Source: Ascaris suum
Taxonomy: Eukaryota > Nematoda > Chromadorea > Rhabditida > Ascarididae
Direction of reading: 5' to 3'
DNA length: 64,000 nucleotides
Assembly (NCBI GenBank): GCA_013433145.1
Contig: CM024175.1
Span: 3,022,516 to 3,086,515, forward strand
This document shows positions 1-64,000 of the stretch, one piece after another (position 1 is the first letter of the stretch; every line of letters starts with the position of its first letter). Both the position numbers and the translations under genes were made by a program. Under the pieces are notes generated by a model. The model saw nothing but the letters and a program-made list of their open reading frames with translations. It had not been told where the DNA came from and did not search any database.

Positions 1-2564
1 CCGCCCAATATGCAATCTACTCGAGCGTATTACAGGGATGATCTTCCACGTCCTTCTTCCCAATGAGCTGGAAATCGTTGAAGCGTCATAATCAGAAATG
101 TGCTCAAGAGGCATTCGTTTGAAAAACCATAGGCTTCGAGGAAGAAATCGTAAATTTATCGTCGCATACAGTGGCTTCATCGCAATTACGTTGCAACAGT
201 ATTTCTGTCCGAAACGCTATAGAATTTGCAGTATCCGCGTCCACTAGCAGTTGCGGACGTTCTACGAAGCATTATGCGCCTGAGTTTCTCAAGAGGATAG
301 TGCCAAAAACTTGCCCCATTAGCACATCTTTCTATGCGGCTGCTGTTTACAGCGTGATTATCGAGAATGCTTCGGAAAAAAACAACTCAGAGCGTACCTC
401 GCGTATACGACGATATCACTTGAAAATCTTCCGCATTTATTCATCAACTGAATAAACATTTCGATGTTGATAACGTTACATATTGGTTATGAGTCGACGA
501 TGAACGTGACTGCCTTTCGACATACAGATTTCCAGAGGCGGTTCATTTCCAAAGTGGTCCCATTGTAATTGTACCGCTTTTATCAGCGAGCTCGTTACAC
601 TGTAGCAACAAGATGCAAAAATTAAACTCCACGAAGGAATCGTGATAATTCTGCAAAGTCAAGAAAAAGTTGCAAGCATAAACTTATTGATACTATTAGT
701 TCATTTTCTTCTCAATATGACCAAAAACGAGACGTCTATCAGCAAAATTGCAAAAATTGAACACCACATTTGCACCTTAGTTGTATCACTATCTCGAATG
801 GATTGTGAGCAAAGATGTGGTCTGTTCTTTCTACAAAAGAGCGCATTTTATTCTTGCAATTCATAAACAATGTTGCGGAAGCTCATAAATCTTGCATAAA
901 ATTTTTGATTGTTATTGCACCGCTTTGCATGACAGAAGTGCTTATGCAAACCGTCCGATATATTTGTTGGTGAATTTGCAGCTGCCTGTGAATAGCAATG
1001 TGAGGTTGCCAAAAGTATATTCATCGGTCACAAATTGGTTGTCGCTTATGCTCCTAAGAGAAAACATTGAAACATTGCATTTTCTTTGCACGTTGTCGTA
1101 GGACCTTGCGGAAATGCAGGGTAGATCTAAGTTGCGATGCACAACGCTTTTAGAACAGATGGAGTATAGGAAAGAGAAAGGAAGAGTGGAGCCGTGAAGC
1201 TCTTTGCAGGCATTATATGCTGCAACATTGTCATTTCGACACAAGTGAAAATTTACAATTTTTATCGCCTCATAAAATCAAACCACATGGACAAGATCGG
1301 CTACTGGCCTAGTATTTTATGACCACTTCCGTAGTTCGGGAAAGGAAGGCCTCTAAACTGGATTGGAAGAACGTTACGAATCGCAGAAACAGACCGATCG
1401 TCATTAACGTAAACATTCAGCGTTTATTAATGCGAACATTGGACTAGCAAGAAAATGATAGAAATAGATCCCATTTCCGTGCATGAAATACTCGGCTCAA
1501 CTTCAGCACATCTAGCTGTGCACGAAATTCGTGTCCAAAAAGATTCCCACCCGTAAATATATGAGTGTCGAGGAAAGATCTTCTATTTTTTGGGGCATAA
1601 TGGTTGCAATGAAGGAGCGCGTAAACTAATAAAAGTCATTGTCGGTAATAAAATGGCAGGAGCAAGTATTTCACCAGTAGTTTCCTCGATACAAAGCATA
1701 ACAGTCGCAAAGCTTTCGAATTTTCAAAACATATTTACATCCGAAAAAGAATATTATCAAAGGCCGCCGGTTTTCAAACATAATTGGGAAAAAATGAGTG
1801 TTGAATGCAATCGTACAGGCTGAAATTATGGAAGTAAAAATCAAGTCGATTGCGGCTAGCAATATTACATGCATGATTGCATTCCTACTCAGTGATCCAG
1901 CCACTCTTGAGCCAATTTGTTGCTAAAATGCCAAACGCATATAGTCCATTTGATAAAGTATTGTTTGGCAAAAGCGGCAGAACACTATTAGCGGCTAAAG
2001 ATTGTCAAATAGCTGTTAAAAGAGACGAATTACACTCTTTTTTTAAATGCAATGCGCAATTTTTCGAATACGATTGAAAATGATATGGAAAAATCAGCAA
2101 CAATATTCTCGACACGTCAATTCGTCATCCGCTGTGACCTAAATATTTCTTCTTTTTATGAAATTATCCATCGAGAAGGATCTTACTTAATTATATGCTT
2201 ATTTGGTATATACGTTAAATGCTCTTCGATCGCCTTTGCAATTCTTTCAAGCGACGTATTGCGTTATTGCATTAGCAATTGTTCTGTCTTTCTGTGAATG
2301 TGTTGAACTTATTTGCTGCAGCAGGCATGGTACTTCTATCGTAAGCTAATTTGCTAGAGCCAAAAATACCATGATTTCCATATCATACACCTTTTCTTCG
2401 CTTTTACTGATAAAATGTTTGTTGCCGTGCCATTTATAATATCACGTTCACTAGACGACTTTCAATCAAGCTCTCCATATCTCCCATGTGTGGTTATAGC
2501 AGCACTTCTTCGTATCTCTCGCCTCTCGCCGTTTCTACTCGTTCTTGGGAGTTGTCGTGCTTCC

Positions 2565-2647
2565 CAATAAATCATTTCGGCTATCCCCGTGTCCCTTCAT
2601 GTTCAACTCGGCCTCCCTCTTCACTTCACCGCTGCCAGAGTTACAAC
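2565..2647 (+). repeat. diverged partial copy of the 61.4-61.7 kb LTR-like repeat
   Basis: These 83 bp align without gaps to 61630-61712, at roughly 70% identity by eye, and both end in CTGC(C/T)AGAG(T/A)TACAAC. Pyrimidine-rich sequence from about 2460 may be the rest of the same repeat. Confidence 0.5.
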
Positions 2648-5235
2648 GATTGCAAAATTCGATTCCATCGTCGTGACTTGCTCTAGAGATTCCAGAAATT
2701 TGTGCATTTTATGTTGCCCAAAGGGAACTTCATATAGGAGCGGCATTAAACTTACCTTCGAAGGACAGAATAACACAGCGTAACACTGAAGCCGATTTAG
2801 CGCATCATCTACCTTCCATATCATGACTTCTTACTGCATTTATTTGTCGTCGATGAGTGTAATAAAGAAATATGTTATGTAGGATATCTGCGCAGTCACA
2901 TTTATACATTCTGACATATAGAACTATCAGTGGAAATGCTCAATGAATTGATATGAGGATATATGAGAGCAATCTCAACATTCTAACATATACAAATATA
3001 AAAACATAATGAGTTACATAGTAAAATGCGTAATTAATACACAACAAATCATCATATTTGCGAAAGAAGTAGCTAAAAAAATGATGCAAAAAGCTTTTCT
3101 AAATGTGGCACATTTCAATAGCAAGATTTTCCCGCTACAGAAATGTTAAACATCGAATCAAGAGCTGGATATTCAGTCAAAATGCCCGGCGATTGAAAAT
3201 TGAAAATCACTTTTATTAAAAAAAAGAACGCTCTCTATGAAGAAATTCGAGTGTATAATGTATGAGTTGAAAATTTGCCAATATTGTCTCATTCCTCTTT
3301 CTATTGCCCATTTAGTTTCTCCTTCTGTTAGCGCTTTTTATGTTTGTTTTCTCTGCGTGAAATTGTGCATTTTTTTTTCTCCAGCGTTAATGATGATTTT
3401 GACGTTGTTTATGGATTTCAGCAAATTGATGTTTGCTATGCAATATTTCTATCCGTGCAATTATTTCGTTTGCGTGATTGCTTTTGCACTCCCATTATAT
3501 AAATCATCAAAACCTGGCTGGGCAATTTCCTAAGTGCTATATGCAGCTTCAGTGGAAACAGTGGATTTGATCGAATATTATGAACATTACAACTTACAGA
3601 GAAATTTGTACGCATTTCGAACAGTTCGATTTCTTTTTCTGTGAAGGTTAATATCGCTGAAAATGGACGTTTTTTTTGATGAATTGTGTGAGTGGGGAGG
3701 TCAGCTAAGCCATGAAAGGATTGTCGCATAAGTGCATGTTATGCAACAGTTTCACTTGCTAAGCAGCAATAGCAGCAAATACGTATGAAGTGAATTCTTC
3801 CTGAAGGCTTTATTCGTCCGTTCTGAACAAAATATGGCGTGCGCATGATGCAGCGATCCAAAATGAGTTCTAATAATAGTGCTCTAGGAAGGAAATGCTT
3901 CGACATTTTCGTTATTGCCACAGACTTTGCAATGAATTATTGGAGGCCCTTCATGTTTTTCATTTCCATTTCAACAAATTCGATTCAAAGCGAAAATGAG
4001 TAATCACAACAAGTAGACCAACAAGCAATTCGTATGTTTATAGACATAGAGGAAGACATTGGAATGAAAAGTTGTCGAAAAGCAAATAGAATTTTACCGA
4101 TACGAGAATGCCTAAGATAACAGCAGTGATACTCAAAAAATTCCACAATATCGTTTGGTAAGCATGATATCGATTAGCTGCGTTTGCTATCATCTTGTGG
4201 TGATTCGGAATTTTCGATTTTGATATTTTGCACAGAACTTACTGCGGCCGCTGCTTCCTCTTCATCTGTTTGTCGAATGATCTGTAACTGAAGAAGAGAT
4301 CATTTGCACCATGATCGAAAGGCACTTGGCTGAAGCATCTCTCTCCATAATTTAATTCGATTGTGAGAAGATATGAATTTTATTAGTTATAATGGAACAT
4401 CGTCGGTTCAGAAGCATATGGAAATGCTGCATATTCTGTACGATCCTATGCAAAGTTTTTTTTTCCTTATGAATGAGAACACTTTAGGCGCCAGTTGCAT
4501 TTGTTCATAGAGAACTGGAAGGTGAAATCATTGGATCCGCGGGTGCAGAGTTTTTGTTTGCACAGAACGTTCGCACATTCCTATACATTGTAATGATCTA
4601 TGGAAGAATCAACGCTGAGATTCCTCATGCAACAAAAAACTTTCAACAGCTATATTTCTTCGACAACATCGCTGATAGGAGAGACGAAACAGTGCCGAGA
4701 GGATAAGAAATATAGTTTTTTTTTTCTTTCCGGATCTATTCTAATCGTTTGTTGTCGCCTCTCTGGAAAACAGTGATGGGGAATTTTCAACGCCTGTGTG
4801 CTGACTGCGAGCATATCTTTCTTAAGTTCGACACGTGCTTTCTTAATCATAGTTGGAATTTATTAGAGTTTACTGTTTTTGAGTATATCACTTAATTTTT
4901 ACTTTTACACGCAGATATGCCTTCAAGTGCGGGTCCACTTACCTGGCTTTACTGTCACCAAACTTGGGCCAGCTAAACTATGTTCCAATCACCAAATGTT
5001 CGCACCTTTCGTTTAACCGCATCTGACTGAAATGCTCATCACCTCGAGTAAAACCACACAGATTTCCAGCAACGCTTCAAGGTGTGAGCGGACTCTGTAC
5101 TTCACTGTGGCAATTGAAGCAGCGCATTGGAGGTGGCGACCTACAGAATCCCGCGAAACGTTGTCTAGCAACCGAACCTCGTCAGCTGCATATCGCCATA
5201 ATCGGCACATGTTGGCGGTAATTGCTAGTTTCACC

Positions 5236-5290
5236 GGCTCATGACATAGTTTGACTGGCTCATGATATAGTTTGATTTGCTCTTGATAGC
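5236..5290. repeat. 21-bp tandem repeat, about 2.5 copies
   Basis: Unit GGCTCATGACATAGTTTGACT at 5236-5256, a near copy at 5257-5277, and a partial third copy from 5278. Confidence 0.8.
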
Positions 5291-5827
5291 GATGAATATT
5301 AAACATACTTCTTTCACATTTATGCTTCACTATTTCTCAGTTGTTATAGTCGCAAAGAAACTTGACTTTTTATGTCGTCGCTGATGTTTGAAGGATGCAG
5401 CGCGAAGAGGTGCTCCTAACACATCGCTTAGTTCAGAAATTATTATGCGCTATCAAAGTCCCATCAAATGGAGGAAATATCGACGGCAAGAGTGAAGAAA
5501 TTGAGAAGAGTTTTCCTCACATAAAAACAATCTCATTTCCAAACATTCAAATAATCAAAAAATTCGCAAAAGTATGTCATATTGAAAAAAATAAAATTCA
5601 AAAAATGTGCGAATAATTTGGAGCAAAAACGGGTAATAACAAAAGCTTGTGAAATTCACTCATGACATTCACTCACCCATGCTAAACTGGCTAAACAAAA
5701 AGATAAGTCATTCAGCCAGTCTGGAAGATTGGTTGTCGAATATGACTTTAGTGTGCTGATTGGTCTGAAATGGTTGCTGACAGTGGCCAAATTTTTTACC
5801 AGCGATCAGCGATGTAAAGTAAAATGT

Positions 5828-5886
5828 TCATGTCATTGAATTGGGCACCTCCACATATTCGATAGCAATAGCACTGACCGTGAACA
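5828..5886 (-). CDS. possible terminal exon of elt-2
   Basis: A strong pyrimidine-rich acceptor (CCCCTATTCCGTCCAG) lies before 5886. Entered in phase 1, as the donor at 6605 requires, the frame reads FTVSAIAIEYVEVPNSMT and stops at TGA 5828-5830. This is the only phase-compatible terminal exon I noticed, but it has no homology support. Confidence 0.25.
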
Positions 5887-6604
5887 CTGGACGGAATAGG
5901 GGACAGTAAAAAACGAATGGTTCTTTGGCTTTTCGCGCTATTATTTAACTGTACTTTCACGGGATGAACGGATAGACAAATGTGAAAATAGACACTAACC
6001 TCGTTAACAATTCTGCTATTTAGAGAAGTGTCAACCTGCCGGTAGACATCCGTTGATGATTGCAATGATGTGCTTATCATGCGACTCGGATCTGCAAATT
6101 TTGAGTTCATTAAGTGTTTCCGGTTTCGCAAATTTCAGGTCAGCATTATTCCTATTTTTTGACTAAATCGTTCGAGAGTGAGGTTTATTGATTCTGGAGT
6201 AGTCGAGGCGAAGTGCGGTAGTGAAAGCTGCCTGATAGAAAGCATCGGAATGATTTGAGGTATAGACTTTTTCAAAAGTCTACATTAGAAACGTGGACTG
6301 TGCTGACAGCTGCGTTTTTTTTTTCATCCTCATCAGTGGATAATTCGTGATTGCAAGCATTTGCTTGAAGAAGGAGCAGGAGAGCTAGCTTCCTTAACAA
6401 CAGCCACTAAATCTCGCCGTTTTCACCAGCACTTGAACGTATTGTTATCGCTGTAATATAAGGCAGACCGAATTCGCTTTATCGCAAAGGATCAAGTCAC
6501 TGAGCCATTCAACATTATGGGATGTCAAACCAGTCATATGTAGTTACTCAAGTCACTTTCTGGAATGGATCATTTACGTTCACATGAATGGGAAGGGCAC
6601 ATAC

Positions 6605-6869
6605 CTGTTAGCACAAATCCACCGTTCATATGCGCCCATTGCGTTGGATCGGAAATGGCTGCATAATTGAGCGCAAGATCATGTGTTGCAGATTGCAGTG
6701 GGAGTGAAAGTTGATCTCTGTTTTCGATCGTAGATTGTAACGGTTGTGTTGCATATTCTAGAATCGCGGGCATTTTACTACTTGCTCCATCGAGAATTTT
6801 CTTTGCGAATGAAACAACATGAGTCTCTTCAGTTAATGCTCGCCATGTAAAAATATTGGCAGCCAGAAG
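6605..6869 (-). CDS. elt-2: probable elt-2 C-terminal exon
   Basis: The acceptor TTGTTGTTCAG lies before 6869 and the donor AACAG/GTATGT follows 6605. All 265 nt are open, phase 0 to phase 1, which matches both possible donors of the finger exon. A shorter version may start at 6800 after CGCAAAG. The segment [19 protein letters not shown] followed by GGFVLTG is loosely like the ELT-2 C-terminal region as I remember it, but the match is weak and the assignment rests mainly on position, strand and phase. Confidence 0.45.
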
Positions 6870-9800
6870 CTGAACAACAATTACCTTAAGAGAAGTTCAG
6901 TTCAGAGCTACTCGGCAGCCCACCTTAGAGCCATTTTTTGGAATTTGGTTTTTCACTGAATAGTCTCAGTGCAGAGTCCTTGTTGACAAGGATATTCGAA
7001 AATGCAGAACCATGAGTTCATCATTTCGTCAGAGGAGATAATTGAAGCGGTAGAAGACGACAAGTTGCACATGACGGCTTGTGAGCCCTATGTGCCTTAG
7101 ATTCGTAAAAGCTTATCAATATTGCGATAGTATGAGCATCAGGTGAGGAATTCATTTTGAATGAATTGTGAGCTCTGGAAGCAAGTGTTTCAGTGTCTTT
7201 ATGGAAATTAATCACTTCCAAAATGTCCCATAAACTTTTGCTTGAGCATGGGATATTTGGAAAATTACTCCTTCGGTCGTTTGCAAGGTTATTTTTCTTC
7301 CGTCATCCCCAGTTTCCTTCTAGTCTACCTAATAGTCTGTTAAAGAAACGTAACTTGCAAATGTTAGGACAAACGGAAGGGAAGGTGGGCATGAATCTCG
7401 CTTAGGCGCCGCAAGAGGTGGGCAGCTTAGGCCATGAGGTGTGGTGCTGAAGTATTGCTCACTGCTGTTAGGAAGATGAAGCAAAGGAAAAATGACTGTA
7501 GTGCTCTATAAGAGCGTATTGAGCTCGGGACCACATTTGTATAATTTTTGACGATATCAGTCTCAAGGCATAGTTACCTCATATACATCTCTAATTAAAA
7601 TTGCAAGATCTTAGCCCATATCATAGGCGAATAAAACTTGGTGCCAGCCGTAGAAAACGACTTCACTTGTTGAAATGTCACTGCAGCTGTTCGTGAAGTG
7701 TTACCGTTGAGGACAGTGGTCAACGTAGTGTTCCTTGCGAATGTTCGTGAATGCTTTTCGCCGTTCAATGTGTTTTTCTTGCTTGACACCTGGCGGCCGC
7801 TTCCGTCTGTCTTTTGCTTCCTCTTCCGCGTCTGCAGTGTTCCTTCCTTCTTCATTGATGCTGGCCGATGCACGTTGTGTAGCTTGAAATATAAGCCGCA
7901 AGCGCTAAACATCCACCTTTAGTGCTACAGAGCGGAATTGCAACAAACAGTGAGACGCTTTCCTGTTAACTTGCAGCATTGAAAGACACCCTATCAAAAC
8001 GAAGGGCACCTTTTATCATTAAGCTGCGGTGCTGGTGGGAGGTGGAACCGGATTGTAGTATTGTTGTGGAATTGCATTAAGCTTTGGCCGCAATTAGCTC
8101 AATTCACACCTCGTCATTAGACACTCATAGATGCTACCGGAAAAATGAAGTTCAGCTATAGAGGCGAAAGAACAGAAAACTTCCCGACTACCTTCAGTGG
8201 AACATTTCAAAACAAGCAGATGCTTCGATGTTTCGCAATGCCAGTTGAAAGCGGAAGCGAAAACTTTCTATGTGTATCTGTTTTCTTGCCTCTTATACCC
8301 CCCACCCCCCAATATCCTAGATATTATGAAGGAAAGGGGAAAAGATTTTCTCCTAAATGGCGAAAAGTCAGATTTCCTAAATGTGTTTAACAAGCGCAAA
8401 TCTTCAGCCAGGTAGAGGCTTCAAGGTTCAATACGAAGCGATACAAGTGAAGTCCGTCACAATCGAGCGCTGCAGCATTACGGTCGTAATTAATTAGCCA
8501 TGAATTAGCGCCTTTTGCGTTTTCATCGAAAACCTACTATACAATCATACGACTATACAGCATATATAATTAAGTTGAAATGGTAATATTCACATACTTG
8601 CAAACTGGTTCTCCTTCGGCGTTTCGCCTCCATAAGGTCGTATTTGTGCCATGACAGTTCGCACATACAAGACCTTGTCGCCTCTGTGAGCTCGACTGAA
8701 ACATCCGTTCACTGCTTATTTAGCCACCACAATAAGCAATATCCTTTCGTCGGAGGAAAAAAAAATGAATGCCTTATTATTCTTAGACACTCAAAGCTCT
8801 AGGCTAACATGCAAAAGAAGTAGATTCTCGTCTTGTTCTCGATGTTGTAAACGTGATACGAAACCATTGTCCGACATTAAGGTGAATGGCAATTTCTATT
8901 CCACCTTCAGTCAAAGAAAATATGTTTGTGACATTGAACGATACATACGCTCAAGTGGCTATTTGAAGGAGGTTTTATAACTGTGTGATGAAAGTCCGAT
9001 ACCTTTTACTCCTACTGTAATGTAAATACAAAACCCTAGTAATAAGGCAAACATTGAAGCCCATGCTACAATAGTACTTACAATAAAGCAAAGGCAGTGC
9101 ACCCAACCATTCCAAGTCGCTAATTCGGTTAATGAAAAGCCAAACAAACATTGTAGTCCCATAGGAATGTGTGATAAAAGTGGTTCACGGTCGCTTAGAG
9201 GCTATTGCCGCGGGGAAATTATCAATAGAGAATGAAACACTGATGCTGACGCCTTTGGTGTAGAATGAATGTCCTCTACATGCGCTCCAGTCCAAAAATC
9301 GCTGTTGAAGGAATAGAAATGTCGCATTCCTTGTGATTCTGAAACCTAGGTCACTAGCCAAGCGATAGAGTGATTGTTGGAATTCTTCTATCATCAAAGT
9401 GGATTTCCTCTGTGTAGTAGCTTCCATGTGCGGCTATCGAGGTAGGGTTAGTGGCGAAGAACCAACCACAAAGGGTCACGGGCTTGTTTCAATGAAAACA
9501 TGACCAAGCTGCTTCTGATTCACGCACCTGGTTTTTCTTCTGCGGTGGCCTCGACTTTCCGCCACTTGAAGAATGGGAGGCTTGTTGAGAAGTTTGCTGC
9601 GCCTGCACTGCTGGTGGGCTTCTCTCTGCAAGTATCCTTGGCGAGTAAACCATTCGAGCCTGAAAAATCCCTCAAAGGGTTTATAGTGTAAAAAGCTTGG
9701 CCTCCGAATAGTTAATCCCTTTTTCATCATCTCCTCCAATCGAAAAACAGATGAGTGCAGCTTTATATCACATAGTTCCTTCAAAATGACACGGAAGCAG

Positions 9801-12800
9801 ATGATGAAAGCACCGTCTTCTCGCATTTTAACGTGCTCCTGCCTTTCTCGCACTTTCACTTCGCATACGGGGAGGCTTGCAAGAAGCAAGAAGCAGGTAG
9901 CTGAATTTTATATTGCTCTATCCAACAAAACCAGTATCTTTCCCACTGACTGACGTCCTAAAAACCTCGAATTGCTCGTGTGCGAATGAATTTGCTGTGG
10001 ATTTGTTAGATAATTTCTTGCATGACGCAGTGGATCACGTACGAGAAACAATTCTTTCCTTGTCACTTCAATCGCTTTAAGGAGTATAGGAACGTCGATG
10101 TGAGTTCAGGCTTCTTGTGAATGTTGCGAATCATCTCCATGATCATAGGACTGCGAAGAGTGCATATGATATCACATGATATCACTGGCGCAGCGATGAG
10201 TTGCTATTGAAATTTAGCTGTGAATGGATCAAAGAACTCTTATCGCTAGATCAGTCAAGATATGGAAGAAATCGTCGAAAACGTATAATATTATTCAATA
10301 TTTCGTAGAGGCAACAAATTAGTAAAACAAACGCCTTTTAGAACAAATAACTGTGTGCGGCACGTTATGCTCGCATAATTCGAGTCAATCGCTACCTGTA
10401 CTTCCGGTATTTCCTGGATGTGCCTACTTCCGGCGGTCATCTGGGCAGCACAAGACTCGCAATAGAGTAATCCTCCATCCGGTGGTGTTGGCGCATCATA
10501 GACCAATGGTACATGACACGTTGTACATTCCTTCGAGGTTGAATATTGTGTTGATGTGCTTGTCGTGTTGAATACAGACGACATCTGAAGGCAAATTTTT
10601 AACGAAGAGAGCGGGAGCTTAACCAAGACGTTTCTTGGTTAAGCTCCCGCTTAACCTGAAGGCAAATTTCAGTGATGCCCCGCCTTCGTAATGAGGTAAA
10701 CCTCCTCAAAGTTCGAGTAAATTTGGATGCTGCGTTTTCGTCACCTTTAATCCCTACATATAATCACAACCATTTACAACCACGCCTGTGTAGATGACGG
10801 AAAAAACAACGAAGTATGCGAAAAGTCATCAGTGGATTATCAATTATTCAACTGTCATTGCTACATTCCTATATTAATTGGTACTGTTTAATATGTTCCA
10901 GTTTCCAAAAAGAGATAAACGAGGTCTGATTTACACTTCCCCACTTTCCAATGTTTTCAGCTCTAATGTTTCGAATTTACTGTTTGCAATGCTGAGACTA
11001 TGAATTTCGATGCGCACAAGCAAAATGAGCGGGTACAGAGAAGGTATAAAGCGAAATGAGGCATGAAGTCTCTCAGAAATTCCGCGATCACAGCAAATCA
11101 ACGATAATGATGATACTGCAGGGCATCAGATCGCAGATGAGCTAGAAAATGTCAGCGGTACTGTAGCATCGTATAGACTACTAGCGGAAATTGAAGATTT
11201 TGAGGTGGAAAAAAGGGTGTAGAGAGTGTGAAAATGTGGCTATTTGACGCCAACCTGATCACCTCTAATCTTACTCATTTGATTATTACATCCAATATAT
11301 TCAAATCAAAAATTTCTTGGTCCAAAGGAGTGCTAGGTGAAAATGATATTTCTTAAGCATATATCTTCAGCTCGTCCATATGATGAGTGAAAAACCAACA
11401 GATTCTTCACGAGAATCGTCCTATGCAGGTATCTGATAACCGGCATGTCTTACGAGCATCATTTATGGATTTGACAGCATTGAAATGCACCCTGATATCG
11501 GTACGTTTTCATGTCATACGGGATCACACGAAAATGCTTCCAGGACTTGTCGCTCGTCATGTCCTAACATTATCTTGCCACTTTGCAGTGGCCCTCATTA
11601 GCAGTCCCTTCGCCTGTGCCTCACTGTAGGCATTTTTAGATCTACTAGAATCACCTCTTCTTTAGAAGACTATCAAATTAAGAGAAGTTGCCTCCCCCCC
11701 CCCCCCCCGCCGTCTCCCTCAAATCTCCGCTTCCCCAACTAAAAGGCTGTCGGAACATGATGTGCGGGTCTTAAATTGCACTAGTCACGCTTGTTACACA
11801 ATTCCAGTGATGCTGCTTCAGAGTGTGGAATTTCCGTCTTGGTGGCTTCACTAGCATTTTGGGAATTTATTTGGAAGATGTATTTGTGTTTTCCATGCAA
11901 TAAACGTTTAACTCTGCAATAAATATCAATGCTGCTGACCGCATTTGCATAACAAACAGAAGCCTCCTTTGGGAAGGAGAGGAAAGATGGAGGGAGAGAG
12001 TCGATGAAGAGTTACCTGGGTTCAGCCGGATCTAGTAGCCCTTCAAAACCAGCTTCTAAATGATCTCAACACTTAGCAGCCTTTCTTCGCATTTTTCAAT
12101 TAACAAAAATTTCAAGCTAAAGGGCTGACGACACCTTTCAAATTCGAGTCGGGGAAGCTGATAGGAAGATTCATAAACTGCCACTAACAGCAATATTCTA
12201 TTGGTAGTGCAAGTGATCGCCGAACCTGCAAGTTTCCCATGTGCGATTACTGCTCACTTGCAGAACTCATAAAATCTTTTGTATGCGCAAGTTTCAATGC
12301 AATTTCGAGTCGGTAATTTTGCATCATGGCGCAAATTCACGTTTGGTGTGATTGCATTTTATGACAGAAGACTTTATCGGGAAGTTAAGCACGGTTGTAT
12401 CATGAAGCAGTGCGTGGCGTGAGTTCGACGTCGACGCTCAATGACGTTTCATCATTTTTTTTTCTACGATGCACACCGCGGTTATATCACGATCATCTCA
12501 ATAATCAGTGATGATGAATCAGAAATGCTTTAGCGTTTTCTAAGATATTCAGTACCATTCGGCACTGTGTTGAATTACCACTCGAAACAACGTGATAGGA
12601 ATGCTGCTGTCGCTAAACGTGTCAACTTGCGCTAAAGTGTAACCTCTCCGCTTTTCGATTTACGAAAAGTTTTCGCTTATGAGCCAACTTTTCTCTTATG
12701 AGACTGTTAGTTTCCCCGATTGATGGAAAACGAATGACCTGAGTGAAATTATCAAGAACCTTCATGAGCTCCTCTTAATATACTCGGATAAATGGACAGG

Positions 12801-15555
12801 CATTCTCACATGCTTCGAGGAAGAGCATTGGAACGGTCTGATTTTACTTTCCACTGGTGTCACTAGGAAGAAAAGTTGCCGAAAGTTTGCCAGCGTGTCA
12901 ACTGAATGTGCCTAAAATCACTCTCAACGACTGCTATCACCAATTGCTAATTCAATAACTCAAAGAAATTTCAACACATATTGGTTTCTTTTTCCATCTT
13001 TACATCGTGCTCCATGAGGGAAACGATTGAGGAAGAAATTTGAAACGCGCTGCTTTTCATTTCACAAGACACACTTTCTTCTGCAGCAAACTAAATCATT
13101 AAATGATGCAACACGAATAATCCTAAATCGTTTTATCAGATCCACGTCAGATCCACGCACATCTGACGTAAACGAAGAGCATCGATCGCTTACGATGTTG
13201 AAAGCAAAGAGAAAGGAAACCTCATTAGAAAATGTAATAGTCGAATTTTAGAAATTTTTGTTCAGAGCGAAATATGCGTCGATAGTTTTCTTACAACTGC
13301 ACTATAAATTACGCCCGCGATCATAAATCTCTTCTATCTGAATGTGAACACGCATTTTGCAAACGGAATGTTAGTCTTTCTTAGAGGAAACAAGGTAAGG
13401 ATTAAAAGAAGAACTCATCACATTAATGACACCGCTCTGAATAGTTCCCGAACACAAACATCATTTCCCAAAGAGTGCCTCTGACAAGAGCAGGTGAAAC
13501 TTAGAAGTAAGGGTAATTAGATTTTACAAAAATAAATGAACGTCTCAAAAAAACAAACGAAGAAATGATCTGCATTGATTTGAACTGATTTGTTTAATTC
13601 ATGGCTGAAACTAGCAACGCAGAAAGATAACAGTCGATGCTTTCAAATGATTTCGTGTTCCAAACTTACCTGCAGACTGATGAGCAGCTGACGAGAGAAG
13701 CGGGATGGCGGTGGGAGGGGGGAAGCGATGGGAGGGATAGATGGGATTATTAAGAAACAAATGCTGAAAATTATGACGCACATTTTGTTGTTGGCTAATG
13801 AAATGAACGCTCCCATCGTGTGTAAGTGTATCGGCGCTCGGCAACTGTGTTGTGCAATAGGGATTGCTCACATTAGGAGTGAATTGACTATATGCGTTAT
13901 CGTATGGTGCCAACTGTATTGTGTTTGGCCCTCGCATTGTCTCATATCTGAAATACAAATTAATCAGAAGCACTCCTTCAAAAGCAAAAAAAACAATTCA
14001 TGTATCTAACAGCAAACGCACTAGTTCAGCCTCACAAAATTGTACATGAAGAAATCATCATAAGAAGAAAATTTGTTGTGTTCAGCGAGTAGCGAACGAA
14101 GCTAGTACTAAAATTCCGGTAAAAGCAACTAATGTATGGAGAAAACGCGACAAACACCAAATAGTCTCATCAGTACAGCAGTAGTTTCAACGGTTTCTAA
14201 ATGCATTTTATCCACGCAGTCCACCTGAACTATTTGACCTGCTATTAGAAATTCGCAGTCCTCCTGATTCCATGCAAGGTGTCCGACTGAATTAATAGCT
14301 TACCTCTGATATAATGATGATGGAAGAGAGTTAGTACTAAGTAGGGTCGATGTGGAAGAACCAAGAGGAGAGCTGATCGGAGGTGACGGAAGATACGCAG
14401 TGGCTGGTCCCGGCTGAATATTGTAATAAGGGGTGGGATAACTTGAGTAAGCGTGAACACTCGAAGGGTTCACCAATGTTTCCGAGTTGTACTCGAGCAG
14501 GTTTATTGGAGTCGTTGGAAGAGCTGAAAACATATAATGCTTCAGTGAAGCTCTCAGAAGTCTTACTAGAGATTCTCACGAAACGCGAACTGTTGCTTAA
14601 AAAGAAAGTCATAATAACCAGTCCTCCTCGTTTATTTGCAGCTCAAGAGGTTCTTCTGAACGACAGCATTCAAACGGCCATCTTATATCTCACTTACCAC
14701 TAAAGTTCACATTCGCTTTTCGCCTCATCTTTAGCTTTCTGCATCCTATACTTAATAGAGTTATCATCGGTTCATGAGGCAATCAGCTGGAAACAACATT
14801 TATACGAATAAATCAATGGTTCTGCAGCGATCTGCAGCGCAATCTAAGCCACGGGAATTTCTCACTAGCACGACAAGGAGAAAGAACTCGACGAAGGATG
14901 TTAATGTTTTTTGATCGAATGTTCTGGAACACTACTGTAGACTCATCTCAGTTACAAATTCAGCAACATTTAAGCTTTTTGTAGCATAGGAACGAGGCTG
15001 GAGAAGGTTCAGTGAAAGCAGTTTGACCTAGGCAAAGATATTTGGCATTTTCTGGCTCTGGTGCAATTCGATTTGTTATGTACCAAGATCCATGACCGTC
15101 CACTCATTGTGGTGAATATCTCAGTAAATGATGCCTTGTTGCCATCAATGCCCAAATGGAGGATAGACTTTCAATCCCTTAATATTTTCCCTTGTTTTTG
15201 TTCATGCGCATCAACTTGTTGTAGCCCAATTGAGGTGATCGAGCATATGTACTATGGAACATTTCGCCGCAATATAATGTGTTGAGTTACAGGTGCGCAG
15301 TTTAAATGAAAATTCGGCAAAAAGAAGTATCTTCCTCCCTCTGCAACATAGCAACATTTGTAAGTATTCTTCATTTATTATTCAACAAACCTGGAATGGC
15401 GGCCTGAGTAAGGTTTGATAGCTGGTAAGAGAGGTCCGGTGAATCGAAAGGCGCCTTCATTTCGCTTGCTTGTGAATTGGAAGATGGTTCAACCAGCACT
15501 GATTGACGAGTCATTATCTTTTCAGGAGATTTCATCCTCTCTATGACACTGGAAT
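6605..15555 (-). CDS. elt-2: GATA zinc-finger transcription factor, ELT-2-like (multi-exon)
   Basis: This is a DNA-binding transcription factor of the GATA family; in nematodes ELT-2 binds TGATAA sites and drives intestinal genes. Seen: the join of exons 8598-8695 and 7904 downward gives a complete GATA finger, with CANC, the [12 protein letters not shown] core, [12 protein letters not shown], and a basic tail ending TRKRKQK. Spacing is CX2C-X17-CX2C. Exon 10396-10584 carries a second, degenerate finger (CTTC, 18 residues, CESC) without the LWRR core. Upstream exons 13670-13947, 14304-14523 and 15391-15555 are rich in P, S, T, Y and N, as expected of an activation region. One real finger plus a vestigial upstream one, with the [12 protein letters not shown] tail, fits my memory of ELT-2 better than two-fingered ELT-1. 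Open issues: the phase between exons 13670 and 10584 does not close, so one small exon is missing, or the downstream part is a separate trans-spliced isoform. The 5' end and the C-terminal exons are tentative. Confidence 0.8.
7790..7904 (-). CDS. elt-2: elt-2 exon, second half of the GATA finger and basic tail
   Basis: The acceptor GATGTTTAG lies before 7904. The exon begins [14 protein letters not shown] and runs through [16 protein letters not shown], the second cysteine pair and the basic arm that contacts the minor groove in GATA factors. Two donors keep phase 0: CGCCAG/GTGTCA after 7790 and CAACAA/GTGAAG after 7667. The longer form adds 41 Ser/Thr/Asn-rich residues. The open frame itself stops at 7595. 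Confidence 0.85.
8598..8695 (-). CDS. elt-2: elt-2 exon, first half of the canonical GATA finger
   Basis: The acceptor GATGTTTCAG lies before 8695 and the donor TGCAA/GTATGT follows 8598. The 98-nt exon starts in phase 0 and reads [16 protein letters not shown], then [12 protein letters not shown], ending in phase 2 so that AA+C makes the Asn of CNAC. It supplies the first zinc-binding cysteine pair and the DNA-contacting LWRR segment. Confidence 0.9.
10396..10584 (-). CDS. elt-2: elt-2 exon with degenerate N-terminal GATA finger
   Basis: The acceptor TTTGCCTTCAG is followed directly by ATGTCG at 10584, and the donor GTACAG/GTAGCG follows 10396. The 189-nt exon is phase 0 at both ends (63 codons). 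It contains ECTTC, then 18 residues, then CESC: four cysteines in zinc-finger spacing but without the LWRR recognition core, so it probably cannot bind DNA as a GATA finger. The ATG immediately after the acceptor would also suit a trans-spliced start for a shorter isoform; that is inference. Confidence 0.7.
10585..10669. repeat. 71-bp direct duplication of a splice acceptor with an internal hairpin
   Basis: CTGAAGGCAAATTT occurs at 10585-10598 and again at 10656-10669; on the minus strand each is AAATTTGCCTTCAG. Between them is a perfect inverted repeat with 18-bp arms, 10611-10628 (GCGGGAGCTTAACCAAGA) and 10633-10650, and a 4-nt loop. The first copy is the acceptor of the degenerate-finger exon. 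Confidence 0.85.
11694..11708 (+). repeat. C15 homopolymer
   Basis: Fifteen consecutive C in the 3.1-kb elt-2 intron; G-quadruplex potential on the minus strand and length likely to vary. Confidence 0.9.
12016..12055 (-). CDS. possible small exon in the elt-2 3.1-kb intron
   Basis: A 40-nt segment lies between an acceptor (GATCATTTAG) and a good donor (CCCAG/GTAACT). Entered in phase 1, as the upstream exon 13670 requires, it reads [13 protein letters not shown] without a stop. It leaves in phase 2, which still does not match exon 10584, so a further piece would be needed. It could be chance. Confidence 0.2.
13670..13947 (-). CDS. elt-2: elt-2 exon, Asn/Pro/Tyr-rich region
   Basis: The acceptor TTGTATTTCAG lies before 13947 and the donor GCAG/GTAAGT follows 13670. 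The 278-nt exon starts with [19 protein letters not shown], is rich in N, Q, P and H, and ends in phase 1. The next recognised exon, at 10584, starts in phase 0, so an exon of length 3n+2 is still missing in the 3.1-kb intron, or the isoforms are separate. Confidence 0.6.
14304..14523 (-). CDS. elt-2: elt-2 exon, Pro/Ser/Tyr-rich region
   Basis: The acceptor ATGTTTTCAG lies before 14523 and the donor CAGAG/GTAAGC follows 14304. The 220-nt exon is open in one frame and rich in P, S, T and Y (for example [15 protein letters not shown]). It ends in phase 2 and continues exactly into exon 13947 (AG+A = Arg). Low-complexity composition of this type is typical of activation domains; no folded domain is visible. 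Confidence 0.65.
15391..15555 (-). CDS. elt-2: elt-2 N-terminal exon
   Basis: The acceptor is TTTTCTTTCAG before 15555 and the donor CCAG/GTTTGT follows 15391. The exon starts in phase 1 and ends in phase 1, reading through [14 protein letters not shown] to [10 protein letters not shown], Ser- and Pro-rich. It joins exon 14523 in frame to give AAIPALPTTP. An alternative acceptor (TTTACCGTAG before 15574) would extend it in phase 0 and allow joining to the ATG-started candidate exon at 16133-16252. Confidence 0.6.
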
Positions 15556-16132
15556 CTGAAAGAAAACTCCTCGACTACGGTAAATTGACTTGAAATTTCT
15601 GCTCTTCACTGAGTCGTCAGCGCAAAAATTGTAGCCATAAAATAAATTTTGACGCCATCTTTTAATCATTCGCCATTTTTATGACACGATTTTTTCTAAA
15701 GGATGAATTTGTTTCGATGTTATTCCTGGACTTACAGAATTCCCTGTCGCCAACAGGAGTCGAAAATTTGCAAACTGTGTTATTGTTCGCAAATTTCCAG
15801 CCTCTGTAGCATACTTGCATTCAACATGCAGGAAGGCCGTTACTGTTCGGTATGGAGGGACCTTGGATTATCACAGCCCGCATGGCCCCTGATTTGTTTT
15901 TTGACAGGGCATTACTAGATAGTGTGCGAAAACGCTTCGTCTGCAGCGATTTCAGCAAAACCTCCTGCTGTCTCTAATGGTCAAAATACAGCGGTATTTT
16001 GAACGATTTTGATCGAGGCTCACTTAAAGGTCGCTGCCTCAGATCGCATATTTCACCTTTTATCACAATTTTTTCCTCAGATAATATTTCGTGATTTCGT
16101 TCTCAGAATTATTGCAGTTTGCATCTACTCAC

Positions 16133-16252
16133 GTCGGATGTAGGCGTTGAGCATGCAAGCGGTGTATTAGTGTGAAGAATATTCCGCAGAATCTCAAGTC
16201 TCCGATCTTGAGCACTTAAGATCCATTTTCTGCTGATATCGTTAATGTTCAT
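16133..16252 (-). CDS. ATG-started exon candidate upstream of elt-2
   Basis: From ATG at 16252 a 40-codon frame (MNINDISRKWILSAQDRRLE and onward) ends at a good donor, CCGAC/GTGAGT, in phase 0. It lies 0.6 kb upstream of the elt-2 exon at 15391-15555 on the same strand. It joins that exon only if the alternative acceptor before 15574 is used, giving PTSD then SRSFLSDSS. Candidate first coding exon of elt-2, or an unrelated segment. Confidence 0.3.
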
Positions 16253-18473
16253 GCTTCATATTTTGCTAGTTATGTTTGAGTCCTTCCAATGTCGACAATA
16301 TTATTAGTCTTGTGCATTTAACGCGTAGATATTTGTTGCCGATTCTATCCCGAAGCATACAGTGTACTTTATTTTTGCTCCTACCAATTTTACTTCATTT
16401 GTATATCGTTTGATTTTTCAAGAACAGAAGAGAGCATAGAAACGTCTCAGCTGCAAGCTCATTCTCACCAAAATTGCACTCGTCAGACAATCTTGGCAAG
16501 GATTTCCATGACTTTTGTTTGTCCCTATGCACCGAACTTGTCCTCGTTTCACTATTGACCATGGAAGAAAATTTCCTCAAGCAGGCACGTCAAGACACTG
16601 TTCTGAGCGCTTTTTTTCTTTTTTCCTAGAGGAAAAACTGACTGTTCTTACTATCCTTTCATTTGATGTATATTCTTTGGCACATATTCCTGAAAACCCA
16701 TCTTCACTCTGTCCTCTTGCAGTGAGCAATGGCCATTGCAACTGCGCAAATGAATTTTGGTGGGTTCATCGTGTTATCCTTTCCAGTACAATCATGCAGC
16801 TACTACGGTCTTTTCGTCCTTGTCAACCTTCCGTCTCCCTCAATGTGCTTGCTAGCCATTGCTTTTTTTTCTGAGGAAGTAAGGCGTTCTCAGCGGGAAC
16901 AGATTTATCATCGTTCAGGTCATTACACATCGTGAAAAATTTCAACCGCAGCAATGGCCAGAATTTTTGATTCCGTTTCGATGACTAGCAGAAATCTTGA
17001 CCTCAATGTGGAGCAACGGAGCAACCTTTCGCTGATTGGAAAGTCGACTTTCATGAATGTGTTTGAAGTACTCTGCTATCGATGCATAATCACCAGATTT
17101 TGTGATGCAGTGGGCATAGACTACCGCACTAGAACAGCACATCATTAATCGCTCATGCACCTCACGAAACGCGCGGCAAACCAACAAAGTTCCATGTTAT
17201 TATGAAGAAGCCCAGTCGAGTCACTACCTGGACAAGTTTAGAAATTGCGCTCGCTTCACCAACTTTCACATGGTCGTTTCAACGCGTAAAACGGAAGTAT
17301 ATATCGTCAGAAATTGACGCAAAAGCGAGCAGTTTTCTTTGGAAGGGATAGTGTTCAGTTTGGAGCGAAACATGGTGAGGCTGATATTGAAAAGACGATG
17401 AAAAAAGCAAATGAATGGTGGGCGAAGTTCCGAGGAATATGGAGAAAAGGACAAGATTACTGAACTCAACCAAATCCTTACTATGCTGAAGAATCACGTC
17501 TTTGATTATAAAGAGAACAAAGAGCTTAGGACATGATATACTCATTCGTGAACAGAACTGCGAATATTGCATGAATTTTGCGTCCGTAGCCTTTTCAGTC
17601 ACAGTCTTCCAGCTTATACGCGCCTTTTTAATGCATAAGGAAGATGCCTGTTCCATTCAGAAAGATCTCTTTCTCCTTATTCACGTTAGTATTACCCACG
17701 TAAACTCCTACGTCATGCTTTTGTTCTGCCTGAGCATGCTAGGAGACGTCAAAAAAGCCACGGCGTTTCATACTTCGTGGTGGAGCGGCTTTTCTTATGC
17801 GCCATTGCGTCTATGGACAAAAAGTACTTACGCACTGCTAACTAACCCAGTGTTATGAACTGCGGCTTTTATGCCTTTTCACTTCAAATACTCTCGTCCT
17901 GACGGGACTTCATTCAGGTCACGCTGTCATTTGGACACTAGCCTCAGCATTCACTGAAGAGCCAAGTAAGAAGCAAGTGAAAAATGGCCACTATTACTGG
18001 TATCACAAAGACAATTAAAAATGCTCACAAAATGATCGCTTAATTGCAAATAACGCAAAAAATTTATTAATTTTGACGATGTGCATTGATTATACACTTC
18101 ATTTCAAAATTATGCATTGTCATCTCGGCTACAACTGCACCTAACGTCAAATTTTTGACAACAGATATTGGTATGAGCACATATAGCGATGAGTACATAA
18201 GGGCATATCATGTTTTTCGCTTCCCCTTTAATGAGTATAAGAGCACTATAGAAGAAGAACGTTTGCATTTGTTGAGGCATTTCCATATAGCAAGATGGGC
18301 ACTTTCGCAGTACGTCTTTGCGACTTTCTGCGATGTACTTGGATGCATATTTCAGTAGAGATGTATGTTTTAGCCAACCTGGTACTTTCAAAAAAGTCCG
18401 CGCATCATGCACATCTCTGATCACTTTTAATATTTCCCATGGGCAAAGTCAAATTAGGCGTTAGAACACAAAC

Positions 18474-18675
18474 CTGCACAGGATGTTGGCAGTTGAATAA
18501 ATGAGCCAGTGACCGATTGGTCCAGCGCTCCACTCATTCCGTTCCAAGGATAACTGTGAATTGTGGGACCTGCCTCCATATCGACTCCTTAATAATACCT
18601 CATACAAAGTGGGATCAACGTTGTCGGCTCTTGAGGTAACGAACAATACACCGGATGCAACTTCAACAATCAACA
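18474..18675 (-). CDS. unassigned exon-like segment
   Basis: A 202-nt segment bounded by acceptor TTTAGTCAG and donor TGTGCAG/GTTTGT is fully open from phase 1 to phase 2. The predicted peptide includes NVDPTLYEVLLRSRYGGR and ends in a Trp-containing hydrophobic stretch. Composition is protein-like, but I do not recognise a family and found no neighbouring exon that completes it. Confidence 0.3.
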
Positions 18676-20815
18676 CTGACTAAATTAGCCGAAGAAAGTT
18701 TAAAGCATGTAAGCTCAATTCCACCAATAAATCGACTTCAGCTGATATGCGATTATCTCGGCTAAGCGCTACCAAATGATAGAGGCAAGTCAGTCTTTGT
18801 ATCATATGTGGTTGCCACTGCATCATTTCTCTTCTGTTTTGAAAGAACCGTTATGACAACAGCTCTTTATTTTTAAACGCCAGTAAGTAACTCTTAGGAG
18901 TAGTCATTTTCTAAACACAGTGAACGACATCGAAAGCAATTAAGGAACGACTGGTCAAGAAGAGGTCAAGAGCTCTGAATCAATGTTTCGAAATGAATAT
19001 AATAAAAACTTCATCTAGTGCAGCATTAGTCAGCAAGGTACGCCAAACTATTATATAACACTGTTGCGATTGCGCTAAGAATAACAATAGTTATGCAAGG
19101 CGTTTAACGTACTAGCGAGATTGATACGGCACGACAATTTGCTGATTTGAAGTTCAGATTGCTGCCATCGTTATAATCGTAACAATGCTGTAATTTCTAA
19201 GTCGAGCCGATTTACCGTTGTCTATTCAATCCTAACCTAGCAAAAAGTCTTACAAAGAGCTGCATTCGAAATATACTCAGCTAAGAAGGAACGTCAGTTT
19301 AAACAGTAAGTGGAAAGCGCTCGCAATGAGATTGTATTGAGGAGGCATGCTCGTAAAATGAATGCACCCGAAGCATGCTTAAATGTCGCCATAACATGAG
19401 CCACCGAGCTGGCGTCGAATGAGAGAGAGCTGTCACTACCGTAACACTAGTACGCCCTCTTCGCCGAGGATCCATCAACGCATTAGCGCTCGCCAGACAT
19501 TTCTGCAGCATCATGTGTGATCTTCATCTATCTCATGCTACAGCTACATGAACTATTCTTAGTGCGACCACAGAAAAATGTATCGCAATCAATGAGGTGA
19601 GATAGGTTGTGAGCCAAGTAGGACCTTTTGTCAAGCTAAAATTGAAATTCAGTTGCCCAAATTCACAGATTAATCAGCCTCAAAAAACTTTTCCAACTCC
19701 TACAAACATATCACCTGGGGTGCACTGTTTTTCAAAACTGTCACTTGAAGATACGTATTATCTCAACCTAGACCGCCCGCCGTGTACAATGCTTTTCGGG
19801 CTAATCGACCGATTGAAGTGCAATAGGAATGATGCATTCTAGCATTAGTATATAGTTCATTCAACGATTTTGTGAGCTTTACATGTACCTCAGTTCGGGT
19901 AAGCATATCCATGAACAGGGGAAATGTGTTAGAAGGGGAGGGGAGGAATGGGAATCAAAAAATAGCGTCAACAGTACCCGTCATACCGGTCCTCTGTTTG
20001 TTCTTCTTTTGAATCCTCCACTGAAACGCTGCACAAGGCACGTATCGCGAAAAATTTATGCAGCCAACAAATATGAGTATCCCACTTCACCCGAAAAGTA
20101 AAAATTAAAATACATATCAAGCTGCAGAAGGCTTACAGAAGTGATTCGTAACGATTCAATTGTTCCAAAGTAAACCGTGGGGGATGGCATGTAGCTTCAC
20201 CAAGATTTCAATGAGAAGAAGGCTCGAAAACTATTATTCAGTTTCAACACAATGCTTCAGTAGCCAGATTGAAGGAAATTAATTTCAAGGCGCTTCTGAG
20301 ATTCCTCAATGTTGAACAATATCAACGCTCCGTTTTACTAAGTCAGCAGTTCGTTCAGACTCTCTTACGCTCTACTGTAGGATCCGTCGGATTCTGCTAA
20401 CGCAATATTTGTTGGAGGCGAACCCTTTTGCAATCAAGTCCTCATGAATCAGCGTTAGTTGCATTTCCCAAGGGTACAACGTTGATCTAAACTGTAATGC
20501 TATTAAACGAACTTCAAATATTTCAATAGCGAAACGATAACAAATAATCGATGCATAAACAATATCTTCAAACTTCTTCACGGTGAGAAAAAAAGAAATC
20601 ATAAAAGGTTGTTCCTTCATAATATTTAATGTTCGAAAGAATAAAGCGTACAATCATTCAGGCTGCTGATAATGTAAAAATTAATGGCCAATAAACGCGA
20701 GCTTATCCATCTACAAATCTTCTTTGGGAATTGAATATTGGAAATGCTTGGTACAACATCCTTGTTACGAAATCTTTCATCCTTCCCTCGCTAAACAAAA
20801 AAAAAAACATCTTAC

Positions 20816-20869
20816 CATGGTATCCGACGAGTGAAATTCATTGACTCGGCTGTTCTTGTGTGGTGACAT
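20816..20869 (-). CDS. short ATG-started exon candidate below the GATA cluster
   Basis: ATG at 20869 opens an 18-codon frame (MSPHKNSRVNEFHSSDTM) that ends exactly at a near-consensus donor, CCATG/GTAAGATG, in phase 0. It lies 65 bp on the elt-2 side of the TGATAA cluster and on the elt-2 strand. It could be a distal first exon of elt-2; no connecting exon was found. Confidence 0.25.
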
Positions 20870-20933
20870 TAAAGCGCTCATAATAAATGCACTGTCACGC
20901 GCACGACTAGGGCCCCCCGGGCTGGCCGGAAGA

Positions 20934-21103
20934 AGATAACACAGACAACACACATGAATAAATGTGATAACCGCTATCTAATCTTCAAACCAATTATTAT
21001 TCCATTTATCAGACAACTTTGTAACGCGATGCAATCGGCTGAGCAAAGAGGCCTGATAAACCTATCAGTGAGGTCTGATGAGACGGCAATGACGGCTTGA
21101 TAA
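20934..21103. promoter_or_regulatory. GATA-site cluster, candidate elt-2 enhancer
   Basis: Seven WGATAR-type sites lie in 170 bp: AGATAA 20934-20939, TGATAA 20965-20970, CTATCT 20974-20979, TTATCA 21006-21011, TGATAA 21054-21059, CTATCA 21062-21067 and TGATAA 21098-21103. Four are exact TGATAA, the core bound by nematode intestinal GATA factors. C. elegans ELT-2 is known to maintain its own expression through such sites, and this cluster lies upstream of the ELT-2-like gene, about 5.4 kb from its first firm exon. A plus-strand gene to the right could instead be the target, but I found none. Confidence 0.5.
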
Positions 21104-24100
21104 AAGCACCGCGTTGTGTTCTCTGCGGCGATTCGAATGCGTCGATCTATGCGCGATTACAGAATTTTTGTTTTGTTCTCTGTTGATCGCCTAGGCTTTC
21201 GTTTGAGCAACGTTCAGCTTACTGAGCATAGACATAGTTGCATTATGGATCAAAACTTATTTTCGTAACTACCTGTGCAGAATGGAATGTGATGTACATG
21301 AGCTGCCCAGAGATGCTGACAAGCAAATTTTGCTCACTTCCTTAATGCTACCAATTTCGAGGCTGAAAGCCCCTTTATATGACTTCAGCTAACAGGCAAT
21401 AGAACGAGGAATTCAGCTGTTTAACGGAACTATGCATTGTGAGTCGCGCTAAGAAATTCTGAATCGTCAAAAACCTTTTTGATGAAGTGCTATTTAGAAA
21501 ACAACGGCTGACCACGTAGTAGGCGAGTTCGAAAATCAGATATTTCCTCAGGCTTTATCCTTATTTAATCCAGAGATATTGTTTCATTGTTGCATATCAT
21601 TCTCATCGGAAAAAATTTTTCTATTCGATCGCATCTTTCCCAACTTGGTGGTCGATCTTCCGCTAGACAATGTTTTTTCAAAATTATTACTTAGAGCAGA
21701 GGAGCAAATGAAACGGTTCCTGCTGGCTCGGTTTATTTTCTCAGCTGCGCTCGACCTAAACTGACCTGCAGCTAAAATGAGTCGTGGAAGCAGATGTAAA
21801 AAATTACCATACTTGGTAGAGTATTTCACCTTTCCATCAATGATGGCACCATGGAAGGGGATTTCTCATGATCCGTTTCCGTTTCGAAAGGTTTCCATAT
21901 TAATCGTCCTCGCAGCGACAATGCAATTTCAGCCAGTAATAGTCCATAAATGGATTCCTTATGCTAAAAATTTTTTACCGCGCTCCTATGTTTTTTATTG
22001 CATCCAAAATTTTTGGGCTTACAATAGGCAAATTTCTTCATGCACAACTTCTGGATTTCGTCTTACCTTGGAAATTCAATGCACGAAGCAATACAGAACG
22101 TTTTCCGGCAAAATGGTACCGTTTTTTATTGATGCAGAACCGGATATTTTTTCGGCGGGTATTTCGTCAACGTCTAAAGAATTCACTTGAAATAGCAGCT
22201 CCACGGATGACTATGGAAAGAAGGGCTTTGCTCTGTGTTCTATTGAGAATATGATTTCCGCTCACCAAAGTTTATATTATTCGAAAAGGCAAGCTACTAC
22301 ATAGTAAGGTGCAGCATTCATTTTTATTTCCTCTGACTTTAATGGAATCCATTTTCTTCATAGTTTTATCACCTAGTAATTATACTCTTCGTTTATTTCA
22401 TTGACCTAAGCGGGTTCTTTGCTGAATGTCAAAGTCGCGCTCGATTAGCACATTATTTTACCTACAGAAAATGGTGAGGAATTTGTGCCACTGCTATGAG
22501 GAATCTATCACATTTAAGAAAGCTTCCGCAAGGCTTTGGAATTACCCTAGGAGATTTAAATGAATGCTACGAAGTCATAAAATAACCATAGAAAATGACC
22601 AGTAACCTAGGAAATTGCTATCTGCTCGATGAATGTGCATCAGGATATGAGAACTCGCTTGCTAGGTGGCAATCAAGTGAACGTTATTCATATCCAATTG
22701 AAAACGATGTTAAGAAGACAAGGGAGATTTGTTGCTGATCGAATATGAAAACAGCTCAGTAGCCGTGAGCACATAGACGCGAACAGCAGCAATTATTGTA
22801 CTGAATAGGAAATGGGACTACCGCATAGAACGGTATATTTCTCTGATGCGGCATACGAGCCGTCAAATGAGGCCCATTAGGATACAGTACCATTTGTGAG
22901 AGCATGAAAAATAGAAAAGAAACTGATCAATAATCGGCATTGTTTGCTTTAGCGCTGCACAGTTTGACTATAGCATACGACCTGCCGCTTATCGATTTCT
23001 ACCGTATGCCGGCGCATACACCCACGCACCGCACATTTGTTCACATGAGTACTGTGACACTTTTTTTTAGGCGAAGCGACCATCAGATAAGGGAAGCTTA
23101 CATCAGATTCGTGAAAATGAGATGCTGTAAAAGTATGAAAAGTTTGCGTGAATAAATAACTATGAAAGAATGAATCGTGACAGAAAGTACCAAGCGCCTC
23201 TAGAATCCCGACCTCATTAGAGGAGCTTTAGAAAACGACGAAGACGATGACAACTTTGTTGACTGATTTGTGCCAACGCGCAAAACGCAGTTCCCACTTT
23301 TCGTTTTAGTGATAATCCATGAGGCACAACTGATATGTGAATGGGTCTCCACTTCTTTCGCTACTCTCATTTGCTTTTAAAAGAAGGGTAACATAAATGT
23401 GACCATTGCGGTGATTCATGCAAATTAAGCTACCTAATAGATGTAAATGATTGCCATTAAGCTTATGACTAAATGAGAGAATTTTCGAATTGTCTTTGAG
23501 CGATTTTCATGCCGAAATTTTCGCTTAAAGAACTTGATATTTGTGAGGAAGAAAATGATGAACTTGAAGCAGAAATTCCGTAACACAGACACCTTTCGTT
23601 GCCAAATAAGAAATGAGGTCAGCAATCAGCTCCACTGAATGATATGGTAGGAAAGGAGATTTAGTGCACATCGCAATCGTGCGATCCTTTGGCATAGACG
23701 CATATAAACGCACATGCACCCGCACTCCAACGCATATACAGGTGATACAACCGTACACTTTCTTGTATACCTTGTACACCCGCACATACGTATCTACGAA
23801 AGCGGGAGCTGGTTATTAGCAAGCTTTAAACGTTAACAACTTTTCGATAAGTGGATGCCCACACTCGCGCAAGCAAGCAACACTCAATTATATCACAGAT
23901 GTCTAGTCACTCGATGCCTTAGCCCGCTATTTTGATAAGATCATCAATTTATTACGACAAGACATTGACGCGGGAAGTTATGAGAACTGCAGAATCTTAG
24001 AAAACAACTTTACCGGTGTCCTGCAAAATGCTTTTTGATTTGTGTTATTCTGTAGCACGATCGATCATTCAGAAGAAAATGAAATAAGTGCAATTCGCTG

Positions 24101-25202
24101 CTTTCGAGCAACACATATAAAAGCATCTTCCATGCCTGACGACCAAGGATTCCGAAGATGTTGCCAGTAAAACTTTTACCACTATGCATGCGAATAGATA
24201 CCCAAATACACACCATTTCCGGACTTACGTTTAAGATGCAGCGGTAGCGTACACGAATGAAGCTCTGAACAGAACGAATAGGAGGTTGCTGAAAAGTCTG
24301 CCTTCTTTCGACACGCTGCCAACAGTACATCACCTACTCAGTGGGCTCTATTTTCACATTTGGAGTTTTTCATCAGAATAAATGTGTGAGATTGCTCGCA
24401 CTGATTTTCATTATATCCTTAGATCGGCTCCGAAAGCGCAATATCGCAACTGGGAACTAGTCTCATGGTAAAATTGAACGATTATGGTGGAAATTATCGA
24501 TATTCGGCAGACGAGGATAATACAATGTCATCAGCGATAAACGGGAACAGAGTAGGGCGTTTCCGTTATCATGCTCCACAAGTTGTATTTCTCATATTCC
24601 ACTTGTGTGCGTCCATTATAATTACTACTAGTAGTTACGAATGGACTTGAATAGGCATTTCTAATATTCATGTTGCATCAGGTTGCTGGAACGTTAAGAA
24701 TTCTTGAGTGAATCGCGTAGTTTTACGCTGATCCAGTCCTTTCAGTCTTCTAAGCCCTTGGATCGGTAGATGAGAACGAAAACCAACGATTCTGCAACGC
24801 GACCAATTTTCGATTTTTTCTTCAGTAGAAAATGTTTCTGAAAACATCAAGTCATGTGCACTAACCATACAGCCATTGAAAGTTTTTCGCAGTGGCGCTG
24901 AGGTCCTTTATTTCTCGTGGTCCATAAAGTGCTCCATGGCTAAGAAAACCAAGGTTTCAAAATATGTGAGAAGAAATTAGAAGCCGTTCAGCGAAAAGAG
25001 TTTTATAAAATCAAGCCTTTTGTTGGTGTTTTTGCTTTTTTTTACGTTCAATGAAGTGCTCTACTGAACACTGTCGACTGCAATTATAAAGCTGCTAGTC
25101 TTCGCCTTTCAGAACCACATTCCAAGCATGCGCTAATGAAGACTCGACAGGACTCTGTCTCACGGTGTCAGTTTGTTACCTTTGCGCCCTCCTGATCGTT
25201 TT

Positions 25203-25346
25203 TTAAAGGTTATTGAACGGCGCATTAGCCGGTGCTGAGCTCTGGACTACTGGGCGAAGTTCATTACCGGGCCTTGTCAATTTTTGCCAGTTCCCACGAA
25301 GCAGACTATGGTTTCCTTGCCGGTGCGACCAGGTATTATCTACTGC
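25203..25346 (-). CDS. unassigned terminal-exon-like segment
   Basis: A clean acceptor (TTTCCATTCGCAG) is followed by an open frame entered in phase 1: DNTWSHRQGNHSLLRGNW and onward to a Pro/Ala-rich end, with stop at 25203. It could be the last exon of a minus-strand gene. No family is recognised, and overlapping plus-strand frames are also open, so chance is possible. Confidence 0.25.
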   Translation of the reverse strand, partial: AVDNTWSHRQGNHSLLRGNWQKLTRPGNELRPVVQSSAPANAPFNNL

Positions 25347-28300
25347 GAATGGAAACCAGAGACTTTCCTGTGGCGGTACGTTCAACGATCACTGTGCTCT
25401 CATTACTCCCACAATGCTCAATTCAACTGCACTCGCGAGATCCACTTCCTCCTAAGAAAGGTAGTTTTTCCCTCAAAAACTGCATAGTCTGGAGTGCTAT
25501 CAGTAGTACTAGTACTTCGCCTGACTGCTTTCTATTTACCAGGAAATTTCAGTTCTAGTTCGAAGAAGTCGCCCCCTGATTGCCTAACCCGGCTCCGAAA
25601 ACAAATAAAGTGGATACAGTGATGAGCAAAGGCATGGAAGAGAAGGATTATTTCTGCAACTGGTGCCTGATTGAAAAGAAAAACTTTGAGGAGGATGTAG
25701 TTAACAAAAACACAGCCGGACAGGCTCATGTGTCCAGAAAATGTCAACTATAGTGTCTTCGTGATGCGTGCCTCTCAGCCGTCATTTGTATCATCTAGTT
25801 GGACTCTTATTCCTACCTGTAGTTATCTGGTTCGGTCAATTACTTTCTAGTTTTGCGGGTGATGGATTAGCAGTCCCATGAGATAGCTTAGGGCAAACGA
25901 ATAGTTGAAATATTTCCCGCATTATTTTAGCCGAATCGGCAAAGACGTGAGGGAATAGGGGAATCTCGGAAGTTTAGGAGTGGATGGAATGCATATTTGC
26001 ATAATTCATGTCACTTTTTGGCAGCTTTTGATACTGTTCACGTTTTTCAACTACAGTCTATATTTGAAGTGGTTTTTCACGCAAAAAAAGTGAAATACTT
26101 AAAAACTTTGCTTCAAAATTTCACTTTCATCGGAACGAATGTCAAATTATCGATCGATCTTCGCAACGTTCTCGCAGTATTTATCGCCAAAACAAATGCG
26201 AAATGTTGAAAGGCATATGAAACGGTATAATTAGCTTCTCATATAGTTTGTATAGGACAATTGATTCCCATCGAAGACAGTCAGCAGTTGATTATATGTC
26301 GTTGAAAGAGAGTTGTCTCCCTTATCAGTACGTTTAATCGTTAAGCAAACAATCCGCATTGGCATTTGTGTTTATGATCTGAGCACAAATTGATGCTCTT
26401 CAGTCATTTATATTTATATGCAAACTATCATTTTCATTCTTAAGGGGTAGTTGTTGCATCAAAAAAAAGGAGATAGCAATTGCTGAAACTATTTCAGTGG
26501 ATCAAAAATTCATAAAGGCTTTTGAAAATTTTTCTTGTGATTCCAATAATCGTATGACAGAATTTGCAGAAAACTGACAGAAAATTAACACATTGCAAAA
26601 ACCCTTCAGCTGAAAATGGAGAGCACGTCTGTGCTGTCTCGCACATCTCATCTCAATGATAGAAGCCCAAAGCAGTGAGCTATCCAACAAATGCTGCTAA
26701 ATCTGCGCGATGCGCTTGATAATATGTACATGATGGAATGCGCGCATTTTAGAAAGGAATCGAGTACTGTATTTAGATGATGGAATTCCAAAAGCTCAGT
26801 GTTTCAAAAGCTTGGGGACGCGGACGATCGAGAAATCGAATATAAAAGGTTGGTTTCTTTAGAGAGAGAGAGGGACGAAAGAAACAGAGAGGCGTGTAAT
26901 GGTGATTCACTATTCTCGGAGAGAAATTGGCCTGCCTTGAACATTTTCCAATGGTTTATTTCTCCGCATGCAACTTTTCTGGGCATTGGCCATTTGGCAA
27001 CAAGACAACTCTCAGGTGCTCTATCACTGTGAGCATGTAAAATTAGATATGTGAAGCAGAAACGCTGCTTCCATGAATAGTGCAACGTCAATGATTGTGC
27101 AGAGAACACTGGCACTAAAAGCCTACAATGAAGGCTATTATTGCATAAAAAGTACACATAAACAAATTGAAAAATTCACCAAAACAGTATCGCTCATTTC
27201 TCCAACAAAATATCGCAGAAGAAGATTGATTTTCGAATGAACAATAAAAGTTCGCCAAGCCATCTTTCATGAATACCTACTGAGGTTTTCTGTGCGATCC
27301 TAAGTCGATTTTTCGTGCAGAACGTGCTAACATTTGAGCGGTGTTGCTTCAAAACGTGCATCAAATTGATCTGCATGGGCGCTGCCACGAGTTGCGCTCA
27401 TGTGTGACAAGTTCAAGAATTCTCCACTGTCGCAATCGCAGGGCCATGCATGGGCGAATGATTTCCCACTTGCAAACAAGCGAGCCTTCTTCTGTGCAGC
27501 TGCAAGAAAAAAGCGATGGAACAGCAGTGATCGATCGAAAGAGTAGAACCATTTCCAAGTGATTTTTAAAAACATTTTTGTTTTGCCGGAAAAGAGTCAT
27601 GCGTTGAAGTTTCGTTTCTTAGCGATGACGGAAGCTTGAATTCCTTTCGTATCGCACTGTTTTACACTTACTCGTTCTTGCTTCATTTTTTTTTTTGCAT
27701 ATTTCTAGCGTGCTCTCTTCGTTGGAGTATAAAAAACGGATCGGCTGAAGTTGAAATCGTCGACTGAAACTCCATTGCAGAACATGGTTTGTGTGTGAGC
27801 TTATTTTTGCAAATTCGAGTGCAGCAATTCACATCAAAGGTGAGGGATACCCCGTAGAGCGTTTTGAACGAAATAACTGCCATGCAACCGCTTTTTCCTT
27901 TATCCGGCGTTACAATGAAGAGGACATTAAGCACAAAAGGCAAACGTCCTGCTGCATATATCACAGAAATCCTGCTACATTTGTTTGCTCTGTCGTGCGC
28001 GTTATGTATTCTGCCATAGAAGCTTTGATTCGGTCCACATATGTTCCGTTCTGACACTTTTTGTATGCCTTGTTATAGCAATCCTTTTACGGCCCTTAGA
28101 TTCGGTGCTCACAGAAGAAAACCTAATCGCTGACAGGTCTGCATAAGCAAAAACATAGTTTTGGCTCCTTCGTAGTTTTGGAAGACTCTCACTTCCCGGA
28201 TATCATGGGCATCATGACAGCTCTAGGCTTACCTCAACTTTTGGAATACGCTAAAAAATATGCTATCACCCGAAAGTGCAGAGTGTGACCAATTTTCACT

Positions 28301-28934
28301 GATGTTGTTCACCTCTTTTCTGACACAACAACAATTGCTGCGAAGCTCATTGCTTTTCGTTGTGAACTCTTATTCCAAAACTTCAAAAGCCATCTCGACG
28401 AAGGAACTTTCTATGTATTCTTGTTATTCACGTGAGTGTGCACGTGCTCCTTCGCTGCACTTGCTGTGTACACTTTAGCATTGAAAAAATACGGTATTGT
28501 TATAGCACACCTGTTACAACGTTCTTTTACTTATTATTAAACGCATTTTTCTTTTATATATGCGTCCATCTGATTCAACCGAACGGAACGGAAGTTGCAA
28601 CATCCTCATGACTGCGCAGATGCCGTGAAATGAGGAAAACAGGCAGATGTCCAACTACTATATCCAGCTCTGCGATGCTGAAATCGACACTAATGTGTGG
28701 CTCGGGAAATGAAAAGCACTAACGATGAGAGTGCCAAACGTAAAGTTGAATAGTACAAGTGCTTTGCTGTAAAACAACACCAAATATAGCAACACTTAAA
28801 GTTGGTAGTAACAAGTGCTGCAAATTCGACTATGGCAATATTTGCCAAGGGAGACAATGTTGAATATAACAGTGAGGAGAACTGGTACCTAGAGTGAAAA
28901 CTTGACCAAGTTGTTATTACCGCTGCTTCAGGAT

Positions 28935-29684
28935 ATTCACCTGAATGGATATGGTTTCATCATTTTTGCGATTGCGCGTCTAAATAACCAAGGAGTGAAG
29001 AGCGCGTTTGCCGAAAGTATGTCAGGGACAAATTTACATGCCCCGCGGTAATCATTTCATTGGAATACTTATCTTACAGATCCTTCGCTCAATCACATAA
29101 GGTTCTAAGGTTATATGAGGTTACTCTTCAAATTTTCACATATGCGTTATATGTAGCGCTGGAAACGTTCGAGACCTTTGAAGATGTGCGGACCTTCTGC
29201 GCGGAAAATTTTTTCAGCACTTCAGCAGCTTTATAACTAAACACAGTTCCACGTTTACCGATACTCATTAGACTATTGTTTTCATATGACGGTGAAATTG
29301 ATTACTTATCGGATGATATTCTCTCAGACTTCTTTATCCGGCGATTTTTGAATGTCGAAGCACTTCATTTTGCTCCCACAATTTCATTCATATGCTTGGC
29401 TGCATGTTCTTTTCGTCCACTAATGAACACGCTGCATATAATTCCCCGCGTGTTGTTTTTCGAAGAAATTGAACGCATTTGTAGTGATGTTAATAGTGTG
29501 AACGATAATTCGGCTCATTGCTACTGCAATCTCTTCCATAAATTATGCTATCGGGTCTCTAGAACTAACAAAAGGTGATGCATGATGAGAGCAAGCGGAA
29601 TGCAGTGACGCCATTGAGAGAAAAAACATTGAGGCTTGTTGAATATCAAATTCACCTGAATGGACATGGTTTCATCATTTTTGC
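28935..29684. repeat. pair of 35-bp dispersed direct repeats
   Basis: 28935-28969 and 29650-29684 share ATTCACCTGAATGGAYATGG and the following TTTCATCATTTTTGC, with one mismatch. They probably mark two copies of a short mobile or satellite-type element; I could not extend the match much outside. Confidence 0.6.
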
Positions 29685-29710
29685 TATGATAGTGCGACAG
29701 TAGTTTGCGA

Positions 29711-29767
29711 TGCGGAAGTACCATAGCACTGCATGGTAGTTTTGCGATGCGATGGTACTTTCGCATT
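29711..29767. repeat. imperfect inverted repeat
   Basis: ATGCGGAAGTACCA at 29711-29724 is nearly the reverse complement of TGGTACTTTCGCAT at about 29754-29767. It lies just beside the second 35-bp dispersed repeat. TTTGCGATGCG-type words are also repeated directly between the arms. Confidence 0.5.
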
Positions 29768-30745
29768 TTGGCACTTGAATATACAGGTGACACTAGTTAA
29801 GCAGGTTAATTAGGAGAGAGATGATAAGCGTGAATCATATCAAATGTGTTAAATTTAGAGCAGTTGCCCGTCTAAAAATATGTTGGCATGATAACGCGAT
29901 AGGCATCCTCATATTCGAGAGCCGAGAAAGTCGCACAGAGCAGTAGAGTTAGGTGTGAGCCGATCTCAACCAACGTTTGAAATTGCAAATTCACAAACTT
30001 TTCATCACAATTTATTTGCTGCACATTAGAGGAATAGGAATTACGAATTGCTGAAATTAAACCATATGCGTAACACATTAATTCACTTTGTCATTTCATT
30101 TTTGCTTACCTCAGTAAATAATCTTTGTGTTTTCACTAATGCTCTTGCCATGTGATTGAAAAGAACAACGATTGAAGGCCATCTGCAAATGAAACGACGA
30201 TATGGACTGATATAGTAGTTCTGAAAGTTGCTCATATCACCTTTAGAAGAGGTTATTTAATATCACTATGAGCCCACTTGATAAGTCAGAAGTGATATGA
30301 CATTCGAAATCGTCATATTCTTTAGGATGCCGTTATTTGAATATATGAGGTGTAAATTCCACCAACCGTTCGCAGTGCCATTTGATTTGGAACACTAAAA
30401 AATAATACACAAAACTTGAGGAATCAGAAACTTTCCTACGATGAACAAATCGACCAGTTGCACACAGAATACTCGACGGCTTTTCCAGCAAGCATGTTTC
30501 CGTTATTAGGGATGTGCGTATCTTAAAACTGGGGCTAGGCCACCATTTTGCTTCTCATGCATGCATTTAGCAAGAAGGAACAGATTTTCCCCTTGCCCTC
30601 ACTTGTTCCACTGCACTTCCAACTTTTCTCTTCATCCCTGAACGCATCCCTCTTCCTCCTTCTACTTTCTTTATATTCACCACTTCACATGAGGCAGTCG
30701 GCTAAGACACGTGGACGTAGAGAAGCAACACACGTAGATGTAGAG

Positions 30746-30751
30746 TTTATT
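30746..30751 (-). terminator. possible poly(A) signal of the intact chemoreceptor
   Basis: AATAAA on the minus strand, about 218 nt downstream of the chemoreceptor stop codon. It is the first perfect hexamer I noticed there. Position is plausible but AT-rich DNA produces this motif often. Confidence 0.3.
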
Positions 30752-30968
30752 GCGTCACTTTGTTGCAGGTTAGACATCGTCGGTAGAGTTGAACTCGAAG
30801 CACACGAAAAAACTATCGAAGACTTCGCTTGTGCGAGCGATTTTTTACTGAACTTTGGGGAGATACGTGTATTGAACACTGATAGGAAAAACATCAGAGC
30901 GATAGAACCCTTGGGCTCAATGAGTAATCCTGCGCTGACTTCTCCTCCTTTCGTTATATCACCTCCTC

Positions 30969-31175
30969 TTAGACCCAGTTCTTTTTCAGATTCTCGAAAT
31001 GAATCTTTGCAGTTTCATGGATAACGATGGCCTCGCCGTTAACGTTGGTTGGTTCGGTCACTCTGTCCAGATTTTCATTTATTGCGCATGGCAGCATTGA
31101 TCGAATTTTTCGACAGTAAGGCGGATGCCTCAGGAGAATCATCCACGGCAAGATGGACATAAATATTGCTAGATC
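30969..31175 (-). CDS. chemoreceptor exon 7 (TM7 and cytoplasmic tail)
   Basis: The acceptor TTTGCTTGCAG lies before 31175. The exon enters in phase 0, encodes TM7 (DLAIFMSILPWMI), LLRHPPYCRKIRSML and a polar tail containing NVNGEAIVIHETAKIHF, and stops at 30969. The RHPxxRRK pattern after TM7 is typical of nematode serpentine receptors. Confidence 0.85.
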   Translation of the reverse strand, partial: DLAIFMSILPWMILLRHPPYCRKIRSMLPCAINENLDRVTEPTNVNGEAIVIHETAKIHFENLKKNWV

Positions 31176-34100
31176 CTGCAAGCAAAGCAAATCGGCAGTC
31201 AGGAAACACTCAATGAATGGCGCCACCGAAGAGCGTTGAATGGCGATAATTTAAACTGCCTGGTAAGTCAGAGCGCGCTAAGGTTACGTCGACTTTAATC
31301 GAATTTTATCGTCACCGATACACTAGGTTAACAAACAGCGTTCATTCTGCTAGCCTTTACAATTGTTTCCAGTAGGCTCGAGGACTAGCAAATTTAAACA
31401 CCATATACAAAAACTTTTGGTCAGCAGGCCGACTGAACAGAAGGAATGAGTAAAAATTTAACACGCATTTTATATGCGTCCAAAAAAGAAACTGGCCGAA
31501 TTGAATGGCCATATTGCTTGCATGTTTTCCCTGATGGAATCGACTTCCCTTAATTTAGTGGATTTGAAGTGCTTACAACTCAAATGAAGAAAAAAGACAT
31601 TGAATCACCTAACAGTTGGCAGCTTTTGATGGAAGAAAATGATACAATTGAATCTTTCCAATACTTCAAGATGAAATACGCTGGATGGTTTCAAATATCT
31701 AGACTTTGACGGAAAAACTCCAACAGTTTTAACGTTGGGATGCAGATCCTTGTATTTACTAGGTTTGAAGAAGAAACGACGTAATTGCAGCAGTTCGTTC
31801 TATTCTCTGTGCAGCCATCTTCACATATTTCATGCTGGTTGTTTTTAATGGTTGATTGTTTTTTTTTTAATTTTTCTTTTCTGCATGCAGTTGCGAAAAT
31901 TTTCGGCAAGTAAAGAATTTGTTTCGTGGGTTTTTTTAATTAATTGAAATGCGACTGATGAGACACGCTCACTTCCAACTGAGTTCGTTCACGTAATTCA
32001 GCTGCCACCGAAGGGCGAAGGATTTGCAGCCATGAGGAAAAACTGAGATATGTAATCAAGGGTCCAGATATTCTAACGTCGAGTAGTTGCATACCAATTT
32101 TGTGGGAATGAAGTAAATAACACGAGAAGAGCTGCTGTTTCTTTCATGTTCTCTCATGCGCGGACTTTCGACGTGAACAAATCTTGCAATTTACAAAAGA
32201 GCTCAGTTATTACAGCTGCATCTGTGCTGCGGTTTGAAAATATAAATTTACGATAGTTAGTGATGGAAACGGCATTTACTACAGTTCCAAATGCGCAGAT
32301 GTTGCAATGGATGAGAGAAGATTTAATGAGCACTTCTCGAAGTCGTCGGCGATGCCAGCATGATGTAGAATAGAGTAACATCATTAGAAAATGCTAGAGA
32401 TGCTGCTGAAATAGCGCTATTGAATCGTTGAATTTCGCGACATTCAAACGTAACACAAAACAGGAGTCACCTTGCTATTTTGAGAGATTGACTTTTCCAC
32501 TCACTCACTGAAATTTCGTTTTATCCCTTCGTAGAAATTTCGTTTTATGGTCACAGTCGTCCGGCCGTACACTGCCATACAGTCGCAAGATTTAGTGGCA
32601 ATTTGAAGCTGCATTCCAGATGACTAATACACAAGGAGGCCAGCCATAACCGGCTTGAATTTCGTGGAGTAGCATTTCAAGCGTATACCTGCCATATCAC
32701 CTACACTTACCTATTAAAAAGTTAAGATTGCAATCGCATGTGAGGAAGGCGGAAGACCAGGCAGATTTCACTACTTCTTACCATCCTTTGAAAGTTTAAG
32801 AAAGATTCATAGGGAACAAAGCTTTGAACTTCGACAGGACTTTGTCAAGGTCCGCTTTTGGAGGATGTCAATTTGTGGCACAACTCGGAACCCTACTAGC
32901 AACAATCGGTTCAGACTTACAAAATCGACGATATATCCCAAGACTCGATAATCCTTATTTCGATCGTATGGCAAAATTACTAAACAGTAAATAATCGGTA
33001 TCAAGCTCGTCACATTGACCAGTATCTCTGCGACAAGAATCGGTGCAAGGAGCCTAAAACAACCAACATCAATTATCAGATGGCAATGATGGCACATATT
33101 ATTCAACAGCTCGTCGATGAACATTTCGATTAATTTTGATTCTTATCGGTGTATTTCATTTCAGCTAATGGTGCTAGAGTAAAAGGAGAGCAAAATTCGA
33201 TGAAATTCCCAAAGAAATGGTGTCGATGCGCGAAGAATATGGATAGAAGTTAGGAGTATCAAAAATTGGAGCAGTCACATTAAATCCTTAGATGTAAACG
33301 GAAGTCTTGGCGGCTGGAGAATCCACGCATTTACTACTGAATTCATGGGTGGATTTATGTAATCGAGATTTCATTCGTTGTGGCACTCTTTCGGTGGGCC
33401 TGAAATCTGAGTGACAAAATCCGCAGCAACCAAATCTCGATTGTAAGCATAGGCGAATACCGCTGCCGTTTCCTTAGAATCAAACTCAGTCGTACGTCCG
33501 TGTCTATGCATCTGTCACTTGAGTGAATGGAGTGACCCTAGATAGAAAGCGCATAGAACCAGCTTACAACTCTGGAACCAGCCTCATGCGCAATCACTAG
33601 TACATCCACTCCTTCATGTTTCAAGGTACACTGGAGCGCCGTTTTCACGTTAAGATCTCTATCCTTTAGTTTTTTTTCTGTTGTTTCTGCTTCTTCATGT
33701 CTGCTCTGCTGTTATCTCACTCTTCATATTCACACCTTTTTGTGCTTTGCCTCTCATTTCAATGTACTAAAATGAACATGAAGGCTAAGAGCTAGAAAAG
33801 GCAGAAGCATTTGTTTCTCCAAGTGCCAAGAACCCTAATGAACCTTTCCAGTCCCTCTGAAGGAACGTCATCTTCTTGACAAAGCCCAGTGTTAGCATTG
33901 TGTCATCTCAGTCATTAATGCCACATTCATGAAACACACAAGAAAACTTTCAAGCAATGAAACAAACAAAACAAAGCAGCGCTAGCCGAACCGAAGAAAG
34001 GGCATTTAAGGATTTCACCTCAATATCAGCTAGGAAGCCTCTTTATAGGAGCTAATCGATCGTACTTCATAAATATGAGGAGAAATAGGAGAGTATGTGG

Positions 34101-37100
34101 ACGGACTTCAGACTCTCTTTACAGCCGCTATCAGCAGTACAAAGTCAGAAACAACGCTGAGCAACAAAGCAGCGCAGCATTTGTCGTAGGGCGAGGTGCC
34201 TAAAGGCCTAACCGAAAACATCACTCAGAGACATTTTGGCCATTTCCATGAAATCGGTCGAAGGTAGAGATAACGGCAGCTAATTGTAAGCATTTTGCTC
34301 AGATTGGCATACTTGAGACTCCAAGCGCCGTTTCCTGGAATTGTTCAATGTAACCCAGTTACTTGCATTGTGAACGAGAACTTGTCGCTTTCATGCCATT
34401 TTGAACTGTGATATTATCAACTGTGGTAAAAATAACGGACAGGATGGAGGCGCAGAAGATATGAGACTTTGCCTCTTGCCAGATTTTTCGGACAACGAGT
34501 GAGGTCAGACTAGTGCTATTGGCGGCCACCAATGCGTGCGAAAGCAGGTGCAGAAACACGTTTATCATGCTTAATGGAAATATGAAGCGGAAGCATGATA
34601 TTTACGACAGCAATCTTCACAGCGCTATAGTTCACTTGTTACTTATGCAAAAGCGGTGATTTTTCGTCTTCTCAAAGGGAGATTTCGCAGGTTTAAAGCA
34701 AAGTAAGGTTGCGGAGATATATTGCAGGCGATCCATCCTAATACCAGAAAGCCCATCACTGATAACAAACTGCAGTTAATGGTCAACGATGGGGCAACAT
34801 CTCCTTCCCGTATATCTCCGCATAACAAAAATAACTGTTTGTTACAGTCTTTCCATGGTTTAGATTATTCTATTTTAATCTCTACGGCGTTTTAAATTCA
34901 ATAAAAAGTCGGACTTAATTGCGAAAGAAATGCCCCATAGGTTTGAGACTTTTATATTTTGTTTTTTTTTTTTTCAAAACGCAGGTATCAGTTCAAATGC
35001 TTCTCCACTCCGATGTCGCAAAACTATTCGAAAGGACCAATTTTCGGCTTAAATCATTCTTTCGGTTGATGCAGTTCCATTTTTCCCGCAATGCCCACAA
35101 ATATTACGAAAGCTCCAAATATTTATTCGAAGTTTTTCATCGGTTGCAGAACAGAGGGTTAGCCGCTTTTTTTTAATAGCCTATTAAAGAAAAAAGATCG
35201 CACGAATATGTCGAGTTTTAGTAGCAGTTTTGCGACGTACCTTGCCAGTTTGATATTTTCGCTGATTTGATATCGTTTACTTAAACTGTGAGTCCCAGCG
35301 ACGAAATTTAATTGGAACATTTGTTTATTACGATGCAATAAGTATAAGCTGGTAATAAAGCCACAGGCATCCACTGCCGTCAGAGCGCTAAGTACAATGT
35401 ACACATGAGTTTGACCATCACCTGAAAGCGCGATTCAACATCATATTTCCCGAATTAGTCTAGCAAGCACCCTCCATCGAGTGGTCCTGAATAGTCGCGA
35501 CGTCGAAGCTTTTGAAGACAAAGAGTTCTATGCTTGTGAGATTAGTCAGTAATCTTTCGATCGATTGGACTAACATTTCCTCCCTTGCCCACCTCGAGGA
35601 ACTTTCAGTGTGCTGGCGGAAAACGAAGGACACAAGCATAATTTCCTAATGCTGTTCTTCTCCTGTTCGAAATGGAAAGGGCTCTGCTGTCGATACAGCT
35701 ACGTTCACTGGCTATTAATCGTCCCTCTACATGTTTTCCTTCTCGTTTATGTCTATTTGCACTTTTTTATAAAAAGTTCTCGTTTATTACGTTTATTTGC
35801 ACTTTTTGCGCTTCTCGCATGCGTTGATAGGTATATTTTCCTTGCATGTTCTCGCTAGCAAACAAATTAATTGAGTTCTGTTGAACAATCTTGCTAACAT
35901 TGTGTATCCTTATATCATTCTTCTCATATATGCAATAATTGAATTATGGCATATGATATGCAAGAACAATTAGTTCAGGGACAAATGTGAGCATATCTGA
36001 TAAATAAAAGATAGCTCTGCAATAAATAATCGTCGTTTTCTCGATAAAGAAAGCGAAGCATATATTCGATCAAACAAATGTGATATAGATCAAGAACTGT
36101 TAAGATGGGCAGCTAACCTGAGAGGTGGAAATACAGAGACATCGAGATGCCAAACAGTACCTAAAAGAATAGCGGTCAGCACATCAAAATAGGAAAAGAC
36201 TATTAAATTTTACAGTTAAAGCAATTTATTGAGGGATATACGCAACAGTTGCTCCGTGAGGCGAGTTTCAGCTGAAACGTAAGAAGAGCAAAACAATGGC
36301 AAAGAGTAGAAAGGTTTCGTCATTGCACGGATACCGTTCCGTAGATTTTCAGAAAATAATGAAGAATGTCACATAGCAACGAAGGCTAGCATAAATCTTC
36401 TGCATCCCACCGTATTAGACAATAGAATTCTGTAGTTGTTGAAGAGAAACGTAACGCATTTTTTCGTCGATAACTAGGCGGTTGCAGGACTTGTCAAGCC
36501 AAAGGTTCATCGGAAGCAAGTTACGGCAGCAGCTTGCAGATCAAAATTCTGTGGTGCACTGAACTGATAAACGAACTAATTGTCCGGAGTGGAGGAAGAT
36601 TATGAACATTGCTGATGCGCGCTTTATAGGAGAGAAAGATATGCCCACTATTCAGAAAGCTCCAACGAAGCCATCACATCCCGAATGAACCCCATCAAAA
36701 TAACAGAAACGATATCGTTCACTGCGGTTGAGCTTATATGATGAAGGAAGGAGAAAAGTAAAGCTTTTACTGAATAATCCCTTCTTGTCTCTTATGTGGA
36801 TAAATCCCAAAAGAGTGGTTATTTTAATGCGTCAGAAATGTTATATATCACTGTTGATGATTTTGAAAGTAAACTCTGAAAGTAAACTCTCACCTCTTCT
36901 CTCCCTGGACGACCTGTTCCCTCTAAAAAGCAGGAACTCGATATTTCTTCAAAATTTTGTTCCAGAAGGACATGCCGTGGTTGAAACTCTCTTCGCTTCT
37001 GGCCGTCTTCACAATAATATCAGTGGTCATAAACCACACTGCATGCCATGAACTTCTGGAGACATTGAACGAACCACAGGGTGTTTTCAAACTCTTATTT

Positions 37101-40100
37101 GTCGCCATAATTCATTTTTTTTCTCAGTCGTGCATCATTCAAGCACATAAACGAAGAATGGATAGAAAGATGCGTGCATGGATCAGCATGAAAATGAATT
37201 TCATTTTCCTCGTATCCTCAAAGCAACAATGAACAAACGAAATTATGAATTGATCAATCATATAATCGTGATGTTATATGGTCGGTATAATCAGCGAGCC
37301 GAAGTTATATTTTTACGCGCTTATGGGAATGCGAAACTCATAGGGAAAGCCTGCTAGTTATGTGCCACATCGATGAAAATTTGATGGTTATTGGACAATT
37401 AAAAAATGGTTGGTCAAGGCACTAATGCAATTTAATAAAGTTGAAGAAGAACTTGCCGATGCGATGCATGCAAGCGTTAGAGTGATTGGTTGATGATTGC
37501 CGTGCTTCTCATAAACACTGGCCCATCGTGTCGCAACAAACCTCTCGGCTACTGCAAACAATACAAGCGGATACTTTTAAGACAAAACTCTATGAGGTTA
37601 CTTTTTCGGAAATCATCAACATATGTCATGCCCGTGTGATAGTTGGGAAATGATGAAGGGCACAGTGAAGTAGGCAAACTTTACAACGGCTACGCTTGAT
37701 GGGAGCCATCGCAGACATGAAGATCTTTTGCCGCAGTTGAGAACAGCATGCAGCCGGACGCACATACGCACAGGGCAATTCAATTATTCGCCATTCGAAA
37801 ACTTCCACAAGCGAATCTAAAATCTGCTGCAGAAGTATAATGCTGCTTTCAGCATTAATCCAAATGTCACAAATACTTATAGCCGGAGTAGAGACGAAGA
37901 AGTGCTCAGATTATTTTACAAGTTCTTGAGCGCCATGGAATGCTCAAAAAATTTCTTAAGAAACAAAGCAGTTGTCCACATATCAAGGTGAACCGCTCAA
38001 AAACGTCACGTTTTTCATTAATGCATGAGTGCGTATTTCGCAAAAGAAAAAAATCTGTACAAATTTATTATTCTATCGTTATGTTTGATGGATATAGTTC
38101 AACGACTTCGTTGTTTTCGGTGATGCATACCCTTTCCAAAAGCGTTCGCACAAAAATTCATTCTGTATTTACAAGTATCGCTGTCGCAAACCCTTATATA
38201 GTAGACCTATTTGAGTATTAAATAAAAGCAAATCGAAGCTGAGATTGATTGCCACATGCTTCGAATTGAAGCTGAAATCAACTGAACTTATGGGTTGAGA
38301 GAGATATCGACGCAAATGCTTCCCTCAATTTCGAGGCATATTTTTATTCATTTATTGTTCGTATGCATCAAGCGAAAATTTTATTTAACTTAAATTTAAA
38401 CTTCCGACATTGTTGTCATTACTATATACAACTTTCAATGGTAACAATACTCTTATCGTTTTCTCAACATCATATTTTTGTATTGGTTTGTTATCTAATA
38501 TTTGTATAATTTCGTTATCGCGGAAAATTTAAACGGTTATATGAAGTTGCAATAAGTAAATACCCGCCGACTGCATACTTCATGAGGCGGACTGTGCTAT
38601 CTACCGAAATTGAGTTGATGTTGATGAACGAACAACAGCAGAACAGTTCGGAAAGTGATGAAAAAAAGATCAATATTCAACGATCGAAAGACGCTTTCCA
38701 TGCGCAAACCTCTTGTGTTTAATAAGTGTGAGAAGACGCAAAACACAACGATTTATTTTGTTTTTTGTTTTTTTTTTTTTTGCACATATTCGGTTGTCGT
38801 TATCTTTTGGACAACGCTACTTCCGTGGCGATTTAACCTTTTTAAGTTATTTCTTCTACTGTGTAGCTATTTTTGCCACTTAAGTATCCAAATTTTAAAT
38901 TTCGATTTTATTTGCAATTTATCCGTTCATTGGACAGCCGTTACACTTGGCTTCGATAGGCTAACGTCAAATAGCTTTGTTTCGATGCTAATTGTAAAAG
39001 AGACGGAGTGTTATTTAGGACATCATCAAAGGGGATAGAAATCTTTCCTCTCATTATGACTGAACTTGCATTCACGACTTCCGAGCTTTAGCGCTAACGG
39101 TTACGTCAAATCATTGCTGCAGTTTCACGGCCTGAATCGTCTCGCACACCTATTCACAACTGCAAGAAGACTCAGCCTAAGTCTAGACGCTGTAGCAAGT
39201 TTATGAATTTTTTCTTTCTAAGTAAACAGATTGTGGGATTTATCGATGCACTGGCACTCGCTTGGTTATCAATGAAGGGAGTGCATGCTAAGATTTGCAT
39301 ACGTATGCACACTGCCTGGAAGATCAAGATTTGATTGGGAAGAACGAAGGAGATTTTGGCAAGCGATGAACTTTTCGCATGGCAACTTTTCGCAATCGAC
39401 TACGCCTTCATCTCAGCCTGCGTTATAGAAACGTCAAATGTTGACTCATGATAATGGAGCGAATTTTTAAGCTGTGGTGTGTTACGCCATCGGAGATGGA
39501 GTGGAAATTCGCCGAGATTAAGATGCGTACCTTCACTTTTCCATTCGTGTTCATCACTTGAACCGAACGCATCGCTCAGTTAACCTCCTTCTTGCAGATT
39601 GCGACGATTCTATTATATGTTTACTGGTAAAATTTGGGGCTGTCTGAAATATCCCTGCATGCGCATCAAGTATATGGTGGAATTTGACGTTCAATAATGA
39701 GGACTGATCTTTGGTAACGGCTATCGCTTTCGTCCACATTAGGAAATTCGTGCATTCGATGCAGCCCTAACTTCCAGCACTTTCGTCAATCACTTACCGA
39801 GAAGCATGAATGCGAATGTGTAAGATGGAGTAACAATATCGTGAATGACATAAAGAATCGACCATAACACCCTTGCCAGCTTTCCTTGAGGTGCAAATAT
39901 TTTCATAGTGGCCAGTGAAAAGAAGTCCACAACGCACACCAAAAATATACCAACCAACAAGACCAAAAGAACCCTGAAAGAGCATTCAAGTCCTCTTGCA
40001 CAATGCAAATTGAACATTGAAGACAGCAGTATTTATGTTTATGTAATAAATAATTGATGGGTTGTTACCTTAACGATCGAATCGTTGCTTCTATCAGCCG

Positions 40101-43010
40101 CAGCAGCTGCACCTACTCCGGATGGTATTGATTATGCGCTTATGCGAAGGTCCTCGCGGATAACTCTCTAATGAAAACAACTCGACTACAGCATTGTGCG
40201 ATTTATGTAACGCAGTCTTCGTTAAAAGCTCTTTAAAGAACAAGAAAGGGACGTTCCATAATGAGTTTCCCGCTGCGAAGGTGGTAGTTATTACAGCAAA
40301 GAAAATGAATACTCTAACATAAACAGTAGCACTCCCAGCAGGAGCTTCAGCCAAATATGGCGAGATTTTATGTGGAATATTATTGTCACGTGACAGTGTG
40401 ATGGGTAAGTGAGATGTTCGTGGAAAGTACAACAGCACTCCTCGAGTTTCTTCATTTAGAAACATCCATATTTCGCGAATTACAAAAATAGCTTTGCAGT
40501 TTGCGAACGGAGACTTTACAAAAATGAAATCATCAACGGTGAAATGCAATCAGATGCAAATGATCACTGCGAAGTTATTTGATCGCTCAATCGGGACATG
40601 GTAAAATATATGCGGCATAACCTGAGCGACAGTGAAATTTTTCCGCAGCCAAACAGCGGACGTATGAGTCGTACAATTCAAATTCTTTTGTCTTGAATTT
40701 TCACCGTATGCGAATAGATTCACAGCGATGTGAAAATTTCACTGCTTAAAGGCATAATGGATCAGAACATTTTGAAAATGAAAATATTTGTTCAAAGTGT
40801 TCATGAGAAATTGATTGCTCGCTTTTGCATTGAAATTCTAATGCGCGAAAGCTGACTGCAGCTGCACCTTATCTATAATTATGCATGTCGGCTTTTCATC
40901 TTATTTCGGTACTTGCAACGCTGCGAACGACGAACTTGATGTGGGGAATATTGGGAGCATAGAGCTAGAATGAATTAATATACAAGGAATATTTCTAAAT
41001 AGTCCTCAATCGTTCTGCTTTCTGCTTTCCTCCTCCCCTTTCAGCCCAACACAGATGTAAGCTGTAGACGATAAACGTGAAACAAATTTATGCAGTTCAC
41101 ATGTAACGAATTTCCATTTTAGCGATCACGGAACGCAAAAGTGACCCTTTTTCGTTTGGTGCCGTATGGTTGGTTAAAGTGTATTTTTCCTTTTCCTCGT
41201 ACCCTCAGCAAGCGGTTGGTGACTTCAGTGGACACCGCTCGTGACAACACTTGTAGCATATCTTTGCACCTCTTGTAAGCAATATCGTTTTCTTCTTCAG
41301 CGGCATGCACTTTGCATTTTGGCTTTGCCAAAAACAACTGTGGCGATCTCATATACGGATGCATTTGTGCCTGGAAGGTATTCATGAGTTCAACGATTTC
41401 CACTCAGAAACCACGGAAACTCGAGTTACGGAATTTACTGAAGATAACAGACACTGATGGGGGAACTATCAGCTGATTCAATTGTTTTAACCCATGAGAT
41501 CAAGATAAAAAAAAGGTGCATTGCACAGAATTTTCATTTACGCCTAGAACAACACAATTATGGAGCTTCTTCCAAATGCCTAATTATGATCATATTTGAG
41601 ACCGATCGGTCATATATAAGGGATGAGACGAGCTTGCCATATCAGCTCATCGGCCGAGTTCATTTACCTCTTCCATAAATTAAATGCTTCCATTTGCTTC
41701 AGTTTTCCATTACGAGTCCTCGATAAAATAGCCGAGAAAGAGAAAGACATAAGCAACTCAGCAGTACGGCAGACTTTCAAAGTTTAACGTTACCACCTCG
41801 GCACTGACGACGAAACATGGCATAGTTCATGCACGATGGTCACCTAAACGTTAAAAAAACGGAGAAAACAAAGTGTTTATTGATGCACATTGATGACGTC
41901 TATAAAATATTTTTTGAAACTTATTCATACGAGCGATTTCTAGGACCAATGCGATTGCAAAGCAATAAGAAGTCCTCCTGCTTAGTACGAGATCAATTTC
42001 TTTGAACATTTGAACGTTATAAGAAAAAGAGACTAGCATACTTCCCTATAGGAAAACAATGGAATGATTCCATTAGATTAAATCGGGGGCGATGTTTGTC
42101 ACTCCGTTGGCATCCCTATGAAATGCATGCACAAAGTGGCTGCATACATCTATGAAGGCCCACGGATGCGAACTATGATATTCTATTCGCGATTGCTTCT
42201 ACATCTCACTATACCAATAGTTGATTTCATATCCAACCCAAGTTGTGGTTTCAGGAAGCAAACGTAGTTGCCCGAAATGAATATTTAGGTCGACTATTCC
42301 AAGGATGCTCCCTAAATGAAAAGATTTTTCTGTGGTTAGGGTACGAAAGTCCCTGAATTAGAAATATCTTCTCTTCAAAGTATAGCTTACATTTAAAGCA
42401 CATCTGCGCCGAGATCGCTGTGCACGTTTAATTATTCGTTCAGTAGGGGCAAGAAACTGGCGAAAGAAGATAAGTTGGTCGGACCTTTGTCAGTTGCAAA
42501 CATTTTCGACAGGCTGCCATGTGCTCGGATATTTTGGTCTTCTTTTCCTTAGCTGGATCGCAAATGGTGGGCTAGGATTTGCATGACAATATGTCGTCCA
42601 CCGACATATAGTCTGATCTAAGCTTAAACAAGGATGACTAAGCGGAAATGAGTTGGCTGAAGCAGCCAACTCTCGCAGAGAGTTTTGAATGCTGAGTCGG
42701 AAATAAGGTTGTAAGCTGCTGATTGATGTTCCAAGCATAACCTGGAAGCTCGCTATGTGAGTGAATATGTTCCAAAAAATGCTGTACGCTTTCCACGTTT
42801 ACTTCGTCGAAATTCTAGAAATTATACTAGAATATTTCGAAAACTCAAATATTTCTTTTATATTTCTTGAAAGCGGCCTCACCTGAAGTTGTAGTGAAAA
42901 TCGCCTACGGTGATGACGACATACAGCAATATCAGAAGTGAGAAAAATGCGATCACCAGAATAACCATTTCGCAAACGTTGATGCCCAAACTCAAGAGCG
43001 CAGACTTCAT
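30969..43010 (-). CDS. serpentine 7TM chemoreceptor, Sra superfamily (Srab/Sre-like), intact
   Basis: A G-protein-coupled receptor of the nematode chemoreceptor type, expected in sensory-neuron membranes. Seven exons join in frame: 42883-43010, 39798-39973, 37457-37551, 36118-36160, 35241-35421, 32921-33053 and 30969-31175. They total 963 nt, or 320 residues plus stop, the usual size for this superfamily. Visible: TM1 with GDFHYNFRVLL after it, TM2 and TM3 in exon 2, AERFVATRWASVYEKHG after TM3 (the family's DRY-like position), TM4 across exons 3-4, TM5 then SLSKRYQISENIK, TM6 in exon 6, and TM7 followed by LLRHPPYCRKIRSML. The RYQxxEN and RHPxxRxK motifs are family hallmarks. The start ATG lies 9 nt after a possible AATTGCAG trans-splice acceptor. 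The ligand is unknown. I cannot decide between Srab, Sre and close relatives from memory. A broken paralogue lies upstream. Confidence 0.8.
32921..33053 (-). CDS. chemoreceptor exon 6 (TM6)
   Basis: The acceptor TTGTTTTAG lies before 33053 and the donor GATTTT/GTAAGT follows 32921; 133 nt, phase 2 to 0. It encodes LLAPILVAEILVNVTSLIPI as TM6, followed by YDRNKDYRVLGYIVDF. It matches 55291-55427 in the paralogue. Confidence 0.85.
35241..35421 (-). CDS. chemoreceptor exon 5 (TM5)
   Basis: The acceptor GCGCTTTCAG lies before 35421 and the donor GCAAG/GTACGT follows 35241; 181 nt, phase 1 to 2. It encodes DGQTHVYIVLSALTAVDACG as TM5, then LLHRNKQMFQ and SLSKRYQISENIKLAR, the conserved RYQxxEN intracellular motif of Sra-superfamily receptors. 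Confidence 0.85.
36118..36160 (-). CDS. chemoreceptor exon 4 (TM4), 43 nt
   Basis: A small exon between acceptor TATTCTTTTAG and donor CTCAG/GTTAGC. It reads VLFGISMSLYFHLS, hydrophobic, from phase 0 to phase 1, exactly bridging exons 3 and 5 and completing TM4. Too short to appear as an open frame. Confidence 0.7.
37457..37551 (-). CDS. chemoreceptor exon 3 (end of TM3, AERF motif)
   Basis: The acceptor TTGTTTGCAG lies before 37551. The 95-nt exon completes a Val codon, then reads AERFVATRWASVYEKHG and ends ACIAS in phase 0. The paralogue exon (60447-60541) has the same length and phase. The exon is followed by GCAAGT rather than GT, so the intron appears to be of the GC-AG class. Confidence 0.8.
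39798..39973 (-). CDS. chemoreceptor exon 2 (TM2, TM3)
   Basis: The acceptor CTCTTTCAG lies before 39973 and the donor CTCG/GTAAGT follows 39798; 176 nt, phase 2 to phase 1. It encodes VLLVLLVGIFLVCVVDFF (TM2) and IHDIVTPSYTFAFMLL (start of TM3). It is 61-62% like exon 63141-63307 of the paralogue by eye, with a 9-nt length difference. Confidence 0.85.
42883..43010 (-). CDS. chemoreceptor exon 1 (TM1)
   Basis: ATG at 43010 follows an AATTGCAG acceptor-like site by 9 nt, compatible with a trans-spliced leader. The exon encodes a short N-terminus, then TM1 (VCEMVILVIAFFSLLILLYV), and ends AACTTCAG/GTGAGG in phase 2. Joined to exon 2 it restores FHYNFRVLL, the first intracellular loop of this family. 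Confidence 0.75.
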
Positions 43011-46000
43011 CTCGTCGAGCTGCAATTCATTTGTCCATTTTCTAGTCTACGAAGGGCGATTGATTAGCCTTAAATACGCTTGTGCGGGTAACGTACTTGA
43101 AACATCAGCAGAATTTTCCTTTCCTATATCTGAACAAGCAGCACTTTGCTGCATAGATAAACGTAGACCGAGAAGTATCATATTTCCTCTTACATCTAAC
43201 GGGGCCGTAGCACCGGCTAAGATCCAGCTAAAGCATCGACCATATGAGTTGACGCAGAAATAATTCAACGGGGGATCATGCATTCATCAAATGGACTGAA
43301 ATCATCGGGCAAACATAGCCTCACTAGGTAAGGAATGCTCTAAATATGCTTTTTTTATGTTTTTATTCTTATAAGTAGAATGAGAAGGATCTAGTAATTT
43401 CATAATCTATAACGCTAGGTTTGGTAATGCTCTATCATGTTGCGCCAATTCTCAATTTTCGATTATCCAATTATATGCTCCACTGGAGTTATTTTGATAT
43501 TTTGTGAATTTCCTATCTGCGATGGGAAACAGAGATGGAAATGATGGGACAGCAAAAGGCTTTTTCAGTTAACCATACAAATTGCGCCATTTTTTTTGCA
43601 ATTAAGATCGAAATTCAAAGGTAGGGAAGAATTGACTTCTGAAGCATGACGCATTTCATCACTGGCTTCCCGTAAGCAACAGATGTAGCTATGTCCTAAA
43701 TAAATGTAGCATAAATGCTATCAGACTAGTGGGATCCTTACTCGATGATTCAAGCAGCTGTCATTATGGGGCATATAGTGAAGATATCAATGAATCTGCT
43801 TAATGGTATTGCTCCCAAATAACACATTTTCATAGACGGGCAGGATTACGAGTGAACGCAATATGCAAAATTGCTCTCGATCATTTATCGCTTATCGCGT
43901 GATCATACGCACTCGCCGAATTCCACTGAGATCAAGAAGTCATAGAGCATCATCGCTTACGACTTCGAAATCAAAAACACCACCTCATAATGCAAATGGA
44001 TATGCGTCAACGCTCATGCTATCATGTCATCCAGTCGAGCAACTCGAACGTTTCACTGTGTCACCTATTCTTGCAACATGCTCATTAACATATGAAAGGC
44101 CATGTTGCTATCGTTTACGTAATAGAGAGAGCTCAGTTTGAATAGCTTGCGAGTTAATACTATGGAAAAAGCAGAACTATTCAGTCTAAACTAAGAACAG
44201 CGAGTTTTAAATTCAATATTCAGGAGCGCTCAATTTCTCAAATCATCCAAGCGATGTATTCCATGAGATATAGGCGGTTTTTTTCAATACATATTCTAAA
44301 GAATATTGCATACTGTTCGTTGAAATAAGAGGAAACAGTGGCAATATTCACTTTAATTTCATAATTGTAAAGCAATGACTGCAGAATATTGGCACTCCGA
44401 AATCGAGGCCATCGTTTATTGCTTGAAAGATTTATGAAGAAAAAAAGCGCACTATTTTCATATACAAGCGGTAGGGTATCAGCTATGAATTGACTTTATA
44501 GATAAGTGGATGCAACGTTTTGCAATTGGCAGCGCTTAATGTGACCGGCCGCATATCCACGCATTCAGACGGATTAAACATCATTACAAGTCGCAGTCTC
44601 CTCATTTGAGGTGCAGTGAGTGTTCTTCTAATAAACTCATTAAGCTAAGCGCAAAAAAATTTCTGTTTTGACAATAGGCACGCAAAAATTTGTGTTTCGA
44701 ATCGCTGGTATTTCGCTACCCTCTCCCTCTCCCCACCCCACCGCCCTTCTAAGAGTGTAATGGGACAGGAAGTTCGCTATGAATTCGCTCTTAAGTTTCC
44801 TACGTTTAACACATTGACAATAATCGATTTTCGCATGCTGTCTTTGCTATTTTAGAATATTTTGGAATTCTCGAATCGTAACATATTGGCAAACTCAGAC
44901 GTTAAAAATTCGAATGGCACTTTCGTGCGCGTAAAAATCTAACGAGCTCCGTTACGAGTTGTCTTCTTCCGGACTTTTTCTTTCTCTGGCGCTATAAAGC
45001 ATGGCTCCCTAATAAAACTCCGGATTCGAAAGTATTGCCATGGAATCTCAAAAAATGAAATACGTTGCGCCAATGAACGTCATATGCGCAATGGAACGCA
45101 AATGATTTATGGGCATATGATTTCACACTGACAAAGGCATATGATGAACCTTGCAACATCAGTGGTTTACTATGTTTAATGAGACGCAAATACGGTGGGC
45201 ATAGATACGGTCCTCTACGACAAGGAAATGCTTCATATTTGCATCGGTAAGCGCAAGGATGAGAATTGTGCGAATGATGCACCAGAAGTCAGCAAAATCG
45301 AATGTTCTATTGCTGAAATAATAGAAGAAATCACGAAATGAACAGCATTAACGTTGCCGGCATAAATAAGTTCCTGCCTTTTTTTAGAATGGATCGAATA
45401 ATGTTCTCAATTGTGCTACGAGATGTGACGTCGCAGTGGAAATATGGAGAAGCAATTGTTGCCGGACACGCACACTGTGGTCGATGTCGGCAAATTCAGT
45501 TGAAGTCGGCGAACTCCCGGACGCGATCACTATTACAACAAAATGAACCATGACAATATGAACATATAATGTAAGTGACGCATAGTACAAGTGATACGGT
45601 TGTTTCACAGATAAACTAGAAGAATGCTGAAAATAGAAGCCAGAGGCAGAAAAGTTTGAAAATGCGGTAACTTAGGAATTTCGTGTGTATCGGAATTTTT
45701 TGCTGAATTTTGGACTAGTAGGTTCTAAGCCTATGGAAGATTCTGTGGTAAGTAGAAAAAAGTTGTCCCTTACTGAGCAGTTCAAGCGCCTCATTTGGAG
45801 CGAATATCCTAGGCAAAGATCCTGACTGTTGCGCAGGAGTGACGCAGGGAGTGACATTTTCGGTTGCACTTCTCCGCTTTATATAGCACATGCTTACAAG
45901 TGCCCAATTCTTACTTTCGGTCTCTTTGCAACTTTATTGCTGGCTAGGATTCGTATAATTGTAACATCTATGACACATTCTATATTAGAAATAGGATATG

Positions 46001-46979
46001 ATGGGCGCACGTCAATTTGAATGCAACGCAGTAGCTGGAATGAGGGGGAAATATGTTCAAAAACGGCCAGAACCATCATAATGAGAAGAAAACTGATCTC
46101 TATGCGAGCGCTTTTACGTTATTTGAAGAATGCTGTTGCAGAAACGCATTAATTCCGCCCGTATTCATCTTCTCATAGCGTGTCCCATCCGCTTGGATAC
46201 TTCAACTAGCGTGATCGGAAAGCTCGACGTGCGGCATCGACCAATGCATTAAACACCATAGTATCTAAATTGGCGGAAAAAGAGCGCTTTCCGTTATCAT
46301 TTAGTTAGTTCCCACTAACGTCTCATTCAGGAATTGCAGACATCGGAATTCGACACGAATCTTATATTCCGCACTTCTTCACCGACTGCCTAGATAGAGG
46401 CAATGAAAAGAGATTGATAAGTGCTGACTCTAGAAACCGTCAGTTTTTCATGCAACAAGTGATAAAAGAAATGCCCAAATTCCAGAGTATTCCTCGGTTC
46501 GATTGCCATACTTCTTCAAATTGCAAAAAGCGTATGTCATATCATATATCATTTGAATTGCGTGCTCACGTTGTTCTAATTATGTCGTGTAGGAGATGAA
46601 ATATTAGAATGTAATCGAATGGTTACTATAAGCATGCAAAAAAAAAGCATGATCACATGACAGGAACATTGCCTATAAGAGAATTCGCAACTGAAACATT
46701 TGGATATAGAAATGAAAATGAGAGAGTTTTCGTTTGAAATTGGAGAAACATGCAATAACCCATATGGACATAAGAGTAAACAATGGCGAATATTCGCAAG
46801 TAAATCATTTTCTGCCTTCCGAAAAACAGTATTAGACGATGGAAGCGGAATGCGTTCTATGGAAAGATCATTTTATATTCAAACGATGTGATATTAGAGA
46901 ATATGATATGCTAAGAACAAAAAAAAAAACGCTTATTACGCAATTCTTTTAATAATTTTATTATTGTGGAATTTTTCAA

Positions 46980-47036
46980 AAATATACCTGAGGTTAGCGA
47001 AGAAATATATCTGAGGTTAGTGGCACAGTGGCACAT
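46980..47036. repeat. short imperfect tandem repeat
   Basis: ATATACCTGAGGTTAG then ATATATCTGAGGTTAG, followed by GTGGCACA twice. Confidence 0.5.
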
Positions 47037-48683
47037 CTGGAAACTGTATCTAGCGCAATCCCGATAAACGAACCCGTTTAACGGCATTGTGTTGAACAGT
47101 TTACGAACATTGGGAGTATTGATCATATCTTTGAACCTCAGGATTTTTATTGAAATATGTCGCATAGTTGTGCTACTTAAGAAATACAGCAAAATCTGTT
47201 TCATTTTTAAGCAAAGCAGAAGCTTGGAAAAAAATTCTCTCAACCGTCTTGAAATTCTCACCAATCGATAATTCATCGCTTCTTTCGATTGAAACCGATG
47301 CCTCATTGAAAGCTTTTATTGTTCTTGCGAGTATAAAATTTCACAATCATTAGCAATTCTCAGAAACAATTACAATATTTTTTAAGCTAATTAAAGTTTC
47401 CCTCAGGCTTAACAAATCCCAGAGTTTTTACGAGTGTCCATACAAACAAATATCGATTATTTGAATCTCTTGTATGATTTCTCGAGTACACAGCAAGCGG
47501 ACAAAGTTTCCACTCTCTACAGAATGAGTTGAAAATTTTTCGATCGTTGAGAGGATCCATAGTGCACTTGAAAAGTGTACCTTGTTTATGCGGGACCGCA
47601 TAAGCTGCAGATGTGTTCTGAGGCTTCAATAGTTCATCTACATTCTTGCCTATATTTCGTTCCACTTAATGCCACGATACTGTACGAATCACATTGTTTG
47701 ACTACTTGTACTCTATGAGTTCTTCTTATACTCTAGTCGTGTGATTATTCGTTAGGTATTTCTTGGTTGTGAGCTAAAAACCTACATAGTTGATAGAGAA
47801 GAACAGCAAAGCAACATTTTTTTTTCATCACAGACGAACCGCATACATCACATGAAAACTTATGAATGGTTGCATATTGGCATAGGGAACGTCTGTTGTT
47901 AATTAGTCAAAATTTTGTGGACGATTACAAAAAAGTAACGGTTGATGTAAGAAGTTGGAATAGACGCGACATAATGTCACTCGGTGATTTAGTGCACATG
48001 AGCTCATGCACAGCTGGCGCCGAAACGTTTGCTTTGGTTAATTAGGAGCGCAGAATTGAAACTTGATGACTGTTAAAGAAATTGAGGATAATTGAAACTC
48101 TCCCATGTGGTTTATTTCAGCGTCACTTCGACTGCATATTTCTTCCAGCATGTGATTCAGCTTGCTTGAAGTTGTCCACCTCACCATTTCAAAGTCTCTC
48201 AATAAGGAATCATGACAACAATAAGTTGGATGACGAAAACCATGCAAAAAGGTGGGCGCACGCGGAAGGACTACTGAACATCAACACTTCGAAATAATAG
48301 ATTCGCGTTTCAAGAACGCCAAATGCTTTCAACGTTGTGCGGTGAATGAGTAAAAATGAAGTTGCATAAGCAACGCTGAATGTGGAGTTCGGAAGCGAAG
48401 AGCATTTAAATACAACGCGACATGCGTAAGGCCCTGCCGGCTTTTGAGACGTTTCTTTGATTGCAAAGCAAAGGGTTATGTGGTTATGCATCGTGAATGT
48501 GGGCCGTTCTAGTAATGTGATGCACTTTTACCAATAGCTCATTGATGTGGTATGCACAGCGTAATGTTATATAAGGTTGTTGTCAGAAAGATGGCGCTTT
48601 AGATTGGAGAATGCTCAGAGAAATAGAGAGGAATCTATTCTCTATTCTTGGAAACGAACTTAAGAACGGGATATTGAGATCGG

Positions 48684-48701
48684 TCACGCTTATAAGCGTG
48701 A
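48684..48701. repeat. perfect 18-bp palindrome
   Basis: TCACGCTTATAAGCGTGA is its own reverse complement, with no spacer. Flanking bases (GG before, TATGACC after) extend weak symmetry. No gene is identified nearby. Confidence 0.8.
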
Positions 48702-51700
48702 TATGACCACCGAGACGTAATCAACTTTGCGTTAGGTGGCGCTTCTCGCTGCTTATTCAATTCTCTGCTTTCATTCAAATTGCTCTGACATTCATGCTCG
48801 TTAGTTTTATCTCAAATCGGAGGCTACTTTGACTGATTTTCCAACGGGGGGAGATAACCAACAACTCAATTGTAATGGCTTGCAACTTTCTACAACTTAT
48901 GTAAGAAATTCACGGATTTTCCTTAATCCTACTGCATCCCCTCAGTTACCTTTGGCCTTTCCTTATGAAAAAATCATCTCCGCTAGTCCAGATTTCGTGG
49001 CTATGACGTGTGACGTTTGATGGCCTCTACGATTCTTCTCTACCTGTTTTTTATTGCCGACTCGCGTTGTATGTACTTCTGCAACCGGTGGTAACAAATG
49101 CTTGCGAAATTCGTTGCACTATCTGAGGGTTACAAGGATTCCCAATCACTCGCTATGTTCTCTCAAGTTTCCAGGAATCTTGAGGTAAAAACTTGTAGAA
49201 TAATTCGTTTTGCTCAGCAACTTCAAAGAAACCAACCTTCTTTCTCATATTTCGTGAATTTTCGCGGAAAAAAAAAAAAACTGAACCTTCGACAACCTTT
49301 TTTTCTCGCCGTTTCTGTTGCATTTTTTGAACTTTCTCAAAATTCCAGCGATTCATCAGGCATTTCCAATTTCTTCTTCTTAGCTCCGTTGGAAATTTTT
49401 CATAGAATTGATGTATCCTTAAAATACGACCCGGCAGTTCAAAATGACAACCTGCAGAACCAGACCGAAGTTGAAAGAGTCTTTTGATAATAATTCGTTT
49501 GTCGGCAAATCTACTAAACTGGAGTTTTCATGCTGAAGAAAACCTCTAAGAAAAAATTGAATTCGCCTTAGCACTATTCCATCCGTTCGCGATACCATAT
49601 ATCATTCGTGATCATTTTCATATTGCTATGGAGTAATAATTTTCGCTCTCATTAACTTTTGTCATCAGTATCCATTTTTGTTGCTGTTGACGTATTAATG
49701 TGGGCATTTTTAATGCACTCTCTTAGTTATTTCACTCAACTTCTACAATGCGGTTTTTTCATTCATTCTTAACGAATGTTTATGTGAAACTATAGGAAAT
49801 ATTTTAGAAATTACCTCCTAGTTTTTTTTAGCTGAAATTTTCGAATGGTTTTTTTTTTACTTTCATTGAAAGGAATTCATCAACGTTATTGTGTTCAACC
49901 CGATTAAATTAAATTTACGTCATTGCGTCTATTCACATAATGAGGGCAAATATTGCAGCGGAATGTTACGAGCACAATTTTCTGAAAAGAAAAGCAATTT
50001 TATGCAATAAATCATTAAGAATTTTATAGAATATTCAAGAAGCGATTGTGCCGTAATCGATGATTGCAATAGCACAACTATCATTGCTCTCGACGATTCG
50101 GCGCTACTAGTAAAAGAAGAAGTTTGAATTGCAAGTACCTAAGCGGTTAATCAGCAATATTTTTCAACTGAGCCTAATGAGATCTGCCGTAGCCTAAATC
50201 TCGAGACTTTGCTGAAAGGACTACAAATTGTTGACAATTGCTAATGATCAGTGGAGCAGCTGAAAGCTTAAAGCTGATTATCCTACAATTGTCTCGAAAT
50301 CTATAGGACAAATAAGCGAAAATTAACGATAATTTATTTACGCATTTGAGTAAGATATCACCATAGTGGATTTCGCTGCAATTTGCCAAAAGAAAAGAAT
50401 AAAACAAATCAAATCAAAAGCTGGTATCTCGTTGCAATAGCTCGTGCAATACCCAATTGGGGGAACTGAGCAAAGGACACTCTCAAATCTAACTGCTGCG
50501 ACTTCGATAATCTAGATCACTGACAAAACCCAGGTACGTGGATTCTGATCTTTGCTGTTCTGTTTTCTGAATGATTCTATCTGAGTAGTGGCATCAGCGT
50601 TAGTCCACTTCACGAGTAAGGCAAATTCTATGGCTAGCAATATAAGTTGTTCTTTCCCGTATTATTAACTTCGTGAGAGGCATTACATCGAAAAAAATAG
50701 AATAAGAATCCACCTTTATCACTTCCCGTATAAATGATTGTTTGAATGACATCGCAACGCTAAAAATCATTTCCCTCATTGAAATGTAAATAATCAGAAG
50801 AGTGGGGAATTGCAGTTTGCACGGTCACGAATCAGGTGAAAGGAAGTACAGGAGCGATCAGAAGCTACACTTTTCGCAGGTGGAAATCTCCTGTTTGCGA
50901 AAGAAAGAAAAACGATGTTTTACTTGATTCCCATTTCACGGTTACAACCTCTGTCTCCTAATGGCACTATTTCATTTACATCATTGTAATCAGCGTATAT
51001 TAAGTGCGGAATTGTTACCGTTGCCATTAATGAAGATATAGATCAGCATTAACGCCTACATATTGCACCTGTAATACGACAGAATAAAAGTCCACGTGGG
51101 AAAGTAGATTCCATGCAGTTTTGGTGAACTGAGGGTGGGAAGCGAGGGAGCTACAGTTCGAAATAAGAGAAATATCCATAAATTGGATCAAATCACAGAA
51201 TTTTCATACGCACGATGCGCTCCTTCTGTTTTACGTTCCCTTCTTTCACCTTCTATGCCCATAGTTGATTTGGTTATGTAGTGATGTTCGGAATTCAGTC
51301 CTCCCGACTCCGCTGGTGACCCAGCTGAAGCCTGCTCCGCTCTGAATATCCTTCCTTTGCAGGGGCCTATCAGAACGAAAAGTTGCCTCATGCTATCGAT
51401 CATGCGAGCTTGAAAACATCCCCGCGCTCCTGGGGTGAGGACAGGGGAATTGGGAGGAGGGCTTTGTACGCCCCACATTCGACGTTTTCAGTCTACTGCT
51501 AATGCGCTTAATAAAATGCTTTCAGATTTTGGCCTCATCAAACAGATCCACATAGATTCTAGTGAATTTATGCAAGGAATTTGATGGTCCTAACAAGAAC
51601 CACTGAACCGTCAATAAATCTGAATTATGCGTATGATGCCATGGGAAATTGTATTTTGGAGACAACTGCTGCACTTATGCGCTGATGGCTCGAAGTTCGT

Positions 51701-53520
51701 TGTCTTTTTGTTCGGTACGTGCAACCACAACAGCATTACTTACAAATTTTGTAATGTACTCATGCATTTCCCCAGCATAGCCTAAAGTTGCCACAGATTC
51801 ATTCCAGTTATGCTGGCCCAAGAGATCGTCAATTCTTTCCGATTACATCTCCCAGAACCGCTTTCACTCGCCACTGAAATTTTTCTTTTCGAAGCAGGTG
51901 TTCTTCGTTATGCGAGCAGTGCAAACGAAGGATACATCGTTTAGCCAAATCCCATCGAGAGCTTCAGTAGGAAGAGTACGGTCTGTGAAGGCTTTATTAG
52001 TGTGGAGCTGGTGAGAAAAGTTCCCAGAAATTGTGGATATAATGTCTTTTGTGAGAGAGAAAGAAAGTTCACGTTACCACTAGTAAGGTACCATAATCCT
52101 CGATATATATCCGGAAACCATGCCAGAAACAACGAAGAATTTCCTGAACGATCAATGCCAGCGAAAGATTGTAGTGGCTGCAATGCGAGAGCAATGCAGC
52201 ACTACAATTTTATTGAGCACCTGAGATTGGCGACTGCCTCAGCAGCGTTTGAACATTTATTTATTTACGACGCATTCTCGGACAGATCTACCGTGCAAAA
52301 TCGAAAAAGTGCGAAATGCACTCATACGTTTATAAATCGATCGCTCATAATAGGCTCACAGCAGCAACGAAATATTTATTGATGCAGAATACACCGAAAT
52401 ACAACGAAATATATACTTCCTATGAAGACTGAATCAGACAATGATAATAACAACTGCTTATCGATGTAATGACGACATTTTTTTTTGTTTATGCAAACGA
52501 GATTCTCCTCTGACAAATTGCTGATTGTGATGCTTACAATGAAATAAGTGGGAGATGCATGCAGTACTAATGCCATGATTTGTACGCACCAATGAGTTAT
52601 GAGGTCATAGTTGACATGAGACTTCACACATATCACGCGATATAGAGAATAAATTTACAAAGCGAACAAATAAATCTTTTAATATTGTCGTTCGCACGCT
52701 GCTTGCAATATCGCAACATTATTTAATGCCCACTCGGATAGGTTCGAAAAGTGTGACTATGTGTTGCCTATCTCAAGCTTTGAGCTATTCAGGTTTTCGA
52801 TTATGGTGCATGTTTAACTGCAGTACGCAATTAACCAAACCTGAACAGGAAAAACCACGAAAAGTAGGCTTCGCGATAGAATGAAGTCATTCCCGGCACA
52901 AGCGCCTATCATCAGCTAAGAAACTGAACTCTTACAAGTGTTAATCGTAGTCGACATTTGTGCGAATTTTTGCTGTTTCTCAAGCGGAAAAATTTCCATG
53001 AATATTTTTTGAGAACGCAAACAACGATGAATGCAAGACCCAATAATATGATTTAATGGCTTTCCTAACGTATGTGCGATTTCGACCATCCATCGAAGCG
53101 ATAAGCAGAAGCTATAGAAAAATAATATGGATGAGGACGGCATCGTTCTGAGGATAAGGTGATCTCTTAAAAAACCATAACAGATGCTTTCTCACCTCAT
53201 ATACAGTGTCATTAACTCTAAAGTTGCCATACTACCTACTGTACCAATTTTCGACGAGCAACTATATAACTTTTATATCTATCCTGTTCTGAGAAATCAA
53301 AACGCAGTCTTCGCAAGAACATAACGCACAGGATAAAAACAGCATCACTTGCAAGTATATGGATATGAAAAAATATGGTTGTACGAGTATATTCGTCCAC
53401 TGCGTTCAATACTACGAAATTCTGCTCGAGTCAACGCCATCCTCCCTTACTTCTGTAGTATGAAAATAATACAAAGATGAGTTAGGCAGTGTAAGATTCG
53501 AGACCTCAATAGATTAAATT

Positions 53521-53726
53521 TTACAGCCAATACCTTTTTAGAATATCAAAGTGGGTTTTTGCTGTCTGCTGAATTATAATCATTTTGCCATTAACGTTCG
53601 TAAATCCGGTCCGTTCATCAGATATTCGGAGTCGTTTGATGGGCAACATTGATCGTAACTTCCGCTGATAAGGTGGATGCCGCAATACAATCATCATGGA
53701 AAAAGTATAATAAATATCGCCAGGTC
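53521..53726 (-). pseudogene. frameshifted exon 7 (TM7, tail) of the chemoreceptor paralogue
   Basis: The acceptor TTCTTTGCAG lies before 53726. In the expected phase it reads DLAIFIILFP and then TGATGA. One base is missing relative to the intact exon; after it the frame reads MMIVLRHPPYQRKLRSMLP and a tail with NVNGKMIIIQQTAKTHF, stopping at 53521. Confidence 0.75.
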
Positions 53727-55290
53727 CTGCAAAGAAAAAAGGAAATTTCAAACATCATTGCATTCGAGAGGTTTGAGAAGGTAATAGATGAAAATGATAT
53801 GTCATTATCGTAAGGAAGGAATTGTAGTCAAGAGAACGATCAGAGCTAGAACTCCATCGCAACATGATAAACAAATAATTCATTCCGCTTAGGAGGGGAA
53901 CGTTCAACTCCGCGAGGTTCCATGAAGACTTTGTGCACCTTGAAGATCATCCACAGAGCTAGAGAATTCTTAGTAGACTCGGGTTTGCCCGAATTGTAGA
54001 ATAAGAGTAAAAAAAATCCGGTTTTATTGATGATATGTTGTAATGCTCCCATAAAACGGTAATGGGATATTCATTTTTGAGAAATTTCTGTCCTGCGTAT
54101 CTCCTCGTTGGATTGTAATTCGGTCAGCACGATTTTTCTACACAAAGCATGGTTCCATTTTGCTACTATTGTATTTCCATTACAATAATGAAATTATATA
54201 CAAATATCGGTGTTGTTGTTTTTTTCCAGAGAAAATTCATTTAGCATTCATACGGAACTCTTTCATTGGAAAATTTTCTACGAGAAACGATAAGCGCGGA
54301 TGATTTAACAACATGAAATATAGTGAAACTTTTAGTTGGCATCTGTCACTTCATTATAAAAACAAGTTTTTTGCAGAAGGCTTATGTTGACTATTGGATG
54401 ATTGATAAATTACGAACTGCAGACTTTGGAAATTGTAATTTTCTTTTTTCTGGCTTCGTCATAGAGATAGTTTGGTGGCGATGAACGTCTTGCAAAACTG
54501 AATACGCTATCATCTCATTCTATGGGATTCCTCTTGTTTTCATTATAACCTTATTGCAAGACTTCATAAGTGAAGCGTAAGATTTCTCTTACAATCGAAT
54601 CGTGAAATGCATATCGTATGGGTTTCTCACATTCTGACTACGAAAGTTTGGCCTTAGAGACGTCGAAGAGTAGCTCTATTTGTTCAAATGTCGTAGAAAT
54701 TAATGGATACCTATAAACTACTTAAAAGTTTTTAGCGTTTATGGTTTCAAGCAATAATGCGAAACAATTCATGATGACAATCCGACAACATGTGGGACAT
54801 GAATGAAACAATGATTATATAGCTATTCTGTGATATCTCTAATATTACTAAATTCCTCGGATTACACAATATATCTTTAAACATTCAAACGAAATGGCGT
54901 TCATTATCTATCAAAAACACAATTGTAAGAAGAAAGGTGGCTTCCTGCATGATTTTGATGTCATTTCCACGTACAAGTCCGTAACAGCAATGCAACAAAC
55001 AACAACCTCTCATATTTTCGTTAAAGCAACCCAACTCCCCCTCCGCCCACTCCCACAAAAATGCACCGTCAATAGCGCACTAGTTCAGAGGTTTGCTAGT
55101 TGTAAACACACAAATAGAAGACTTACATTTAATAGAAATTTTCATTCATAATTGTGGTTATGCTTGCTAATGTCATCGAACATTTCTTTCCGTTGTGAAA
55201 TGACTTTACCTTGGTCATACCGCTTGCGTTCAAGCAGCAAAGGCAGTTTGAGCATGTTTCCGGCAATTTTGCAAGCAATTGGCTTCTTAC

Positions 55291-55427
55291 CAAATCGACG
55301 ACATATCCCACGATGCGGTAATTTGTGTTGCGATTATAGGGTGAGATAAAGAAACAAACAACAAATAATGACCGTGAGATTGACCATACTAACTATAACC
55401 TCGCCGATCAGAATCGGTGCAAGAAGC
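55291..55427 (-). pseudogene. frameshifted exon 6 (TM6) of the chemoreceptor paralogue
   Basis: The acceptor CTTCACTTCAG lies before 55427 and the donor GATTTG/GTAAGA follows 55291. It reads LLAPILIGEVIVSMVNLTVI, then reaches TAA. One extra base, in the C run after LYLT, separates this frame from the conserved continuation YNRNTNYRIVGYVVDL. Confidence 0.7.
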
Positions 55428-55459
55428 CTGAAGTGAAGAAGGAATGAAGCGGATAGAGT

Positions 55460-55510
55460 TCGCCATAAGAAAGGTCAAGAAGCTTTTAGTCGCCATAAGA
55501 AAGAAGCTTT
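55460..55510. repeat. short direct repeat
   Basis: CGCCATAAGAAAG followed by AAGCTT occurs twice within about 50 bp, just upstream (minus strand) of exon 6 of the receptor pseudogene. Confidence 0.5.
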
Positions 55511-55665
55511 CGATCATGTCGCTTTCAAGTACTTTTCTCAGCCACGCCTTTCATGGCGAAGAACGAGGCAAGGTGACCGAAGAAACACCGACACAGAGTG
55601 TATGAGAGAATGACACCGCAACTATTATGCACCCGCTTATATAAGGTAGTGAAATACATACAGGT

Positions 55666-55800
55666 GCAAGATTTTCACATTTGAGACACTTGTTCAATAG
55701 GGATGCAAATGGAAGCTTTTCGCATTTGAACATATCTTCAGCAGAAATAGAAAGTGCAAGCTCTTCACAATTCGACATCTGTTCACTCGACGTCCCTTTC
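55666..55800. repeat. 45-bp minisatellite, three diverged copies
   Basis: Units begin at 55666 (GCAAGATTTTCACATTT), 55711 (GGAAGCTTTTCGCATTT) and 55756 (GCAAGCTCTTCACAATT), each 45 bp. Because 45 is a multiple of three, the minus strand reads a 15-residue repeat with a C-E/N-x-L core. It lies in the intron between exons 5 and 6 of the receptor pseudogene. Confidence 0.75.
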
Positions 55801-55805
55801 TTTGA

Positions 55806-55890
55806 CCATTCGACGGTTGCAGCCATATCCGCCCATTCATCGGTTGAAGCCACACACCTGTCCATTCATCGGAGGCTTTGAATCAGTTCC
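55806..55890. repeat. 27-29-bp minisatellite, three copies
   Basis: Units begin CCATTCGACGGTTGCAG at 55806, CCATTCATCGGTTGAAG at 55833 and CCATTCATCGGAGG at 55862. It is directly adjacent to the 45-bp array but has a different unit. Confidence 0.7.
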
Positions 55891-56187
55891 CTTTAGCCGT
55901 TGGCTGCACATCATCTTGTTTCGCTGAACAGCATTTTTCCTCGCTTTCGCGACAAGTAGACTGCATGTTTAGGTAACGAAAAATAAAGTAGCAAGATCCT
56001 TCAAGTTCTATGTTATAATGGACCTATTGAACGACTTAAGCCAACCTTCACAAATTGATCATAAAGCAAACGGAGAGCTTTGTAGGATGCAAGCGGCGGA
56101 TTCATGGAATCTAAGGCAGGATCGCATATACTTTCCGAATTATCTGCAGCATGCACTGTCCTGCTTCACTTCCTCCCTTCAGATCAT

Positions 56188-56189
<2 letters not shown>

Positions 56190-56219
<30 letters not shown>
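56190..56219 (+). repeat. A30 homopolymer
   Basis: Thirty consecutive A. No retroelement body or target-site duplication is apparent, so its origin is unclear. Confidence 0.9.
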
Positions 56220-56220
<1 letters not shown>

Positions 56221-58014
56221 AGCGGAAAACAGCGGCTCTAAACGCTGTCTCATCAATCCACTAATCCAAATTCGTTCAAAATTTGGACAGCAGGGTATTG
56301 GCAGTTGCATTTCTAGGTAGTCGACCAAAAAACACTAAAATTGTTGCTGCTCATCTCATCTCACCAACTAATTTCTTGAAATCATTTTTGATTAATGAAA
56401 CGAACAAAACAAAGCGATGAATCGGATCATCCGTTCACATGAACATACCTTACGAAGCACTTCGAAGTTTTGCTTCACCGGCGAAAGCAAAAAGGCCCAT
56501 AAAAATATTATAACCCGATTCATTCAGCTAAAAGAGAATGTTACATGCTTGCCACATAAGGGCCATTGTGAAAATACTAGGATTTTACCCCTTTTAAAGT
56601 CCCTAGAGGAAGGTTATTTAATGTAAGAAATTCAAAATATTTACATAAGCTTCAACAATAATCTGTAACTGAACCACAGCTCACGCTGGTTCCCTAAGAA
56701 TGCAAAGACTGAAAGGACACAAAAACGAATACCGGATGTGAAACACTCGTAACCTCTCTACTCCTTCACTCAACAACAATAGCAATAAATCCTCGTTCGC
56801 GGATGTTGCTAGTTATCACTATGGAAGATTTGAACACCAGTGAGTTGTACACTGTCCGCACTCTCGAAAATCAGTCCGGAATGTTCGAGACACGGTGCCC
56901 AAAAGAGTGCTTCATTTCTGCTCATTGTTGATAGAAATCTTGGTTAAAACTTCCATCTTGATCTACTATAGCTTTCCTTGTTTGCGGCGAATAATAAAAT
57001 AATTAGAGGGTCCCCGCGGTGGTGGGATAGGAGGGAATGTCATCTAATGGGATAAATCATATCCCCATGAGGCAGGAAGCTTTCCATGGCCACAAGGAAA
57101 AGGAATGGGAGTGTGACAAGAGAAGGCGAGGTGTTCTGCATTTTCAAAATCCCCTGCACCGGCGGGCAATATTCAGAGCACCCACTGAGAACAGGGAATT
57201 AGCAATATTTCTTTCTGTCAAGACAAGCCTTCACATCGTCTTCGTTGTATCATATTTGCATAGAACTGTGCTCTATTAGCTATTTGATTAGTCGAGGTTT
57301 GGCGTATTAATGCGTTTGAATTTGTCATTAACTGTGTCTCTTGAAAACCCGTATGTATTAATGCTTTGAATGAAGCTGTTCTGATAGAGTAACTGGTCGA
57401 TCATTGAAAACGTATTTGTGGCATATGCTACGACGTATTCGTTCGTGCACGAACAAAAGTCTGGAACTTTGTGTCGACTGTGGCTTTTCCTGCAAACGAA
57501 CATCTGGGATGAAGGTGGGCCTCAATCAACTGAACCGCGGAATTCAAATCTCCAGATCTTCCTACAAATAATGCGTCCCTGTTTGAAAAAATTTCCCCAA
57601 ATATTTAGCATACTACGCTCTGCCTCTCTGGTTGCAAAGCTCGCTGAGGATAGCCTTGCAATTAGGCTTCTGCAATCGGCGTAATAAGCATAACCAATGC
57701 CCTTTCAATGCATACATGGGCCTAACCTTTTTAAAACGCCTGGATTTGTTTGGAAATCATTAATATCTAACTCGTAGTATTGATTTATTTTCTGTTCACA
57801 TGAAGATGCAATTGAAAAAGAATTTCCGAGAAACTGCGGCATTAGGTTGCTACTGCGATAGAACGCAGTTTGTTCGACAGAGCAGCTGCAGATATAGCGC
57901 GAAAGATTTTTGCTTCCTGCCGAAAACTTCAGTTTTTCAGGTTCAGGCTTGTTCAGATGGATCCGGAAACCAGATGTAGAGCAGCGGCATTAAAAGCATT
58001 GAAAGAAACCGAAC

Positions 58015-58194
58015 CTTGTAAGTTTGATGTTCTCGGTGATTTGATAACGCTCCGTGAGGCTTTGTGTACCGGCAACGAATTGTTTTTGAAACATTTGCTT
58101 GTTCTGATGCAATAAGTGTAAACTCATAAAAAAGCACGACGCATCTGCTACTGTCAATAGCCAAAATCACCAAAAAAACAAAATTGACTTCTGC
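58015..58194 (-). pseudogene. frameshifted exon 5 (TM5) of the chemoreceptor paralogue
   Basis: The acceptor TGCTTTACAG lies before 58194 and the donor ACAAG/GTTCGG follows 58015. Relative to the intact exon it lacks two bases in or near a T run and has one extra base before LTVADAS, so the frame entering from exon 4 stops at TGA. Downstream it reads VADASCFFMSLHLLHQNKQM and SLTERYQITENIKLTR. A later acceptor (TATTGACAG) would rescue the frame but cost half of TM5. Confidence 0.65.
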
Positions 58195-59162
58195 CTGTAA
58201 AGCATTTCCTCAAAAAACGGTACTAAATTAACGCGAGCAGCATGGTTCATCGTCTAATCCCTGCGGTAATCCTTATGGAAGGCAACATTAGTCTATTCCT
58301 CCATTCGGTCGCCTTGTACTGACATAATACCAGTGACATAGGCGCTCATATATTTCTCAAACATTTTTTTTTTTCTCAAATGGGACGAAATGCTCCCTTC
58401 CTCGCATCATGTTCGTTTAACCCATGTTCGGCTCGAATCCACAGATGTGAAAACATTTTTGAGGATCCTCTTGTTGAGGTGCCTACTTCTCAGCAAAGTT
58501 CAAAACGGGTAACAGTTCCATCGCGGATTGAAGCATCTCGGCTAACAAGGCCAGCCTATTGCTAAGAATACTCTTTGTACTCATCAGGTCATTTTTGCCA
58601 CCGCCTCGTATCGGAAATTGCGTGAGCAGTCAATGATAATGGTATACTGCCAATCTTTAAAGACTGTGTAAAGGCGTGCAGCATTGAAAAATTTGATATA
58701 AAACATCTCCCGAAATGTTCAGTTCCGCAATAAAAAGTCGTTCGGTCGTAGAAATGCAAATCAGAAATCTGAGAAATTATCTTATTGTTCGAATTTATTT
58801 ACAAAGAAAGACGTAAAGGTTGGGACGTCGATGTGCTGATAAGCAGTAGGGCGGCTATGTCAATCAATCAGTATCTCACCGAATAATCAGGGCATGCTAT
58901 TCGACATGGACGATATGGCGTGAGCGAAAGGAAACGAGTGATAAGCAGAGAAACACAAAACAAGGTTCACTCGATGGAAATTATGATATGAAAAATTCCA
59001 CTTCATAAAAAGGTTGCAAGCAGAGGAGCTTCACTGAAGTTTTTGGACAATCGCAACGGCCTCGTAGCAGAGGACCTTCCGAAATGACACCCTGTGAATG
59101 TGCGCAAGATCGTCATACCGCATGCGCTTAAAAGCATATGAGCATATGAGGATACTACCTAC

Positions 59163-59205
59163 CTCACATGTGGAAATATCGCAAGATCATTAGGCCCTCA
59201 TCGAA
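59163..59205 (-). pseudogene. degenerate exon 4 (TM4) of the chemoreceptor paralogue
   Basis: At the expected place, 1.25 kb below exon 3, the sequence ends TATTTCCACATGTGAG/GTAGG, which aligns with TATTTCCACCTCTCAG/GTTAGC of the intact exon 4. It has TGA where the intact copy has the Ser codon TCA, and no pyrimidine-rich acceptor precedes it. Only about half of 43 positions match, so the assignment is tentative. Confidence 0.3.
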
Positions 59206-60446
59206 AGTTCCCGTTTCTTCCGTCTCCATAAGTTTAACTACTTTAAATTCTAATTTTCTAAGAAATTTTTATTAAACACTGCCACTTGGATTTCAATTTC
59301 TTAAAAACAATAAACTAAACAAAGCGCACTTGTTCTGAAGGAAGCATTCCTATATTGAATTTCAATATTAATAAATACTACCACTTCGACATTGAAACAT
59401 TCTGCTATAATACTGAATCTTAGGTTTTTATTGCGCTTAAAAGAATAAGGTGCAAGAAACTAGGAGAAACGAGAAGAAAATTTTCACACATGGAAATAAA
59501 GGTAGGAAACAACGCTAGGCCATACAAACTCTGCAGTTGCAACGGTCCCATAAACAGAGCGAAGAAACGCTAGTGGCGGACCGCTCAACATACACTGTGT
59601 GTGGTTCACTGGACTGGTCCGAGTTGGAATTGCCCCCCACGGAACGTACTTTGAGCGCAAGAAGACAAGGGATCTGAATATTCACATTGCCAGGTTGTGG
59701 TGGCAAAACTGAAAATATCTGGTCGTTTTAGAATTTTCATCGCCATTGTTTGGCGAATACGCTTTTTTTTATATCAAAGTATGCTTATTTTACGTGAGCG
59801 CAATATTTTGCTTTTTTGCACTGCTCGAAATATCCGCAGTGAATGACATAAAAATTGCTGTTCCTTTCCTGATTTCATTTTTTTTTTTCAGCAGAGAAAT
59901 TAACTGGAAGAGAATGAACTGTACAATATACCTGGAAGGTGGAAAAACAATGATATGGAGATACCAAACGCAATCTGAAAAACGAAAAAGAATAAATATC
60001 CATGTAATGTTAAAAATAAATAAAACGTAATTTGCCCAAATGCGACAGAATTCTACAAACGAAATCCGTCAAGACAAAAAGCATTAGAAATCTGATCTCT
60101 TATAGGCGGATAATAATAATAAGATGTTATCAAAGTGAATGCGAAAGCGATTATGCGCGGCAATTTTCTCGCATGATTGCTACACTCTAAACGCATGTCG
60201 ACTGGCCCTTCCATAACGTCCTAAGAAATCGCCCTATGGCAAATGACGCAATCAGTCGGTAGTTCTTTGAGGTCATCGTGTACCTTCGGCCACTGCACTG
60301 ATGCGAAGGAGATGGATCTCATCGAATGCCGCAAACGGCAGGACAAGCTGCAGACAGGAAATATAGTTCTTTATTACCTTGTATAGTTGGACATGTGGGA
60401 ATACAGAGAAAAAAATGACGTTAAATACCGATAATATAGTACTCAC

Positions 60447-60541
60447 CGATGCGATGCATGCTAAAGCGAGAAGTTTTGGATAATGACTGCCATGCTTTTC
60501 ATATACCTGTGCCCACCTCGTCGCAATAAATCTCTCAACCA
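60447..60541 (-). CDS. chemoreceptor paralogue exon 3 (VERF motif)
   Basis: The acceptor ATATTTTCAG lies before 60541 and the donor GCATCG/GTGAGT follows 60447; 95 nt, identical in length and phase to the intact copy. It reads VERFIATRWAQVYEKHG then ACIAS. Here the donor is a normal GT, unlike the GC donor of the intact paralogue. Confidence 0.75.
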
Positions 60542-61400
60542 CTGAAAATATCAAAGCACAAACATTTCGGCCAATATTCGAACAGATTAATTCCACTCAC
60601 GATTGTCCTTTTTTATTACACAATTTTACTATGCAACGGAAGAGTTTATAGGCGTTTATGTATATCTGGATTTTTGTTGCCATCAACGCTATTTGAAGAT
60701 TTCTGAAAAAGCATCTAAGGTGGTTAACTGTTTCCCACATTTCCTTCAACATAAACGGTCCTAGCATCACCGGAAGACTCTTTAACGCTACATCGACCGA
60801 CCTGCGATACTGTGTTCCCCAGTCAAATATTTGTTGAGGGAAAACGCAAAAAAGTAGTCATTATGAAGTGGCATCATGGAGGCACTCATTAAGTCATGGA
60901 GCCTTTCACTTCATCAGATGTGCAAAACAACATTCAGATAATATTTTCATGACCCTTTCACAATAATGTAAGCAAGAGGCTATTGATCTTTATCTAAAGA
61001 AGAAATGAATTCAATCTACACATTTCTTATAAAAGTTAAAGGCGTCGCCTTTTCAATGCGGCAATATTTCTTCGTACAATCATTTGGCATTTCCTTCTCA
61101 GTCTATTTTTTTCACAATTCGATTTGATAAACGACTGTAAGGGATGGTAAGCGGAGTACTTCCTTCCGCAGAGTCGTATATTCTTCGACGTGTTACATAA
61201 AGAAGTCTTCTTCGAGGCAGAAAATGTCTCAACAGCCATTCATTGATCGAACTTTCTGTTTGCTTTGAGCCGTTAGCAGCTCGACCGTTTTATGCTAATG
61301 ATTCAGATTCCTAGTCATTTCTTTTGCTTCTCTTTTTTACATCCAGATGGTTTCTGTTGGGTGTGGCTCTAAAGAGCCAACCCAGGATATCTACTTGTGA

Positions 61401-61712
61401 TGTAACAGTGACCATTTTGCTTTTATGGCATTGTTTTTCGCGCCATGTTATTGTTCGTATTCGCGCCATGTCACTGATCGATTTATGTGCTTTTGATCTG
61501 TCTGAAGCCTATATAAGGCGGTCCTCTGCCCGTCGGAGTCAGTCTTCTCCATCGACGGCTCTCCGACCGGCAGCTCTCTTGGAACCCCTCGCCTTCCCCA
61601 GTTTGCTCTTTACGAGCTGTGGCGCCCATCGATAAACGACTTCGACTATCTCCGTGCCTCCTCGCGTCCCACTCGGTCTCCTCTCAAATTTATCGCTGCT
61701 AGAGATACAACA
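61401..61712 (+). mobile_element. probable solo LTR
   Basis: A 312-bp segment begins TGTAACAGTGACC and ends GATACAACA, with TG...CA ends as in LTR retroelements. A TATA box (TATATAAGG, 61510-61518) is followed by GC-rich sequence, as in an LTR promoter and R region. A diverged relative of its last 83 bp lies at 2565-2647. No gag or pol frame is adjacent and no target-site duplication was found, so solo LTR is the best reading. Confidence 0.45.
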
Positions 61713-62640
61713 GTTTTTCAAACTCCTGAAGGGAAAAAAGTCCCCCGAGAACGAGCGCTTTCCTTAACCGATGCGACTCTAACTGAGCTTCTTTTTTTTA
61801 AAGCTCAAACAACATAATTAGAACAGTCCGCATAGGTGGGCGGATACAAAGCTTGAACTAATTTCGCACCCACCAGCCCCCCCCTTTGCCATAGATGGAA
61901 TTTTCCATGGGTTTCCGTTGCCCGGAGGATTTATTGAGAATTACACAAGAAATGTGCATTTTTAGGGCTACTTTTGAGCTCGTCAAAAATGGTGATGAAA
62001 GAAGTGATGAGGGAGGGGCAGGGAAGAGAGGGGAAAAGCAGTAGATGGCAGCAAATGAATTGCCAGTTTAGCCCAACTGGCTGGAAAGTTTAAACCTCTA
62101 CTCCGAATACGCAAATCTGCGCACGTGATAAGGCGTAGGATCTCTACCCTATCGTCCAAAAAAGTAAATGCAGAACAGTGCAGCTGCAGAATTCCAACAA
62201 GCCCTTCCTCAAGAACATACGCACACACTAGTGAAGACCAATACGATAGGTTTAAAATGAGGCATAGATACTACTCAGCCTGCAAAAAAGCCGTTTCCAT
62301 AATCTCACAGAGCGCCCAATCTTTGCTGCAGAGCGCTTCTCATGGCTACTCTCCTGCTTCCGAGTCAAATTGTCATGTTTTTAGGCAGCGTGACTCACTT
62401 TTGGCAATGGCTCTTGAACAGAGCGGTGATTGGCTTACATTTATTCCTTTTTTTTTTTTTTTTGAAGATCGCTGCCATTTGTTTCCATTCTGAGAAATCG
62501 TCTTCCTAATATTAAATGAATACTGGGGCGAAACTGAACCTAGTAAAAGGATTCTGGACTTCTCTAGGGGCGTTTGCGGTACTTATAATGGAGATGATGA
62601 TAAACCAGATTAACTCTGAGCAAAAATCACCCCTCCCTCT

Positions 62641-62653
62641 CCCCCCCCCCCCC
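62641..62653 (+). repeat. C13 homopolymer within a C/T-rich tract
   Basis: Thirteen consecutive C flanked by further C/T tracts (62626-62660), in the intron between exons 2 and 3 of the receptor pseudogene. Confidence 0.9.
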
Positions 62654-63140
62654 TCCCCCACTCGCTCGGCAGAATGGCTTTGCATTTCACCAAATGCTGT
62701 CACCTTCAATCGTTCGGCGCAGACGTGGACGAACCGAACTGATGGCTGTGAGGATAATTCCATGAATACCCACTTCAACCCATCTTGAGCGAAAACAGAG
62801 CACACATTCGCTTCGTAAAAATTTCACATTTTCTGCTATACGAGGGAGCACTGTAGCTGCAGATGATTGAGTGTTTTCCCAAAATTTGGACACCCTCAGC
62901 CTCATTTTCGGGCACAAAGAACTGTGACCACAGCAGCAACAACTAGGTTCTATAGAAAGAAAAGTTCGGGATTCATGATCCTGCATATATGACAAATCAC
63001 GCAACCACATACTTAAAAAGTTGGTATTTTTGGTTCAATTACGCTTGATTGAAAGAGTTGGAATTCAATGAGTAAATATGAACTAAAGCGAAGAAAATCT
63101 GAGCTGCTTGCTTCCACTGCAAGTCATCTCATTCACATAC

Positions 63141-63307
63141 CAAGAAGTGTAAATGCGAATGTATACGATGGTGTGATGATGTCATGAATAATACGCAGAA
63201 CTTTCATAAGGAGCTCGTCTTCGGGTGCGAGGCATTTAACTAGAAGCAAAAGGAGGAAGTCCAAGATCGCCAATAAGAATATGCCTATTAGTAGAAAAAG
63301 TAGAACT
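63141..63307 (-). CDS. chemoreceptor paralogue exon 2 (TM2, TM3)
   Basis: The acceptor TTTTATTTCAG lies before 63307 and the donor CTTG/GTATGT follows 63141; 167 nt, phase 2 to 1. It reads VLLFLLIGIFLLAILDFLL and IIHDIITPSYTFAFTLL. No lesion is visible in this exon. Confidence 0.75.
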
Positions 63308-64000
63308 CTGAAATAAAACAACTGTTTATCATTCCTTCACATTTTGCAAGTGATTCTGCAGTCTGCATTCCGGAAGTAGTTTGCAGGTTTCCTGTTCCAA
63401 CACTCCTAACTTTCCGTCTCTTTGTTGATACTGACTTCAAAATGTTATTCTGCCATTAGCGGCTTGGTCACTGAACCTCATTTTCTCACTTTAGCGTGAG
63501 CCTTTTGGTCTCATAATGGTTTCTAAATTCTCGTCCGTCCAAATTGCTTTTTTCTCCTTTGAAGAAATGAGCTCCCACTGTCCTCATAAACATGACAATG
63601 ATCTCACGGTTTATTTTGTTTGCTCTAAATGTGTACGGCTTTCACAAGGACGCAAATCTCTAATTACTAAAAATTCAAACACATTCATTTGAACCAAAAG
63701 AATCTCCTCTTTCTTTCTGCTATAAAGTAAACACCTCCAATGCGTATCGTTTCCATACTCTTTAGAAGATGCGTGACAGGACAAGTTGTGTTTGTTCGTG
63801 CGTATAAATTTCGTAGTCAATGGGGTGCTTAGGTGGCAAAAACTAATTCACATATAGTTGCCTATTTGTTTTGACGTCATTCTTCTTTTCAAAGATGTGT
63901 TTGTAACGATATGTTTTCGAATCGGAACAATTTGAATAAAAACCATTTCACTCTTACAAAAAACGCCGACGAAAGACTCATTGAAATATAGGGCAAATAA

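Follow-up and report, generated by a model that had tools for sequence, protein, structure and literature searches.

We identified a cluster of seven GATA sites upstream of an elt-2 gene in Ascaris suum, and we give about even chances to its being a GATA-factor-responsive control element of ascarid elt-2. This putative element, which would either be autoregulatory or receive its input from a different GATA factor, occupies positions 20934-21103 of the 64,000-nucleotide stretch of DNA analysed here (hereafter, the window). The original prediction had counted seven GATA sites in this interval, four of them TGATAA, and our recount by motif scan agrees, with all seven also conforming to HGATAR. 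From low to high coordinates they are a single AGATAA site on the plus strand (20934-20939), a convergent double-GATA pair (20965-20979; TGATAA, 3 bp, CTATCT, with the minus-strand HGATAR half at 20974), a single TGATAA on the minus strand (21006-21011), a second convergent pair (21054-21067; TGATAA, 2 bp, CTATCA, with the minus-strand half at 21062), and a single TGATAA on the plus strand (21098-21103), so that the cluster as a whole is assigned to neither strand. About 0.2 TGATAA sites had been expected in an interval of this length, which is close to the value of about 0.16 given by the window rate of 0.94 per kb. Since the G+C content of the interval is 39% and that of the window 40%, a high A+T content does not account for the cluster. 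A short G+C-rich block, GGGCCCCCCGGGCTGGCCGG, adjoins the cluster on the elt-2 side at 20910-20929 and could be a promoter-proximal element.

The window contains a single GATA finger match, at 8597-8665 on the minus strand, out of eight matches with an E-value up to 0.01 in the whole genome (277.8 Mb in 97 contigs). By comparing a Parascaris univalens protein (P0001) with the window, we delineated 11 coding exons of the gene on the minus strand, running from the start codon at 18579 down to 4177, with some ends approximate. The exon that carries the start codon (MEAGPTI...; 18475-18579, compared with P0001 and with a second protein, P0002) is followed by exons at 15391-15555, 14304-14523, 13782-13947, 10396-10584 (containing a degenerate N-terminal C4 finger), 9528-9662, 8598-8695 (the first part of the GATA zinc finger, placed by both the GATA match and the homologue comparison), 7706-7904 (the rest of the finger and the basic region; low end approximate), 6606-6800 (high end approximate), 5996-6108 (both ends approximate) and 4177-4290 (the last coding exon; high end approximate). 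The last intron harbors three copies of a 21-bp tandem unit at 5226-5288. The predicted product has one canonical GATA C4 zinc finger (one Pfam GATA stretch, 55.9 bits versus a cut-off of 26.8, in a partial 375-residue join), and upstream of it a degenerate finger, C-X2-C-X18-C-X2-C, that has no Pfam match. This build of a canonical finger and a degenerate upstream one is shared with ELT-2 orthologues, a degenerate upstream C4 finger being reported in 28 of 30 of them (PMC7712238). The best database matches of the gene are to Parascaris (86% over 90% of the query) and to the Toxocara canis 'Transcription factor elt-2' (68% over 89%), the 375-residue query being a partial one that lacks several elt-2 exons and includes a tail derived from an intron. 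Of the eight GATA finger exons in the genome, five are readable, and among these, as judged by eye rather than from a tree, that of the window alone resembles ELT-2. The finger build and the Parascaris and Toxocara elt-2 counterparts thus agree with the nearby ELT-2-class GATA gene that had been predicted, and on its sequence we classify the gene as ELT-2-class; the strongylid framing of the original prediction finds no support, the closest gene matches being ascarids. An A. suum ELT-2-like gene, GS_05212, which may differ from the one in the window, is reported by Rosa et al. (PMC3916258) to be highly expressed in the intestine (and pharynx).

The gene being on the minus strand, the elt-2 start codon at 18579 and the cluster are separated by 2355-2524 bp (2.36-2.52 kb), the cluster being upstream, on the side that had been claimed for it. 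A stretch at 20021-19977 on the minus strand, lying at a TTTCAG, aligns with the 15 N-terminal residues predicted for the Parascaris gene, 8 of the 15 being identical. The score of this match is 44, while the runner-up position reaches 22 and none of 60 shuffled queries exceeds 35, so the stretch is probably an upstream exon of elt-2. In Ascaris, no in-frame ATG occurs after the preceding stop codon and before the match, and the stretch is perhaps 5' UTR or a start that is annotated differently. From this most distal homologue-supported stretch the cluster is about 0.9-1.1 kb away. A weak candidate first exon, consisting of 22 codons from an ATG followed by a GTAAGA donor, lies at 20816-20881 on the minus strand, only 53 bp from the cluster, and its ATG would be 53-222 bp from the cluster. 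A homologue search with this candidate exon returned one match, in Parascaris, whose protein has no counterpart of the exon.

We then have to consider that the cluster serves a different gene, and we regard this as very improbable. What speaks for it is that no transcript ties either the candidate exon 20816-20881 or a 93-aa ORF at 20375-20653, both on the minus strand, to elt-2. This ORF, which lies between the cluster and elt-2, is single copy, and it has no Pfam or PDB match at E-values up to 10, which argues against a recognisable gene of its own. A likeness to a Pax domain noticed in it by eye was not borne out by the same Pfam search, and none of the 22 PAX matches in the genome falls there. 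Beyond 18.6 kb there are 205 ORFs that are 60 aa or longer, of which we scanned against Pfam the 99 that begin below 41 kb (19.3-40.7 kb). Five families matched at E-values up to 0.01, and the cut-off was passed only by a pair of chemoreceptor families in one ORF, 35162-35434 on the minus strand, which is a Srab/Sre-type 7TM chemoreceptor exon (E = 1.5e-5 and 2.2e-5, above both cut-offs). As this is the only ORF with an above-cut-off match, the upstream neighbour seems to be a same-strand chemoreceptor gene, its exon lying 14 kb upstream of the cluster. Another ORF, 37391-37576 on the minus strand, looks by eye like an earlier exon of such a chemoreceptor and has no Pfam match. The matches to beta-TrCP_D, Orthopox_A5L and mono-CXXC fell under their cut-offs and were dismissed as neighbour genes; real beta-TrCP_D domains sit elsewhere, on contig C3. 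A search with 20 of the 42 ORFs that are 95 aa or longer, which reached as far as 62 kb, likewise gave no Pfam match above the cut-off. The cluster is therefore beside no other recognised gene whose promoter it might occupy, as far as the Pfam scan of 99 ORFs goes, from which short or unfamiliar exons could escape. The interval is not a repeat or a transposable element either: a query of positions 20800-21200 matches only itself in the genome, so that these 401 bp are single copy, and the interval has no tandem or inverted repeat. An RNA gene was also rejected, the window having no tRNA and no Rfam match at the gathering score.

GATA sites are frequent, and a striking group of them picked post hoc from 64 kb could be a chance cluster that has no function, a reading which we consider unlikely though by no means negligible. 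Counting TGATAA along the whole window, a check that had been proposed, gives 60 sites versus a mean of 59.4 in 100 shuffles, so the total is at chance level, as this reading would have it; nevertheless, the cluster interval is the only 170 bp in the 64-kb window that holds at least three. The plain GATA core also favours chance: one other place in the window has eight cores per 170 bp and two more have seven, equalling the cluster, and at least eight were reached in 39 of 300 window shuffles. These core-dense stretches are at 4099-4265, which overlaps the last coding exon of elt-2 and runs past it, 24414-24580 and 35905-36071. By plain GATA cores the cluster interval is ordinary, but by HGATAR and TGATAA it stands out. 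We quantified this by dinucleotide shuffling of the whole window (n = 2000) and of the 3-kb region preceding the elt-2 start codon (n = 5000). At least four TGATAA within some 170 bp arose in 47/2000 window shuffles, a figure that speaks for chance, and in 11/5000 upstream shuffles. At least seven HGATAR, on the other hand, arose in only 4/2000 and 1/5000 shuffles, respectively, and two convergent HGATAR pairs no more than 150 bp apart in 34/2000 and 3/5000, while the two features jointly were found in 1/2000 and 0/5000. The figures for the pairs are partly post hoc, because the spacing limit of 0-8 bp was set after the sequence had been seen. A separate run of 300 window shuffles yielded at least four TGATAA in five cases and at least seven HGATAR in none. 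In 20 other 10-kb stretches of the genome (200 kb, all from one contig, C2), the maxima per 170 bp were three TGATAA and five HGATAR, and a Poisson estimate from this sample puts the number expected in 278 Mb at about 100 for four-TGATAA clusters and about 31 for those of seven HGATAR. The former number again lends weight to chance, against which it must be set that the cluster lies upstream of the only gene in this region that we read as ELT-2-class. In short, the cluster is unusual but not unique.

The convergent pairing of the sites is a better clue than their density. With a spacing of 0-8 bp there are exactly two convergent HGATAR pairs in the window, both of them in the cluster and 89 bp apart, and the other pairs at this spacing, one divergent and three tandem, all lie outside it; the C2 sample has five convergent pairs per 200 kb. 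Using MEME on the 1-kb regions upstream of elt-2, Eurmsirilerd and Maduro (2020; PMC7712238) described in 10 species a 'double-GATA' motif made of inverted convergent HGATAR sites, and proposed that it is possibly autoregulatory. The convergent motif, like the autoregulation of elt-2 through GATA sites, has already been put forward in the literature. The Ascaris gene is similar in being an elt-2 orthologue with inverted convergent HGATAR sites upstream, here as two pairs in one cluster, but its pairs are 2.4 kb from the start codon and embedded in a wider cluster, whereas the published search was confined to a 1-kb flank. Measured against that flank, the cluster is 2.36 kb away from the start codon, with 0.91 kb between it and the homologue-supported stretch and 53 bp between it and the candidate exon that homologues do not support. 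The spacings of the pairs are 3 and 2 bp, and the likeness to the published motif rests on its description in words, not on its logo or spacing. Moreover, since we met this publication and picked the spacing limit only after the sequence had been seen, the double-GATA test is only partly independent. The autoregulatory GATA sites of C. elegans elt-2 (Wiesenfahrt et al. 2016) are likewise upstream of the gene, and there ELT-2 binds the promoter; however, they are described as a tandem (direct) pair, whereas the close pairs in Ascaris are convergent, none of the three tandem pairs of the window being inside the cluster interval.

We also searched the genome for the arrangement. A convergent pair with a third TGATAA at 60-90 bp occurs at 121 places (66 + 55) versus 47 (23 + 24) in the reversed control, which makes the pattern 2.6 times commoner than in the control, and some of these places, such as four on contig C13 near 8.00 Mb, resemble copies of one repeat. 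When two pairs were sought with the first spacing fixed at 3, the cluster's own value, which favours the cluster, the pattern was found at two places, one of them in this window, versus none in the reversed control.

Two further comparisons are less favourable to the cluster. The longer gut consensus in C. elegans is AHTGATAARR; it has three occurrences in the window and none in the cluster interval, and a G follows TGATAA at none of the four TGATAA sites of the cluster. According to Rosa et al. (PMC3916258), the highest-ranking motif among the intestine genes of A. suum is an ELT-2-type site, CTTATCAR. This motif (TGATAA followed by G and preceded by C or T) is present seven times in the window, but is absent from both the interval and the 3 kb upstream of the gene, and a cluster that lacks the extended intestine motif is what chance could produce. 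The second comparison involves three further GATA-type finger exons, for each of which we took 10 kb of 5' flank (regions L030, L031 and L032); in these regions the maxima per 170 bp are, respectively, two, three and five TGATAA and five, four and six HGATAR. Because L032 (contig C24, 4632184-4642183) has more TGATAA per 170 bp than our cluster, dense TGATAA is not peculiar to elt-2. The five sites in L032 fall within about 80 bp around its positions 5819-5890, beside the GATA-type finger exon. The region is 31% G+C, it has 28 TGATAA in 10 kb versus a shuffle mean of 17.6, its cluster arises in 2/2000 shuffles, and it contains no convergent HGATAR pair at a spacing of 0-8 bp. The L032 cluster may be a sign that a second GATA gene is controlled by GATA factors, or it may reflect just an A+T-rich stretch; it either weakens the claim for elt-2 or hints at such control of a second gene. 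That similar clusters might be common genome-wide had been named as a point against the original prediction, and this comparable cluster beside another GATA-type exon partly bears it out, although within the window the elt-2 cluster has no equal in TGATAA.

If the cluster is indeed a GATA-responsive element of elt-2, two GATA proteins would sit opposite each other on each convergent pair, with the three single sites adding local density. Pairs and density together could make occupancy climb steeply with the level of ELT-2, and in this way the element might set or maintain the output of elt-2. In the gut the likeliest ligand would be ELT-2, with its single GATA finger and a degenerate one, while in the embryo another GATA factor may act, for example an ELT-3 orthologue, as in C. 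angaria (PMC9720673). Upstream regions of elt-2 from other nematodes can be active in C. elegans, as shown by Gordon et al. (2015; PMC4447282), in whose work C. elegans embryos gave endodermal expression with the regions from Brugia malayi, Meloidogyne hapla and C. briggsae and none with that from Trichinella spiralis. The same authors caution that known motifs are no commoner in these regions than in shuffled sequence and do not amount to conservation in the strict sense. The Ascaris interval is comparable to them as candidate regulatory DNA with GATA motifs upstream of a nematode elt-2, but they were tested with reporters, whereas the interval is a candidate read from sequence, and their set as described includes no ascarid. 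No ascarid elt-2 element is named in the titles and abstract openings of the papers found on Ascaris, elt-2 and enhancers.

Which GATA factor would be the main input is a separate matter. The element could be real and yet respond chiefly to another GATA factor, ELT-3-like or other, that starts elt-2 in the embryo, making it a feed-forward rather than a feedback element. We judge this to be improbable, but it is consistent with several observations: ELT-3 activates elt-2 in C. angaria as part of what the authors call an 'ancestral network', MED, END and ELT-7 are reported absent outside the Elegans supergroup (PMC9720673), other GATA-type finger exons are present in the Ascaris genome, and the HGATAR core is common to GATA factors. 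However, the same study reports signs of elt-2 autoregulation in C. angaria, and both inputs can use the same sites. As for the sign of any feedback, the statement in the original prediction that C. elegans ELT-2 sustains its own expression is put in dispute by the reported experiments (PMC10411582): ectopic ELT-2 activates the elt-2 promoter, but depletion of ELT-2 raises the activity of an elt-2 promoter reporter about 5-fold, in an ELT-7-dependent manner. The latter result would fit negative autoregulation, in which the element lets ELT-2 damp its own promoter. We think this quite improbable in Ascaris, since the effect requires ELT-7, a factor that species outside the Elegans supergroup are reported to lack (PMC9720673), and since ectopic ELT-2 has the opposite, activating effect. 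Carrying the preferred reading of a GATA-responsive elt-2 element further, one may speculate about a phylum-wide cooperative switch, in which ELT-2 bound face to face on convergent pairs responds steeply to its own level, and which in ascarids would sit in the proximal promoter of an unannotated first exon at 20816-20881; this extension has, in our estimate, little probability.

Parasitic nematodes are reported to lack the MED/END/ELT-7 component that operates in the C. elegans cascade (PMC9720673), and how their gut identity starts and persists is the question that the putative element addresses. A 170-bp element with two paired sites would be a small, testable object for this question, and the cluster lets the convergent double-GATA motif be examined more closely in an ascarid.
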